Source of the DNA: Symbiodinium sp. CCMP2592
Lineage: Eukaryota > Sar > Dinophyceae > Suessiales > Symbiodiniaceae
Direction of reading: 5' to 3'
NCBI GenBank assembly: GCA_905221615.1
Contig: CAJNDT010005735.1
Coordinates: forward strand, 106,001 to 170,000
Length of the DNA stretch: 64,000 nt
Part shown: piece by piece, positions 1-64,000 of the stretch
Position numbering within the stretch: the stretch's first letter is position 1
Layout of the letters: each line of letters begins with the position of its first letter
The notes under the pieces: generated by a model
Told to the model about the DNA's origin: nothing
What the model saw: only the letters and a program-made list of their open reading frames with translations
Databases searched by the model: none
Translations under genes and position numbers: made by a program

Positions 1-58
1 AAACCCTAAACCTTAAGTCCTAAACACTAAACCCTAAACCCTAAAGCCTAAACCCTAA
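1..58. repeat. interstitial telomere-like repeat (CCCTAAA type)
   Basis: Degenerate CCCTAAA units, several with substitutions (CCTTAAGTCC, CACTAAACCC). The degeneracy argues for an internal tract, not a chromosome end. Confidence 0.85.
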
Positions 59-910
59 ACAAGAAAGGAAAAAGTTGTACTTCTGGGGCGATCTGGCTGC
101 TGCGGGCTGGTGGGGCCCTGCCGGTCCTTCCAGGACCAAGGCGTAAGGCCTGTCAGAGAGACCTGTGCTCTTCTTGAAGATTGAGGGTTTAGGGCTTAGA
201 GCTTAGGGGTTTGGGGAAAAGGGGTTTAGGGTTGAGGGTTTAGGGTCCAGGGGGCTTTGGGGCTTTGGGTGAAGGGGTTCGCGAGACTTGTATGAAGAAC
301 TTCTTATCACCACACTTACTCCAAATGAAAACTAGTTCAAGAACTGCCCAGTTGGCGGTGTGTGTCCAGTCGTGCACGTAGAGCAGGTGCATCTGGCAAA
401 GTGCCTGTTGGAAGGCCTTCTCTTGATGTTTCTGGCGCCGGAACCTGAGTTCGTGTCGGGAAACCCCAAACCTAAAGGATGTCCTTTTCGGCGGCTCCGT
501 TGCTGAATCTTAGGAAACCGAAGCCGCAAAAATCAAACAGGATCCCTGACATTGACCCTAAACCCTAAACCCTAAATAACCTGAGTCTGCCAACAAATCC
601 GAACACTACAGAGCTCCAGAACCGGCTTAACATCAAAACAAGAGCCCTGAAAAGCAGCAGTAAACCCTTTTCCCTAAAACTCTAAAGCCAATACAGCCCT
701 TACACATCCCGAACTCCAAAACTTAAACCTGAATTTTCTGCCGCAGAAGAACTGGTAGAGGCTCATGAAGTCAATAAAGACTCCGACAATCATGGTTGGG
801 TCTCTCCTGTCTGGAAACGTTCGGGACCTCCATACTAGGGTTTAGGGCTTGCTGTAGGGTTTAGTTGCATTAACGGCATTAGCCTTCTCGGGGCATGCTG
901 TACCATAGTT
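59..910. other. gene-free stretch with scattered telomere-like tracts
   Basis: No convincing coding frame. TTTAGGG-type tracts lie around 183-270 and CCCTAAA-type around 555-577, so the orientation flips within 400 bp. The only short open frame (332-529, minus) has no recognisable features. Confidence 0.6.
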
Positions 911-1017
911 CCCAGAGACTCCAATATCCCTCAATGAAGGAATATTCTTTAAATCATGAGGGATCCTATGATATTTTAAGGAATATTCCTTAATTAAGGG
1001 ATATTGGAGTCTCTGGG
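911..1017. mobile_element. foldback MITE-like element, family A copy 1
   Basis: Ends CCCAGAGACTCCAATATCCC and its reverse complement GGGATATTGGAGTCTCTGGG. The palindrome continues inward through TTAATTAAGGAATATTCC, leaving a short AT-rich centre. The same ~105-bp structure recurs at 11303, 11853, 13875, 15494 and 62886, so it is a dispersed family. Confidence 0.85.
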
Positions 1018-1108
1018 TTGAACGCAGCCCTACGCTCCTCGAGACTCTCTGGGCGCTTTCTGGCTTTAAATTGGAGCTCCTCCTGCGGGTTCCTATGCGG
1101 GTTGCCTT

Positions 1109-1237
1109 GAGATCCCAATACCCCTTAATTAAGGAATATACCTTAAATCGTAATAGTGATCCCCCTATAGTTTAAGGTATATTAGTATATTCCTTAAAGA
1201 AAGGGGTATTGGGATAACGAAGGGGTATTGGGATCTC
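1109..1237. mobile_element. foldback element related to family A
   Basis: Arms begin GAGATCCCAATACCCCTTAATTAAGG and close with its approximate complement. The right arm carries a duplicated AAGGGGTATTGGGAT segment. The core resembles family A, but the outer arm differs. Confidence 0.6.
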
Positions 1238-1276
1238 TGAGTGACTCAGACTGAAGCTTTTGGGGTAGCACAGCCC

Positions 1277-1401
1277 TACTTGAAGGATCATGGGACTTAG
1301 TAACTCCGGTTATAATTAAGGTAACAGTACTTATAATTACTTATAACCTCAATCAAGGTACTTACAACCTACCTTGCTAAGTCCCCTGATCCTCCCAACT
1401 A
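1277..1401. mobile_element. foldback MITE-like element, family B copy 1
   Basis: Left arm TACTTGAAGGATCATGGGAC, right arm GTCCCCTGATCCTCC. The interior holds complementary TATAATTAAGGTAA and ATAACC segments. A closely similar copy sits at 1568. Confidence 0.75.
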
Positions 1402-1567
1402 TACCCTAAACCCTAAACCCTATAGATCCCTTTAAGGAACCCTATATAGATCCCTTGAAGGAGCCCCCCTGATCCTCCAAGTACACCCTTAAGCGTGCTA
1501 TGATTGTATCAGGGAGCCCAAGCGAGTCGGACTGACAGTTCGCAGCAGGAGGTCCATGATATTGCTG
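1402..1567. other. telomere-like and AGGGATC-type short repeats
   Basis: CCCTAAACCCTAAACCCTA is followed by two TATAGATCCCTT-AAGGA motifs. This short AAGGGATC repeat type returns near 2370, 8345 and 63470. No gene seen. Confidence 0.5.
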
Positions 1568-1692
1568 TACTTGAAGGATTATGGGACTTAGTAAGTTAGG
1601 GTTATAATTAAGGTAACCATACATATAACTACTTATAACCCCAATTAAGGTACTTATAACCTAACTTACTAAGTCCCCCGATCCTCCAAGTA
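1568..1692. mobile_element. foldback MITE-like element, family B copy 2
   Basis: Perfect-looking ends TACTTGAAGGAT and ATCCTCCAAGTA flank TATGGGACTTAGTAAGTTAGG and its complement. Both ends read TA, which fits a TA target duplication. Confidence 0.85.
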
Positions 1693-1739
1693 GGGGGCCT
1701 GAGTCATTAGTATAGGAATTTGGAGTGTTGCATACTACT

Positions 1740-1854
1740 ACAGTACACCCATAAAGTTGGAAACCGGATTAAGGCCAAATAGTGCCGGAATTCCTTGTGC
1801 AGTAAACTTAAGGATTGAGGCTATTGGGTGTCCAACTTTTGGGCTTCTACTGTA
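1740..1854. mobile_element. degenerate Tc1/mariner-type MITE, family D copy 1
   Basis: Begins ACAGTACACCC...AAAGTTGGAAACC and ends CCAACTTTTGGGCTTCTACTGTA. The right end is a good family D terminus; the left end is diverged. Confidence 0.6.
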
Positions 1855-2251
1855 AGTCTAGTAGGGCCTAAAATGAAATATTGTCTACACAAAACATGTC
1901 CGACCCATCTGTTACGATCTCACACTCCCCGTTTACACAATCGGGAGCGGGATACTCCGGCTCTATGTTCCAAGTTTACAGTTTCGAGCTTTCGTTTTGC
2001 ACGGAAAGGACAGTCCATGATTCACAGCCTATGATCAACTAGGATCCTTCACAAGAACACCGGTGTTTTCTGGGTCTGCAGCCAAGACTTTGACTGAGCA
2101 GCCTGAAGAATTCCAACGATACTCGGCTTTACAACATGGAGCCCCAAGAAATAGTACACCAGAATTGCTCAAGGCTAAGGCACTCAACCATACACCCTGA
2201 ACCCCCCAAGAGAAATATCCTGCACCCTAAACCCAGAACTAGACCTCCTAC
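1855..2251. other. stretch with nothing recognised
   Basis: A 68-codon plus-strand frame (1828-2034) overlaps the end of the preceding element and has no recognisable motif. No gene or repeat family was recognised in the rest. Confidence 0.4.
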
Positions 2252-2346
2252 GGTTGATGATATAAATCCTGCATTACCCAGAATAAGGAATATAACATAA
2301 TTTCCATAGTCTAAGGTCCTTAAAGTAATGCAGGATTTATATCATC
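2252..2346. mobile_element. foldback MITE-like element, family H copy 1
   Basis: Arms GGTTGATGATATAAATCCTG and its complement CAGGATTTATATCATCA enclose GCATTACC...TAATG and an AT-rich centre. Related copies lie at 12119 and 53983. A solo right arm, AGGATTTATATAATCAACCGTA-like, lies at about 2427-2449. Confidence 0.8.
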
Positions 2347-2359
2347 AGCCCTAAACCCT

Positions 2360-2426
2360 CAAACCCTAAAAAACCCTTAAAGGCACCCCTTAAAGGTACC
2401 CTTATGGATCCCTTCAAAGGAACCCC
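2360..2426. repeat. short CCTTAAAGG-type repeat cluster
   Basis: CCCTTAAAGGCACCCCTTAAAGGTACCC and further AAGGNNCCC units follow a CCCTAAA tract. The motif is like the larger cluster at 63470. Confidence 0.5.
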
Positions 2427-2536
2427 AGGATTTATATAATCAACCGTATGTTTAGGAGGGAGACGCGAGCCTCCAGCCATCTTCCAGGAGGCCGACCAAC
2501 TCACTCGACTGAAATCCTGGGGTCTTGCCAGGGAAC

Positions 2537-2670
2537 CGTGGGTTTAGGGTTTAGGGTTTTTTTAAAAGCTCCTTTTTAGGGTTTAGGGCTTAGGGTTTAG
2601 GGTTGAGTAGGGGAACCCCAAACCCTTAAACCCTCAACCCTAAACCCTGAACCCTAAACCCTAACCCCTT
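2537..2670. repeat. telomere-like repeats with an orientation flip
   Basis: TTTAGGG units (2540-2605) are followed within about 20 bp by CCCTAAA units (2618-2670). The right part belongs to the 172-bp direct repeat that flanks the retroelement. Confidence 0.8.
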
Positions 2671-2768
2671 ACTGTTAACGCTTTATTGTTTTGAGCTTTT
2701 GGAGTCCCGGGTTCAGGGTTTAGTCTGGGGCTGAGGACTTAGGAGTTTGGGCTCAGGGGAATGGAAGC
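2597..2768 (+). repeat. 172-bp flanking direct repeat, left copy
   Basis: Matches 7881-8052 base for base in length with only a few substitutions. It runs from TTAGGGTTGAGTAGGGG to CTCAGGGGAATGGAAGC. The two copies bracket the retroelement and its minisatellite exactly, so this is either an unusually long target-site duplication or the edge of a duplicated segment. Confidence 0.9.
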
Positions 2769-2769
2769 C

Positions 2770-3125
2770 CACTTGGTGCAGACGCTGGCTCGAAGCAGTA
2801 AAGAGGCACCGATTTCTCAAACTCTCGCCACTATGGCTTCACAGGCTGGTTAGGACTTTGCTACCCTAACTGTACCCTTGTCGCTTTAGCGGGTTCAGCC
2901 AAAAAACTTCGATATGCTCATCTTGCATCCGCGTTTAGGATGCTCAAAGAAGCATGTTGAAGCAAGCACTTTAAGGGCTCGCTGTCACGAGAGTGTGTTC
3001 GCTGTCAAGAGAGTGTTAAACAAACTCGCACCTCTAGCCCCAGGCCTGTTGCCCAGGATCTCCTGGAAGTCTGTTCGCCTCAGGCGCGGTGTGGGTTCTA
3101 TCATCCCGAGAGAAACGGAGAGGGA
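2770..3125 (-). repeat. pseudo-LTR, 3' copy of the PLE
   Basis: A 356-bp segment nearly identical to 6438-6793, with a few substitutions (for example GGGTTC versus GGATTC near the right end). It runs from CACTTGGTGCAGACGCTGG to CGGAGAGGGA. The RT stop codon (3101-3103) lies inside it, so the last RT residues are encoded by the repeat. The copy is directly adjacent to the left 172-bp repeat. Confidence 0.93.
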
Positions 3126-4342
3126 GTCACCCTCCTTCCATCCCCTTGCTCCTCCATTTGAGTCTCTCCGTATGCTTTCATGACATAGTTGCTTTCGCGG
3201 ACTTTGTGCGTCAAATGCTTATCAGGCAATCGCCAACACATCTGTAAGTCTGCTGGTTGTCCAGTATGGAGATCCATCTGGCACTTCTTCCAGACCCTGT
3301 TGCAGATGTGTGGGATCCTGGATTCACTCCAAGCTTGCCTGTATGGAAGCACCAGTCTGGGCAAATGCTTATGTCCATCTCTTCTCTTCAACCGCGGGCC
3401 GGATTCATCCTCACAGGCTTCAAACCCCGTGTGGTGCCGGTAGCGGTCTTTGAACTTCCGTGCTTCAGCCATGGCTGTAGCAGGGTCGCTGCATCGCATC
3501 TTGATGCGTCTCAGCTGCCCTTTCGGCCATGAAGCGTGCACAGATGGGTGATGCGAAGATGAACATAGCAAACGTGTCCACTGGTTTGTAGGCTTCGTGT
3601 GGAGTCTGTAGTCTAAGACGCCTGTCTTCCTCCACCCTGGGCCCTTGAAAAGCACTACATCAAGCATCGAGATCGATTGTTGGCTCACTTCATCAAAATG
3701 GATAGCAAAAGGTTTGGCTTTCTCTCGGAAAAGTCTCTCGAAACTCCGGCGTTGGTCACGAGAGCCAGATGTGATGATCAATCCGTCATCTTTTAATCTG
3801 GCATAAAAGATGATCCCGAACTGGCTCTGGGTCATATGGTCTGCCGCGAAGTTGCTTTCAGCTAAATGACAAAACGCACAGTCACTCAGCTCTCCACTGC
3901 AGGTGAGTCCCATGCCGGATCCTATACGGACGTCATAGAGGAGATCATGGAAACCGTCTGTTACTATCTGCGATTTGAGTATGTGCTCCACCAGTAAGCG
4001 CGCGGATTCCCGGAACTTCGCTGGAAAAGCTTCTTCTGTAGCTGTACATATCGCAGAGTGTGTCCCAGACATGAAAAACTCCTTGACATCAAAACGGAAA
4101 AGCCAAGCCTCTGGAGGAACTTTTACCTGGCGAAGGACATCAAGAAGGTGATCAGTGTCCTTGAGTATATGGGTATACTGAGCCAAGTGTGTTTTGAGGA
4201 GGGAGGAAATCCACTTCATACCCGGCTTCATGAAATGATCCGGAGCAGCATGTACCAACCTCATCTTCTGTTCTCCTTCAGGCTTGTGGGTCTTGACTGT
4301 TGTCAAGATCTTAGTAACAAAACTTCTGCACCCACTCCTCAA
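3101..4342 (-). CDS. Penelope-like reverse transcriptase, endonuclease-lacking
   Basis: This frame would copy element RNA into DNA. With residues numbered from the TTG at 4342, KTHK is at 17-20 (the PLE KxHK motif), FDVKEFF with the motif A Asp at 85, GSGMGLTCSG (motif B) at 141-150, and LKDD (motif C) at 183-186, where most PLEs have Y-x-DD. DYRLHTKPTN ends at 253, HHP begins at 265, PKGQLRRIKMRCS ends at 285, and LVLPY is at 330-334. This order matches PLE RT through the thumb and linker. The protein then ends after about 413 residues with no GIY-YIG domain. There is no ATG near the start: the first Met is residue 27, after the KTHK motif. The frame is open upstream only to a TAA at 4355-4357. 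It continues the frame of ORF2, so the two probably form one interrupted polyprotein. The RT call is firm; activity is doubtful. Confidence 0.9.
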   Translation of the reverse strand: MRSGCRSFVTKILTTVKTHKPEGEQKMRLVHAAPDHFMKPGMKWISSLLKTHLAQYTHILKDTDHLLDVLRQVKVPPEAWLFRFDVKEFFMSGTHSAICTATEEAFPAKFRESARLLVEHILKSQIVTDGFHDLLYDVRIGSGMGLTCSGELSDCAFCHLAESNFAADHMTQSQFGIIFYARLKDDGLIITSGSRDQRRSFERLFREKAKPFAIHFDEVSQQSISMLDVVLFKGPGWRKTGVLDYRLHTKPTNQWTRLLCSSSHHPSVHASWPKGQLRRIKMRCSDPATAMAEARKFKDRYRHHTGFEACEDESGPRLKRRDGHKHLPRLVLPYRQAWSESRIPHICNRVWKKCQMDLHTGQPADLQMCWRLPDKHLTHKVRESNYVMKAYGETQMEEQGDGRRVTPSPFLSG

Positions 4343-4354
4343 CGAAGATAGGAG

Positions 4355-4363
4355 TTAATTTTA
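4355..4363 (-). other. two in-frame stops (TAA-AAT-TAA) between ORF2 and RT
   Basis: On the minus strand ORF2 ends with TAA at 4363-4361, then AAT, then TAA at 4357-4355. The RT frame continues in the same register immediately afterwards. Either the polyprotein is broken here or synthesis needs readthrough or reinitiation. Confidence 0.85.
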
Positions 4364-5089
4364 GAGATCTGCGTCCTCTGTTTGGTGGCCGATGTACTTG
4401 ACTATGTAGGTGTAGTCCTGAGCGATATCCTCAACCATTGCTTCATGAGCAAATCTTTCCCCGTAGACGGGCAAAGATAAGGAATCAAGGACCGCCTTCG
4501 CAAGAGACTGCTTCCAGACGAGAGCATATCCCCCATCCTTGTCTGTACGCACAGCTCCTACCGGGCCCTCGCGCAGCATTTGGATTCCCCATTTTGCTAC
4601 TCTGCTGAGGTTCGAAATGCAAGACTGAGAAAACTTCAAACTGCTTCGCTTCCCATAGGCCGTGGTGAAGACTCCTCTCTTCAATTCATAGATGAAAACT
4701 TCCCATTCATCAGCCAGCTTGTGAGGGCATGGTGGTGTGCTTCTACGGCTTCGCAGCTTCCACCATACCGATCGCTCCTGGCTGTCCCCCTCGGATTCAG
4801 AATGGAATAGCCTCCATCTCAACTTGTTCTCCCATTGGGAGATGGCACGGCTCAGTTCTGACATCGGCGGCAGTCTCTTAGATTGAAAAATATGCTTCGG
4901 ATGTAAACGTAAAACGAATTCCACAGGCCATGGCACCTGGCCTTTCTCCAGAATTGAAGCGCACTTGTATTCAGGAACATAGAAGTAGGCACCCGGGTGG
5001 CCCTTTCCACAATCCATCAAAATTTTCAACTCTGGAGCGGTCATGCTGCGGGTGAGGTCAAGGAACCGTCTCACCATCTCTTCCTCCAT
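4361..5089 (-). CDS. PLE ORF2, probable N-terminal part of the RT polyprotein
   Basis: A 242-codon frame from an ATG at 5089. Its start overlaps the end of ORF1 by 19 bases: the ORF1 stop TGA is at 5073-5071. The protein is mixed charged and hydrophobic, with no membrane segment. Tryptophan-rich segments such as WENKLRWRLF and WWKLRSRRS occur in the middle, and it ends ...YIVKYIGHQTEDADL. I recognise no catalytic domain. It lies in the same frame as the RT and directly upstream, and PLE RTs usually carry an N-terminal extension before KxHK, so I infer that it is that extension cut off by the two stops. A separate accessory protein is the alternative. Confidence 0.7.
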   Translation of the reverse strand: MEEEMVRRFLDLTRSMTAPELKILMDCGKGHPGAYFYVPEYKCASILEKGQVPWPVEFVLRLHPKHIFQSKRLPPMSELSRAISQWENKLRWRLFHSESEGDSQERSVWWKLRSRRSTPPCPHKLADEWEVFIYELKRGVFTTAYGKRSSLKFSQSCISNLSRVAKWGIQMLREGPVGAVRTDKDGGYALVWKQSLAKAVLDSLSLPVYGERFAHEAMVEDIAQDYTYIVKYIGHQTEDADL

Positions 5090-6408
5090 CCAGCTTTGCC
5101 TTTTCCTTTCCCTTCCTTGCCTTTTCCAGGCTTGCCTCCTTTGCCTTTTCCTTTCTTTGCGTGGTGCCAGGCATACCCTAAAAAAGACTTCGATGCATCA
5201 CTGGACGGGTGGGAGGATGGTCCTTTGCTCGCCTTTCCTTTCGCGGCTCCTTTGCCCTTCGCCCCTTTGGTGTCCACGCCTTTCCAAGCTCCTTTGCCCT
5301 TGTCCTGTCCTTTTCCTTTTCCTTTTCCTTTGTCTTTGCCCTTTCCTTTTCCTTTTCCTCCTTTGGGGTCTTGCTGAGTCTTGTTGTTCTGCTTGGCGGT
5401 CTCGATCCAGAAGGTCTCGACAGGGTCACTTTGCATTCCACTGGTGGTAGCCACGAACGCACTGGCTGAGTTCAAGTGCGGGTTCACTCCATCTCTGCTG
5501 CTGTTCGCCGAACGTTGCTTCACATTCTCCTTGATGCGCGCGTCAATCGTTTGCTTGAGCAGCTCTTCCGGGGTTTTCAGGAGCATCTTGTTGACCATGT
5601 CCTGCTTCTTCTTCTCCTGGAACTTCAAGTGATCCTTGCGCTTCTTGACTAAAGCTGCCGCCTGGTCCACAGTCTTGTTGTAGACGTTGCTCGCTTTGGA
5701 CTCCACCATGCTGGTTGTGATCTTGTTGGCTTCCGGTTCTTCCTCTTCAAAATCCAGATCTAAATCCCGCCAAGTCTGGACTTTAGACTTGAAAGACTCT
5801 GAGCACTTGTTCACGAACTCAGACTTCTTGGTGGCTTTTCGAAGGTCTACTCGCTGGGCATTAGCTATCATCAGGTCAATCTTCCGCATGGAGTGCAGGT
5901 AGCTGCAGTGGATGATCTTCTTAGCATCCCTCAGCGTAGTTTGCTCTGGGATCTCTACGTGCCATGAACTCTCTCCAAAGGTAAGAGAGTCCAAGAAGGG
6001 AGTCTCGTAGGGGAACGAAACTGGCTTCATCCCATTCGGAACCCTCATCATCTTCAGGCACTCGATGTCTTTCTCATGCTGCATGATGCGGGAGTTGGTC
6101 TTCTGCAGCTGTTCTATCTTCGTTGCAAGTTCCAAAGACACCTTTTTGATCAGCTTCAAAGAGTCTGCTGGGATCACTTTGGCGAACTCATCTTCTACTG
6201 CCATTTTGATATTCCGGATCTTATCCTCTTCTTCTTTCCTCATGTTGAGTTCAGGCTCTTGCTCTGTGCGTGTGTTGGCCTCTTCGGGCTCCCTGGATCT
6301 CGTTCGCGATCTTCTGGGCTCTGCTGTCGGGGCCGGAAACTGCTGGGCCGCCGTTGCTAGAAGAGGCCTTCCTCTTCGCTGACTATCGGAAGCCTCACTG
6401 CCGACCAT
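5071..6408 (-). CDS. PLE ORF1: charged protein with basic Gly-Lys tail
   Basis: I place the start at the ATG at 6408, in an ACCATGG context 29 bases inside the pseudo-LTR end; upstream in-frame codons offer only a GTG at 6477. The product is 445 residues. The N-terminus is Arg/Ser/Glu-rich (EPRRSRTRSREPEE). It is followed by a long charged, heptad-like stretch with a KIEQLQKTNSRIMQHEKDIE segment, then an acidic patch (DLDFEEEEPE) and a lysine-rich helix-like region (KKRKDHLKFQEKKKQ). The last 97 residues are dominated by GK and GKGK repeats and end in GWRKRW. A coiled-coil part and a basic tail are what a retroelement ORF1 RNA chaperone would have; that role is inference. Its 3' end overlaps the ORF2 start, so ORF2 may depend on reinitiation or frameshifting. 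Confidence 0.85.
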   Translation of the reverse strand: MVGSEASDSQRRGRPLLATAAQQFPAPTAEPRRSRTRSREPEEANTRTEQEPELNMRKEEEDKIRNIKMAVEDEFAKVIPADSLKLIKKVSLELATKIEQLQKTNSRIMQHEKDIECLKMMRVPNGMKPVSFPYETPFLDSLTFGESSWHVEIPEQTTLRDAKKIIHCSYLHSMRKIDLMIANAQRVDLRKATKKSEFVNKCSESFKSKVQTWRDLDLDFEEEEPEANKITTSMVESKASNVYNKTVDQAAALVKKRKDHLKFQEKKKQDMVNKMLLKTPEELLKQTIDARIKENVKQRSANSSRDGVNPHLNSASAFVATTSGMQSDPVETFWIETAKQNNKTQQDPKGGKGKGKGKDKGKGKGKGQDKGKGAWKGVDTKGAKGKGAAKGKASKGPSSHPSSDASKSFLGYAWHHAKKGKGKGGKPGKGKEGKGKGKAGWRKRW

Positions 6409-6437
6409 GGTCTGAAAGTCTGACTTGCCACGAAACA

Positions 6438-6793
6438 CACTTGGTGCAGACGCTGGTTCGAAGCAGTAAAGAGGCACCGATTTCTCAAACTCTCGCCACT
6501 ATGGCTTCACAGGCTGGTTAGGACTTTGCTACCCTAACTGTACCCTTGTCGCTTTAGCGGGCTCAGCCAAAAAACTTCGATATGCTCATCTTGCATCCGC
6601 GTTTAGGATGCTCAAAGAAGCATGTTGAAGCAAGCACTTTAAGGGCTCGCTGTCACGAGAGTGTGTTCGCTGTCAAGAGAGTGTTAAACAAACTCGCACC
6701 TCTAGCCCCAGGCCTGTTGCCCAGGATCTCCTGGAAGTCTGTTCGCCTCAGGCGCGGTGTGGATTCTATCATCCCGAGAGAAACGGAGAGGGA
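6438..6793 (-). repeat. pseudo-LTR, 5' copy of the PLE
   Basis: Partner of 2770-3125 at an offset of exactly 3,668 bases along its whole 356 bp. It lies just upstream of the ORF1 ATG (6408), so it would carry the promoter and 5' leader. Its outer end, ACGGAGAGGGA, runs straight into the minisatellite at 6783-7880. Confidence 0.93.
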
Positions 6794-7880
6794 CGGAGAG
6801 GGAGAGGGACGGAGAGGGACGGAGAGGGAGAGGGACGGAGAGGGACGGAGAGCGGAGAGGGACGGAGAGGGACGGAGAGGGACGGAGAGGGACGGAGAGG
6901 GACCGGAGAGGGACGGAGAGGGACGGAGAGGGACGGAGAGGGACGGAGAGGGACGGAGAGGGACGGAGAGGGACGGAGAGGGACGGAGAGGGACGAGAGG
7001 GACGGAGGGACGGAGAGGGAGAGGGAGAGGAGAGGGAGAGGGAGGGACGGAGAGGGACGGAGAGGGAGGGAGGGAGAGGGAGAGAGAGAGGAGAGGAGAG
7101 GGAGGGACGGAGGAGGGACGGAGAGGGACGGAGACGGAGAGGGACGGAGAGGGACGGAGAGGACGGAGGGAGGGAGGGACGGAGAGGGACGGAGGGAGGA
7201 GGGACGGGAGGAGAGGAGACGGAGAGGGAGAGGGAGACGGAGCGACGGAGGACGGAGAGGGACGGAGAGGGACGGAGAGGGACGGAGAGGGACCGACGGA
7301 GAGGGACGGAGAGGGACGGAGAGGAGAGGGACGGAGAGGGAGAGGGACGGAGAGAGAGACGGAGAGGGGAGGAGACGGAGAGGGAGAGAGGGACGGAGAG
7401 GAGAGGGGAGAGGGACGGAGAGGGACGGAGAGGGACGGAGAGGGACGGAGAGGGACGGAGAGGGACGGAGAGGAGAGGGAGAGGGACGGAGAGGGAGAGG
7501 GACGGAGAGGGACGGAGAGGGAGAGGGAGAGGGACGGAGAGGGACGGAGGGACGGAGAGGGACGGAGAGGGACGGAGAGGGACGAGAGAGGGACGGAGAG
7601 GGAGGGAGGGACGGAGAGGGACGGAGAGGGACGGAGAGAGACGGAGAGGGATGGAGAGGGACGGAGAGGGACGGAGAGGGACGGAGAGGGAGAGGGACGG
7701 AGAGGGACGGAGAGGGACGGAGAGGGAGGGACGGAGAGGGACGGAGAGGGACGGAGAGGGACGGAGAGGGAGAGGGACGGAGAGGGAGGGACGGAGAGGG
7801 ACGGAGAGGGAGAGGGACGGAGAGGGAGAGGGACGGAGAGGGACGGAGAGAGACGGAGAGGGACGGAGAGGGACGGAGAG
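6783..7880. repeat. 10-bp minisatellite (GGACGGAGAG)n
   Basis: About 1.1 kb of GGACGGAGAG with interspersed 6-bp GGGAGA shortenings and occasional single-base slips. The plus strand is almost all purine. The unit equals the terminal ACGGAGAGGGA of the adjoining pseudo-LTR, so the array seems to have grown from it. It produces open frames of 375-443 codons on both strands (RDGEGRRGTE-like and SPSLSVPLRP-like); these are low-complexity artefacts. Confidence 0.95.
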
Positions 7881-8052
7881 TTAGGGTTGAGTAGGGGCAC
7901 CCCAAACCCCTAAACCCTCAACCCTAAACCCTGAACCCTAAACCCTAACCCCTTACTGTTAACGCTTTATTGTTTTGAGCTTTTGGAGTCCCGGGTTCAG
8001 GGTTTAGTCTGGGGCTGAGGACTTAGGAGTTTGGGCTCAGGGGAATGGAAGC
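7881..8052 (+). repeat. 172-bp flanking direct repeat, right copy
   Basis: Same length and almost the same sequence as 2597-2768. It begins TTAGGGTTGAGTAGGGG directly after the minisatellite and ends GGGAATGGAAGC, after which the sequence differs from the left copy. Confidence 0.9.
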
Positions 8053-8099
8053 AAAAAGATAACTTGGTGGGGATATCATATAGCGTGTAAATCCTATTG

Positions 8100-8205
8100 T
8101 ACCCTACATCCTAAAGCCTGAAACTCCCTAAAAACCCCTAAACCCTGAAAAAGAGCCCTAATCCCTAAACCCTAAACCCCAAACCCTAAACCCTAAACCC
8201 TGAAA
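8100..8205. repeat. telomere-like repeats (CCCTAAA type)
   Basis: Imperfect CCCTAAA/CCCTGAA units, best preserved at 8155-8205. Confidence 0.8.
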
Positions 8206-8522
8206 AAGAAGCTGCGCAAAAGCCCGGGCGTCCGAAGGGATCGGGATGCTCCGCGGCCTCCCACATGTGCGACACGGAAATCACGCGCTGCTGCTGTGGA
8301 TCTCTGAGCATGGCCTTTGCCCAGGTTACCACCTCATGGGTACAGGGTTCCTTCAAGGGATCTATAGGGTTCCTTAAAGGGATCTATAGGGTTTAGGATT
8401 AACTATAACCTTAGTTTCCACCTCATGGGTTCAGGGTTTAGGGCTGGAGATTGATGTCAGGGCTGAGGGGAAACTGAACCAGATAGGGGCCACGAACCCG
8501 AATGCAGACACGCGTAACGCGT
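8206..8522. other. gene-free stretch with a short AGGGATC repeat
   Basis: GGGTTCCTT-AAGGGATCTATA is repeated twice at 8345-8392. It resembles the repeats at 1420 and 63470. Nothing else recognised. Confidence 0.5.
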
Positions 8523-8690
8523 ATATCGCATCCCCTGTAGGGCCGTTCTCTGACTGTTTAAAAGAAACCTAGCCAGTGCGAGCCGCCGATCTTTTTTTTC
8601 CGCAGAGATGCTTCACAGTCCTTGCGATGAACATGAGAAAAAAAAGGAAAAAAGTAAAAAAAAAAAAAAAAAAAAGATATCGCATCCCCT
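8523..8690 (+). mobile_element. SINE-like poly-A retroinsertion with 14-bp target duplication
   Basis: The same 14 bases ATATCGCATCCCCT stand at 8523-8536 and 8677-8690. Between them is a ~100-bp body starting GTAGGGCCGTTCTCTGACTG and then an A-rich tail (GAAAAAAAAAGGAAAAAAGT followed by about 21 A). A body, a 3' A-tail and flanking direct repeats are the signature of target-primed insertion of an RNA. I do not recognise the source RNA: it is not an obvious tRNA, 5S or U6. The two duplications are still identical, so the insertion is probably recent. Confidence 0.75.
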
Positions 8691-8747
8691 AAGGAAAATA
8701 GCAGGAGAAGTGATCATGCAACAATGAGCGAACTGGACGCGTGCGAG

Positions 8748-8885
8748 ACGCGCCTCCTGTGGAGTTTCCCCTTAGCTTGGCGGATTCACAACGCAGTCGG
8801 GACGCGCGTTCTGTGTAGTTTCTTCTTTAGCTTGGCGGATTCAGAACGCAGTCGGGACGCGCGTCCTGTGGGGTTTCCCCTTAAC
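8748..8885. repeat. 54/55-bp tandem repeat, 2.5 copies
   Basis: Unit ACGCGCG..CTGTG.AGTTTC...TTAGCTTGGCGGATTCA.AACGCAGTCGGG starts at 8748, 8802 and 8857; the third copy is truncated after TTTCCCCTTAA. A 100-codon open frame (8724-9026, plus) runs over it but has repetitive composition and no known domain. Confidence 0.8.
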
Positions 8886-8920
8886 AGCGCTGCGCGACAC
8901 ACCTCGCGTCACACGCGGGC

Positions 8921-8975
8921 GCTTGCGGACGCTTGCGGACGCTTGCGGACGCTTTGCAGACGCTTCGCGAACGCT
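8921..8975. repeat. 10-bp tandem repeat (GCTTGCGGAC)
   Basis: Three perfect copies at 8921-8950, then decayed copies GCTTTGCAGAC, GCTTCGCGAAC. Confidence 0.85.
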
Positions 8976-9516
8976 TTAACCACGATCGCTGGTCACCTGC
9001 TGGACCCCTGGACCCCAATCTCTTAAACGGGAACCCTTCTGCAGAGCATTCGGGAAAAAAGAGAGAGGGAGACTTCAAAATAGCAGCCCTTTCTGGGGGT
9101 CTCTTGGAACAAGGAGCTCTGTAGAGTCCGGGTCTCTCTCTGCAAAGATCCAAGCTGCAAACTGAAAACTGCTGAACAGGAAGGTAGGAGCCAGTTGCCT
9201 ATAAAGTGGTTTGCTGTCCCTTACGCCTTCGATAAACCTCGCAGTACTGTCAATCCGGTGTCTTACTGGTAAGACAACATAGGGGCCGTTTAATTAAAGA
9301 GAAGGACTTTGGGGGGGTATAATAGACTTCAATCATAACCAGATAGTTATTCAAAATTAACTGGGCTCATAAGGATGAAAAAGCGAGTATGGAAAGCCGG
9401 GGTGGCTTCTCTCGAGGGTTCTTGGGAAGCTTTCCCTAAACCCTATAACCTTGACTCCGATGCCCTAAACCCATGCTTCGCATGAGCAACTTCTATAATG
9501 GTGGTGCGCAACTTCT
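8976..9516. other. stretch with nothing recognised
   Basis: Mixed sequence without a convincing gene. Short open frames on both strands have no recognisable domains. One CCCTAAACCCTA tract lies at 9433. Confidence 0.4.
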
Positions 9517-9633
9517 ACTAGGATGCCCAGCAACCTAGGAATAAAAAGGGCTGCCTCTTTCTTTGGTATTGGGGAACTTTAGAAGGAACCAGGACTACTA
9601 AAAGGGAATAGGGGTACTACTGGGCATCCTAGT
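9517..9633. mobile_element. foldback MITE-like element, family N copy 1
   Basis: Ends ACTAGGATGCCCAG and CTGGGCATCCTAGT. The interior contains AACCTAGGAATAAAAAGGG and AAAAGGGAATAGG. Diverged relatives lie at 29812 and 56148. Confidence 0.85.
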
Positions 9634-9858
9634 CGATGGTAGGAGTTCCAGGTACAACCCTCGGGAGACCCATGGCTTTTCTCTAGGTTCGGGGACATAT
9701 ACTTGAGCTAAAACCTTGGGTTAATATGGGTGCCGCGAACCGTGAGACTATCATTCTGCGGCTTCTGTTTTTGTTCTATGGTTCTTGTTGGTGTTTGGCA
9801 TGGTCGATGCTTATCACAATTTATGTTTGCCTCATTCTCTGAGACGATTCCAGCCCTC
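9634..9858. other. stretch with nothing recognised
   Basis: Short unsupported plus-strand frame (9730-9918) only; it runs into the next foldback element. Confidence 0.35.
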
Positions 9859-9960
9859 CCTATAGTCTCCATTGTAGTTCCTTTTTTGGGGTTACCTTAT
9901 AGGATCCTTAATATATAATTGGTTAAACCAAAAAAAAGAACTACAATGGAGACTATAGGT
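9859..9960. mobile_element. foldback MITE-like element, family I copy 1
   Basis: Left arm CCTATAGTCTCCATTGTAGT, right arm ACTACAATGGAGACTATAGG, with inner GGTTA/TTAACC arms. The second copy is at 26705. Confidence 0.88.
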
Positions 9961-10518
9961 CCGGTCCTCCCCACCTCTGCATGACTGAGGAGCGCCGACC
10001 AACCCGAGCGTGTCTTCATCTTCTCCGCCTCTTGCCGACGTGGCCAAACGCCCCTGGACTCATGCAACTCCTCGGTGCGTCGAAGCCCTAAACCCTAAAC
10101 CCTAAACCGAAGTCTAGGTTCAGCTTAGTGCTACGAGTTCAAGGTTTCATGACTGAGCTATTCAAAAGGGTATAACTCTCATATGCTCAGTGGTGTGGGG
10201 CGTATCAAGCTCCGACCCGAAAGCCCTAAAACCAACAGCCTACAACCCTCAATGCCGAATACATCCCTGGACGCTGAAGCCTAAACCCTTTAACCGAAAA
10301 TCCTAAACCCTCAACTCGAAGCCCCCTTTACTGTGACATAAGGGAAAGGCCCAAATATAATAGGTACAGCATTTCAGTAGGGCTTTGGGACATATCGTAC
10401 TGCAGCTATGACAAGCATCCCACAAGGCGATAGCATGACGACGTACTCAAGCTTAGATAGTATCAGGATGATAACATCGAAGCCTAACTAACTAACACGT
10501 TTAGTCCTTACGGTTTCT
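9961..10518. other. gene-free stretch with a telomere-like tract
   Basis: CCCTAAA units lie at 10086-10107 and degenerate ones at 10262-10320. No coding frame supported. Confidence 0.5.
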
Positions 10519-10565
10519 TCATACATTTATATATATATATATATATATATTTATTTATTTATTTA

Positions 10566-10628
<63 letters not shown>

Positions 10629-10668
10629 GTATGTATATATATATATATATATGTATATATATACATAC
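10519..10668. repeat. (AT)n microsatellite with ATTT interruptions
   Basis: About 150 bp of alternating AT interrupted by TTTATTTATTTATTT and GTGTATGTATAT. Confidence 0.95.
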
Positions 10669-10769
10669 TGCGAAGGAGCCCAAAAAACCTGCAGATCGAG
10701 CAAGGGCTCTCGCAGGAACTCCAGACGCACGAGTCGGATGTCTGCCTCCAGCAAGCTATGCCCCCAAAG

Positions 10770-11225
10770 CCCGGAAAGCCCTAAACCCTGAACCCTAAAC
10801 CCTGAATCACTGAACCCCAGCTCCTAAGCCCCTAAAGCCCTAAACCCTGAACCCTAAACCTCAAATCACTGAACCCCAACCCCTAAACCCTAAACCTTTT
10901 AAGCCCCAACCTCTAAGCCCAAACCCTTGATGCCTCCAGCAAGAAGAGCGCCAAGTGCATTGGGTCTGCCAACTGTCGCTTTGCTGAGCCGCTTGGCGTC
11001 CTGCGAAGACGCGACTTAGGGTTGGAGTTTAGGGTTCAGGGTTTAGGGTTTAGGGTTTGGGGGTTTAGGGTTTAGGGTTTGGGGGTTGAGGATTTAGGAT
11101 TTAGGGGTTTAAGGTTTAGGGCTTAGGGTTTAGGGTTTTTTTAGCTGCCCTGGGCGCGGACTATACAACGTCCCTCCCGTTGGCGGTTTAGGGGTTTAGG
11201 GTTTGGGGGTTTAGGGTTTAGGGTT
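10770..11225. repeat. telomere-like tracts with an orientation switch
   Basis: CCCTAAA-type units dominate 10778-10930; TTTAGGG-type units dominate 11018-11225. About 100 bp of unrelated sequence lies at the switch. Confidence 0.85.
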
Positions 11226-11302
11226 GAGGGCATTGGCCTTCGGGTTTCGGGTGCGGGAGATCGCTTTGCCCTGCCTCCTCTGCCAGGTGTCGATTTCAAC
11301 CA

Positions 11303-11406
11303 AGAGACTCCAATATCCCTTAACTAAGGAATATTCCTGAAACTATAGTAGGATCCCTAGTATGATTTGAGGAATATTCCTTAATTAAGGGATAGTGGAG
11401 TCTCTA
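11303..11406. mobile_element. foldback MITE-like element, family A copy 3
   Basis: AGAGACTCCAATATCCCTTA, then AAGGAATATTCCT, an AT-rich centre and the complementary arm ending GGAGTCTCT. Confidence 0.85.
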
Positions 11407-11548
11407 GGAACAGTCTCCCCAAATTGCGCCATAAGGGAAGTTGAAACTTAACCCGAATAGATACCGAGTCTAAACTCCCACAGCCCCCGAACCCGAAACC
11501 GTAATCGCAGTCAGGGCTTGAGGTACGGCCTCCAAACTCGAATAATGC
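11407..11548. other. spacer, nothing recognised
   Basis: No repeat family or coding frame recognised between two foldback elements. Confidence 0.35.
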
Positions 11549-11640
11549 AGGAACCTGATTAAGAAACCCTGGGCCTATAACACCAAAATAGTAGGGATCG
11601 GAACCCTAAGAAAAGCCCAAGGCTTCTTGATCAGGTTCCT
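11549..11640. mobile_element. foldback MITE-like element, family G copy 1
   Basis: Ends AGGAACCTGATTAAGAAACC and GGCTTCTTGATCAGGTTCCT. The interior has GGGCCTATAA and a central AAAATAGTAGG. A second copy is at 52151 and a fragment at about 20207. Confidence 0.85.
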
Positions 11641-11852
11641 ATATTATAGAGGTCGACATGAGTGTATCAGCGAACCCTGCTCAGGAATAGTAACAGTACT
11701 AAGGGCTTCACTGTGGACTAGGATTCTGATGTAATCTATGCTGTGATCATATTCGGGCATAACTCTTAGACTTAGTCAAGCTTCTACCTTAAACTTGCAG
11801 CCCTAACCTCTAAAGAAGGGGATATGACTGCGAAGACTTCCGACTCAGACCC

Positions 11853-12001
11853 CCCAGAGACTCCAATAGCCCCTAATTAAGGAATATTCCTTAAATTTTA
11901 TTAGGATTAATATGCTTTAAGGAATATTCCTTAAATTGTAAGAGGATCCCTATTATGCTTTAAGGAATATCCCTTAATTAAGGGATATTGGAGTCTCTGG
12001 G
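11853..12001. mobile_element. family A element with internal duplication
   Basis: 149 bp instead of about 105, with family A ends CCCAGAGACTCC and GGAGTCTCTGGG. The centre holds two copies of a ~42-bp block (AAGGAATATTCCTTAAAT...TTATGCTTT-like), so one segment was duplicated inside the element. Confidence 0.8.
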
Positions 12002-12086
12002 CCCTACATTCTGGGACTTTGCGGAGGGGGGGGCGAGACTGCAGGACATCCGCGAAAACCTCTGGAAGAAGTCGTCGGGTTCGTTT

Positions 12087-12291
12087 GAGAGTTTCCGAAA
12101 GTAGGGGACCCTAATATGCTGCTGATGATATAAGTCCTGCATTACCTTAAGGACCCTAGACTATGGGAACTATGGTATGTTCCTTATTATGGGTGATGCA
12201 GGATTTATATCATCAACCGTAGTACCCTAAATCGTAGGATCCTTATTATAAGGACCCCAAGACAAGGCTCCCCGAATTTTCGGAAACTCGC
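12087..12291. mobile_element. family J foldback element, interrupted
   Basis: Ends GAGTTTCCGAAAGTAGGGGA and CCCGAATTTTCGGAAACTC match the uninterrupted copy at 55022. It is split after GACCCTAATATG by a family H element (12119-12222) and resumes with GTACCCTAAATCGTAGGATCC. Confidence 0.85.
12119..12222. mobile_element. family H element nested in family J
   Basis: CTGCTGATGATATAAGTCCTG at the left and CAGGATTTATATCATCAACC at the right; the interior has ATTACCTTAAGGACC. It sits inside the family J copy, so family H inserted after that copy. Confidence 0.85.
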
Positions 12292-12319
12292 ATTTGCTCT
12301 TTGGGGTCCAGTAGGGTTT

Positions 12320-12417
12320 CTATACCCCCCTTAGAACCATAATAAAAATAATATGTCCAATATTCTCTTGGGTTTTATAAGAACACAAATAAAAAATGAG
12401 TCTTAAGGAGACTATAG
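12320..12417. mobile_element. short element, family P copy 1 (weak terminal repeats)
   Basis: Starts CTATACCCCCCTTAGAACC and ends TCTTAAGGAGACTATAG, which are only roughly complementary. The body carries AATATTCTCTTGGGTTTTAT, conserved in the copies at 23231 and 32801. Unlike the other families it is not a full palindrome. Confidence 0.75.
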
Positions 12418-12537
12418 GTTTAGGGTGGTTTGGGATGCATAGCTTCACTGCGAGCGTCGAAGGTGAAACCCGCGAAAGATGGCACACGGGATAAGGATAA
12501 TGTGTGTTGGGCTTGTCTCTGCTGAACCTCAAGAACG

Positions 12538-12664
12538 TACTTGGAGGATCAGGGGACTTAGTAAGTTAAGTTAGGTTACAAGTACCTTAATTGGTTATAA
12601 GTACTTGTAAGTATGGTTGCCTTGATTATAGCCCTAGTTGCTAAGTCCCATGATCCTTCAAATA
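12538..12664. mobile_element. foldback MITE-like element, family B copy 3
   Basis: TACTTGGAGGATCAGGGGAC at left; GTCCCATGATCCTTCAAATA at right; complementary AAGTTAGGTTACAAGTACC inner arms. Confidence 0.85.
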
Positions 12665-12810
12665 GGGACCCCAAACCCAAGACCCCAAACTACTTCCGTC
12701 TTTTTGCTTTTGAAAGGTCCTGATGCTCATTGCGAGTCTGAAGCAGCAGAGGAGTGTGACCGACGTGACACCGTACGCGGCTGACGTCGCCGGTCCTGGC
12801 AAAGTTTAAC

Positions 12811-12890
12811 ATAGGGGCCTTGATAATATGATAGGCTTTCGGGGATTCTAGGGTCTCGTATAGTATAGTAAAGGTATCAGAAGGAGCCCT
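12811..12890. mobile_element. probable family F fragment
   Basis: ATAGGGGCCTTGATAATATGATAGG is a family F left end. The right arm is not clear. Confidence 0.45.
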
Positions 12891-13454
12891 CTGCAATGGT
12901 ATTCTTACTTCTTCCGGCTTGTTTTTATTCGCAACGGCATTGGCCAGTCTTCCACTTCAGACTAGAGCGAACTATCGATGGCCGTTTCTATACTCGAAAG
13001 GTTCAGTACTCCTTCCTTGCGTTTACGTTTACGGTTGATAGAACCGTAGGATCTTTGACATGCGCGAGCACAGATTGCAGATTTGCTCCGAGTTGCCGTT
13101 AACGCAACACTCGCTCTGGACACCAGATAAGAATGATAAGAAGGACCCAACAAACATGCCTTGATGCACATTCCAAAATCACACACTGAAGACCCTAAAC
13201 CCCTAAACCCTAAACGTTAATGGGCAGGGCTCTGGGCCCCCGAATCCCGTGAACCGTAAACCCTGCAAATGTAGGACTCCTAAACCATCACCCCAAACGT
13301 AAATCCCTGAACCCCCACACCCATGAACCAAATCCCTACACCCGAACAACCGCAAAACCCCCAAAACCTTAAACCTTGAAGCCCAAAGCCATCAGAAATC
13401 CCTTTCTTGAACCTCTTTGAACCCTCTGCAAACCCAAAAACACAATTAAACCCT
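12891..13454. other. gene-free stretch with degenerate telomere-like units
   Basis: CCCTAAACCCCTAAACCCTAAACG lies at 13189-13215. The rest is C- and A-rich with CCCNAAAC-like remnants. Short frames on both strands are unsupported. Confidence 0.5.
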
Positions 13455-13570
13455 ACAGTAGAAGCCAGAAAGTTGGCACATCAGTATCCTCATGCCCTGA
13501 AGATAATGTATAGGGAATCCCAGCACTAATCAGCCTAAATCCATGTTCCAACTTTCTGTGATTTACTGTA
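13455..13570. mobile_element. Tc1/mariner-type MITE, family D copy 2
   Basis: TACAGTAGAAGCCAGAAAG left end, CTTTCTGTGATTTACTGTA right end. The middle shares TATAGGGAATCCCAGCACT with the copies at 16800 and 27140. Confidence 0.88.
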
Positions 13571-13874
13571 CACCCCCCCCTAAAAAAATGAAAAAAAAAT
13601 ACCATTGGATAGCCTGAAAGGATGTCCAGCACCAGGATGCCGGGGCTGACCATCCACCGGGCGAAAGCCATGGCGGTCATCACGGGGAGGCCTGCTCTAA
13701 TGGGCGTAATATAGGGGCCTTAAGAAGTAGCATAGGGTTCATGCTAAAGGGGTCTATAGGGGGCTACTATGAGGGATCTATAAGGGTACTATACTATAGG
13801 GACCTCAGTAGTTAGAAGTGGCTTTAGTGGGATAGCCAAAAAAAGGCCTATGGTGGGCTTAGGATGCCGAACTG
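13571..13874. other. homopolymer tracts and a degenerate family F-like segment
   Basis: C8 and A-runs lie at 13572-13600. ATATAGGGGCCTTAAGAAG at 13710 looks like a family F left end, followed by repeated TCTATAGGG motifs to 13805. Confidence 0.45.
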
Positions 13875-13978
13875 AGAGACTCCAATATCCCTTAATTAAG
13901 GAATATTCCTTAAATTATAGTAGGATCCCTAATATGATTTAAGGAATATTCCTTAGTTAAGGGATATTGGAGTCTCTG
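13875..13978. mobile_element. foldback MITE-like element, family A copy 5
   Basis: AGAGACTCCAATATCCCTTA and TTAAGGGATATTGGAGTCTCT arms. AACT stands on both sides (CGAACT before, GGAACT after), a possible short target duplication. Confidence 0.85.
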
Positions 13979-15493
13979 GGAACTTAATGTATGATTTGGG
14001 AGTCGAAGGTTAAGGGTTTTAGGCTGGGCCTCGGACTGATCACCAGCACCATCATCAGGTTTTTTTTTTTTACCCTCTTTTCCGTCTGCCCCGAAGTTTA
14101 GTAGGAACACCAGCTTGGGGAACCATCATCAGGGTTTGGGGTTTAGGGTTTAGGGTTTAGGGTTATCATCATCATCAGCGGCGGCATCGTCATCATCAGC
14201 ACCACCATCTTTGTCATCTAAATCGCTGTTTCAACCACCGCCACCCGTCTCGGATGCTGCAGACAGAGACACACGAAGACAGGTTGCAAGCACTACGCGG
14301 TTGCAAGTGGTACAAACATAAGAAGAAAACGATTACCACGACGAGGTCAATGAGCACGACCACGACTGGTTATAAACTCTATAAAGGTTTATAGATATAC
14401 TCTCGTACTGTACTATTGATCCATGAGCCTTGTGGCCCTGCAGCTTGGGGTTTGAGGGGCTTGCCGGAACAACGGGGGCTCTCTAGATTGACGATAAGTA
14501 GTAGTTGGAATGACGGGGTTTAGGACTTGGGTTTTAGGTTGAGGACTTACATATCAAGACTGTGTTTTGCAATACACTAGATAGCAAAACTTTGGAAACG
14601 TCAAGAATTCACCCAAGCTGCTCAAGCCAAGCACTGCCAAAGTCATCGTCGTGGCAAAGTCTGCCCGGCGACGAGGACTCCAGGCAAAGGGCCAGCACAA
14701 GCAACCTCAGGTGCACCAGGGTGCCAGGTTGGTTAAGTGTTAAGGGACAACAAGGCTCGGCAGTAGTCCCTAAACCCTAAACCCCAAACCCTAGACAGTA
14801 GTGTCTACATTATCCGTCTCCCCTAAACCCTAAACCCAAAAAACGCGCCCAATCTGACCTTACCAAAGGCCTAAAGGAGCCCTGCACAGACTCACCGAAA
14901 CCCTTTCATGAACCCTACGTCATGACATGGCTGAACAGCCTGGCCCAGCAATCCCTTGAAACTAAGTGTGCCTCGACTTAGTTGCTGAGCTCATAGGCCC
15001 CAAAAAGTGCACACTTTGGGTTTTATAGTGGGTAATATTCTCCCAAAAAGTGTACAGTGTATCCACTCAGCTAGTAAGTCTAGAAGCTGTTCCCATGGTT
15101 CAGTTTCACGAACGAGACCCCGAAACAGACAGAGATACAAGGGATAATGGCGACAACAAGGAAATCTATGCAAAGACACAGAAACGAAGATCACGTTTGA
15201 CGTTCGTCGGTGGCTCGTGCGAAAAGCAAGTTCGCAGAACGGGGTCCAGAGGCTTCTCGGCGTTTTGGGCTTCTCCCCATAACCCTAAACCCGACACCCT
15301 ATAGCTAAGTCCAGGGTTCAAGATTTCGGCGTGAACTTAGTGTCCGTATCGCGACCAACGATGTCCTCAACCTATTTGCACTCTTCGCAAGATTGCCCTG
15401 AAAAGCGCAGACTGGAAAGACCCAGGTTTGGGGCATAGGGCGGAGTCGGGCAGAGAGCTTGTTGGGAGTGGGCTAAAAATCAGGGCTTGCGAT
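13979..15493. other. gene-free stretch with telomere-like tracts and ATC repeats
   Basis: TTTAGGG units at 14138-14165, ATCATCATC at 14167-14215, and CCCTAAA units at 14768-14795 and 14821-14838. The open frames at 14562-14780 and 15050-15304 (plus) have no recognisable domain and are probably chance. Confidence 0.45.
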
Positions 15494-15602
15494 CCCAGAG
15501 ACTTAAATATCCCTTAATTAAGGAATATTCCTTGAATCATATTAGGGATCCTACTATAATTCGAGGAATATTCCTTAATTAAGGGATATTGGAGTCTCCG
15601 GG
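15494..15602. mobile_element. foldback MITE-like element, family A copy 6
   Basis: CCCAGAGACTTAAATATCCC left, AAGGGATATTGGAGTCTCCGGG right, with TTAATTAAGGAATATTCCTTGA inner arm. Confidence 0.85.
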
Positions 15603-15689
15603 ATTTCCGGCATGCGCACTCAAGAGGATTCGGGAGGAGCGAGGAGCCCGGAGCATTCGGGCCGTTTTGATCTGAGGGTCCTGATTATA

Positions 15690-15835
15690 ACAGTAGAATA
15701 TAAGGTTCTAGTAGAATAGTATTATAGTAGTAGTTTAGTTGTATTATAGTTGTGTTTTTTCCTAGTATTATAGTATTATAGTAGTAAAATAGTTGTATTA
15801 TAGTAGTATTTAGTAGTATTATAATACTATTGGAC
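15690..15835. repeat. TAGTA/TTATAG low-complexity repeat
   Basis: Runs of GTAGTATTATAGTAGTA with TTTAGTTGTATTATAG blocks; a degenerate AT-rich microsatellite. Confidence 0.8.
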
Positions 15836-16102
15836 CTCAATCACAAAACTCAGGACTCGGGGCCTGGGCCGATACCACAACCCGAAGCCCCACTGAAGCT
15901 CAAACGAGGCCCCTAAAACCCCCTAAGCCCTCAACCCTGAAACCCGAAGCACTAAACTCCAGAAGCCCTAGGCCCTAGACTCTAGACCCAACACCCTGCA
16001 GACGATCAAAAGCAAATCGATGTCGAAGGCGCAAGCAGACGCTTTCCACAGAGACGTGCGAAGCGCAAAGAAGAGGAGAGCCTGGATGATTGGCTTCGTA
16101 CA
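15836..16102. other. gene-free stretch with degenerate CCCTAAA-like units
   Basis: Degenerate CCCTAAAACCCCCTAAGCCC-like sequence at 15910-15985. A 99-codon minus frame (15968-16267) crosses the next element and is not supported. Confidence 0.4.
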
Positions 16103-16202
16103 CAGAGCCTCCAACACCCCTGAATTAAGGAATAGACCTCGAAACAAATTAGGAATGCTATCGTCGTCTACGGTATCTTCCTTCGGGGGCTTGGAGGCTC
16201 TG
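16103..16202. mobile_element. diverged foldback element related to family A
   Basis: Exact ends CAGAGCCTCCAA and TTGGAGGCTCTG, with CCCCTGAATTAAGGAATAG as in family A, but the interior arms have decayed. Confidence 0.65.
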
Positions 16203-16672
16203 GGTGCACAGGCCTCAAAACGCAAAGTAGGGCGCTGGGAGTGACTACCGGATACTTTGAGTACCATGAGAACTTAGTAAGTCACTTCAGCTTGGGATCT
16301 AAATGGGGAGTGTCTGAACTATACTTGGAGCCCTAAAACCCTCAAGATCTGCGCACCTGGACCTAAACCCCTAAACTGTCTCAGCCCTCAAGAACCTTCT
16401 AAAAGTCGGCATCAAGTCTGGACCACGGGGCAATGACCGCCACGGCACAGAAAAGTGCTCCGCTTACGGCCCAGCCGACCACAAAGTTCCTCGTGGACGC
16501 AACTTGGGGCTTTTGGGTTTAGGGTTTAGGGTTTGGGAGGGTTGGGTTTTATGGGTTTAGGGTTTATGGGTTTAAGGTTTTGGTGTTTTTTTGGGGATTT
16601 GGGCTTTGGGGTTTAAGGAATCAGATCTCGGGGTTTTGGGGTTTGTTGTTGAAGGTCGCAGGTCTCAGGTTT
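16203..16672. other. gene-free stretch with a TTTAGGG tract
   Basis: TTTAGGG-type units at 16510-16620, including TTTATGGG variants. No coding frame supported. Confidence 0.5.
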
Positions 16673-16769
16673 GGGTAGTTGTCAAAAAATTACGGTACCT
16701 TCTTGGGTACCCTAAATATTAGGTGCCGTATTGTAATGGGGACCCAAACATGGGCCATAATTTTGATAT
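16673..16769. mobile_element. foldback element, family E copy 1
   Basis: GGGTAGTTGTCAAAAAATTAC at left; CATAATTTTGATATC at right. The core holds CCCTAAATATTAGGTGCCG, seen in all family E copies. Confidence 0.75.
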
Positions 16770-16799
16770 CTAAGGTTGAGGTCGGTGGCTTTGGATTTC

Positions 16800-16913
16800 C
16801 AGCAGAAGCCAGAAAGTTGGAACATCAGTATCCTCATGCCCTTAGGGCAAAGTATAGGGAATCCCAGCACTCATCATCCTATACCCCATGTTCCAACTTT
16901 CTGGGGTTCACTA
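16800..16913. mobile_element. Tc1/mariner-type MITE, family D copy 3
   Basis: AGCAGAAGCCAGAAAGTTGG left, CCAACTTTCTGGGGTTCACTATA right, with CATCAGTATCCTCATGCCC in between. Confidence 0.85.
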
Positions 16914-17402
16914 TAGGTTTCGGCTTTAAGATGGTTTAAGGCTTACAGTCTTACAGGGTTCAGGGTAGGGCCTGGAGTAGGGTTGGCGGTTCCTAAACCC
17001 CAAACTCCGGCGCTTAAGGTGTGGGGGTCTCAGGATGCGGAGTGAACCCTAAACCCCCAACACCCCTAAAACCCGTATACTATGGGGTTTGCGGGTTCTT
17101 CGTCATTGTTGGATAACATTTTACATGTTTACATGGGTACTTGAACCGAATAAGGCATAGAAACACCGATATTGAATCCTATCCCAACAATGAACTAGGA
17201 AAGGACGCAGGATTCATTATGGGATTTACGATTTCTAAAGTTCGGAGCTCTCGGGTCGCTGTTTCAGGCCGCAGGGTTTGAACTTCTCTGGAGTTTAAGA
17301 CTGGGACTTCAACCCTACGGCCGAGGGTTTAGGGGGTTCAGGGTGGAGGGGTTTAGGGTTTGGGTTTGGAGTTTAGGGTTTAGGTGCAGGGCTTTAAGGG
17401 TG
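16914..17402. other. gene-free stretch with telomere-like tracts
   Basis: TTTAGGG-type units at 17325-17390. No gene supported. Confidence 0.45.
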
Positions 17403-17509
17403 TAATATAGGGGCCTTGATAATTAGAACAGGGTTTGGGGTATATTGTGATGTAAATATAACAAGGAACCCCCACAATAGTATAGGGAATTATTAAAAGC
17501 CTCTATGTT
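17403..17509. mobile_element. foldback element, family F copy (17.4 kb)
   Basis: TAATATAGGGGCCTTGATAATT left; GGAATTATTAAAAGCCTCTAT right; inner TTTGGGGTATATT and GGAACCCCCACAATAGTAT. Confidence 0.8.
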
Positions 17510-18049
17510 AAGGTTTAGGACCTAGGACTTACAGGAATGTAAACAAAGCATTGACTATCTAAGTTTCCACCCGCTGTGCTGCTTTCGCACGCAAACGCTC
17601 CATCCGAGTTCCTTTCTTCAGCTATCCCCTCTACAAGGTTGCAATCTGTAGTGGCACAGGAGGGTTCTGAACAATTAGCCCCATCGTGCATCCTAGCTGC
17701 TAGCAACAGGGCTGCAGTAGAAAGGCCCAGAACCACTATGAAACTGCAATCCCCCACCCCCAACCCATAGAAGGAAACTAATCCCGAAGCCACAACCCGC
17801 CCCCCGGGCCCCCCGCAACCCTAAAAGCTCTAAACCCTAATCCCTAAACCCTGCTCCTCAAGCTCTAAAACCCCCAACAAAAACTCGAAACCCTTATCCC
17901 CAAACCCCAAAACCACCAAAAAAAAAACTACGGCCTCGTATGCTGGTGCCCCACTGAGTTGTACGAGACCAGCAGACTCCAATCGCCACTATCAGCCCGC
18001 CAGGACCTGGCTCTCGCATTTCTCCCTTTCTCTGCTTTGGGTGCTTTGG
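17510..18049. other. stretch with nothing recognised
   Basis: A 92-codon minus frame (17515-17793) contains hydrophobic runs but no domain I recognise; I do not call it a gene. Degenerate CCCTAAA units at 17817-17915. Confidence 0.4.
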
Positions 18050-18146
18050 GTTTCGGGTTTAGGGTTTTGGGTTTTGGGGTTTAGGGTTTTGGGTTTTGGG
18101 GTTTAGGGTTTGGGGTTTAGGGGCTTAGGGTTTGGGGCTCAGGGTT
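18050..18146. repeat. telomere-like repeats (TTTAGGG/TTTTGGG)
   Basis: Alternating TTTAGGG, TTTTGGG and TTTGGGG units; the tract is in G-rich orientation. Confidence 0.85.
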
Positions 18147-18401
18147 GTTTATGTTCTGTTCTGGCTGTTGTCACCGGCAGTTGCTCTCCTTGCTTGGCGA
18201 AATTTTGGTGGGTGTGGGGCGTGGCGAGTCGCGAAACCCTCACCCTGACTACGCACCCGAAACCCTCAAATCTGAACTACTCTACACTCGACACTTTGAG
18301 CTTCACATCTGACGAAATTAGCCCCTGCCTTTTCAGGGCCTCAGGGTTAAAACCATACAAGCCCTTCTAAGGTAAGCTCTACTTTCAGAACCAGTGGTCT
18401 C
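18147..18401. other. spacer, nothing recognised
   Basis: The 86-codon frame over 18110-18370 begins in telomere-like repeat and is a repeat artefact. Confidence 0.4.
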
Positions 18402-18530
18402 CTAAACCCTAAACCCTAAACCCTAACCCTAAACCCTAAACCCTAAACCCTAAACCCTAACCCTACACCCCAAACCCTAACCCTAACCCTAAACTTGGCC
18501 CTAAACCCTATACCCTAACCCGAAACCCTA
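18402..18530. repeat. telomere-like array, mixed CCCTAAA and CCCTAA
   Basis: One of the cleanest tracts: CCCTAAA units interspersed with 6-bp CCCTAA units from 18402 to about 18530. Confidence 0.92.
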
Positions 18531-18632
18531 AACCACACCAGCCTCAAGCCCAAAAAGCCCGAGCCCTAGACCCGAAACACTGAACCGCAAAGAAGCCCGA
18601 AGCCCCATCATCCCAGCACTGAACGTAAGACG

Positions 18633-18740
18633 CATGGGTAGTTGTGAAAATTATGGTTCCTTTTTGGGTACCCTAAATCTTAGGTGCCGTACTATTTTCA
18701 GGACAAAAAAGGGAACCATAATTTTGACAACCACCCACAT
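18633..18740. mobile_element. foldback element, family E copy 2
   Basis: CATGGGTAGTTGTGAAAATTA left and TAATTTTGACAACCACCCACAT right. The core has GGGTACCCTAAATCTTAGG. Confidence 0.88.
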
Positions 18741-18829
18741 GACCCTCGATCCTCGGCACTCAAACCTCAATCCTCAAGCCGGTGAGCTGGGTGCAAGCGG
18801 GTGGTATGGTTAAGAGTTTTTGGCTTCGG

Positions 18830-19045
18830 GATTCAGGGCTTGGGCGGCTTAGGGTTCAGGGCTTGGGCGGCTCAGGGTTCAGAGCTTGGGCGGCTCAGGG
18901 TTTAGAGTTTAGGTTCGGGGTTTAGAGTTTATCTAGGTTCGGGGTTTAGGGTTTAGGTTCGGGGTTTAGGGTTTAGGTTCGGGGTTTAGGGTTTAGGGTT
19001 TGGGGTTTGGTGTTTACGTCTCAGACTTTAGGGTTTGGGGATTCG
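18830..19045. repeat. telomere-derived higher-order repeat
   Basis: GGGCTTGGGCGGCTCAGGGTT repeats (18837-18905) are followed by five or so TTTAGGTTCGGGG units (18905-19005). It is a tandem repeat built from TTTAGGG variants. Confidence 0.8.
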
Positions 19046-19435
19046 GGGCTAGGGGTGTAGGGTTGGAGCTTTGCGGCTTAGGGTGAAGGGGACCACATGG
19101 AATCCTCGCGGAAGCTTCTCTTGGGATTTAGGGTTCAGGCCTCTCTGCAGTATCGGGGATGTGTGTCCACCGTACTGCTTCCGACGATGCTTACCGCAGA
19201 ATAAGCAACATGATAAGTAATAAGAAGAAGAAGAGGAAAAAGAAGCATATTCACAGCAGTTATACCAAACATGATAGGGTCATGAATATCGTTGCTGCTT
19301 GTTCTGCCTTGTGCCTCCGGAGCATAAGCCCGCTACACCCAAACTGAAGAGCCTGCCAACACAACCTGAACCCCAGAACCCCGACTCTGACTTGGGACCA
19401 GACCATACCCCAAACTGAAAACCCCAAACTAATAC
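19046..19435. other. stretch with nothing recognised
   Basis: A short plus frame (19159-19347) has a lysine run from AAGAAGAAG sequence and no domain. Confidence 0.4.
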
Positions 19436-19515
19436 TAAAACTAATAATACCTATAATACTACTAATAATCCTGATAGAAGTACTAATAAGACTAGTAATA
19501 ATAGTAATAGTTTAC
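19436..19515. repeat. ACTAATAAT low-complexity repeat
   Basis: AATACTAAAACTAATAATACC continues as degenerate trinucleotide AAT/ACT units. Confidence 0.8.
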
Positions 19516-19675
19516 CTAGACCATACCCTCAAACTCTTCTGGCCCGTAGAGAAGCCTTGCAGGCTCAAGCACCCAGACAAAGGCTTAAAGAACCCTAAAC
19601 CCACCACCAAAACGTTGGCTCCTCAAGACAACCTCAAAGCCGAAACCCTAAGCCCTAAATCATAGTCCCAGAATG

Positions 19676-19776
19676 AGTGGTTGTCAAAATTAGGGTCCCT
19701 TTTTGGGTCCCTATTCTAATACGGCACCTAATATTTAGGGTACCCATAAGGGGACCATAATTTTGACACCTACCCA
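19676..19776. mobile_element. foldback element, family E copy 3
   Basis: AGTGGTTGTCAAAATTAGGG left, CCATAATTTTGACACCTACCC right. The core is in the opposite orientation to copies 1 and 2 (ACGGCACCTAATATTTAGGG). Confidence 0.88.
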
Positions 19777-19897
19777 AATCCCAAAACCCAAGCCCTAAAC
19801 CGAGAAACCCGGGCCGGCGGACCAAAGGTCTCCAAAGCTGTCGCTGCGGTTGTCCGCTGGAGCTCCACCATGCAGCCATAGCGTGCCTGACACTCTT

Positions 19898-20186
19898 GAT
19901 GGTTTAGGGTTTAGGGTTTTAGGGTTTAGGGGCCTGACGCTCTTGATGTTTTTTTGTTTTTTTTTTTTGGGGGGGGGGCTCCTTTTTCCAACTGATTCGC
20001 GAGGTCTCGGCCAGAAGGGCACTCTTGAGGGTTTTAGGGTTTAGGGTTTCGGGTTAGGGTAAGGGTTTAGGGTTTAGGGTTTTAGGGTTTAGGGTTTAGT
20101 TAGGGTTTAGGGTTTAGCGTTAGGGTTTAGGGGTTAGGGTTAGGGTTAGGGTTTAGGGTTTAGGGTTTTTAGGGTTTAGGGTTGAT
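19898..20186. repeat. telomere-like array (TTTAGGG) with T/G homopolymers
   Basis: TTTAGGG units at 19900-19932. T10 followed by G10 at about 19958-19978. A cleaner TTTAGGG/TTAGGG array at 20037-20186 lies in the opposite orientation to the array at 18402. Confidence 0.9.
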
Positions 20187-20243
20187 GGCGTGCCTAATGT
20201 CGGCACCTGATTAAGATACCTTGGGCCTTTCTTACGGCTCTTT

Positions 20244-20358
20244 ACAGTAGAAGCCAGAAAGTTGGAACATGGCTTTAGGAGGATTAGTGCTAGGATCCCT
20301 TATACTTTACCTTAAGGGCATGAGGATACTGATGTTCCAACTTTCTGGCTTCTACTGT
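20244..20358. mobile_element. Tc1/mariner-type MITE, family D copy 4
   Basis: TACAGTAGAAGCCAGAAAG and CTTTCTGGCTTCTACTGT ends. The centre is reversed relative to the copy at 16800 (GGGCATGAGGATACTGATG). A family G fragment (CACCTGATTAAGATACC) abuts it at about 20207-20232. Confidence 0.9.
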
Positions 20359-20675
20359 GTATGAATCCTACTGAGCCCCTAAAGCCCGTGATGCAGTGCG
20401 CCTTCTGCAAAGGCCGCGGCATGCCAAGTGCGACTCTCCGGCAAACGGCTCGCACCAGAATTCACGGAGGCCCACCTGATTCGGGCGGACCCTTAGGATT
20501 TAGGGTTTAGGGGCTTAGGGTTTAGGGGTTTAGGGTTTAAGGTTTTGGGGTTTGGGGTTTCGGGTTTAGGGGTTTAGGGCTCAGGGGTGTAGGCGTTTGG
20601 GGGTTTAGGGATTTAGGGTTTAGAGTCTAGAGTTTGGAGATGAGGGTGCAAAGGCTGAGGTCCTGAGCTTGATTT
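20359..20675. other. gene-free stretch with a TTTAGGG tract
   Basis: TTTAGGG/TTTTGGGG units at 20490-20635. No coding frame supported. Confidence 0.5.
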
Positions 20676-20772
20676 ACTAGGTTGGCCCTTTAACGCCTCT
20701 GAAAAACATTCGTAAATAGGGTCCTATTAAGCCCAATAAGGGAAACTATAAAGTCCCAGAGGCCTACCTAGT
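20676..20772. mobile_element. unclassified foldback element
   Basis: Ends ACTAGGTTGGCC...GCCTCTG and CAGAGGCCTACCTAGT, with inner AGGGTCCTATTAAGCCCAATAAGGG. I see no second copy in the window. Confidence 0.65.
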
Positions 20773-21300
20773 CTAGGTTGAGGGCTTGGGTTTAGGGTGG
20801 TGGGGGCGGGTGCTTAGTATTATGGTTTAGGGTTCAGGGTTTATGACTATTCCTGCTTTGCGTTCGTTGTCCTTGAGGTGTTATGGAGCTTTGGGTAACT
20901 GGCTGGGAGGGGCAGCATCTTTGTTCAAGGCCGGGTTAACGGTGCGTGGCGAGAGACTTGAAAGAATTCAGTTTCCCATGTTGGGCTCAAAGCGCTTCAG
21001 AAGTTGGGGTTTGCCATTTAGTGCTTCCTTGCTAGACGGAGCTTAGGATTTGTGGGTTTATATGAGCTCGAAAGACCACCAAACAGAAGGATCTCACACT
21101 TAGGGATATTCTGGAATCCCCTTTAAAGCTCTAAGGGTGGGAGGGCCTTGACCCCGAATGTAAGCCGCCTAGTTCTGCTGAGCTGCTTTTCTGGTGCCTG
21201 GGTCTACTTACTGGTGCTGCAGGAAGAAAGGAGGAAGCAGTATGAGGACTGAAGGATTACATAGGGACGATTGTCGTGCTCCGCTTTCCCTCTGACCATT
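20773..21300. other. stretch with nothing recognised
   Basis: A 67-codon plus frame (20843-21046) begins MTIPALRSLSLR and has no known domain. No repeat family recognised. Confidence 0.4.
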
Positions 21301-22040
21301 AACTAAACCCTAAACCCTGACCCCTAAACCCTGAACCCTCACCTCAAAACCCTGAACCCCGAACCCTAAATCCCAACCCCTAAACCCTGAACCCCCTTGT
21401 CTTGGATGGATTTTCGGGTTGCTTGTCGCCTGTCCCGGGCTTGGTCGTAGCGAAACATGTCCGAAACGCTGGAGGAGCCGCTGCTCCCGTAGATCCTGGG
21501 GCAGGGCTGAGCACATGATTGGGTTTAGGGTTTAGGGTTCAGGGTTTAGGGATTAGGAAGACGGATACCGGTTGAGCATATCATGATGCAAAGGTTTTAA
21601 GTACATGATTTGGGGGTTTGTGTTCTGGGCATACGGTCTTCGAATTTAGGTTTACGGTCGCTCTGCCGAAATCACTTTTGAATCAGATCGCAACCACACT
21701 CCCCACACCCGAATGCTACTAGTCAACCCAGGAACACGAAACCCCCGATCCCCCCCAAGCACCCAAACCATACACCCATGAACCCTTGAACCCCAAACCT
21801 GAACCCCAACCCCCTAAACCCCTAGAACCCAAACCCCTAAAACCCTATAGAACCCCAAACGGTCCAGAAGAAGCCGTCGGTAAAGAAGGCGACGTGGCCC
21901 TGCCTGGTTGTTGCTTACTGGGCTTTGAAGCAGCCAGGGCTTTAGGGCTTCGGGGTTTAGAGTTTGGGTTTTAGGGTTTAGGGTTTAGGGTTTAGGGTTT
22001 AGGGTTTGGGGTTTAGGGTTTAGGGTTTAGGGTTTGCTGC
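21301..22040. repeat. telomere-like tracts, orientation alternating
   Basis: CCCTAAA type at 21303-21395; TTTAGGG type at 21520-21560; CCCNAAAC type at 21780-21860; a clean TTTAGGG array at 21960-22035. Unrelated spacers, 21570-21775 among them, lie between them. Confidence 0.75.
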
Positions 22041-22661
22041 AAGATTGCGTAGCGGTGGTGTAACAGGGATTGTAGGATTTATTAGCGGTTTTGTTGCCTG
22101 CGAATCGCAGACATGGCCCGACTGTGGCGGGCCATCACCTAACTCACCCACCCCACGCCGTCTGAGGCGGCAAACCACCCAAACCTATACCTTTTAGGGT
22201 TTAGGACCTAAACTCTGTTAGGTCCATTTTGGTTAACAACAATCACGCATTTCTGCAGCCAAGCTTCTGCTCCGAAAAGGCAGGGCAGAGGAGGGCAGAG
22301 TACGGCAAGAGATGGGCCAGAGGGGCCAAAAGAGTTAGGCCAGGAAGGAGGGTCAGGGTACACAGGGGGCGCCAGGGGGGCCAGGGGGCGGGGTAACCAA
22401 GAGGGGCGGAACTTTGCTCGCTGGAGCTTCCAAGCCCCCCCCCCGGGGGGTCCCTTTTTGGGGGTGGCCAAACCAGCCCAGGGCTTTGCAGGATTTCATA
22501 CTCCGGGTTTAGGGTGATGACTTTAATAGGGACCAGTACTGGTCCCGGGGAGAACCTGTCCCGGTACCGGGCCTAACGTGGGTGCTACAGTACCCCTGCC
22601 TGTGGGACGGTGGGCGAGCGTCCTGGATCGACCTGCGCCATCGATGTCGAGGGGCTTAAGC
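22041..22661. other. GC-rich stretch, nothing recognised
   Basis: Runs of GGGGCCAGGGGGG and C9/G6 homopolymers at 22360-22450. GGGACCAGTACTGGTCCC, a perfect 18-bp palindrome, is at 22529-22546. An 87-codon minus frame (22208-22471) is Pro-rich and unsupported. Confidence 0.4.
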
Positions 22662-22687
22662 GCCGCCCACCATCGAAGGTGGGCGGC
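22662..22687. repeat. short perfect hairpin
   Basis: GCCGCCCACC and GGTGGGCGGC flank a 6-bp loop (ATCGAA). It looks like a terminator stem, but no T-run or gene adjoins it. Confidence 0.6.
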
Positions 22688-23230
22688 CTAGGCCTTGAGT
22701 TTAGGGTTTAGGGTTTAGGGTTTAGGGTTTAAGGGGTTTTGAGTTTGTTACCAAAACGATGATCATGAGGGTTACTACACTTGGTGTTGAAGTATCCAAG
22801 GTCCAAATTAAAGAGAAAAACATAAACTTCATTTCATAATCGCTCCCTTTAACGAACAGGTCCCCAAAACAAAGCAATACTTAGTTTTGTCTATATATAT
22901 ATATATGTAATTATGTGTGTATACACAATGAAGTAACTTCAGTTAGACTACAGTTAGACTATATTGCTTACTCCCAAGCCCTAACATCCTCGTAAGCATG
23001 GTAAAACCCCCGAGACCCTTATGAAGCCCTATAAAGCTTCTAGGGGAAACCGACCAAAAAGCCTTCGTTTACATGATGGTAGCTGAATCTAAGAAACCCT
23101 AACCCTGCCGTAAACCCTAAACCCCTAAACCCTTAACCCCTAAACCCCTAAACCCAAAACCCCTAAAGCCTAGAAACTTAAAACCTTAAGCCCTAAAGAT
23201 GGCAGCTGGTAGCTGAATCTAAGTTCCTCA
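22688..23230. other. gene-free stretch with telomere-like tracts
   Basis: A clean TTTAGGG array at 22698-22732, a TATATATATATA run at 22892-22905, and CCCTAAA-type units at 23095-23205. No gene. Confidence 0.5.
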
Positions 23231-23332
23231 ATTATAATCCCCTTGGAACCATAATAAAAATGCTAGTTTCAATATTCGCTTGGGTTTTGTATGTACGAAG
23301 ATTTAAAAAAATAATGCCTAAGGAGACTATAG
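23231..23332. mobile_element. short element, family P copy 2
   Basis: ATTATAATCCCCTTGGAACC left, CCTAAGGAGACTATAG right; internal CAATATTCGCTTGGGTTTTG matches copies at 12320 and 32801. Confidence 0.75.
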
Positions 23333-23779
23333 TCAAGAAGAACCAAGCTGCCGCGGAGGGCCAGGCTGCAGTTCTTGCCAGTAGCCCTCCTCGATGTTGA
23401 AGCACCTGAGCTCTAGTTCTTAGAGGCTCTGTTTAGGGTTTTATGGGTTTCGGGTTGAGGGGTTTAGGGTTTAGGGTTTAGGGCTTTAGGGTTTTAGGGT
23501 CTGGGGCTTTTTGGGTTTTTGGGTTTGGGGTTAGTAAGGATTTCAGGCCTAGGTGGGGGTTGATAGGGTAAACGAGGGTTTAAGGATGCGACACTCTGCT
23601 GGTACTGCACATGATATTTCATCATCTTTGCAGCCGCAGCTCCATCCCGCAACAACAAGAAACCTGTAAACCTCAACCCTGAAACCTCAGCCCTACATGT
23701 CTCAAGGCAGTAGTCACTTTAACCATAATAGTTGTTGCTATTTGTATTTTCATCAAGTACAAATAACGGTAATCCCAAT
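23333..23779. other. gene-free stretch with a TTTAGGG tract
   Basis: TTTAGGG-type units at 23430-23535. A short minus frame at 23494-23676 overlaps it and is a repeat artefact. Confidence 0.45.
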
Positions 23780-23880
23780 AATCATCATTATCGCACTAAT
23801 AATAATAGTAATAATAGTAATAATAATACTAATACTAATTCTAATTCTAATACTAATAAGAATAATAATCATAACAGTGC
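23780..23880. repeat. AATAATA/TACTAAT low-complexity repeat
   Basis: Degenerate ATA/ATAATAGTAATA units; they translate as the isoleucine-rich artefact IIIVIIVIIIL. Confidence 0.85.
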
Positions 23881-24324
23881 ACCATTTATAACTGTAGTAT
23901 CAGTGGCATGAAAAATACCACACCTACAACTCACAGGCCCAAAACCCAAGGAAATAACAGTTGAAACTTTCAGAATCGACTGCCTTATAAGAACCCCAAA
24001 AGTTGAAAAGCTGAGCTTGCAGCCAATAAGCTAAAGACTTCCCAAAACCCTAAACCCTAACCCTAAACCCTAAACCCTTTTCCCTGAATACAATCATCGC
24101 TGAAAGCTTTCCTTGCCGACTCCGAGGAGCCAGGTGTCATCGAGGGACTTAGTCTGCCCTTCTGCACCGAAGCCGCCGTGCAGCCAAAGATGGCCACTTC
24201 CTTGGGGTTTGGGGTTTAGGATCTCGGGTTTGGATTTATTTTTCAGCGCCTCTTTTCCAAATTTGGGGTTTAGGGTTTAGGGCTTCGGGGGTTTAGGGTT
24301 TCGGGTAGACGAATTTACTGTCTT
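23881..24324. other. gene-free stretch with telomere-like tracts
   Basis: CCCTAAA units at 24045-24080; TTTAGGG units at 24200-24305. Nothing else recognised. Confidence 0.5.
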
Positions 24325-24396
24325 ACTATAGGGGCCTTCATAATAATTACCTATACTATTTTGGGGGTGCCTTCTTCTGATTATAGTATAATGGGG
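24325..24396. mobile_element. family F fragment
   Basis: CTATAGGGGCCTTCATAATAATTACC is joined to CTATACTATTTTGGGGGTGCC. About two thirds of a family F element; the right end is lost in a TTTAGGG tract. Confidence 0.6.
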
Positions 24397-25507
24397 TTTA
24401 GGGTTTGGGGTTCAGGGTTTGGGGTTCAGGGTTTAGGGTTTCGGGCTTGAAGATTCCGGGTTCTGGGTTTTCGGGTTTGGGGAAGAATGCTACCGACCGT
24501 GCGTTCAAGGATTGTGACTCACGTCCCTCCTGCGGCTTGCTATCTGAACTGGAGTAAGATTCAGGGACACCTAGACCTAAACCCAAACCCTTTATGAACC
24601 CTAAACCCCGAATCCTAAGCCCTGAACCCCAAACCCCAAACCCATAACCTCCGCCCTTCTTAGAAAGCTTCAGCGCATCCGACACTTGTCCAGATCCGAG
24701 CTCACAAAATCGGAAAATCACCTTATAAACAAACCCTACAAAACTCATAACATCATAACAGAAATACTAACTGCGTATGCTGATAGAGGTTTATTAAGCA
24801 TAATAATGTTAAGTATAATGAGAAAATGAAAACTATAGAAACCCTACACAAACCTTAGATACCCTAGATCCAGGATCGGCTTCACACCGTCAAAGTCCTA
24901 GAAACTGTACAAATGCTTACGATGCGATGCATGAGATGTAGCGGGATCTATTTAGGCCCTCGGGTTTAAGGCTTCGGTGGTCGGGTTTGGGGGCGTCTTC
25001 CACTCCTTAGAATTATTCGGGAACGCCAAGGAATTGCGGGAAAACATGTTCAGGCCACTTCATGGTGGGTTTGGGATTTAGGGGCGGTGCAGTGAGTTGA
25101 ACCGGGAACTTGCTTCAAGAAACGGCCCTGCATCACTTCATCCTCCAACCCGAAAAACACCTGGGCCGAAACCCTCCAATCCCAAACCCGACAAAAACCA
25201 AAACCCTTGAAGCCCAAAACCCAAAATCCCCAGAGGCCCAAACCAGCAAAAACCCTAAGCCCCACGCCCCCACAAAAGCCTAAGTCAAAGCCAAACCCTA
25301 AACCCAAGCCTAAGTCACCCCAAACCCTCAACCCTTAACCCTAAACCCTCAACCCTGAACCCTGAACTCTAAACCCTAAACCCCAAACCCTAACCCCTCA
25401 GCGCTACCCAGGTTCCAAAAGCCAGCGCATGCGACGCCCGTGCTGAAGGCCGGGGACCGCCCACTCCGACACGCTGCCAGGATGCGGAGGCTGACCCGAT
25501 CCCTCAG
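24397..25507. other. gene-free stretch, mostly degenerate telomere-like repeat
   Basis: TTTAGGG type at 24394-24480, CCCTAAA type at 24570-24650 and 25140-25400. The frames at 24398-24748 and 25050-25331 (GLGLGFGF, LNPEPQTLNPKP) are translated telomere repeats. Confidence 0.6.
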
Positions 25508-25601
25508 ATGCTTTCTCTCTCTCTCTCTCTCTCTCTCCCTCTCTCCCTCCTCCCTCTCTGTCATTATCTGTTTTGTTTTCTCTCTCTCTCTCTCTCTGTA
25601 A

Positions 25602-25635
<34 letters not shown>

Positions 25636-25640
25636 CTCGC
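25508..25640. repeat. (TC)n microsatellite
   Basis: Three CT/TC runs broken by CCCTCC, TGTCATTATCTGTTTTG and GTAATTTTC. Confidence 0.95.
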
Positions 25641-26704
25641 CTTCTTGCGGGTAGGGTTTGGGGTTTAAGGTTTAAGAAGAAGTGAGAGCTTAGGCTTCAG
25701 AGTAGGGTTAGAGCTTTGCTTTCTAGGGTTTTGAGTTTTGGGTTTTTTAGGCGGGGATTGAAGATGCGTTTTGCGGCGCAGCTGTAGCGTTGAGAGCTTA
25801 GCTTAGCTAGCATCCTCCCTTACTTTGGAATTTTTTGGTTACGAGCATCCAACTTGTAACCCCTTCACAAAAAGTCAGAACCCTGTTCTATCTCGTAATA
25901 CGTGCGTGCGGGCAAACCAGCCTGACAAGGACACATCCCCAAAGCTAGCAAAAAGTGCTCAGACGAGTCCGAGTGGCGACAGTGCCAAAGGTCCTTGGCT
26001 TCTTGGGGCTTTGGGTTGGAGATTTTGAAGCTTAATGTCTGAGTTTCATAGTGCAGGGCTTGAGGTGGAGAGGGGTGGCGAGTGGGGTGTATCGGACCAA
26101 CCACGTGCAAATACCGCAAGCAAGTAAACTGGGTAGTATGTTTGAAAGTTAATGAGTGGTTATAAATAGGGCTGGAGGTATCTACATTAGGGCTGCGCCT
26201 GGCTATGATTGTATTTCAGGCGCCTATAGCTGCTAAACTAACCCCTGCCAACTAAGCCGCCTGATTCTTCAAGCGAAAGAAGCTTCGGTGGAGTTTAGCG
26301 TTTAGGATTCACCGTTTAGCATTTTTGTTAGAAGTTTACGGTTAGGGGGTCAGAGGCTTCAGGTTAAAGCTACATGGATCTAAAGGCATGTCTTTCATCT
26401 AGTTTGGGGTTTAGGGTCAAGCAGGCCCCAAATCCACAAGCCCGAAGAATGCCTGTAAGCCACGCCGTAGAGACTGTTGTGCGGGCCATCGCCGTGTCCA
26501 CCACCGACGCCGCCGTGCAGCCAGAAAGAGTTGTCCTCACCACCACGCCCGAACCCCGGAACCCAAGAACCCAAAAACACGACCCTTAACCTTGAGTCCC
26601 AAACCCTAAAACCAATGCCCTGAGCCCTAAAGGCCCTAAACCCTGAACTAAACCCTAAAGTAAACCCTAAACTCCAGAATCTTAAGCCCTGAACCTTCAA
26701 CCCT
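25641..26704. other. stretch with nothing recognised
   Basis: Degenerate telomere-like units occur at 26540-26700. The 67- to 101-codon frames here lack domains and overlap on opposite strands. Confidence 0.4.
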
Positions 26705-26815
26705 ACCTATAGTCTCCATTGTAGTTCCTTTCTTGGCTAACCAGTTTTATGGTTAGGATCCTGTAGCAGAGATTTTGGTTAACCAAAACAAGGAACCACA
26801 GTGGAGACTATAGGT
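26705..26815. mobile_element. foldback MITE-like element, family I copy 2
   Basis: ACCTATAGTCTCCATTGTAG and CACAGTGGAGACTATAGGT ends, with inner TTGGCTAACC / GGTTAACCAA arms. Confidence 0.88.
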
Positions 26816-27139
26816 CAACTATGAACCCTAAACTAAACCTCAGCCCTAAACCCTAAACCCTAAACTCCTAAACCCTAGATCCTAAACCCCAAACTACAAA
26901 CCCTAAACTAAACCTCCACCTTGCGCCGAGGTTCCGTGGGATGCTCCTGCATCGCATGGCTGAAGCGGGGACCGGGCGCAGCCCCCATGGCAGTCAGTCG
27001 CTCCCAGGTGGCCTCTTTTTGGGATGTAGCTTAGCGGTTTAGGGTTGAGGGTTTAAGATTCTCTTTTAGGATTTAGTTTAGGGCTTAGGGGGTTGAAGGC
27101 TTAAGATTTAGGATTAGGTTTATGGCTTAGGTTTTAGGA
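26816..27139. other. telomere-like tracts with an orientation switch
   Basis: CCCTAAA type at 26822-26915, TTTAGG type at 27035-27135. No gene. Confidence 0.6.
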
Positions 27140-27256
27140 TACAGTAGAAGCCAAAAAGTTGGAAACCCCATAGCTTCGATCCCTAAGAGTAAAGTATAGG
27201 GAATCCCAGCACTATTTGTCCTTAACTAGGTTTCCAACTTTTTGCAGTTTGCTGTA
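27140..27256. mobile_element. Tc1/mariner-type MITE, family D copy 5
   Basis: TACAGTAGAAGCCAAAAAG left, CTTTTTGCAGTTTGCTGTA right; shared middle TATAGGGAATCCCAGCACT. Confidence 0.87.
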
Positions 27257-28738
27257 TAGTTGTTTTTGTTGAGCTCCTTTTCTCCCCATCCCATGTGGTC
27301 TTAGGATATAGTTTAGGGTTTAGGGTCGAGGGCTTAAGATTTTGGGTTTTAGGTTTATGGTTTAGGATTTAGGATTGAGGGCTTCAGATTTAGGATTTTA
27401 GGCTTATGGTTTAGGGTTTTTGGGTGTCTTCTTGCGCAGTGGCTGGTAATCCGTGCTGGGATGGCACCACCTCACGCCAGGGTTTGTCGGCGGCGGCAAA
27501 TTACGCGTAAAGCGACTTCGCTTGCATGTGTCGATAGAACTCGGTGAAACCGGAAGTTCTCTTAAAAAAAAAAGCCGCCCGCTGTGATGTTACCACGGGC
27601 AAGCCATTTCCTGAGGGCTTACGCCTCAATTCCCACACAGGCCAGACGGCGAGGCAGGGGGGTTTTCCCAAAAAGGACCGAGACCCTTGTAGACCCGGCA
27701 AAGCAACGTCGGCGAAGGGCTTTGGGCCTTGGGTTTAGGGTGTTCCCAACAAGGGGAGAATCAAGAAGGTATTCTAGTGGAGTTCAATTCAATGGCTGGC
27801 CGGCGAGGCAAAGCCCTTGACAGCCCAGCCTCACTTTATTCGACTACTGGGTGTTCAAGCTGCCAGGCAGCAGCAGTGTCTGGGCACCCAGTTATGGGTG
27901 CGCACGGCCCAGGGGGGCCGGGTGGGAATTTAGGGTTTAGTGTTTCAGGGTTTTGTGTTTAAGGTTTAGGGTTTTAGGGTTTAGGGTTTAGGGTTTGGGG
28001 TTTTAGGGTTCAAGGTTGAAGGTTTAGGGTTTTAGGGTTTAGAGTTCAGGGCTCAACTCTTGGGCTCCCATGGGCTTTCGGGCTGTAGCCTGTAAGGATT
28101 TCGGGTTTATGGCTTTGGGTTTAAGAACTCTGGGTGTAGATGGATGGGTTGAGGGTTTGGGGATTTAAGGCTCCCCTTGATAATCAACATATCCAACAGC
28201 AACGCTCGCATACTGATAGTCATAGTAGTAGCGACAATTATAGTGACATGATGACAACTACGATGAAAACAACTGATACAGGAACCATTTAAAAGAGAAG
28301 CGCGGTTCTAGCAGTTGTACTAGCAGTAATGGGTTTATGATTTAGGGTTCTGAAACGATTTAGGTGTGGGGCGTAGCGGAGTGTTTGTCAGATTCATAAA
28401 GACCTGACCCTCCTCTGCTTCTCACCATGGGGTTCACGTCCCATTCAGAGGCACTCTGAATCTCTGAATCCCCTCTTACCTCCCACCCCTGAAGATTGGA
28501 TTTGGCTTCAAAGCCCCCAGCACCCCTACATCCTTGGTTCCCACCCTGAATAGCGACAAAAAGGAAACTCCCTAAGCCCTAAACCGTTAAGGAAACTTGC
28601 TCGCCAGCGCCCTGGCCTCGTAGCCAGGCCTATCACCCAGCTGCAAGCGCCACAAGTCCCCCAGCACGCAGGCCGACGTGCGGCCGCCGAAGACGAGAAC
28701 CCAGGAGTTTGCAGGTATGGAAACCTGAGCTGCTTCTG
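27257..28738. other. gene-free stretch with TTTAGG-type tracts
   Basis: TTTAGG-type units at 27300-27420 and 27925-28055. Overlapping open frames in all three plus frames and on the minus strand (27501-27962) show no domain. A few ACAACTA/GATGA-type motifs lie at 28240-28280. Confidence 0.45.
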
Positions 28739-28846
28739 CTTGGAGGTTCATGGGTCGTGATAGGTGGGGTTATAAGTTCCCTTATATGGGTTAATTTTAT
28801 TAATCTTACTTATAACCCCACTTATAACTACCCATGAACCTCCAAG
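28739..28846. mobile_element. foldback MITE-like element, family C copy 1
   Basis: CTTGGAGGTTCATGGGTCGT left; ACTACCCATGAACCTCCAAG right; inner GGGGTTATAAG/CTTATAACCCC arms. Confidence 0.9.
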
Positions 28847-29495
28847 TGTTGTTGGTGAGGGGGTGGGAAGGTTGGGCGCGGGCTCGTTTGGTGTTTCGCT
28901 GTTTTGCTGGTTCCGTTGTTGTCCTTTTTTGTTGATGCTGTGGGGTCCAGGTCATGGCATTTCGGGTGTTTCCTTCTTTATGGATGGGCGCTAGGGTCTT
29001 GGAGGGTCCAGCTTCGGGCTTTCAAAGGTCTGAAGCAGTTTCCGATGTTGGCTTGAGCTTTACGGTTTAGGGTGTTGCTCTTGGGGCTTAGGGTTATCGC
29101 ATTTAGGCTTCGGGTGCATTAAACTTTGTAGGGTTTGTAGGGGTCTCTTACGCTTCAACCTTTGGTTTAGTGTTTGGTGCTTCTAGCACTTTCGGGCTTT
29201 GGGAATCTGAGGGTGGGCTGTCGAAGGAACAGGCACTGAAGCAAACGAGCCGGTGTGCCGAAGCTGATCCCGAAAGCCTCGAAAAGGCCTTAAAGCTGAA
29301 CCCTAAACCCCTAAACCCTAAACCCCTAACCCCTAAACCCCTAAACCCCTAACCCCTAAACCCTAAACCTTAAACCCCAAACCCCTAAACCCTCAACCGC
29401 GAATCATGTATAGCGGAAGATCCCAGACAGGAAGCCCCCCAGCCAAAACCTGAGACAGGACCCTAAACCCTCGGCGAGAGACAGAAGCTACTGCC
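28847..29495. other. gene-free stretch with a CCCTAAA tract
   Basis: CCCTAAACCCCTAAACCC units at 29297-29395. The frame 29170-29352 ends as LNPKPLNPKP, a telomere-repeat artefact. Confidence 0.5.
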
Positions 29496-29644
29496 GGGGC
29501 CTTGGTAATGAGAATAAGGTTTGGTGTATATTCTAGTATAACTATTCTCAGGAACCCCCCCAAATAGTATTAGTCATTCGTATATACTATACTATAAATA
29601 TAATCAGGAACCCCCAACTTTTTGTAGTAATTCTTAAGGCCCCG
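29496..29644. mobile_element. family F element with repeated interior
   Basis: GGGGCCTTGGTAATGAG left and TAATTCTTAAGGCCCC right. Two AGGAACCCCC segments and two TATACTA segments show an internal duplication. Confidence 0.7.
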
Positions 29645-29750
29645 AAAAAAAGGGGCCCTCACAGATCTTAAACAGGACCGACCGATCTCCAAGCTTTCGG
29701 GAATTTAGGGTGGGAACTCGGCGGCATCCCCTGAGAAATCTTCAGCTAAC

Positions 29751-29804
29751 CCCAACCAAGGTACTTATAACCTAAGTTTCTAAGTCCCCTGATCCTCCAA
29801 GTAG
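29751..29804. mobile_element. solo right half of family B
   Basis: CAAGGTACTTATAACCTAAG leads to TCTAAGTCCCCTGATCCTCCAAGTA, the right arm only. Confidence 0.7.
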
Positions 29805-29811
29805 GGTGGCC

Positions 29812-29906
29812 ACTAACCTAGAAATTAAACGGCTCCCTCTTTGGCATTGGGTAACTTTGTAGTGAACCTAGGACTACAAAAAGTGAAATCCTAGTCAGTT
29901 CTACCA
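29812..29906. mobile_element. diverged family N element
   Basis: AACCTAGAAATTAAACGGCTCC, TTGGCATTGGGTAAC and GAACCTAGGACTACAAAAAG parallel the copy at 9517; the outer arms have decayed. Confidence 0.6.
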
Positions 29907-30548
29907 AGAAGATCAGGGAGTTAAACCCTGAACCTTAATGCCTGAACACGAAACCTTATACTCCAAACCCTGAACCTGCACCTTATACCCTACATCCTGA
30001 ATCCACTGAATCCTAATGATGCTTCCTTCCTAAGGACCAACACGAGAGTCTCACTTCTCCGCTCGATGCAGTCCGAGAACCATCCGATGGCCCAGCCGCG
30101 GAGGCGGTGGAGAGGAGGCCTCTTCGGTGAAACCCTCAACCCTAAACCCGTAAGCCCCTAAACCCTAAACTAAACCCTAAGCCGTGAACCCTGAACTCTT
30201 CTACCTCTCGGGGTTGCGCATGTTTTAATTTGGTGCGTAACGCCAAGTTGCAGGGCTGCAGGGTTCTGTTGAATGCATGGGCCTTTCTCCTGCTGCTTCA
30301 GCTTTTCTAGTCCATGGCTGGTAAAGTATTAAGCATTTACATTTCTATTCCTTCTTGGGTTTAAGTACCCATAACCATGCAAAATGCGACCTTACTATGA
30401 CAAAGCTTTTAGTGTGTTTAAGGCTTTTTAGGGCTCACATGCACAGATTTCCGCTGACCCTCAACTTCTACCCTAAGCTAGAGCGGGGCTGCTGCAGTCA
30501 AAGGACCAGGAACCCCCCCCCAAAAACACTACACCCGAAACCCTAAAC
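29907..30548. other. gene-free stretch with degenerate telomere-like units
   Basis: CCCTGAACC-type units at 29925-30010 and CCCTAAA type at 30130-30200. A short plus frame (30355-30546) is unsupported. Confidence 0.45.
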
Positions 30549-30628
30549 TAGTGGTATAATAGGAATATAATAGGGCCCTAATTTAATCCTTATAGTCACT
30601 ATTAAAGGGTAAGTGCAGCTTCTAATCT
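30549..30628. mobile_element. family K foldback element, diverged copy
   Basis: GGAATATAATAGGGCCCTAATTTAATCC and TATAGTCACTATTA echo the copy at 57984. The ends have decayed. Confidence 0.55.
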
Positions 30629-31080
30629 AGACCCTAAAACCACAGATGCTCCACCCTAAACCCCACGCCTCAAAAGCCCTAAACCCGTGAAAAGACCGAA
30701 AGCCATCGTAAACCAACCTTGAGAGACGCCCTCAACGCCTTGAAGCTCTAGGGAGCCCCTTTAGGACAGGGGCGCTGCAACCCTACTAAACCCTAAACCC
30801 TAAACCCTAAACCCTAAACCCTAAACCCTAAACCCTAAACGTGGAACCCTGAACACCAAAACCCTAAACCCTAAACCCGGGCGCTGCCCCTCGGTCTGAA
30901 CGAAGACCCTAAACGCTAAACCTTGAAAGCTCTTGGGGTTTAGGGCTTTCGGGCCCAGGGATTAACCCTAAACCCGAATCCCTAATCAGGTTTAGTGCGC
31001 ATAATTATAGCGCATGTTTTTGCAGAGGCATGCTACAGCAGCGAGCCTTGCGACGTGCAGAGACTTTGGACTCACCGCAT
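30629..31080. repeat. telomere-like tracts around a clean (CCCTAAA)n array
   Basis: About eight perfect CCCTAAA units at 30785-30840, flanked by degenerate units. TTTAGGG orientation reappears at 30930-30950. Confidence 0.85.
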
Positions 31081-31102
31081 ATCTCTCCCTCTCCCTCTCC
31101 CT

Positions 31103-31174
<72 letters not shown>
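31081..31174. repeat. (CT)n microsatellite
   Basis: CTCCCTCTCCCTCC leads into about 33 CT dinucleotides. It yields artefactual SLSLSL and RERERE frames. Confidence 0.95.
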
Positions 31175-31178
<4 letters not shown>

Positions 31179-31786
31179 CCTAATCCCCTACTCCCTGATA
31201 CCCTAAGTTCAAAGCTCGTCAACCTAATCCCGACACCCTGGCCCTGAACCCTAGAGCCTGGCTAAGGGTCCAGGTCTTCCCCGAGGCGTTGTAGCGCCAA
31301 AGCTCATTGGCCTTGGCTGTTTGGCGGATTTTTGGGAAGGGAAGGGGGGGGTTTAGAGTTTAGGGTTTAGCGGTTTAGAGTTTAGGGTTTAGGGGTTTAG
31401 GGGGGGATGAAAGGATTTCAGGATTCAAGGATATAGGTGTGTTAGGGCTTATGGGTTCAGAGCTTAAGGGTTTGGGGTGGTTTTGAACCCCTCCCCCCTC
31501 CCCCAGCCCGAACTGTCGTAGAGACCAGGGACCTCATGGTGCGAGCCGCCATCTGATCCTTCCACCAACGCAGAGCCACCAAAGACCCACAGCTGCCCAT
31601 CGCCCGCAGCCATTGCATGGCCATACCTCGGGGCTTCGTGAACTTAGGGGCACTGTGTTTCGGTGTCGGCTTCATAAGCTCATAAGTATCCGACCATTAA
31701 TTTCAGGTTTCTTCGAACACTCGGAAACACGATCGTAAACAAGATCCTATTCGACCCCCCGAAGGAAAGCATTGCGTCCCCGATTG
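31175..31786. other. gene-free stretch with a TTTAGGG tract
   Basis: TTTAGAGTTTAGGG units at 31350-31405. The 72-codon minus frame at 31457-31675 has no domain. Confidence 0.45.
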
Positions 31787-31903
31787 ATATAGGGGCCTTA
31801 ACAATGGAATAGGGTTTGGGGGTACACTAATCGCTTGGGATTGTAACAGTATAATCAAAATAACGAACCCCCAAAATAGTATTGGTATTTATTTAAGCCC
31901 CTA
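31787..31903. mobile_element. foldback element, family F copy (31.8 kb)
   Basis: ATATAGGGGCCTTAACAAT left; ATTTATTTAAGCCCCTA right; inner TTTGGGGGTACA and CCCCCAAAATAGTATTGG. Confidence 0.82.
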
Positions 31904-32461
31904 AAATTCACACCCCGTGTTGTTTTCACAACCCCCACCTGTTACTCGGCGCACCTCTCACAGAGCTCGCGATGGCGCAGAGCAGCCACCACTTGGGTAG
32001 ACCCGGCAGCTTCATGGCCCTAAACCCTGATCCCGAACCCGTGGACTTTTTTCCCCTGAACCTTAAACCCTTTCATGTTTAGGGTGAGCCTGAACACTGA
32101 TTTTGCAGTTACCTAAACCTGACAACCCCGTGATCCTTGACCTTTTACACGGTTCTCTAAGCCCTGAGCTCTATCCCCTAAATCCAAGAGCCGGAGTCGT
32201 ATTGTAACGGGGGTCAGACGGTTTAGGGTTTAGGGTTTAGGGTTTTGGGTGTCAGAGAATAGTACCACATATTATTCCAAAACGCCAAGAAAACCCCATA
32301 ACGTCGCCTTGTAAAGCCCGATAAAGCCCTGTAAACTCTAAGGAATAGGATTTCCCAGTTGCTTTAGCCCCTACCATGCATTGGCATCTCTGGAAAGAAG
32401 AAAAAACCTCGGGAAGCCGCCTTTAAGCGTAGGGCTTTCCAATGTTCGGCTTTTGGAGGGT
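31904..32461. other. gene-free stretch with a small TTTAGGG tract
   Basis: TTTAGGG units at 32221-32245. Nothing else recognised. Confidence 0.45.
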
Positions 32462-32584
32462 TACTTGGAGGATCAAGGGACTTAGTAAGTTAGGATATAA
32501 GTACCTTAATTGGGGTCATAAGTAATTATCAGTATAGTTACCTTAAGTATAACCCTAGTTACTAAGTCCCATGATCCTTCAAGC
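32462..32584. mobile_element. foldback MITE-like element, family B copy 4
   Basis: TACTTGGAGGATCAAGGGAC left, GTCCCATGATCCTTCAAG right. Confidence 0.87.
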
Positions 32585-32637
32585 AGGGTTTGCTTTGGGT
32601 TCCAATTGAGGCTTCTGGCTTTAGGGGTTTAGGAATC

Positions 32638-32754
32638 CGGGAATCTCCAAAAAATGCAGGGGTACCTTGTTTTTTGGGGTCCCTACACTACGGATCCTAC
32701 TATTTAGGGTACTATATTAGAATCCCGTATTTTCCCTATTTTCGGAAACTCCCA
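32638..32754. mobile_element. foldback element, family J copy 2
   Basis: GGGAATCTCCAAAAAATGCAGG left (diverged) and CCCTATTTTCGGAAACTCCC right; inner GGATCCTACTATTTAGGGTAC. Confidence 0.75.
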
Positions 32755-32800
32755 TCTAGGGAGGGGGGTTCAAGAGGCTCTTCAGGGGATCAGAGTTCAA

Positions 32801-32904
32801 CTATACCCCCCTGCCTTAGAACCAATTATAACTAATACTACGTTTAATATTCTCTTGGGTTTTATGTGAACAAAGATACAAAATAACTCCTAAGGAGCCT
32901 ATAG
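32801..32904. mobile_element. short element, family P copy 3
   Basis: CTATACCCCCCTGCCTTAGAACC left, CCTAAGGAGCCTATAG right; internal AATATTCTCTTGGGTTTTAT conserved. Confidence 0.78.
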
Positions 32905-33204
32905 TCAAGAGTGTAGAATTGGGTGCTTGAGGTCCAGGGACGGGCCATGGGAGGGTTGTACACCCTAATCCCCAGACCCCACACTCTAAACCAAATCCTA
33001 AACCCGAAACCCTAGACCCTCAAACCTTAAACTTAAAAACCTAAACCCTAAAACTCTAACAAGTGCGAGTTTAGGGCCAGTCGGTGTTAGGGTTTATAGC
33101 GATCCAAAAACACCTAAAAAAAACACCGGTTCGGATATGCCACAACTTCCTTCGTCAACACAGCAATAAGGCAGGGATATCCCACCCCAAAGTTTATATT
33201 GCTC
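32905..33204. other. degenerate telomere-like sequence
   Basis: CCCTAAACC variants at 32960-33060. No gene. Confidence 0.5.
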
Positions 33205-33295
33205 AGGGCATTAATAATTGGAATGGGTTCAGGGTTCTTTTAGGGATCCAATATAGTATGCTTTTATAGTATAGTAATGGCTAATTGAAGGGGAC
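33205..33295. mobile_element. degenerate family F-like element
   Basis: AGGGCATTAATAATTGGAATGGG and TATAGTATAGTAATGGCTAATTGAAGG retain family F layout only roughly. Confidence 0.4.
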
Positions 33296-35376
33296 ACTGT
33301 TACTCATTTTATTCCGACCTCTACGTTATCAGGCATCAGGGGGACGGGTTCATTAGTCAGGAGTCTACAGCGGTTGAAATCCCATTCTCAAAGCCCTGCC
33401 GTGCGCGACGAATGATTTTTCTGCTGGGTCAGCGTCATGGGAACCATTAGCCTCGTTGTAGCACGAATTCAGCTCCAGTTGCTTTGCGGGGAGACGGATG
33501 TGGGCTTCCATATTGCAGACTAAAGCTTAAACCCAAAACCTGAACCCTAACACCTAAACCCTGTCTCCTGGCTTGGGGGCGCGATTCGCCTGACGATACT
33601 TGCTTTCGACCTTTCCACCCCGCTATGTCTGGAAACTCTCCTGAAAGGCCTTTGATGATCTATCTGACCTGTAAGCCCGTACAGAACCTTCAAGAGAAGA
33701 CGTTGCTCTATACCAAGGAACCAGAAAAGGAAACCTAGTTTAGAGTACTCCGCGTTCTGAGAAATAAAACGAGCGAGTTGCAATTAGTAGGTGACCCTAT
33801 CGAATCCCGAATAGAAGGACACCTACATACAGCATGCAGTAGCTCTTATCAACTCGGAAGATAAGCAGAAAACTCGTCGTTTGTGAATAATTTGGAACAA
33901 GGAGCAGAACCCAAATCAACAAACCGACCTTAGAAGACTTAAGCTCCATTCGGGTTTAATGTTTAAGGTTTAAGGCTTTAGGGTATAGGGCTTTCGTGTC
34001 CTGGGGTTCAGAAATTAAGGAACCCCATTCCCTTCCAAAACCTGTGGCCTAAGGCAGTCTACTTTCGCGGCGTGAGGGTTAACCATAAGTGGAGCCCTTA
34101 GGGCCTTAGTATTTTGAATAGGGATCTGAGGTATGTTGTGATATTCTTATATTCTGGACTCATAAGATCATAAGAGGCCACTATGACGACAGACCCCTGT
34201 ACTCTTTGCTGTTCGTGGTTAGTGTACTGGATTTTGGGAACTCACTGGTGCCCGTGAAACAAAACTCTTGTAGAATCCTGCCAAAACCCTGTCTAAACGC
34301 CCTAAACACACCCCGAAACCTGAACCCTGATGAAGCTTTATGAGACACCATCACGCCCGTAACACCTTGATTCAACGGATGTTGGGCGCTCTGGCATATC
34401 GGGGTTCGAGGGTGCAGGGGCGTGAAAAGGCAAAACTACTTATTGCTGTGCAGGTTCTGTAAGGCTTTGCCATTTCTTTTAGTATGGAATGTGCAAAAGA
34501 GTTTGTAATTCAGGGATGATAAGGTTTTGGGAGTGCTTTGTAAGGGTTACAGCAAGGCTTTACAAGTTTTCAATAGCCGATTCGTTAAGTTGTTGTCTCT
34601 TTTTGAACTAGCCAGGGTTTGACCGTGGTTTTCTTAACAAGTACTATTCTTTTCAAGCTTCGGTATGTTTCAGCATAAGGTCTAGGGTCAAGGTTTGCGG
34701 CTTGTGCCCTGTTTTGCGGGTCCCTCTGTGGTATATACTCTGTTGTTTCGCACATAAGAGGGGCCCGACCCTCAGTGCAGGAGCTGTATCCCTGCTACTA
34801 TCCACGGTGAGTTGAAACCTCGGTGCATGCCACTGTTCATTCCATCTAAACCTAGTCTCCGGGATTTTAGTGTCGAAATGGGCAGTCAATCCTGAAGCCT
34901 GCAACCTTGAACCGCCAGATCTCTCAACTCTAAAGCCATGTGCCTGCACCAACGTGGAAACAAAGCCAGCATGCCAAACCCTAAATCCCAAATCCCCAGA
35001 CAGCAAACCCTGAAGTCACGGATCCGATTTAGGTTTAGCCTTAGTAAAGCTACGTTCCCTCAAGCTGTGATCAGGCAGAATGGCCAAGGACCTGAGGCCT
35101 TTTTAAGCATGCGTGAAGATGCAAGGTACCACCCTAAACCGCTAAACCCCTAAACTCCTAAACCCCTGAACCCTAAAACCCAAACCCCTTCTAACCTTTA
35201 AACCCTAAATGGCCAAACCCTGAACCCTTGAGCCTTAAACCCTTAAACCCTAAACCCCTTTAGCCCTAAACTTTACACCCTAAACCTTGAATCCCGGAGT
35301 CTAGACCGGAGGGCTTCCAGTGGACCGAGCAACGCCTTTGCTTCCCTGCCGCATTCCGGCTTTGAGTTTGGGGCTC
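33296..35376. other. long stretch with nothing certain
   Basis: A weak family F-like segment lies at 34095-34170 (GGGCCTTAGTATTTTGAATAGGG). Degenerate CCCTAAA units are at 35130-35300. Open frames of 64-117 codons on both strands (for example 34653-35006 minus, 34938-35153 plus) show no domain, and I do not call genes. Confidence 0.4.
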
Positions 35377-35480
35377 TAATATAGAGGCCTTAGTAATTAC
35401 CAATACTATTTTGGGGAGTTCCTTATTCTAACCATAGTAGAATGGGCCCCACAACCCTAGTTCACTTATTAAGGCCCCCT
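35377..35480. mobile_element. foldback element, family F copy (35.4 kb)
   Basis: TAATATAGAGGCCTTAGTAATTACC left; CACTTATTAAGGCCCC right; inner CTATTTTGGGGAGTTCC. Confidence 0.78.
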
Positions 35481-35872
35481 TTTCCTAGGGCTTGAAGCCT
35501 CGCTTCGTAAACCCCCGTTTTTCAACTCCCGAAACCCTCTAATCCCAGGTTGATCCTTCATAATAGTAACCCTAAACCCTAAACCTAAACCCCAAATTTC
35601 ATAGAGGCCGTATGACATGGACTCACATAGAGCCCGTCATTCTCTGAAGCTTCTTGAAAGTCAATGTCCTCTGCGAGCTAAAATATGAAGATGAGTCAGT
35701 TCCAACAGCCACCCCTGCATAAGTGCTAAGGTCAAGGGCCTTTTGGGGCTTAAGTTTTAATTTTAAGGTAAAGGGACTTTTGGGTTTCTGGCAAAGTTTT
35801 GGAGCTGAGGGCTAGCAGGGTTCCGGACATACAGTCGAGCTCGGATTTAGCCCCGACGCGCCCGATGCTCTT
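35481..35872. other. stretch with nothing recognised
   Basis: One short CCCTAAACCCTAAACC tract at 35569-35590. No gene. Confidence 0.4.
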
Positions 35873-35975
35873 CTTGGAGGTTCAAGGTTCAAGGGTAGTT
35901 ATAAGTGGGTTATAAGTCCCCTAATATGGATTAACATTATGGTTACCCAGGTCATAACCCTACTTATACCTCCAG
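35873..35975. mobile_element. family C foldback element, right arm shortened
   Basis: CTTGGAGGTTCAAGG...GGGTAGTTATAAGTGGG left. The right side ends ACCCTACTTATACCTCCAGG and lacks ACTACCCATGAA. Confidence 0.75.
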
Positions 35976-36382
35976 GTTGGGCCCCGTAGCCCATAAACGG
36001 TCGTCTAGAGCCAATCTGAAGCAGCGGCTGCACATATGCTTGGAGCAGGAGTGAATCGGGTGCTACTAGACGAGCCATGAAAAGGGTGTTAGAGTAAGCC
36101 ATAAATCCTACACCTCTAAACCCTAAACCCTAAACCCTTTAAACCTTACATCCGGCAGAGTTTTATGCAGGCACTTTTAGAGGATACGACACCCTTATTA
36201 CAGAACCCTTAACGGGACCCTGAGTTTGACAGTTACCCAAATGTCTCTTGACGGCAGAAGCCTTGTATTTGGCTATCGCAGGAAACATGGGATCGGAGAG
36301 CCACAGAATACGTTTGGCCCTTGCTTTGAGGCGTTGGGATTTCGGATCGCACAGCGCTGGTCCGGGCTTCTTACAGCGGAAC
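35976..36382. other. stretch with nothing recognised
   Basis: A CCCTAAA tract lies at 36116-36140. An open frame runs from a TTG at 36226 into the following trinucleotide repeat; it has no ATG at its head and no domain. Confidence 0.4.
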
Positions 36383-36649
36383 TAGCAGCAGAAGCAGAAG
36401 AAATAGCAGCCAAAGAAGAAGTAGTAGTAGTAGTGGTGGTGGTGGTAGTAGTGATAGCAGTGGCAGTAGTACTGGCAGTGGCAGTAGAAGTGGCAATGGC
36501 AGTAGCAGTGGCAGTGGCAGTAGTGGCAGTGGCAGCAGTGGCCGCAGTAGCAGTAGCAATCAGCAGCAGCAGCGGCAGTAGCAGCAGCAGGAGCAATAGC
36601 AGCAGCAGGAGCGGCGGCAGCAGCAGTAGCAGCAGCAATCCGCAGCAGA

Positions 36650-36680
<31 letters not shown>

Positions 36681-36758
36681 GTGGTAGCGATAGGTGCAGG
36701 TGTATGTGCAGGTGTAGGGGTACGGGTAGCAGTAGCAGCAGCAGTAGCAGTAACAGTG
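36383..36758. repeat. degenerate trinucleotide repeat (GTA/GCA/AGC)
   Basis: About 375 bp of AGCAGC, GTAGTAGTGGTG and GCAGTAGCAGTGG units. All frames stay open and read as poly-Val/Ala, poly-Ser or poly-Gln on the plus strand and poly-Leu on the minus. A simple repeat, not a supported gene. Confidence 0.92.
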
Positions 36759-37145
36759 TTAACGCAGACCTATACGGTAAGCGCTCCCTGTGACTATAAG
36801 AATGCGAGTATTGACAATGTTCCGAATCCCAACGTTACCAAACGTTGAAGATGAGTTTTGGGTTTGAGGCTTCAGCATCGGAGGCTGTGCCGAGTAAACC
36901 ACAAATAAGACACCGTTCTGGGAACTATGGCTTAGAACACCCTAAACCCTAAACCCATTTCCCTGAACCCCCAGACTCTCAAGCCTGACCTCCAAATCCT
37001 AGGCACTAAACCCCCTCTTATGCTAAATCCCGAAATTTAAATCCTATCCCCCGAAGCCTTAAAGGTCTAAACCCGAAACCCAAATCCTAGGCCCCTAGAC
37101 CCCAAATCCTAAACCCCGAAATTCTGATTCCGATTCATGGCAAAT
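36759..37145. other. gene-free stretch with degenerate CCCTAAA-like units
   Basis: CCCTAAACCCTAAACCC at 36940, then decaying CCCNAAATCC units to 37130. Confidence 0.5.
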
Positions 37146-39491
37146 TCATGGTTGGGCTCCCACCTGCGGCATCCTCTGGTTTCCACAAGCCGCAACCTCC
37201 CCAAACCCGCCGACTTGAAACCTTGACATAGCTGTCTCATCACAACACCACGGACTCCTGGGACCCTTCTCTCGTCGACACCCCATGGGGATCACATCCA
37301 CCTTCTCGCCCGGAATCCTTCTCGTCCGATCCCTCATACACTGGTGCCCGGCTCGCCCTCTCGGAACTCTGTGCTTGCTGGGATGGTTCGTGGACCTCCA
37401 CGAGGACGTCCTGCTCCGCCTCATTGTCGAGCTGGGTGTACTCTGCTTCCCCTTGTCCCTGGCCTGGTTTATATGGCCATCTCGGTCGCCCTCTTCTTCC
37501 TCCGTGTGCCCGAGTTCCTCGTCCATCTCCAAGCAGGCCGCATACTGTGCCTCCATCAACTCCAGCACCTCTCCACCTTCCTGAGCCGTGATCTCCCCTG
37601 ACTGCCACCTCTGGTACTGGCGCTGGTACTCCTCGAACTCCAAACCCTCGAGCCCCGATGGTTGCGACTGGCACACCGGAGGGTCCAGCACAACCGTGGC
37701 GACTTCGGACTCGGCCACCTCCTCCACCATTGCCGCCCGCACTTTGAGGCCTCTGTCACCTCTATGATCTGTGTGCGCCTCGGCCCATCGCTAGAGCTGC
37801 TCGACACCTCGATCTCCAGGATGCATCGTTTGCGCGTTCGGGGCACGCGCTCGTCGGCTCCATGTAGATGCCGGTACATCTCCCAGTCCTCCCAAGCCTG
37901 ATAGAGCGCGGCCTGCCTCCTGAGCATTTGGTTTTCTTCCTCCTGCAGCCTCTGCAGTTCGAGTTCTCTGACGCGGTTCTCCTTGTCCATGGCCTCCATG
38001 TGTCGCCGCTCATCTTCCACATGGGCCTCCAATTCCAGAGCCTCCATCTGCCCCGGCTGCGAGTCAACCATGATAGGCTCCGGGCCCAAATGCATCAGCA
38101 CCTCCATGCCAGCAATGAACTCGGCCAGTCGATGCCCCCATACTGCCATCCACTCCTCATCTTGGCAGATAGGATGTGTGTGTGTGTGTGTGTGCCTGGT
38201 CCATCATGCCGAGCACCAATGCATACAACTGGTCCTGGAGGGGGGTCCAGTTGTCGGGGTCAACCACATTGAAAATCCTGGCTCGGAGTTGCACCAAGTG
38301 GGATCGTGTCACCTCGCTGGATTGTTTGGTCTTTGCATGGCATGTAGAAGCCGGTGCCACATATCCTCCTTATTCGCCAGGTCCCTTTGCATTAGCGACA
38401 GCCCATCGCCCCCTTCAGTGTTCATTTGTACTTGGATGAAGCCACCCTCGTCATTGACTTCCACTTCAACCATCTCTCCACCTTCTCCTTCATTCGTCAG
38501 GTCCGTAACCCACATGCTTCCGCAATTTCGGCCATCAGAAAGCGTAGCAAGCTGACGAACCGCAGAGTCATCATGGCCTGAGTGTCCCGGTCCTGAGCAG
38601 GTAGGCCACGATTTCATCCAACATCCCTTCACGCAGGAGTGGCTGCCCGTCTGAGATCACCGTTGGAGGCGGCCATGACTGTGTCATGTCCCAGAGGTAC
38701 CTCCACGTCTCCACGGCTCCATCTAAGTCTTCTGGTTCCCCTGCTCGCCCACCCGCGCCCACTGGTCTGTCCGTGGAAGAGCCGGCATCTCCACTCGTGC
38801 TACGGGCACCTTCCCCTTCGTCATGATATGGTCGGCGCCGAATCTGACGCATGCCTCCGCTTGGTGGCTTCAACACCCTTGTTTCCCGCGTACAGCGGTT
38901 TGTGTGTCTGGGGCTTTGCCTGTGGCTTCGGGATCGTCAAGGGGCCCCTCGCCCTGCCATCATGGCGACTTCATCGCCATCCTGCGTCTCAGCTTGTGCC
39001 TGCTTTGTGGACTCCATCACTTCCCGAGCTGTGTTCTCCCCCTCAGTCCGTCTTCGTCGCCTTCTCAGTCTGCTCCATGCGCTCGCCGTCTGTGACCCTG
39101 CAGCACCTTCCCCACCATCATCAGCGTCGTTCCCTTGGTGGAGGCCTCGGCGTGGGGACCTGCTGCGCTCGCGTAGCTGATGCCGTTGGAGCCACTCTGG
39201 CAGAAGATCTTCATGCAGCCACGCGTCAAGGAATCTCTCCTCCATCGCCTGCGCTGCGCCCGCAGTGCAGCGAAGCATGTTGAAACTGCACCTCGCACGG
39301 GAAGTCAATTGCTTCCGCCAGCCCGGTCCGGAATGAAATGTTGGCCAATACGTCAGCCCAGCGACGCCGTTGTTTTCCTTTGTGGCCCGGAACCGCTGCT
39401 TCACACGTAATAATACGTGAATATTCGTCTTTGCGCATGCCAATAAGAACCTCAGGCCCTGCTCGACGCCTGCCATGTTCTCGTATGCCAC
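37146..39491 (-). pseudogene. frame-broken minus-strand gene of unknown function
   Basis: Six long minus-strand frames follow one another from right to left with small overlaps or gaps: 39491-38937, 38876-38571, 38632-38309, 38360-38157, 38149-37556 and 37742-37146. Their frames run 2-2-1-2-1-2, as in one ancestral coding region broken by indels or a stop. The block is GC-rich and ends sharply against AT-rich repeats at both sides. The first part has an arginine/serine patch (RERSRSPRR) near residue 107 and a run of arginines. The later parts are acidic and Gln/Glu-rich with a coiled-coil look (ENRVRELELQRLQEEENQ). An 11-copy CA/TG dinucleotide run (38173-38194) lies at one frame switch. No domain identified. 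Introns could explain some breaks, but I see no consistent splice pattern. A dinoflagellate retroelement-derived ORF is possible. Confidence 0.55.
38173..38194. repeat. (TG)n microsatellite inside the broken gene
   Basis: About 11 TG dinucleotides, read on the coding strand as HTHTHT just before a stop. Slippage here would explain the local frame change. Confidence 0.9.
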
Positions 39492-39529
39492 AGCTGCCCT
39501 TGCACAATTCTTCTGTGAGGATAGGGAGG

Positions 39530-39640
39530 CTTCTCAGAAGGGTACTTCTCAGTGTGTTTAACCCTATTCAACAATATTCAGAAATGTTTGAATTTCTGCT
39601 TAAATATTCGGAAATATTACGTTTTCTTCGGTAAACTTCC
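39530..39640. other. AT-rich boundary with TTCTCAG boxes
   Basis: GCTTCTCAGAAGGGTACTTCTCAG marks the border between the broken gene and the repeat blocks. GGGTACTTCTCAG recurs as its complement at 49529. Confidence 0.5.
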
Positions 39641-39978
39641 ATAATATTCTTCATTCTTCCAGGTTCTTCACCATTATTCTTAGATCTTCGTAAATCTTCG
39701 AAATTATTCGAAACTATTCGAAATTATTCGAAATTATTCCAAATTATTCCAAATTATTCGTTGTATCTGCGGAGAACTTCAAACACTTTTCTAGACCATT
39801 CTTCTCAGATCTTCGTAAATCTTCGAAATTCTTCGATATTCTTCCAAATTCTTCGTTGTATCTGCGGAGAACTTCAAACACTTTTCTAGACCATTCCTCT
39901 TAGATCTTCGTAAATCTTCGAAATTCTTCGAAATTCTTCGTTGTATCTGCGGAGAATTCAAACACTTTTCTAGACTTC
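39641..39978. repeat. degenerate AT-rich tandem repeat, ~83-98 bp period
   Basis: TTGTATCTGCGGAGAA.TTCAAACACTTTTCTAGAC occurs at about 39759, 39857 and 39940. Between copies are short CTTCGAAATT and ATTATTCGAA units. Confidence 0.8.
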
Positions 39979-40009
39979 TGCTTGTTTCCCCCAGCTGAAA
40001 CCGCCAGCT

Positions 40010-41525
40010 CGCACCCTGTTCGGAAATACATATCCTATAGGAAATTACAATTCGCACCGTTGTTTTTCTTGGATTCCAAGCACAAATCCTATGGGAAATT
40101 ACAATTCGCACCCTGTTCGGAAATACATATCCTATGGGAAATTACAATTCGCACCCTTGTTTTTCTTGGATTCCAAGCACAAATCCTATGGGAAATTACA
40201 ATTCGCACCCTGTTCGGAAATACATATCCTATGGGAAATTACAATTCGCACCCGTGTTTTTCTTGGATTCCAAGCACAAATCCTATGGGAAATTACAATT
40301 CGCACCCTGTTCGGAAATACATTAAGTAGACTCTGTTTCTTGGCATCCAGGTACAGCATCCTATGGGAAATTACAATTCGCACCCTTGTTTTTCTTGGAT
40401 TCCAAGCACAAATCCTATGGGAAATTACAATTCGCACCCTGTTCGGAAATACATTAAGTAGACTCTGTTTCTTGGATTCCAAGCACAAATCCTATGGGAA
40501 ATTACAATTCGCACCCTTGTTTTTCTTGGATTCCAAGCACAAATCCTATGGGAAATTACAATTCGCACCCTGTTCGGAAATGCATATCCTATGGGAAATT
40601 ACAATTCGCATCCGCTCGCACCCTGATTAGCGCTTGTGTTTCTTGGATTCCAAGTACAAATCCTATGGGAAATTACAATTCGCACCCTGTTCGGAAATAC
40701 ATTAAGTAGACTCTGTTTCTTGGCATCCAGGTACAGCATCCTATGGGAAATTACAATTCGCACCCTTCTTTTTCTTGGATTCCAAGCACAAATCCTATGG
40801 GAAATTACAATTCGCACCCTGTTCGGAAATACATATCCTATGGGAAATTACACTTCGCACCCTTGTTTTTCTTGGATTCCAAGCACAAATCCTATGGGAA
40901 ATTACAATTCGCACCCTGTTCGGAAATACATATCCTATGGGAAATTACAATTCGCAGCCTTGTTTTTCTTGGACTCCAAGCACAAATCCTATGGGAAATG
41001 ACAATTCGCACCCTGTTCGGAAATACATATCCTATGGGAAATTACAATTCGCACCCTTGTTTTTCTTGGATTCCAATCACAAATCCTATGGGAAATTACA
41101 ATTCGCACCCTGTTCGGAAATACATATCCTATGGGAAATTACAATTCGCACCCTTGTTTTTCTTGGATTCCAAGCACAAATCCTATGGGAAATTACAATT
41201 CGCACCCTGTTCGGAAATACATATCCTATGGGAAATTACAATTCGCACCCGTGTTTTTCTTGGATTCCAAGCACAAATCCTATGGGAAATTACAATTCGC
41301 ACCCTGTTCGGAAATACATATCCTATGGGAAATTACAATTCGCACCCTTGTTTTTCTTGGATTCCAAGCACAAATCCTATGGGAAATTACAATTCGCACC
41401 CTGTTCGGAAATACATATCCTATGGGAAATTACAATTCGCACCCTTGTTTTTCTTGGATTCCAAGCACAAATCCTATAGGAAATTTCAATTCTCACCCTG
41501 TTCGGAAATACATTAAGTAGACTCT
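40010..41525. repeat. composite minisatellite, 43+54-bp higher-order unit
   Basis: Every subunit begins CCTATGGGAAATTACAATTC. One type (43 bp) continues CGCACCCTGTTCGGAAATACAT; the other (54 bp) continues CGCACCCTTGTTTTTCTTGG. They alternate, giving a 97-bp dimer. A third variant with TTAAGTAGACTCTGTTTCTTGG appears four times, the last one at the end of the array. The repeat has no stop in any plus frame, so 97 bp (not a multiple of 3) yields open frames up to 257 codons that cycle through all three readings. These are not supported genes. Confidence 0.95.
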
Positions 41526-41954
41526 GTTTCGTAACAACATGTTGTTGATTATTGTCGCATGTTTCAAAGCCGTGAACGCCGGGATGTGTAACAGTAAAAA
41601 CAAGGAGCCTTGAGCCCTGAGCAAAAGTACTGGTAATTATTCCAGCTTCTTGGCTTCTATCTCATTGATGATTCGATGTTTATGATGATGACTATAACGA
41701 CGTTCTATGTGGATGATAACAACGATGACTGATGATGGCCGATGCTGATTATGATGACGATTGTGAATATGTCGTTGGCGATGTGTATGATGATATGTGA
41801 TGATGATGTTGATGATTATAAAACCTGGGTTCTACGAAGAAGACTAGGGCTATGAAGACGATGATGGTGGTTTGATAATTATGACGAGCATGATGATGGT
41901 TTTAATAATTATGGCGAGGTTGGTGATGACCTTAATGGCGATTCTTCATATATT
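41526..41954. other. GATGATG-rich low-complexity stretch
   Basis: Degenerate GATGATGAT/ATGACGA units dominate 41660-41940. No gene. Confidence 0.7.
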
Positions 41955-42362
41955 TATATCTGTTTACAGATATTACATATAGGTAGACACACACGTATAT
42001 ACATACATGTGTATGTATATACATACACAAACAATATATATAGATACAGACATGTATACATACATATATATATATATATATACAGACATGTTTGTGTATC
42101 TTCATATATATCTATATATACGCACCTATATATATATATACACATGCATGTATATACGTATGCGCAATTATGTATACATTTGTATGTGTGTGTAAATGAG
42201 TACATACATAGGTACATACATACATATATACATACATACATAGGCAGATACACCCATACATGCATACATACATAAGCGCATTCATACACACACAGACACA
42301 CACACACATAAACACCTACACATACGAACATACACACCTGCACACCCACACACACATGTACA

Positions 42363-42394
<32 letters not shown>

Positions 42395-42440
42395 CATGCA
42401 TACATACAAACATACATACATACACACGTATATACATACA
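41955..42440. repeat. (CATA)n/(TA)n microsatellite block
   Basis: ATACATAC, TATATATA and CACACA runs over about 480 bp. All frames are open and give Tyr/Ile/Cys/Val-rich artefacts on both strands. Confidence 0.95.
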
Positions 42441-42441
42441 T

Positions 42442-42567
42442 CTAAACCCTCGGCCCTAAACCTAAGGCCCTAAACCCTAGGCCCTAAACGTAAGGCCCTA
42501 AACCCTAGGCCCTAAACCTAAGGCCCCAAACCCTAGGCCGTCAACCTAAGGCCCCAAACCCTAGGCC
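42442..42567. repeat. telomere-variant array, left (CCCTAGG/CCTAAGG)
   Basis: A ~28-bp unit alternates CCCTAAACCTAAGG and CCCTAAACCCTAGG. The same variant array stands at 46902-47221, on the other side of the GC-rich block. Confidence 0.9.
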
Positions 42568-42606
42568 AATCCACCCGGACGATTGGCAAGATGCGGGAAA
42601 CTTTGT

Positions 42607-42906
42607 CTACTGCGCTGCCATCATGACTCTGCCGCCGATGAGAGACGTGATTTGGGAAGCCTTCCCAGACCTGGGGCAGGAGAAGATGGCGGACGTCATG
42701 GAAGCCGCGACCCGGCTGCAGCCAGGATCAACCGCGTCGTTCAAGGCCGACTGGATCATCTCAACGGGCAACACGTCCTCGCAGCCTTTGCAGCACCAGA
42801 ACTGGCCGCCATAGGCATACGGTGAGCCTTCCTTCAGCTGCACCTTGTGCCAGTGCCTCTTAGTCATCTCCAGATCTAAAGCACAAAGCGGGCACTTCAT
42901 TGTCAT
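42607..42906 (-). CDS. small protein with zinc-ribbon-like cysteines
   Basis: I take the ATG at 42906 as start; an upstream in-frame TTG adds four codons. This gives 99 residues. Cysteines form CPLC (residues 5-8) and CCKGC (38-42), separated by an aromatic-rich stretch (RHWHKVQ, YAYGGQFW). This is compatible with a zinc ribbon. The rest is helical-looking and unremarkable. I do not recognise a family, and the function is unknown. It could be an exon of a longer gene or a retroelement fragment: it sits alone within 50 bp of a telomere-variant array and no continuation is evident upstream. Confidence 0.5.
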   Translation of the reverse strand: MTMKCPLCALDLEMTKRHWHKVQLKEGSPYAYGGQFWCCKGCEDVLPVEMIQSALNDAVDPGCSRVAASMTSAIFSCPRSGKASQITSLIGGRVMMAAQ

Positions 42907-42919
42907 GGCACCCAGCAAA

Positions 42920-43072
42920 GAAGGCAGCCTTAAGCAAAACTGGCTGCAGACAGCAACCAGTTTCCGAGGGTTATATAGGGTTATATATGGCTTAAGGGCC
43001 TGGGCTGTTCGGCTTCAACTCGAGTTCGCATTTATGGGCCCGCTAGACAGCTGAAAACTGCTAATATATAAG
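42920..43072. other. spacer, nothing recognised
   Basis: Short sequence with a repeated GGGTTATAT motif. Confidence 0.35.
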
Positions 43073-43529
43073 GGGTAAGGTGGATGGCGGGGAGAATAAG
43101 GAAAGGCTTAACACTGGGGAAGCTGCCTTTGCCGCCGGCGAGCCCGCCACGCGAGCCTCAGGGAGGCACTTGCATGGGAAGAAGAAGCAAATGCTTGAAC
43201 AAATCAGCCCCGCACCGGCGCCTCTGCCTTCGGCATGGCCTTTGCATGGTTCTTGCGCATCAGGGGTAAGGTGGATGGCGGGGAGAATATTAACAAATCA
43301 GCCCGGCACCGGCGAATCTGCCGCTGTCTGCGGCGATCCCGCCACGGGAGCCTCAGGGAGGCAGTTGCAGGGAAAGAAATTGCAAATTCTCAAACAAATC
43401 AGCCCCGCGCCGGCAACTCTGCCTTCGGCGTCGCCTTTGGTTCTTGTGCATCAGGGGGGACACGAGGATGGCGGGGAAGGCTTTAAACATCAGCCCGGCA
43501 CTGCTGCCTCGGTCCCGGCTGCCTGAGGG
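43073..43529. repeat. ~190-bp tandem repeat, 2.4 copies, GC-rich
   Basis: Units start GGGGTAAGGTGGATGGCGGG at about 43073 and 43264; a truncated third starts near 43454. Shared blocks include CCCGCCACG.GAGCCTCAGGGAGG and AAACAAATCAGCCCCGC. A 148-codon plus frame (43080-43526) translates across all copies without a known domain. Confidence 0.85.
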
Positions 43530-44479
43530 AAACACACTGGATTCGGATAGGCAAAACAAGGAAATGCTCGAGACTATTGAATGTGGATAAACTGAGGCCA
43601 GCACTGCTGCCGTGCTTGCTGCCTGTGGCCCAGGCTTGTTACACACAGCGAGACTCAGCAACCCAGACAACTCAGCTGTTCGGTGCCTTCGGCGGCTTCG
43701 GCTGAGCCTGGTGAGGCGACGCTGGTGGCTTCACATGTTGATTTTGGCACTGAGACTTGACTTCAAAGAAATACCAACTGTAAGCGAGCTCCCAGCTTTC
43801 GGAGCCAGGCCACGGTCGGCTGCATGGGATGCCTCAGGTAGACAAGGATGGGCAAAAGAACGCAAGCCTCGGCGAAGAAGCCTGACAAACGAGCTCCCAG
43901 CCGAGCTTGGCCGTGACTTTGGAGCCTTTGGTCACAATTAAGAAAAGGAGCTTCGCTGGCTCAACTTCAGAAGACCAGGATCTATTGCGCTTGGGCCCTG
44001 GCCGGATCTTCCTCTGAATCCTGCACAGGACTTGGGCTATGTAGGCCGCTGTATCAACTGATTCCAGGAACCGAGGCTGGGGCTGAGTTGAAGGATCCGA
44101 AGCGGACCGCCTTTCCACGAAATTATGCACGCTGCCACGTGCTCTGACACAGCCCTCTTGGACTCCGACTGCTTCACGTTGCCGCCGAGCTTCCCTTTGC
44201 CATGGGTGCTCCCCTGTCCGCCGATTTTTCCGGAAGCTGTCAACAGGAAGCGTATGCTTGCTGCTGTGCCCCCGGCTTTCAAAACGGTCGCCCTTTCCCG
44301 GCCCTGCAAACAGGAATAAGTGCATGCAGCCAACATGCCGGCCTTACGCTTCTGATGCTTTCCCTGCTGTGCTCCCTGCCTTTACCGTGGGCCTGCGGAG
44401 GGCCTGCCAACGGAACATGTCAGGATATGTTGGGAATATCAGAACGAATGATAGCAGCTAATGCCATCGAAGCACTGCG
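43530..44479. other. GC-rich stretch, no gene resolved
   Basis: Open frames occur on both strands (43612-43941 plus, 43834-44325 minus, 44202-44657 plus). They overlap each other and lack domains. The composition suggests decayed coding or duplicated DNA. Confidence 0.4.
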
Positions 44480-44758
44480 TGCTAGCTCCCAGCCTTCGGG
44501 CCGCAGCGGTCGCGGCCGTGGTCCAGGCTCTTCGGGCCGCAGCGGTCGCGGCCCAGGCTCAACTGATCGGACATCGCAACCACAAGAGCAACATGCAGTG
44601 CCAGTTCCCGTCCACACCTGGGGGAGGGGGCGGTGGTGGGCCTGTCAGCAGAGCTGATTCCAATGAAGGAGTATACAACAACAGCAGACGGAACCCGATC
44701 GCAGAAGTGATGGTAAAAAAAACCCCGACCTCGATCCGCTGGATATGCAGGCGGGTTG
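44480..44758. other. 30-bp repeat and G-rich tract
   Basis: CTTCGGGCCGCAGCGGTCGCGGCC occurs at about 44496 and 44529, roughly 33 bp apart. GGGGGAGGGGGCGGTGGTGGG lies at 44620-44640. Confidence 0.6.
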
Positions 44759-45960
44759 CCTGTTCGGATAAACAGAGATCTAGTAAAGAGACATGGTTGT
44801 GATTCTGAACTGTGACCGCAGTAACAGCAGCTGCAATCACAGCAAAAACCGGGACCCGAACCTGGCGGAACCCCCATGGCGCCTGATCGCAGCATTAGCA
44901 TCGCAGCAAATGAAATGAGAACAGCAGCTATACTGCCGGTTCCAAGCCCCACCTGCGCAAGGCCTTGGCATCGGTCCTGTTCGGAAGAACAAGAAACAAC
45001 AAACAATTATCAGTCCCGCTCACACCTCCAGCTGGCGCCACGTTCAGTCCTGTTCGGAACACTGACTCTGAAAAAATATCGTCGCTGCCAATTCCAAGCC
45101 CCGCCTGCGCCCGGAGCTACTGCAGCTGCAGCTGGCCCTGGCATCTGATAAACCAAACGATGAAATTATTACTCCCGGCCACACCTCCAGGCGACACCAT
45201 GGGCTGTCCTGCGCCGCATGGCATTGGGCCTGTTCGAGAGAAAAAACGAACAATGAAATTATTATTCCCGGCCACGTGCACCTCTGGGTGGCATCATGGG
45301 CTGTCCTGTTCGGAGCATTGAATCTAAAGTAAGATCGTCGCTAACAGTCCCGGCCACACCTCCAGGTGGAACCATGGGCTGTCCTGTTCAGAACATTGAA
45401 TCTAAAGTAAGATCGTCGCTAACAGTCCCGGCCACACCTCCAGGTGGAACCATCTGCTGTCCTGTTCGGAACATTGACTCGGAAAAAAGATCGTCACTGC
45501 CACTTTGAAGCCCCACCTGCGTCCACACCAGCTGGCCTTGGCATCGGGCCTGTTCGGGAAAACAAAAAAACAAACAATGAACTTATTAGTCCCGGCCACA
45601 TGCACCTCCAGGTGGCATCATGGGACAGCCTGTTCGGAACATTTATTGAATCCAAAGTAAGATCGTCGCTAACAGCCTCGGCCACACCTCCAGGTGGAAC
45701 CATCTGCTGTCCTGTTCGGAACATTGACTCGGAAAAATGATCGTCGCTGCCAATTCCAAGCCCCGCCTGCGCCGGGAGCTACTGGCCTTGGCATCATGCC
45801 TGTTCGGGAGAACATAAATGAAAAGTAGCAGCAATCAACGGTCAGCACTTCTTCCCAACCACCTGCAGGGAGTCCTGGCACCATCGGCACGGGGACCAGG
45901 AAGCCAATGCCTGTTCGGAAGACAGATATCTAGGCTACTAGCAATCAGCACGTGTTCTCA
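44759..45960. repeat. dispersed-tandem array with CCTGTTCGG box
   Basis: CCTGTTCGG (two variants) occurs at 44759, 44977, 45049, 45229, 45305, 45383, 45461, 45549, 45629, 45711, 45799 and 45909. Spacing is mostly 72-90 bp. At least three unit types follow the box: ...AACATTGAATCTAAAGTAAG; ...AACATTGACTCGGAAAAA; and ...GAAAACAAAAAAACAAAC. Shared blocks include CGGCCACACCTCCAGGTGG and CCAAGCCCC.CCTGCG. It looks like an old, diverged higher-order repeat. Confidence 0.85.
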
Positions 45961-46780
45961 ACCACCTCCTGCAGAGAGTGCAGTCGGTACTGCTCCAGCA
46001 CCGTTCAGAGAAACGATAACAGCAAGCAGCAATCAGCACAAGTATCAATCCGATCCGTCCCCGCCTTGGCTTCCAACGTCGGTGAACAGCCGTTCCGGAG
46101 CAACCGCGTTGAAGCCGGACAGGCCCAAGCGCCACACCTCGTGTAAGGCCGCGTAGTGGCCTGCAGACAGGGGATTTTGTATTTCAGTAGGCATGATCAT
46201 GTGCCGGCCTTTGATGTTGTTGTAGAAGCCTTGCTGCAGGATGCTGCTGCTGATCGCCTCATGACTGCAAGGCTTACAGAAACCCGTTCAAGTTTGCTGC
46301 TCTTAAACTTACTACGTTCGATCTGGGCCATTGACCGTGTTCATGGCCTGGAGGGTCTGATCCCTCTCCTTGGTGACCTCCTCCAACCGGTCCTGTCAGG
46401 AGGTCAAGGCTGTCCACTTCTTTCAGTGTTGGGAGCGTTGTGCCGTGCTGACACACCTTTCGGTGCATAGCTTTCTTGGGGGGTTGCATGCCGGGCGTGT
46501 TGTTGCTTGTTTTTGCTTGGGGGTGACACCTTTCGGTGCTCCTGCAGGTGCTCATTCTGCACTTCCAGCCTGGCCATGTGTGCGACCTGTGGCCAGGCAA
46601 CGACTCTGAACTTGATACGGGCTCGGATGCATCAAAGGAACCCTGCCTCATCGTCCCTTTCTTTGCTGCGTCGAGAGGCTCTCTTCTCCCCCGCCAAACA
46701 ATTCCTGGCATGGAGAAGGTCTCATGAATAAGTTACGACTAGTGACGTAGTGTAAATCAAGCGTGTCAGCCGCACTTTCC
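45961..46780. other. GC-rich stretch, no gene resolved
   Basis: Plus-strand frames (46156-46470, 46370-46609) and a 145-codon minus frame (46274-46711) overlap. None shows a domain. The sequence is not low-complexity, so a decayed gene cannot be excluded. Confidence 0.4.
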
Positions 46781-46900
46781 GGACGAATAGAAGCCCCAGC
46801 CGACTGGCCGGGGTGGTCCGCCGGGGCCACCGCCGGGGCCACCGCCAAACCCACCGCCGGGGCCACCTCCGGCGCCTCCGGCGCCGCCGACGCACGCCAT
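46781..46900. repeat. GGGGCCACCGCC tandem repeat
   Basis: About eight short units of GGGGCCACCGCCG/GCGCCTCCG type. They would read as Gly/Pro-rich on the minus strand. Confidence 0.8.
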
Positions 46901-46901
46901 T

Positions 46902-47221
46902 CTAAACCCTAGGCCCTAAACCCTAGGCCCTAAACGCAAGGCCCTAAACCCCAGGCACTAAACCTAAGGCCCCAAACCCTAGGCCCTAAACCTAAGGCCC
47001 CAAACCCTAGGCCCTAAACCTAAGGCCCTAAACCCTAGGCCCTAAACCTAAGGCCCCAAACCCTAGGCCCTAAACCCTAGGCCCTAAACCCAAGGCCCTA
47101 AACGCAAGGCCCTAAACCCTAGGCACTAAACCTAAGGCCCCAAACCCCAGGCCCTAAACCTAAGGCCCCAAACCCTAGGCCCTAAACCTAAGGCCCTTAA
47201 CCCTAGCCCAAAACGTATGGC
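46902..47221. repeat. telomere-variant array, right (CCCTAGG/CCTAAGG)
   Basis: The same ~28-bp CCCTAAACCTAAGG/CCCTAAACCCTAGG unit as at 42442, about eleven units, in the same orientation. Confidence 0.92.
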
Positions 47222-47330
47222 CTAGGGGAGGGGGGGGGGAGGGGCTGAAAATCGGGCAGCATTTCCTTCCCCCAAGCATGCCGGTAGAAAGGGGAACAAA
47301 AGAAAAAAAAAAACAAACCTCAACCGAATA
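47222..47330. other. G-run and A-run spacer
   Basis: GGGGAGGGGGGGGGAGGGG at 47225-47243, then an A-rich stretch. Confidence 0.6.
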
Positions 47331-47510
47331 AAAGGTAGAAAAAGGTAGAAAAAGGTAGAAAAAGGTAGAAAAAGGTAGAAAAAGGTAGAAAAAGGTAGAA
47401 AAAGGTAGAAAAAGGTAGAAAAAAGTAGAAAAAGGTAGAAAAAGGTAGAAAAAGGTAGAAAAAGGTAGAAAAAGGTAGAAAAAGGTAGAAAAAGGTAGAA
47501 AAGGTAGAAA
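47331..47510. repeat. 10-bp minisatellite (AAAGGTAGAA)n
   Basis: Eighteen near-perfect 10-bp units, with one AAAAGTAGAA variant and one unit a base short near the end. The complement reads as an FSTFFYLFLP artefact. Confidence 0.96.
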
Positions 47511-47696
47511 AACGAAGAAATGGGGGATACCGTGTGTGTGTACAAATAAAAAAAATGGTGTTGGGAACCAGGCATGTCTTGACAGACAGGCAGAAACCGG
47601 AAGATTTTGGAAGAAAATTGCAGAATTCCGACGAATCTAGAAGAATTTAGAAGAATTTAGAAAGCATGCAGCAGTCTTACGTAGAACAGGGAAGAC
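47511..47696. other. spacer with GAAGAATTTAG units
   Basis: GAATCTAGAAGAATTTAGAAGAATTTAG at about 47633. No gene. Confidence 0.5.
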
Positions 47697-48898
47697 TACA
47701 AGGCTTGCTCCAGACACTCGCACCAAAAGCATTTGCATGAATTTTGCATAAAAAAACAAAAAAAATTTCCTCGCTTCGCGAACATCCATATTTGTTTTCA
47801 ACTCTAGTACTCCACACACACTACAAGGCTTGCTCCAGACACTCGCACCAAAAGCATTTGCATGAATTTTGCATAAAAAAACAAAAAAATTTCCTCGCTT
47901 CGCGAACATCCATATTTGTTTTCAACTCTAGTACTCCACACACACTACAAGGCTTGCTCCAGACACTCGCACCAAAAGCATTTGCATGAATTTTGCATAA
48001 AAAAACAAAAAATTTCCTCGCTTCGCGAACATCCATATTTGTTTTCAACTCTAGTACTCCACACACACTACAAGGCTTGCTCCAGACACTCGCGCCAAAA
48101 GCATTTGCATGAATTTTGGCATAAAAAACAAAAAATTTCTTCGCTTCGCGAACATCCATATTTGTTTTCAACTCTAGTACTCCACACACACTAATTACAA
48201 GGCTTGCTCCAGACACTCACACCAAAAGCATTTGCATGAATTTTGCATATAAAAACAAAAAATTTCTTCGCTTCGCGAACATCCATATTTGTTTTCAACT
48301 CTGGTACTCCACACACACTACAAGGCTTGCTCCAGACACTCGCACCAAAAGCATTTGCATGAATTTTGCATAAAAAACAAAAAAATTTCCTCGCTTCGCG
48401 AACATCCATATTTGTTTTCAACTCTAGTACTCCACACACACTACAAGGCTTGCTCCAGACACTCGCATCAAAAGCATTTGCATGAATTTTGCATAAAAAA
48501 AAAAAAATTTCTTCGCTTCGCGAACATCCATATTTGGTTTCGACTCTAGTACTCCACACACACTACAAGGCTTGCCCCAGACACTCGCACCAAAAGCATT
48601 TGCATGAATTTTGCATAAAAAAACAAAAAATTTCCTCGCTTCGCGAACATCCATATTTGTTTTCAACTCTAGTACTCCACACACACTACAAGGCTTGCTC
48701 CAGACACTCGCACCAAAAGCATTTGCATGAATTTTGCATAAAAAAACAAAAAAATTTCCTCGCTTCGCGAACATCCATATTTGTTTTCAACTCTAGTACT
48801 CCACACACACTACAAGGCTTGCTCCAGACACTCGCACCAAAAGCATTTGCATGAATTTTGCATAAAAAACAAAAAAATTTCCTCGCTTCGCGAACATA
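47697..48898. repeat. ~123-bp satellite, ten tandem copies
   Basis: Units start TACAAGGCTTGCTCCAGACA at 47697, 47822, 47946, 48069, 48196, 48319, 48442, 48564, 48687 and 48811; the last is truncated. Each contains AAAGCATTTGCATGAATTTT, an A-tract of variable length, CTCGCTTCGCGAACATCC and CTCTAGTACTCCACACAC. Length differences come mainly from the A-tract. A 123-bp unit equals 41 codons, so frames up to 131 codons stay open on both strands; no gene is supported. Confidence 0.96.
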
Positions 48899-48919
48899 GC
48901 AAAGGGTTTCAATTTTCCA

Positions 48920-49070
48920 CACACATAGTCTATTACTCTGTTACTCCATTACTCTATTATTCTATTATTCTATTACTCTATTACTCTATTACTCAAATAC
49001 TCTAGTACTCTATTAGTCTACTACTCTATTATTCTATTACTCTATTACTTCACTACTCGATTACTCATAT
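48920..49070. repeat. 8-bp repeat (CTATTACT)n, degenerate
   Basis: CTATTACTCTATTACT with GTTACTCC, TATTATT and CACTACTC variants; it ends in a small piece of the preceding satellite (CATATTTGTTTTCAACTCTAG). Confidence 0.9.
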
Positions 49071-49109
49071 TTGTTTTCAACTCTAGTACTCCCACAAAGT
49101 GGGTGTTTT

Positions 49110-49365
49110 CACCCAAACCCTAAACCCTAAACCCTACACCTTTAGACCCGAACAACCGTAAGCCCTAAACCCTAAACCTTTAAACCCTGAACCTCGGAAG
49201 TTGGCACCCTAAACTTTGTGGGCCCCGAAGCTGACCAATACTAGACCTAGAATCTTTAAACCCTAAACCTCGGTGTTCCATTTTGGCAGGTCCTCGAGCC
49301 GTGCCAGGAAGCCTAAACCATGAGCCCTAAACCCTAAACCGTGTTTAAGCCTCAAATTGAAACCC
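49110..49365. repeat. telomere-like tracts (CCCTAAA)
   Basis: CCCTAAACCCTAAACCCTA at 49115-49140, with degenerate units to 49350. Confidence 0.8.
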
Positions 49366-49369
49366 TCAC

Positions 49370-49512
49370 ATAATTCGCATTTCTGCCACAATCTTCCAAA
49401 TAATTTGTTTTTCTTCAATAATCTTCCAAATAATTCGTTTTTCTTCAACAATCTTCCAAATAATTCGTTTTTCTTCAACAATCTTCCAAATAATTCAACA
49501 ATCTTCTTAAAT
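49370..49512. repeat. ~30-bp tandem repeat, four copies
   Basis: Unit AATCTTCCAAATAATTCG plus TTTTTCTTCAACAATC. The complement reads LKKNELFGRL repeated three times. Confidence 0.92.
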
Positions 49513-50573
49513 CTTCGGTAGTGGCTGAGAAGTACCCCTGCTGAGAAGTACCCCTAGGCTCATGAATGAACAATCCAGATTTCGGTCATAGCAATCCGAA
49601 GTGGATACCACGCCGGTTTCGCAGAACACAAACTGCTCTGCAGCCTTTTCCGCCATTCGGGTTGCACATTGCATGGCGGCAAAGTGCGGAATCCCGCCTG
49701 TCTGTGCTGCCAGCTGCCGCACCCATGCGTGTAGCTGTTGCTCTGCGATGGCACCAGACTGCAACACATTGGAAAGGGGTCCAAGACCAAGAGCAGCTGG
49801 TTGCGATGTGGGGCGAATGCTGTCTGCTAAAGCAACGACCCTCGTCTCTTCCTCTTGGCAAATAGACACCCCGCGGATTGTACAACCGCTCAAAAGCTGC
49901 CATGTCAGCATGGGATTCTGCGAGAAGCTTATGGAAGCTGTCGTGGCGGGCCAGAACACCAAACGCGCCCACAAAATAAGCGCACAGCGCGTCACCAAGG
50001 TTGTTCACGCTCTGGGCTATGCCTTGGAAGCGCACTGCAGACTTAACCTTCGGAGCTGCGCTGACACACACGTTGCCATTCTCAATCTCGTAAGAGGCAC
50101 ATGTTCGAGGGCCTGCGTCCGCACAAAAGAGTTGACTTGTTTGAAAGCCTTGTGTTCACCCTGTACTGCTTCAAGCTCACAAGGCGCTCGAAGCACTGCG
50201 CCGTCAAACCAATCTGAGAAAGTCACTGTGGCGGCAGCTTGGCGCAAAACTTTCAACCAGTTGATCTACATCGTTCTTTGCAGGCTCCAGAGCCCCTATG
50301 AAGAGCCTGAGGTCAGCGAGCCGTAGAAGCTTTTTGAAGTCCACCGTTTCCTTTGCACGGGCCCCTTGCTCTGACAATTCATGTGATCTGGAAAGACTCG
50401 GCTTCCGCCTCCGCATCATCGTTGGTCTCCTGGATGCACACCACCTTCATGCGAGGCCTGCCAGACCTGGAACGCCCTGGCGAAAATTTCATCTTTTGGA
50501 TGAACGACATTGCTGGGGCTGCTCTGAGTGCTTCTGGGGCCTTAGCGTTGCTTTGCTGATTTGTAGCACACAA
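49507..50573 (-). pseudogene. second frame-broken minus-strand gene, function unknown
   Basis: Overlapping minus-strand frames run right to left: 50573-50379, 50419-50204, 50256-50017, 50071-49586 and 49998-49507, each switching frame within the overlap. Together they would give one protein of roughly 350 residues. Pieces include FIQKMKFSPGRSRSGRPRMK, VDFKKLLRLADLRLFIGALE and QAAATVTFSDWFDGAVLR. The composition is that of ordinary soluble protein, with no domain I can name. A 241-codon plus-strand frame (49601-50326) overlaps most of it and is an alternative. Either way the reading is broken or spliced. The left end abuts repeat DNA with CTGAGAAGTACCCCT duplicated at 49529 and 49544. Confidence 0.4.
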
Positions 50574-51139
50574 TGCGCTTATGGCATCGTCTACAACGTG
50601 TTCTGTAGACTTAGGGAAGGCGTGAATAACCTGTGTCTGCCAATTACTTGCATGTCCTTACAAACGAAATCTGTTCAAAGATTCCTTGACCTTACGTGTA
50701 CGAAAGAGGTTTGAGGGCTCTATATATGTGTGTAGGGTTTAGGATTTAGGGTTTATTTTAGGATGTAAGCTTAGGGTTTGGGTCTTGCTACAGGGTTTAG
50801 GATGACTTCAAAGCCACGTCAAGCCAGAAACAAGCCCCAAACCTTATAAGCCATAACCAAGAAACCAGGTCCACCACATCGTGGCTAGACAGCGTCTGCA
50901 TAAAGGACAAACCCCCAAACCTTCAAGTTCCTAACCCTGGGTTTCAAAACCCTATCCCATATAAACCCCCTTATAACGAAGCCCAATAAGGTAGGGATAT
51001 CCCCATAAAATGCTTATGTTTATGTGCTTTTTGGGTCCCTAACTATCAACCCCAGGCTTCATATCCCCAAACACTGAACCCAAAACTTCAACTGATCGAC
51101 CCCTTTCAAAGAAACCCTGCTCACCCAGGGCTTCGACAC
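50574..51139. other. gene-free stretch with telomere-like traces
   Basis: TTTAGGATTTAGGGTTT at 50735-50755. The rest is unremarkable. Confidence 0.45.
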
Positions 51140-51618
51140 CCTAAACGCCTAACCCTAAGCTTCAAACCCAGGGTTTCAGACATCAACCCTGAACCCTAAA
51201 CCCTAACCCCTGAACCCCAAACCCTAAGCTTCAAACCCAGGGATTCAGACATCAACCCTAAACCTTCAGCTTCAAACCCAGGGATTCAGACATCAACCCT
51301 CAACCCTAAGCTTCAAATCCAGGGATTCAGACATCAACCCTAAACCTAAGCTTCAAACCCAGGGATTCAGACATCAACCCCAAACCCTAAGCTTCAAACC
51401 CAGGGATTCAGACATCAACCCCAAACCCTAAGCTTCAAACCCAGGGATTCAGACATCAACCCTAAACCCTAAGCTTCAAACCCAGGGATTCAGACATCAA
51501 CCCTAAACCTAAGCTTCAAACCCAGGGATTCAGACATCAACCCTAAACCTAAGCTTCAAACCCAGGGATTCAGACATCAACCCTAAACCCTAAGCTTCAA
51601 ACCCAGGGATTCAGACAT
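51140..51618. repeat. ~42-bp tandem repeat derived from telomere-like units
   Basis: About eleven copies of AAGCTTCAAACCCAGGGATT followed by CAGACATCAACCCTAAACCCT; period 41-43 bp. The first copy is interrupted by extra CCCTAAA units. Confidence 0.95.
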
Positions 51619-51945
51619 CATGGACGTCGCCCCTAAGGTCAGCAATGAACTTCCACACGGCCGCACTGGCCGTGGAGACGGCATAAAGCAGGAGAGAGTT
51701 GCGCAAGTTGGCGGTGACCTTTAGGGCTGAGGGTTTAGGGGTTTAGGGGTTTAGGGGTTTAGGGTTTAGGGGTTTAGTGTTTAGGGTTTAGGGTTGAGGG
51801 TTTTCGGGTTAGGGTTTAGGGTTTGGGGCCTTTTGCTTCGGGTCTCTGGCTTAGAGCTTAGAGCTTCTACGGTTTGAGTTCGGGCCGTGGGGCGGGTCTT
51901 AGGTTTCATCAGTGTCTGGGCTGAAGTTCAAGAAGCCCAGAGGTA
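51619..51945. repeat. telomere-like tract (TTTAGGG), opposite orientation
   Basis: TTTAGGGG/TTTAGGG units at 51720-51830, opposite to the preceding array. Flanks show nothing else. Confidence 0.8.
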
Positions 51946-52059
51946 CATATGGGTGGTTGTCAAAGTTGTGGTCCCTTTTTTGGGTCCCTCATATACTACG
52001 GGACCTAATATTTTAGGGTATCGAAAAAGGGACCGCAATGTTGACACCTACCTATATGA
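51946..52059. mobile_element. foldback element, family E copy 4
   Basis: CATATGGGTGGTTGTCAAAG left; ATGTTGACACCTACCTATATG right; core GGGACCTAATATTTTAGGG. Confidence 0.85.
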
Positions 52060-52150
52060 GAAGTTACCCCGATGTCAGATGTCGGACAAAGACAATCCAA
52101 CAGGCTCCAGGCGCCAATCACGGCACTTTACAGGTCCTAAACCCTAACGC

Positions 52151-52248
52151 AGGAACCTGATTAGGAAACCCCGGCCCTATAACCCCCCAAAATAGTAGGC
52201 TTCATAAAGGAACCCGAATAAAGCCCAAGGTTTCTCAATCAGGTTCCT
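52151..52248. mobile_element. foldback MITE-like element, family G copy 2
   Basis: AGGAACCTGATTAGGAAACC left; AAGGTTTCTCAATCAGGTTCCT right; inner GGCCCTATAACC. Confidence 0.88.
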
Positions 52249-52352
52249 ACAATAGACCGTAAATAGGGTTTTGGGGCCCATTATACAGTATACTATAATC
52301 ATAATAAGGAACCCCCTAAAATAGTATTGGTAATTATTGAGGCCCCAAAAGT
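52249..52352. mobile_element. family F element abutting family G
   Basis: GGTTTTGGGGCCCATTATACAGTA followed by AAGGAACCCCCTAAAATAGTA and GGTAATTATTGAGGCCCC. It begins directly at the end of the family G element. Confidence 0.7.
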
Positions 52353-52759
52353 AGACCTCTAAACCGTGAACCCCCACTTGGTAACTCCTTTGGCATCTTC
52401 CCTTCATCAGTTTCTCGCACGGTGCTTCGATGTTACTGGGGAGCTACCCTCACCGTAGTTATGACCAGCTTTGAGTATACCATACTCCCCTAAATCCTCA
52501 ACCCTAAACCATCAAACCTGAACCCTAAACTCTAAACTTGAGAGCTGGTCACGAAAGCTAGAAGCACGAGGTCCGGTGCTGAGCTCTGCAAAGCGATGTG
52601 CACGACAGTAGCGGAGGGAAAGTTTGGGCCGGTGAAGGGTGCAGGCGTTGCTCGTTCATTTAACTCTTGAGAAAGTAATGTGCGAACGACAACTAGAGGT
52701 AACTCTGGAGAGAAGACCGCACTTCAGTCGCCGAACGTCAGACACAAACAAAACCAAGG
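52353..52759. other. stretch with nothing recognised
   Basis: Degenerate CCCTAAACC units at 52490-52540. No gene. Confidence 0.4.
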
Positions 52760-52935
52760 GACCTTGAGGAGGGGGGGGGGGAGGGGGGACCTCATGATGG
52801 GGGGGGGCCCCCCCCCCCCACCTTATCCCAGGCACAACCACCTTAAAGGAGGGGGGGGAGGGGACCTTATCAGTGGAAAACGCATAATGACAAGGTGAAG
52901 CGGGGGGGCCCCCCCCCTACCCCCCACCTTAACTC
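52760..52935. repeat. G-run/C-run foldback region
   Basis: Runs of 7-12 G and 7-14 C, including G9 directly followed by C13 at about 52798-52819 and G7C9 at about 52902-52917. ACCTTATC/GATAAGGT motifs also recur between them (52820, 52864, 52950). Strong hairpins or G-quadruplexes are possible. Confidence 0.8.
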
Positions 52936-53199
52936 TTGGACGTCCCACCTGATAAGGTGCAAACCCTGTTTTTTCCCTAGTGCCTTAATACAAGTGAATT
53001 GCTAAAGGGCAACTCCCGCGAGCTCCACAGAGCTAGCTTTCGTGACCTTCAACCGTAAACCCTGAACCCTGAATATGCCATACTCCGATCCCTTGAGGTC
53101 CCTACTGTACGTACTGGCTTGTGGCTTTAGGGTTTAATAGTACAAGATTTAGGGGCTGTGGGTAGGGCTGTAATATCCTTATAAACCCTAGGAAGTCCT
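52936..53199. other. stretch with nothing recognised
   Basis: Short CCCTGAACCCTGAA tract at 53060. Confidence 0.35.
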
Positions 53200-53345
53200 T
53201 AAACCCTCAGGCCCTAAACCTTCAGCCCTGAACCCTTAAGCCCAAAACCCTTAAGCCCTAAACCCTTAAGCCCAAAACCCTTAAGCCCTAAACCCTAAGC
53301 CATAAACCCTTAAGCCCTAAAGCCTAAACCCTAAAGCTTAAGCCC
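53200..53345. repeat. telomere-variant repeat (CCCTAAACCCTTAAG)
   Basis: About eight ~15-bp units of CCCTTAAGCCCTAAA/CCCAAAA type. Confidence 0.9.
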
Positions 53346-53453
53346 CTTGCATTGAACCCTGAACCCACTACGACAGTTCCCACCTCGATCCCAAATAGTC
53401 GCTGTTTATCGTCGTACAGCTCAATCCTCGGCTCAGAGACGACATGTAGGGCA
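53346..53453. other. spacer, nothing recognised
   Basis: Unique-looking sequence between two oppositely oriented telomere-variant repeats. Confidence 0.35.
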
Positions 53454-53590
53454 TTTAGGGCTTTAGGGTTCAGGGCTTCAGGGTTTTAGGGCTGTAGGGT
53501 TTTAGGGTTCAGGGCTTTAGGGTTTTAGGGCTTTAGGGCTTTAGGGCTTTAGGGTTTAGGGCTTAGGGCTTTGGGTCTTAAGGTTCGGCG
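53454..53590. repeat. telomere-variant repeat (TTTAGGGC), G-rich orientation
   Basis: GGCTTTAGGGTTTTAGGGCTT units of 8-9 bp in the opposite orientation to the repeat at 53200. Confidence 0.9.
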
Positions 53591-53982
53591 CTTGTAAGGT
53601 TTCTCATGTAGGGAAGAACTCTCTAGCCTAAGCCCTCAACTACCGCTTCACGCGCCCCCCCCCTTTTCCCCCGTCCCCAAGCGCTGGACCCTGAAACCCA
53701 AAAATCCGAAGCCCCGAAGCTCAAGAACTCCTGAACCCTCCACCCTAAAGGGTTTAGGGTTTAGGGTTAAACCCTGCCAAGCACAGACACGGTGGTTTGC
53801 AACGCGGCAGCCGCTAGCGGTTTTAGAGCTCGCATTTAGGGTTCGGGGGGTTTAGGGTTCAGGGTTAGGGTTTCGAGCTTAGGGTGTCGAGCTCAGGTTG
53901 TCTAGCCTGGGGTGTAGAGCGTAGGGTTTAGGGTCTGGGGTTTGGTTCGGGTGCAATTGGGTTCTTAGGGGGGATGAGGTGC
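53591..53982. other. gene-free stretch with TTTAGGG-type tracts
   Basis: TTTAGGGTTTAGGG at 53750-53767 directly meets AAACCCTGCC. GTGTCGAGCTCAGG-like repeats lie at 53885-53930. Confidence 0.5.
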
Positions 53983-54069
53983 TACGATTGATGATATAAA
54001 TCCTCCATTACCTTAATGATCCTAAACTATGGGAACTGTATGGGTAATGCAGGATTTATATCATCAACA
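53983..54069. mobile_element. foldback MITE-like element, family H copy 3
   Basis: TACGATTGATGATATAAATCC left; GGATTTATATCATCAAC right; inner ATTACCTTAATGATCC. Confidence 0.87.
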
Positions 54070-54841
54070 GGACCAAGAAGGCATGGAGCTTTCTCTGAAT
54101 GGCCTGGTGTAGCGACGCGACCTGGCAGGCACTTCACAAGGCTTTTATGTTGGGCTTCAAGAATAAGATTTCCGGGGCATGCCATAGTATAGCTACATCC
54201 AGCAGCCCGAAGAAAAAGGAGCCGGGCGAAGATGCGGGGATGCTGACGAGGAAGACAATAGAACAATGAACGACTCGGCGAAAGCGACGACGACGACGAC
54301 ATCCACGATGGCTTGTGCTTCAATAACACGTTGCTGTTGAGGGATCTCGGATCCTGAAACACTAAAGCCTAGGCCCAAGGCCCTAAGCCCATAAACTTGC
54401 ACATGGAAGATCATACTCCCGCCAAAGATAAGGACTTGACGATTGTGACGGGGTTTGGGGTGTAACATACTATACTTCGTTTAAGAAACTGGGTGGAATT
54501 GAGCTGGTAAACAATATCGACCCTCATACTGCAAAGCAGCTTTACGAACCGCTAACGTCAGCATGGCCTCGTCTTTCTTCTTGACGGCCTCCAGGGGAAT
54601 GGGGATATAGGAATGTAGGGGTTGGGGCAGCCGGACCAGCAAGTGCTGTGGGTCCACCTTTTTGCTGAGAAAGGGCCGAAAAACGCTAAACCCTGATTCC
54701 TAAACCCTTTAACTTAGAGTTGCTAAACCCTCATAAGCTCCGAAACCGTCATAACAACAACCAGAAGGACATTTATGGTAATAACAACAACAGTCATAGC
54801 AATCCATACAGCAAGACATCCTACATGGACCTTAGTTCAAC
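54070..54841. other. stretch with nothing recognised
   Basis: Two overlapping minus frames (54027-54362, 54193-54468) contain Ser-rich or hydrophobic runs from a GACGACGAC repeat at 54285-54300. No domain. Confidence 0.4.
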
Positions 54842-54950
54842 TACTTGGAGGTTCATGGGTAGCTATAAGTGGGGTTATAAGTCCCCTAAGTTATGACTAT
54901 AGTCACCCTACCTACAACCCTACTTATAACTGCCCATGTACCATCAAGTA
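54842..54950. mobile_element. foldback MITE-like element, family C copy 3
   Basis: TACTTGGAGGTTCATGGGTA left; TGCCCATGTACCATCAAGTA right; TA at both ends. Confidence 0.88.
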
Positions 54951-55021
54951 GGGAGTGTCGGTCGCCTCTCCATGTCACTAGCACAGCCGGATTCGAGGGC
55001 TTAAGAGCTCGGGCATCGACA

Positions 55022-55126
55022 TGGGAGTTTCCGAAAATAGGGGACCCTAATATGGTACCCTGAATAGTAGGATCCTTGTGATAGCGACCCCAAAATAGGG
55101 TACCCCCTATTTTCGGAAACTCCCAG
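55022..55126. mobile_element. foldback element, family J copy 3 (uninterrupted)
   Basis: TGGGAGTTTCCGAAAATAGG left; CCTATTTTCGGAAACTCCCA right; inner CCCTAATATGGTACCCTGAA. It serves as the intact reference for the nested copy at 12087. Confidence 0.9.
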
Positions 55127-55138
55127 ATGGGTTGAAGT

Positions 55139-55244
55139 TGGGTACTGCCCCCATACGGTAACAGTCTATAATAGGGCTTTAAGGGCCTCACATATCTATA
55201 TTAGAAAGATTATCCAACTGTTACTGAGTGGGGGGGCAGTACCC
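55139..55244. mobile_element. unclassified foldback element
   Basis: GGGTACTGCCCCCATACGG left and GGGGGGCAGTACCC right; inner GGTAACAGT/ACTGTTAC arms. It starts only 13 bp after the preceding element, and no second copy is seen here. Confidence 0.75.
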
Positions 55245-55638
55245 AAGGTTGAAGGTTCAAGGTTCAGAGCAGTATCCTTCTGTTCAAAGGCCCTAAAGAA
55301 TAGTGCTAGCAACTATTTAGACCTTCATGTCTACGGTACTACATGCTAATCAAGAGCCCGCATCTAAAGTTCCGGCCTCATGGAGAAGTGGCCTGATGTC
55401 GATACGTTTCAGACTAAGTCACCTCACAGTCCCCACATCATTAGACTAGAATATGCCCCAAAACTTTCTTCCTATCAAAAAATAAAACCCTATATGACAG
55501 AGAACATAGTGGCAAACCCCAATAAATACAACAATGCCCCAAAAAGACCCCTGAACATCCGTAAGACCCTATTCTTCGTTATCCCTAAACCCACACTGGC
55601 CCTACACCCTGCCCCCTCAACCCTTCACCCTTCTTCAT
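55245..55638. other. stretch with nothing recognised
   Basis: An 87-codon plus frame (55380-55643) has no domain and ends in telomere-like repeat. Confidence 0.4.
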
Positions 55639-56060
55639 CCTAAACCCTTAACCCTAAACTTTAAATCCTGAACCCCAAACCCTCAACCCTAAAACCTAAA
55701 TTTTAAACCCTAAGCCCTTACCCCTAAACGCTAAACTTTAAATCCTCAACCCTAAACCCTAACCCTTGAACCATAAACCCTCTCAACCCTAAACCCCTAA
55801 ACCCCAAAACCCCAAAACCCCAAAACCCGATAGCCTCAGAGTCGGTACCGGGCTTCATCAGCGTGCTCAGCGTGGCATCGACGAGGACCCGGGCATCCCG
55901 CTCCAAGAGCAGGTTCTGCTGGATGCAAGCCTGCTTCGGTTTGGCTCCTTTTTCCAGGGGGCAGCTCCACGCAGCTGCTTCGGATTTAGAGTTTAGGGTT
56001 TCAGGGTTCAGGGTTTAGGGTTGAGAGTCTAGGGTTTAGGGTTTGGAGTTTAGAGTTTCG
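55639..56060. repeat. telomere-like tracts with an orientation switch
   Basis: CCCTAAACC type at 55639-55830; about 150 bp of other sequence; TTTAGGG type at 55985-56055. Confidence 0.85.
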
Positions 56061-56147
56061 GTTTTTTGCCTTCTTGAAGGCGTTCTTTAAGCGGAGTTGA
56101 GGGGTTTTTTGGTTCAGGGCCTTCTTGAAGGTTTCTCTAAGGGTCCA

Positions 56148-56285
56148 AGTGCCTAATAATATACCCCTAGACCCAAGAGTAACCTAGGAATAAAAAGGGT
56201 GCCCTTTTTGGTTTTATAGGGGCCCATACGGGAACCTGAACCCTAAAAAAGGGAATAAGGGCCTACTCTAGGTCCTAGACCCACT
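56148..56285. mobile_element. family N foldback element, diverged copy
   Basis: CCTAGACCCAAGAGTAACCTAGG left and CTACTCTAGGTCCTAGACCC right; inner AATAAAAAGGG and AAAAAAGGGAATAAGGG as at 9517. Confidence 0.7.
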
Positions 56286-57455
56286 AAAATCCTAACGTAC
56301 ATAACTACTATCCTAAAACCCGGCCTTTGGACCCTCGGGGGCTTTTTTGTGGAGCTAGGGTGGCGGACTTTGGGTGCGAATCAGTCTGACAGCCCACGTC
56401 GGGGGTTTAGGGGTTTAGGGGTTTGGGGTTGTAGGGCTTTTGGGTTTAGGGTTCAAGGCCTTCTCGAGAGCGGGTTTAGGGTTTAGAGTAATGGGTTGTG
56501 AAAGCAATGTTTTGGGTGTAGGATTCCGTGGCTTTCGAGGTTGATGGGCATCCTCTTGTCCGTCTCGTGCCAGTAGTGAGTAGGCGGCAATGAGTAGTTC
56601 TCTGAATTTGGGTCCCATCCTTACAAAGCCGACCCTGATTTAGAGAACTACCCACGTTCATATATACACACGCATATGCTGAAAACCCTAAACCCTAAAC
56701 CCCTAAACCCTGAAGGAAGCATCTCCCTATTTGAGGGTGCTGGGCACTGCCGGTAGCTGGCTAGGAAATGACTCCAGTAACAGCCGCGGAGCGAAAGAGC
56801 CAGTGTGTAGGTTCCGTTCCCTACAAACCAAAGGTAAGACAAGCCACAGAAATGAAAGGCTTAACTTTCCGATTCCTACTAAGCGAGGAGAACCCGAAAA
56901 GTTTAAAGGTTGGGTATTGAGGATCTGAGTTCCAGCTCAAGACGCCAGACGTAGGGTCAAGTGTTTCCTCGTAGCGAAGCCTACAATACGTCATAGCGAA
57001 TACCCGACTCCCCGTTTGAACTGCATGCGAACCAGGGAGCTGTAAAGGCGAAGTTCATAATGCCAATCAGGAAGAGGTTCAGAAGGAAGATGAGGAGGAA
57101 GAGCCCAAACGTGCCATGATCAATCCTCGCTCACTTTCACTACTGATGTAGCATACAGGGTCTTAGGACACAGGGCTGTTGGGGATTCGGGTTCGGAGCT
57201 TGGGGCGCAAGGTCTGTTGGAAGTGCTGCAGCACCCGAGGGTTCGAAAGAGATACAGATCAAGGTGAGGGCGATGCATCTACATACTGCCGAGACCCAAA
57301 CAACCAGTGCCCAAGCTTGCAACAACACTCCACTACATTTTGTCGGAAGCCTTACTGCGAACACCAAAGATCTTTTTTATTCAAGTGAAGTCCATCTTTG
57401 ACCCCACCTGGGAGTTTGAGCAAACAGGAAACTGATGTGAACCCTAAGAGGCGGA
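56286..57455. other. gene-free stretch
   Basis: TTTAGGG-type units at 56403-56490 and CCCTAAA type at 56684-56715. The remaining sequence to 57455 has only short unsupported frames. Confidence 0.45.
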
Positions 57456-57640
57456 TCAATACTGTGTGTGTGTGTGAGCTTTATGGCGTTTTTTTTCTTC
57501 CACGTTTATGGACTGCAAGGACCCCAGAAAGGGGACGCACAATCCCAAGAAATTGGAACGTGAGCGGAGTTTAATTACGTTGCGATACCTTGTGCCAGGG
57601 AGGGTTATCCCTCCAAGACACCCTAAACCCGATAAACGAA
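57456..57640. other. stretch with a short (GT)n run
   Basis: GTGTGTGTGTGTGAG at 57462-57476. No gene. Confidence 0.5.
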
Positions 57641-57850
57641 ACACGGCGTCTTCTATATGTATATATGAGTATATACATATATGTTTACTATATATATATA
57701 TATATATACATATGTATACATACATACATACATACATACATACATACACACATACACACATGCACACATACATGTTCATACACATAACACATGCGCATGT
57801 ACATACATATGTATAATGTACAAATGTATACATATGTTACATATACATTG
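57641..57850. repeat. (TA)n/(CATA)n microsatellite block
   Basis: TATATATATATATA, then about ten CATA units, then CACACATACACACATG. Composition like the block at 41955. Confidence 0.95.
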
Positions 57851-57983
57851 TTATATGCCCGTGAAACCCAATCAACATCTTAAACCGCCAATCCGCACGG
57901 TGCACCCCGAAGCCGAAACACGGACCCAGACCCGAGACCTCTTTAGGGCTTCCGAAAAACCCTAAGCCCTAAACCCTAAACCC
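57851..57983. other. spacer ending in a CCCTAAA tract
   Basis: CCCTAAGCCCTAAACCCTAAA lies at 57960-57980. Confidence 0.6.
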
Positions 57984-58077
57984 TTAGAAGGGGCCTCCAC
58001 CCTGTAATAGTGACTATAAGGATTATATTAGGGCCCTATTGTATTCCTCACTATTGCAGGGTGGGGGCCCCTTCTAA
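57984..58077. mobile_element. foldback MITE-like element, family K
   Basis: TTAGAAGGGGCCTCCACCCTG left; CAGGGTGGGGGCCCCTTCTAA right; inner TAATAGTGACTATAAGG. Relative at 30549. Confidence 0.9.
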
Positions 58078-58184
58078 CCTAAACCCTTACGGCCCAGCCG
58101 CTCGTTGTTGATCCAGACGAGGAATCCGGCCACAGCGAAGCTGAACATGAGCACCTGGGCTTTCGAATCTGTTCGTAGGGACCC

Positions 58185-58310
58185 TTTCGGGGGGAGGGGG
58201 AGGAGGGATAGGGGCCTTAATGCCCAGAATAAGAACCTGATAAGGCTTATATTAGCTTATATTTTATTTACGGATGTATAGTCCCCTACCCCCCCCCCCC
58301 CGCCCCCCTA
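58185..58310. repeat. G-run/C-run bounded foldback segment
   Basis: CGGGGGGAGGGGGAGGAGGGATAGGGG left; CCCCTACCCCCCCCCCCCCC right; AT-rich centre TATTAGCTTATATTTTA. Confidence 0.75.
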
Positions 58311-58850
58311 ACCTATCTACGGGTCCTATGACTCGTTGGGCTTGAGAGCCTGAGTTTGGCGGTGTCTGGGCTTTAGAATTTCGGGTTTCGAGTCTGGGCT
58401 TTGGGCTTTCTGGGCTTCAGAGTTTTGGTTTAGCGCTTCAGGGGTTGGAGGCTGTAGCCCAATTCCCCCCGCCTTTAAGGAATTGCACTTAAAAGAACAT
58501 AGGGGGGAACGTCCTAACATGCCAGCGATGTCGTTTTAGCTACAGGTGGGATTTGTCGCCTGGGGCTGCAGATGTGACTTTGAGGTTCGGACGGTTGCGC
58601 GAAGGTCCCAGCGTGGGGTTTAGGTCAAAGTAAGTACGTGCTCAGAACTTATGAGGCTTCCAATACTTTTGAGGAAGCCCCTCTGCTTTCCCATCCCTAA
58701 ACCCTAATTAAACCCTAAACCCTAAACCCTAATTTTAATCTCTAAACCCTAATTAAACCCTAAACCCTAATTTTCAATCCCTAAACCCTATAGGCCCAAA
58801 GCCCTGGACTTTGTAGTTTTCAGCTTGAGGGCTGAGCTTTGGGGCAGTTA
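58311..58850. other. gene-free stretch with (CCCTAATT)-type tract
   Basis: CCCTAAACCCTAATTAAACCC repeated at 58697-58795, a telomere-like variant with ATT insertions. Confidence 0.6.
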
Positions 58851-58957
58851 CAGGGAACTCCAGAAAGTTGGAATATATGGTTTCATGGTAGGATACCCTA
58901 TAATGTACCATAAAGGGTTTAGGATAATCATATTCCAACTTTCTGGCTTTTACTATA
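58851..58957. mobile_element. Tc1/mariner-type MITE, family D copy 6
   Basis: CTCCAGAAAGTTGGAATATATGG left; ATATTCCAACTTTCTGGCTTTTACTATA right. Confidence 0.8.
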
Positions 58958-59055
58958 CGGGTAGTTGGTGAGCGTTGTCAAAGAGATGGGGAAGCCTCCG
59001 CGCACGCGGGGCATTGAGCAATCCTCAGCCAAGCCGGCTGCGCTAGTCGTTTGTA

Positions 59056-59163
59056 ATTAAATAAGGGTTTTGAAGTAGATTCTATATAATTCAAAACTTA
59101 TAACAACTATAACCAAACAACCCCCAAAATAGCAAAGGTAATTATTTAGACCCCCACATTCAC
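59056..59163. mobile_element. family F element, degenerate
   Basis: AATTAAATAAGGGTTTTGAAG then AACAACCCCCAAAATAGCAAAGG and AATTATTTAGACCCCC. The left end has decayed. Confidence 0.55.
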
Positions 59164-59265
59164 ATGCCAGAGTTGGGACTGGGGCACCACCACAGCGATG
59201 CCGCAGAAGTCCATGCTAGCCGATTCGTCCTTGGCATTGGGGTCGGAACTAGTCAGAGGACGCTT

Positions 59266-59385
59266 CTTGGAGGGGCAGGGGACTTAGTAAGCCGACTATA
59301 AGTAGGCTTATAATTGGGGTAACTCCATTTAGGGTACTTATAACTCTACTTACAACTTACTTACTAAGTCCCCTGCCCCTCCAAG
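59266..59385. mobile_element. foldback MITE-like element, family B copy 5
   Basis: CTTGGAGGGGCAGGGGACTT left; AGTCCCCTGCCCCTCCAAG right; AAGTAGGCTTATAATTGG interior. Confidence 0.9.
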
Positions 59386-59727
59386 TTAGGATGACGCTCA
59401 TGCAGGAACTCGTGTCGATATACTGCTAACTGAGATGTGATAGCTGTGATAACGGCTCAAAGAGCTTTGGCCCACCGAATGCTACGGTTTAGGGTCTGTG
59501 TTGTCTTAACAAGTATTTAGGCCACACTTCGGATTCCTCTCGAAGTACCTGGTTTAGGTCTGGGTTCCGTTTAAGATGCATAACTCATAGTAGTGATGAT
59601 AACACGGCCCACAACAAGAACTGCGCTTTCACGCCTCTTCGGTTCCCTAAACCTGAACCTGAAACCGTTGTGGGTTTGTAGAGCCGAGAGCTTCTGGGCA
59701 AAGGATGTTGCATTCGGAGTCTAGCCC
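59386..59727. other. stretch with nothing recognised
   Basis: No repeat family or coding frame recognised. Confidence 0.35.
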
Positions 59728-59830
59728 CTGAAATATTGGTGCCAAAATAAGAATGGGGTTTAGGGGCCCATTATTGTATAAGTATAATGAGGAGCCTCCA
59801 AACTAGTACAGGTAATTAGTAAGGTTCTGC
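59728..59830. mobile_element. family F element, degenerate
   Basis: GGGGTTTAGGGGCCCATTATTG and GGAGCCTCCAAACTAGTACAGG then AATTAGTAAGG. Only the general layout remains. Confidence 0.5.
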
Positions 59831-60360
59831 TGTTGACGGCTGCGACTCAACATGTTGAGCCGTCTGGCTGCCACTTCGCTTGACATTTCGCTTGGCAGAG
59901 GTTCCGATTTGCGAACCCAACGAGCAAACGCACAAACACAACCAAGCACAAGATGGTTTAGGGCTTAGGGTCTAAGTCCGCTGTTCAATCAAGAATCGTT
60001 GAAATCGATGTGCATGTACTGGCGCATCAGCCACCATGCCTGCACATCGACGGGCTCCTGGGCAAGGGGCCTAAACCCCCAAACCCTAAACCCCAAACCC
60101 CCAAACCCTAAACCCCCAAACCCAAAGCCCTCAACCGAGCCCAGTCTTTCTTGTGCAGATTAACTTGGGGTCCTTCAGAAGTCTTCCTCTTCTTTTGTGA
60201 ACTCCTTTTTCCATCTGCTGTGAGCTGCGTCCGAAAGGCCATGCAAAGACTTGCTTGAGGACTCAGGGTTTGGGAATTCGGGTCGGGAACTGGGGCCTTA
60301 GGATTAGAATTTGAGAGTTCGGGTCCTAGCTGAACTCGCAAATCAAGCTCCCACCCTAAA
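59831..60360. other. gene-free stretch with a CCCTAAA tract
   Basis: CCCCCAAACCCTAAACC units at 60070-60125. The 132-codon minus frame (60108-60506) ends in that repeat and has no domain. Confidence 0.45.
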
Positions 60361-60450
60361 CTTACCTTTGGTGAGTAGGGAATGGGGGCATGGGGTACAG
60401 TTATAACTACTATGACTACCATTCTTCCATTCCCTACTAACCAAGGGTAA
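60361..60450. mobile_element. unclassified foldback element
   Basis: CTTACCTTTGGTGAGTAGGGAATGG left; CCATTCCCTACTAACCAAGGGTAAG right; AT-rich loop. Single copy in the window. Confidence 0.8.
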
Positions 60451-60536
60451 GTAAACCCTAAACCCAGCATCTTCCTGCAGGTCCAGCTGTATCTGGTCCC
60501 AAACATCCTCGACCAGTGGAAAATGCAAGTGGATGT

Positions 60537-60623
60537 GGGAGTTTCGGAAATAGGGGACCCGAATATCGTACCCGAAAATAGTAGGGTCCTGAAGGCACAC
60601 CTGGAATTTTTGGAAACTCCCAG
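60537..60623. mobile_element. foldback element, family J copy 4
   Basis: GGGAGTTTCGGAAATAGGGG left; GGAATTTTTGGAAACTCCC right; inner CCGAATATCGTACCCGAA. Confidence 0.82.
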
Positions 60624-60966
60624 GTATATAATGCTTTCGCGTTTTGGATTGGGGGTTTGATGGTCTAGAGTTTGTGGATGGATAGCTGGCGGCTTCTAGA
60701 TTTCCGGGTCCAAGAAATTCAAGATGGGGGGTTTTCGGCTGAGAGGTTTAGGATTTAGCTTTCAGGGCAGCTGCACTGCAGTAGATTTCATTCAGCCTGT
60801 TCGGCCGGGACGGCAAGGCCTATCAATCAGCGTGTCGTGGACCCTTCAACACAGCTTTTTGAGAATCGAAGGCCTTCCAAACCCAAACCCTCAAGACCAA
60901 AGTCCCTGAACCGGGTTTATGCGCGGGCCTCTTAAGATTTAGAGGTCTTAGGAATTGAATCAAACT
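60624..60966. other. stretch with nothing recognised
   Basis: A 61-codon plus frame (60724-60909) has no domain. Confidence 0.35.
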
Positions 60967-61096
60967 ACCCCAAGGCCCCAAAGTAGTTCCTTTTTGGGGT
61001 TCATATTTAGACTTCTATAAGGTAGTCCCAAAAAAACCCTAAACCCTAAACCCTAAACCCTAAACCCTAAAAGGAACTACTTTGGGGCCTTGGGGA
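60967..61096. mobile_element. foldback element with telomeric repeats in its loop
   Basis: CCCCAAGGCCCCAAAGTAGT and ACTACTTTGGGGCCTTGGGG form matching ends, extended by TCCTTTTT/AAAAGGA. The right half of the loop contains five perfect CCCTAAA units (61036-61070) placed directly against the right arm. Confidence 0.88.
61036..61070. repeat. five perfect CCCTAAA units inside a foldback element
   Basis: An uninterrupted run of CCCTAAA within the loop of the surrounding element; cleaner than most telomere-like tracts in the window. Confidence 0.95.
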
Positions 61097-61201
61097 ACCC
61101 AGTCTCCCGTCGGGCGGCACTTCAAACCTCAAGGTCTCCGCAACAGGCAATGCGAAATCCTCAAGACCCACCACCGAACCCAATAAGACCCCATGAATCC
61201 C

Positions 61202-61325
61202 TACTTGGAGGTTCATGGGTAGTTAAAAGTGTTAAAAGTGGGGTTATAAGTAGGGTAACTCTAATTATAACCCATATTTAGGGGACTTATACCCCCACTT
61301 ATAACTACCCATGAACCTCCAAGTA
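61202..61325. mobile_element. foldback MITE-like element, family C copy 4
   Basis: TACTTGGAGGTTCATGGGTA left; TACCCATGAACCTCCAAGTA right. The left arm has a small internal duplication, AAAAGTGTTAAAAGTGG. Confidence 0.93.
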
Positions 61326-61508
61326 CAGAACTCTGCTGACACTGTCATCTGAGCCATCAAGCTCAAAACTGCGGTTCTTGTCAAGGACCTTAGTTTAGGC
61401 TACCAATCCTATCTCTTACTCTCGATCCCTATTATGGTAACTTAACTTAAGTCGCAAGCTACCCTATACCCTAAACTCCTAAACCCTAAACCTAACTTAA
61501 GTTCCTTC
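61326..61508. other. spacer with a short CCCTAAA tract
   Basis: CCCTATACCCTAAACTCCTAAACCC at 61463-61490. Confidence 0.5.
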
Positions 61509-61618
61509 ACATGGGTAGTTGTCAAAATTAGGGTTCCTTTTTGGGTAGCCTAAATATTAGGTGCCGCACTACAAAAGGGACCCAAAACGGGATCATAATT
61601 GTGATAACCACCCACATG
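61509..61618. mobile_element. foldback element, family E copy 5
   Basis: CATGGGTAGTTGTCAAAATTA left; ATAATTGTGATAACCACCCACATG right; core CCTAAATATTAGGTGCCGC. Confidence 0.9.
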
Positions 61619-62171
61619 AACCCAATAATAAAGCAAACATCTCCGCCTTGAAGAGCTCCGAAACCTCCTTCGATTCCGATTCCTTCTCATACTCCGGGTG
61701 GTTTTCTACCAGGATCCTGGGTATTAGGGTTTTTTTTGGAGGTTTAGGGTTTAGGGTTTGGGGTATAGGGTTTAGGGTTTAGGGGTTCAGGGTTTCGGGT
61801 TTAGAAATTTTTTGCTCCTGCGGAAGCTGTTGGAAATGCCTTGAAGAGACCATCATCACCCGCTACAAAAAAGCAAACTACTCGTGCTGGCGGTGCGGCT
61901 ACAGTCAGCAACGTGCTGCTGGGGGTAGCCCAGGGTGTTAGAACAACCTTGAGCCCTAAACTCCAGAATCCTAGCTGCTTCACTATTTTGCTGTTTTGGG
62001 GTTCAAGGTTTGGCTTGCAGAGTTTAGAGTTTCAGGGCTTGGGGCTTGGGGGTTTACAGCTGCAAAGTTTCAAAGCTCTGCGTGTTGCTTCGTGGCCTTG
62101 TTACCTCAGGTTATCTTCTAAAAAAATCCCGCTCAAGGCAACTCGGCTAGTTTCTCTTCAGCTGCTGCCCG
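61619..62171. other. gene-free stretch with a TTTAGGG tract
   Basis: TTTAGGG units at 61742-61805. The 146-codon plus frame (61841-62281) runs into the next foldback element and has no domain; I do not call it. Confidence 0.45.
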
Positions 62172-62292
62172 TACTTGGAGGTTCTTGGGTAGTTATAAGT
62201 TATAAGTGGTGTTATAAGTCCCCTAATATGGGTTACAAGTATAGTTACCCTGCGTATAACCCCACTTATAGCTACAAATGAACCTCCAAGTA
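62172..62292. mobile_element. foldback MITE-like element, family C copy 5
   Basis: TACTTGGAGGTTCTTGGGTA left; CTACAAATGAACCTCCAAGTA right; TA at both ends. Confidence 0.9.
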
Positions 62293-62397
62293 GCTGTCTG
62301 TCTGGCCAACTCTGGAGACCGTGTCTTGGAATGCATCCAATTACGCATCTGAAGTCCTGCTTGCACTTAGACTTACACCTACCCCGGGATGCACCCA

Positions 62398-62489
62398 AAG
62401 AGAGAGCAACACAGAGAGAGAGAGATAGGGACAGAGAGAGAGAGAGAGATATATATATATATAATATATCTTATATGTATATATATTTC

Positions 62490-62525
<36 letters not shown>

Positions 62526-62526
62526 C
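62398..62526. repeat. (GA)n and (TA)n microsatellite
   Basis: AGAGAG runs flank a central TATATATATATAATATATC block. Confidence 0.95.
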
Positions 62527-62885
62527 GGAGACAACCTTAAACCCCAAAACCTAAATCTGAAACCCTACACCTTCCCTGATTTGACAAGCACCCAGAGGCA
62601 CACCCTCACACCAGGCCCTGGAGTACTGCAACCGAAGAATGCTCGAAGAGGGTCTTGCGCAATCTGTCCCGGTTCTTCTTCGTCCACATCTCCTCAACGG
62701 CGGGCCACAGGCGTAAAAAGTGGAGCTGCTTCATGCAAGGGTACCGAAACATAAAAGCAAGTCCGGGCTTAAACCCCGAAACCTCGACCCCTAAACCTCT
62801 AAACTTCTCGCGTGACTCCACGTTACACCACAAGAAAGTATTTAGGGTTTTCAGGGTTTGGAGTTCAGGGCTGGCCCTGTAAGGT
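62527..62885. other. stretch with nothing certain
   Basis: A 75-codon minus frame (62606-62833) has unremarkable composition and no domain. Confidence 0.35.
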
Positions 62886-62995
62886 CCCTAGAGACTCCCA
62901 TATCCCTTAGTTTAGGAATATCCCCTAAATCATAGTAGAAATCCTACGATGATTTAAGGAATATTCCTTAATTAAGGGATATTGTTGTCTCTGGG
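62886..62995. mobile_element. foldback MITE-like element, family A copy 7
   Basis: CCCTAGAGACTCCCATATCCC left; GGGATATTGTTGTCTCTGGG right; a few mismatches between arms. Confidence 0.82.
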
Positions 62996-63029
62996 TTTAG
63001 GGACCCTACACCCTAAACTCTGAACCCTA

Positions 63030-63237
63030 TAGGTACTTTAAGGGCCTTACTAATTAGACTAGGGCTTTGGGGTATAGCTATAGTTATATCATAAGGAACC
63101 CCCAAAATAATGTTGGTAAAATTTAGGCCCCTACATTAAAGCCCCCCATAAAACCCCTTATAGTAGCCAGGCCCCTTTAAACGGAACCCCGAAAGGAACC
63201 CCCAAAACAGTAATGGTAATTCTTTAGGCCCCTGCAT
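63030..63237. mobile_element. family F element plus a solo right arm
   Basis: The element spans 63030-63137 (AAGGGCCTTACTAATTAGAC ... AAATTTAGGCCCCTACATT). A second right arm, GGAACCCCCAAAACAGTAATGG to AGGCCCCTGCATT, follows at 63190-63237, suggesting partial duplication. Confidence 0.72.
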
Positions 63238-63347
63238 TACTCTGGGCAGCTGAGCCGCAAGCTTCGACTCTTTTGTGAGGGCCGTGAACACCAGGAGGCG
63301 ATCCTTGGATTTGCAGCATAGTACGGTTTAGGGTTTAGGGTTTAGGG

Positions 63348-63444
63348 CAGAAGCCAGAAGGTTGGAACATGGATTAAGGATGACTAGTGCTGTACTTTAC
63401 CTTAGGGGCAGGAATCATGTTTCATATTTCTTGCTTGTACTGTA
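63348..63444. mobile_element. Tc1/mariner-type MITE, family D copy 7, degenerate
   Basis: GCAGAAGCCAGAAGGTTGG left, next to a TTTAGGG tract that replaces the terminal TACAGT. Right end TTCTTGCTTGTACTGTA. Confidence 0.7.
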
Positions 63445-63469
63445 AGTGAGGCAAGGGCGTTACTAGTTA

Positions 63470-63685
63470 CAATAGGGTTCGTTTAAAGGAAGAGTCCTTA
63501 AAGGAGCCCTTAAAGAAGCCCTTAAAGGATCCCTTAAACCAAGAGCCCTTCAAGGAGCCCTTAAGGAACCCCCTTTCAGGATCCCTTGAGGGAAGAACGC
63601 CTAAACGGGCACTGAAGGAACCCGTTAAAGGATTCCTTGAATTATTAAAGGGTTCCTGTAAAGATTCCTTCAATAAGAGTTCCTA
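63470..63685. repeat. AAGGANCCCTTAA short repeat cluster
   Basis: About fifteen 12-15-bp units such as AAAGGAGCCCTTAAAGAAGCCC and AAAGGATCCCTTAAACC. The minus strand reads FKGSFKGS-like. Small cousins lie at 1420, 2370 and 8345. Confidence 0.85.
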
Positions 63686-64000
63686 CCACAAGGGTTGTTG
63701 CTGGCTTTTTATGATCTACTTGAAGGTTCCTCGTTTAGGGTTTCGGGGTCTGAAGCTCAGGATATTGACATTTAGGTAAATCCTATGCTGTGCCCGACAG
63801 TGTGACTTTCCGTGGTTCCGAGAACAACACATGCAAACCCTAAACCCAAGGATCTGTGTTGAGGTTCACGTTGGTAGTGGCCACAACGAAGGTGGCGGCC
63901 AAGATATACCAGTAGAACGTCGCCTGCCTCATTGCATGTTTAGGGTTGGGGCCTACCATATCATACATACACTTGTGAAATATCCTTCTGCATGCATGCA
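63686..64000. other. stretch with nothing recognised
   Basis: A few TTTAGGG/CCCTAAACCC traces at 63735 and 63837; the window ends in TGCATGCATGCA. Confidence 0.4.

Follow-up and report, generated by a model that had tools for sequence, protein, structure and literature searches.

A decayed, probably endonuclease-lacking Penelope-like element with long flanking duplications and 5' tandem arrays in a dinoflagellate genome

A common ancestor is assumed for Penelope-like elements (PLEs) and telomerase. Coprina is an endonuclease-deficient PLE, and the R9 element of rotifers bears an endonuclease. Canonical PLEs (Poseidon/Penelope; PAc of Anolis) are described with a tandem or partial-tandem layout, pseudo-LTRs (pLTRs) and a 3' boundary fixed by a site inside the element, close to where pLTR and ORF meet (PMC11167929). 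In endonuclease-deficient PLEs, telomeric repeats are reported as added to the truncated 5' end; the same source mentions a case in A. vaga with a 9-bp target-site duplication (TSD) (PMC3846280). Athena is reported to lack G4 potential except in telomeric repeats (PMC10088271). The longest TSD quoted in the literature that we found is the 126 bp of R9, called distant (PMC6895275). The bacterial defence reverse transcriptase (RT) DRT10/UG17 is described as copying an A-B-A' template, next to which lies a stable structure, into tandem-repeat cDNA, and has been proposed to form a common clade with TERT and PLE (PMC12632851).

The insertion described here lies in a 64,000-nucleotide stretch of the genome of Symbiodinium sp. 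CCMP2592 (the window), and is best read as a decayed, endonuclease-lacking Penelope-like retrotransposon in a dinoflagellate genome, with arrays that would stem from slippage. Like Athena (of bdelloid rotifers) and Coprina, it has a PLE-like RT and no GIY-YIG. It shares with canonical PLEs the tandem or partial-tandem layout, pLTRs and a 3' boundary set at an internal pLTR-ORF-junction site, but differs from them in that no GIY-YIG match and no hammerhead was found (the latter in Rfam scans), and in its separate GK-rich ORF1, long TSDs and seed arrays. Whereas endonuclease-deficient PLEs are reported to gain telomeric repeats at the 5' end, the 5' array here is made of the element's own seed, the copies read are mostly interstitial and TSDs reach hundreds of bp; in one subfamily, that of C399, the 3' end adjoins CCCTAAA repeats directly. 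In contrast to the account of Athena, the copies read consistently carry a G-rich block. R9 also has a long TSD, but is rDNA-specific, and no endonuclease is recognisable in our family. With telomerase (TERT and telomerase RNA) the element would share tandem repeats of a short template as output, and possibly a boundary on the template's 5' side, although here a mobile element would copy its own coding RNA and the repeats would come after full-length cDNA. DRT10/UG17 would be similar in its tandem-repeat cDNA and in having a template next to a stable structure; unlike the dinoflagellate element, it is immobile, protein-primed and templated by a non-coding RNA. In sequence our family matches UG17 weakly (E 0.014 for L028; none for L017 and L037).

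Layout of the window insertion

The element is located on the minus strand of the window, at about 109-114 kb within a 547-kb contig. A sequence-only reading had delimited it at 2770..6793, with a 356-bp direct repeat at both ends. The repeat is real and measures 362 bp: the 3' pLTR (2764..3125, minus strand) and the 5' pLTR (6432..6793, minus strand) are 98.6% identical, with five mismatches and no gaps. The element is likewise real, but the insert extends further. A tandem array (6783..7880, minus strand) abuts the 5' pLTR and contains about 111 copies of a 10-bp unit that reads CCCTCTCCGT in the sense orientation of the element, as determined by TRF and periodicity. A 172-bp TSD, with copies at 2597..2768 on the element's 3' side and 7881..8052 on its 5' side (98.8% identical; no strand assigned), encloses both element and array. 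Because the array belongs to the insert and lies within this duplication, we place the insert at 2769-7880, including 1.1 kb of array at the 5' end. The TSD copy at 2597-2768 has 5 bp in common with the end of the pLTR. The 3' pLTR opens with an unexpanded seed (3108..3125, minus strand; TCCCTCTCCGTTTCTCTC), the first part of which is the array unit; directly 5' of the seed lies a G-rich block (3126..3170, minus strand) with seven GG tracts in 45 nt.

ORFs were called on the minus strand with the standard code. ORF1 (5071..6498, minus strand, measured between stops, with the first ATG near 6408) encodes 475 aa; the GK richness noted previously lies in its C-terminus. ORF2 (3101..5197, minus strand, stop to stop), in the -1 frame relative to ORF1 and overlapping it by 124 nt, consists of an N-terminal part (4361-5197, conserved from near 5089) and an RT part (3101-4354) that carries all the motifs noted by the sequence-only reading (KTHK, FDV, LKDD, KPTN and PKGQLRR...CS). 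Two in-frame stop codons at 4355-4363 separate the parts, and the window copy is therefore dead. Introns can be retained in PLEs; here an intron is not favoured, since the two parts are in frame with each other and the reading frame runs through this site in intact relatives. The LKDD form of motif C, singled out earlier as unusual, is present but is private to the window copy, and we do not regard it as a functional novelty: a 93% relative (C2535) has FKDD, and all eight other aligned family members have R[FY][KR]DD.

Canonical PLEs carry a GIY-YIG endonuclease behind the RT, or ahead of it in permuted PLEs. The earlier failure to see a GIY-YIG domain after the RT was borne out. No match is listed at E<=1 in the three window ORFs, in ORF2 of seven relatives, in three ORF1 or in the L079 ORF, and the nearest of 127 GIY-YIG matches genome-wide lies 31 kb from an RT match (150 of 240 candidates scored). 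A hammerhead ribozyme is common but not universal in the pLTR of canonical PLEs; none was found at the Rfam gathering score in the window and the loci of seven relatives, or at E<=5 in an Rfam scan of window positions 2500-6850. That the genome is a dinoflagellate's is supported by 429 exact spliced-leader matches, against 0 in the control.

Related copies in the same genome

Other copies in the genome follow the plan of the window element. All ten full-length copies read have a pLTR pair (170-385 bp), a 5' tandem array with a unit matching the start of the terminal repeat, and an unexpanded internal seed in the 3' pLTR, preceded by a block that matches the G-rich pattern of the window. Among the copies read, arrays are restricted to full-length 5' ends: none of the seven 5'-truncated loci (C5288, C4534, C2535, C949, C1820, C345 and C4914) has a seed array there. 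C957 is a partial tandem. Excluded from the counts were C1694, which duplicates the window locus almost exactly; C3518, which has the same sequence as a part of C1494; C4914a, which overlaps C4914b; C779, which has no relative to define its ends; and, as coordinates only, C1615 (except where named), C5309, C4335 and weaker RT matches. If the RT were stopped by the internal G-rich block, solo pLTRs should occur; in a search for them, all five C1669-subfamily matches fell within known copies, as did four of six in the C5021 subfamily, the other two being the unread C5309 and C4335.

Flanking duplications of 172-917 bp occur at nine of 13 testable insertions. C1780, C399, C345 and C2802 stand outside this judgement, and partial flank repeats in C345 (477 bp, 98.5%) and C2802 (268 bp, 95.5%) are not counted. 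Microhomology-driven capture was rejected as the source of the duplications: of eight junctions at truncated ends, seven show 0-2 nt of microhomology, and C957 shows 6 nt. A few bases at the junction of C1820 are unmatched.

Mechanism and competing explanations

We propose that an endonuclease-less, PLE-like element inserts at a staggered break or gap and that its RT slips on a 5' seed, and give this model as a whole a probability of about 0.58. The RT would reverse-transcribe the element's RNA at a break or gap with strands interrupted hundreds of bases apart, with a nearly fixed 3' boundary that becomes the pLTR end, and fill-in of the gap would generate the TSDs. Their length, 172-917 bp against 126 bp in R9, suggests endonuclease-free insertion via widely spaced strand ends, whose origin we infer. 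At the 5' end of the RNA, the RT may slip back repeatedly on the short seed and so add many copies in the manner of telomerase, with the G-rich block as the putative template boundary; an early stop would leave a 5'-truncated copy without a seed array. The evidence for telomerase-style repeat addition is its putative genomic footprint. The fuller claim, that a retroelement RT adds telomerase-like repeats on the 5' end of its own mRNA with the G-rich block as boundary and subfamily-specific arrays, inserts without endonuclease at a wide stagger with TSDs as long as 0.9 kb, and joins TTTAGGG-type repeats in one subfamily, is tentative, with somewhat less than even chances; on this reading the element would be a living counterpart of an intermediate between retrotransposon and telomerase. 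Among the open-access literature matches listed, we found no mobile element described as showing the hallmark of telomerase, the addition of repeats copied from a short template. If the RT makes the arrays, an existing enzyme, with eight natural template variants, would allow the transition between retrotransposon and telomerase to be tested. Long TSDs and seed arrays each leave a clear trace in the genome, so that both can be looked for in other dinoflagellates.

The arrays could also have grown as DNA, by replication slippage or unequal exchange after insertion of a bare seed. Most units are short (3, 6 and 10 bp) and expansion-prone, array length differs between C4959 and C1694, and the C5351 array has a 51-bp higher-order periodicity. 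However, a 43-bp unit, the length found in the C399 array, has expanded as well, each insertion's identical 3' pLTR seed has stayed unexpanded in 10/10 cases, and C1669 has a 358-bp array despite 0 substitutions in 683 + 170 bp (TSD and pLTR), which makes growth as DNA unlikely. Slightly less probable still is an array inherited in the RNA from a master locus with an array upstream of its pLTR, transcripts starting, and copies ending, within it; mouse L1 has promoter monomers. C957, with truncated unit, array and full unit in that order within one TSD, fits such inheritance, as do the constant units within subfamilies (C1669/C5351, C1780/C2802), but sister copies with bodies that are 99.5-99.8% identical have arrays that differ all the way to the pLTR, and C2802 bears a second unit type derived from the G-rich block.

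Two further alternatives concern the TSDs and the class of the element. Flank and element alternate three and two times in C4914, so tandem duplication does occur, and no empty site was found for C5021 or C2113, the two sites searched. Even so, it is very improbable that the long flanking repeats are pre-existing tandem duplications or products of later recombination: repeat ends coincide with insert ends within 0-10 bp in seven insertions, the repeat end of C4534 meets the insert behind an extended GT tail, lengths differ and sequences are unrelated between insertions, and the 917-bp repeat has no further copy in the 1.1-Gb assembly at the sensitivity of the search. The RT is of PLE/telomerase type, and telomerase is the closest match to the predicted fold of one relative's RT. 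Assignment to PLE-like elements is our best reading, drawn from pLTRs, truncation, partial tandems, a C-terminal block and alignment. A separate telomerase/UG-type lineage with a PLE layout by convergence seems improbable. The R[FY][KR]DD motif C would suit such a lineage, as would the lack of a listed Pfam RVT_1 match at E<=1 in the window ORF2 parts and ORF2 of seven relatives; against it, pLTRs, 5' truncation and partial tandem copies are PLE-like, and the alignment with the RYIDD-type RT L079 extends through the C-terminal S-H...R...CS block, which we take to be a PLE-like motif. PDB sequence searches gave no convincing match, and one query of viral contigs gave no relatives of the element. 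A single Telomerase_RBD match, C5235, marks a separate candidate TERT of the host.

Telomeric-repeat context

The sequence-only reading of an endonuclease-lacking PLE branch in telomere-like DNA is upheld in part. With 411 TTTAGGG/CCCTAAA heptamers (6.4 per kb), the window is indeed telomere-like, yet the insert is interior, away from the contig ends. The majority of the copies read are interstitial; reading flanks of at most 600 bp per side gave 0-1 heptamers for seven of 17 loci, and in six of 17 a heptamer lies <=60 bp from a junction. TTTAGGG density is 5.4 per kb in the flanks versus 0.37 in 28 GIY-YIG loci, a biased control. Direct joins are seen in the C399 subfamily, where the 3' end sits on CCCTAAA repeats in all three copies (C399, C1820 and C1615). 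Sub-threshold miRNA matches at 2574-2665 of the window fall on telomere-like inverted repeats.

Anatomy of the elements and their relatives

The elements are endonuclease-lacking and Penelope-like, and their anatomy is well supported. Protein searches of the genome (1.10 Gb in 5383 contigs) yielded at least 24 matches with a first query and at least 31, more distant ones included, with a second. Ten copies, belonging to eight subfamilies, are full-length: the window copy and those on contigs C2113, C1669, C5351, C5021, C1780, C2802, C1494, C957 and C399. All ten carry a pair of terminal direct repeats (pseudo-LTRs, pLTRs) of 170-385 bp and an ORF1 upstream of ORF2, which encodes the reverse transcriptase (RT). 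In nine of them, from seven subfamilies, the two ORFs overlap by 124-340 nt, with ORF2 in the -1 frame relative to ORF1, the frame in C1780 and C2802 having been worked out from ORF coordinates; in the tenth, C5021, ORF1 is interrupted. C2802 has a split ORF2, and in several full-length copies the conserved part of ORF2 has no starting ATG. The overlap may reflect a programmed -1 frameshift.

The proposed absence of a GIY-YIG endonuclease domain extends to the relatives, with no match at E ≤ 1 in the seven ORF2s and three ORF1s scanned. In the genome, where 150 of 240 candidates were scored, there are 127 GIY-YIG matches, the nearest of them 31 kb away from an RT hit. A 731-aa RYIDD-type RT at C3664:9001-12500 (locus L079), also without a GIY-YIG match, has its best PADLOC matches to Drt3a (E = 2e-14) and UG17 (DRT10; E = 6e-13).

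In the window copy, the ORFs and motifs named by the sequence-only reading are present on the minus strand. The LKDD motif C is among them but represents a private substitution, the corresponding residues being FKDD in C2535 and R[FY][KR]DD in the eight other members aligned. Two adjacent in-frame stops (4355-4363) interrupt ORF2; the relative C2535 (93%) lacks them at that place but has deletions of its own. Comparison of the two ORF2s over 629 codons, with two stop codons skipped, gives 29 synonymous and 29 non-synonymous changes (pN/pS 0.28), so that the ORF2 protein has been under selection.

Insert limits and long target-site duplications

The pLTRs proposed at 2770-6793 exist as a direct repeat of 362 bp with 98.6% identity, but the insert is larger than claimed. 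A 10-bp array (6783-7880) adjoins the 5' pLTR; element and array together are bounded on either side by a 172-bp repeat (2597-2768 and 7881-8052, 98.8%). The locus is present both on C4959, the contig of the window, and on contig C1694, and the two were counted as one insertion: they show no mismatch in 4025 bp of element or 2596 bp of left flank and one in 9448 bp of right flank. Further left they diverge (85-91% alike), and their 10-bp arrays are unequal in length.

Target-site duplications (TSDs), sought by aligning the two flanks of each insert, are present in 9 of 13 testable insertions; C1780 (N run), C399 (contig start) and C345 and C2802 (flank letters missing) stand outside this count. 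Seven TSDs are gap-free and 98.8-100% identical: 172 bp in the window copy, 917 bp in C2113, 683 bp in C1669, 665 bp in C5351, 415 bp in C5021, 521 bp in C957 and 566 bp in C5288. Each is flush on one side with the array or truncated 5' end and on the other with the pLTR end, with overlaps of 0-10 bp. In C4534, an extended GT tail lies between the 734-bp repeat (99.0%) and the aligned element end; this 3' tail (L031) is longer than the one in the related C5021 and may point to slippage at the 3' end as well. On C4914 (L024/L032), a 274-bp flank occurs three times, alternating with two copies of an 853-bp truncated element. This is best explained by an insertion that produced a TSD and was then duplicated in tandem, the growth probably occurring through exchange between TSDs. 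Alignment of the flanks of C2535, C949, C1820 and C1494 revealed no long flush repeat.

A search of the whole assembly detected the C2113 target in its two copies alone, each flank lying beside one copy, and the C5021 target has only short fragment matches elsewhere in the genome. Microhomology at truncated-end junctions is 0-2 nt in seven of eight cases and 6 nt in C957. A TSD distance of 126 bp, for R9, is quoted as large (PMC6895275).

Seed arrays and the G-rich block

All ten full-length copies start with tandem copies of the sequence that begins their own pLTR (the seed). The array unit is CCCTCTCCGT in the window copy, GAT in C1669 and C5351, AAC in C5021 and C1494, GCTGTT in C1780 and C2802, CAC in C957, a 43-bp unit in C399 and a 39-bp unit, in about 1.8 copies, in C2113. 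No seed array was found at the 5' ends of the seven truncated loci (C5288, C4534, C2535, C949, C1820, C345 and C4914), and that of C1820 bears telomere-type repeats in its place. The internal seed, in the 3' pLTR, is unexpanded in all ten full-length copies. In C1669 the TSD and pLTRs are without substitution, yet the array spans 358 bp, and sister copies with 99.8% identical bodies have unlike arrays beside the pLTR. Neither element-templated arrays at full-length 5' ends nor TSDs of up to 917 bp appeared in the literature searched.

Within 45 nt 5' of the internal seed, all ten full-length copies have a block of four or more GG tracts set close together, a pattern seen in 2-14% of other windows of those elements. 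When windows are ranked by plain G content, this block falls within the top 1.6% in six copies and the top 4% in C2802, but only within the top 7-10% in C2113, C1780 and C1494. A single TSD in C957 encloses a truncated unit whose end lies in the G-rich block, then the array, then a full unit; in C2802 the seed array is preceded by a (GTG)n run that derives from this block. These two arrangements show that element RNA can reach into the block or beyond it. We favor tandem repeat addition by the RT, which would slip in a telomerase-like manner at the RNA 5' end, as the best reading, with a probability of roughly 0.58.

Telomeric setting and host genome

A link to telomere-type repeats is seen in one subfamily. 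The 3' end of the C399 subfamily sits directly on CCCTAAA repeats in all three copies, as judged by sequence for C399 and C1820 (L036/L037/L069) and by match extent alone for C1615. The C399 contig starts within its 43-bp array, and C1820, whose flanks are partly inverted, is bordered by blocks of GGGTTTA and of CCCTAAA. Other insertions are mixed: a heptamer occurs no more than 60 bp from a junction in 6 of 17 loci, and 7 have none or one in the flank examined, and the family is therefore not strictly telomeric.

A telomerase RNA-binding domain has a single match in the genome, on C5235, so that the host possesses a TERT candidate of its own. The dinoflagellate spliced leader has 429 exact matches in the assembly versus 0 for the reversed control. 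Degenerate TTTAGGG/CCCTAAA blocks run across the whole window (1-64000; 411 heptamers, 6.4 per kb), which lies in the interior of a 547-kb contig. The window also holds high-identity tandem arrays of 97-bp and 54-bp units at 40009-41513.
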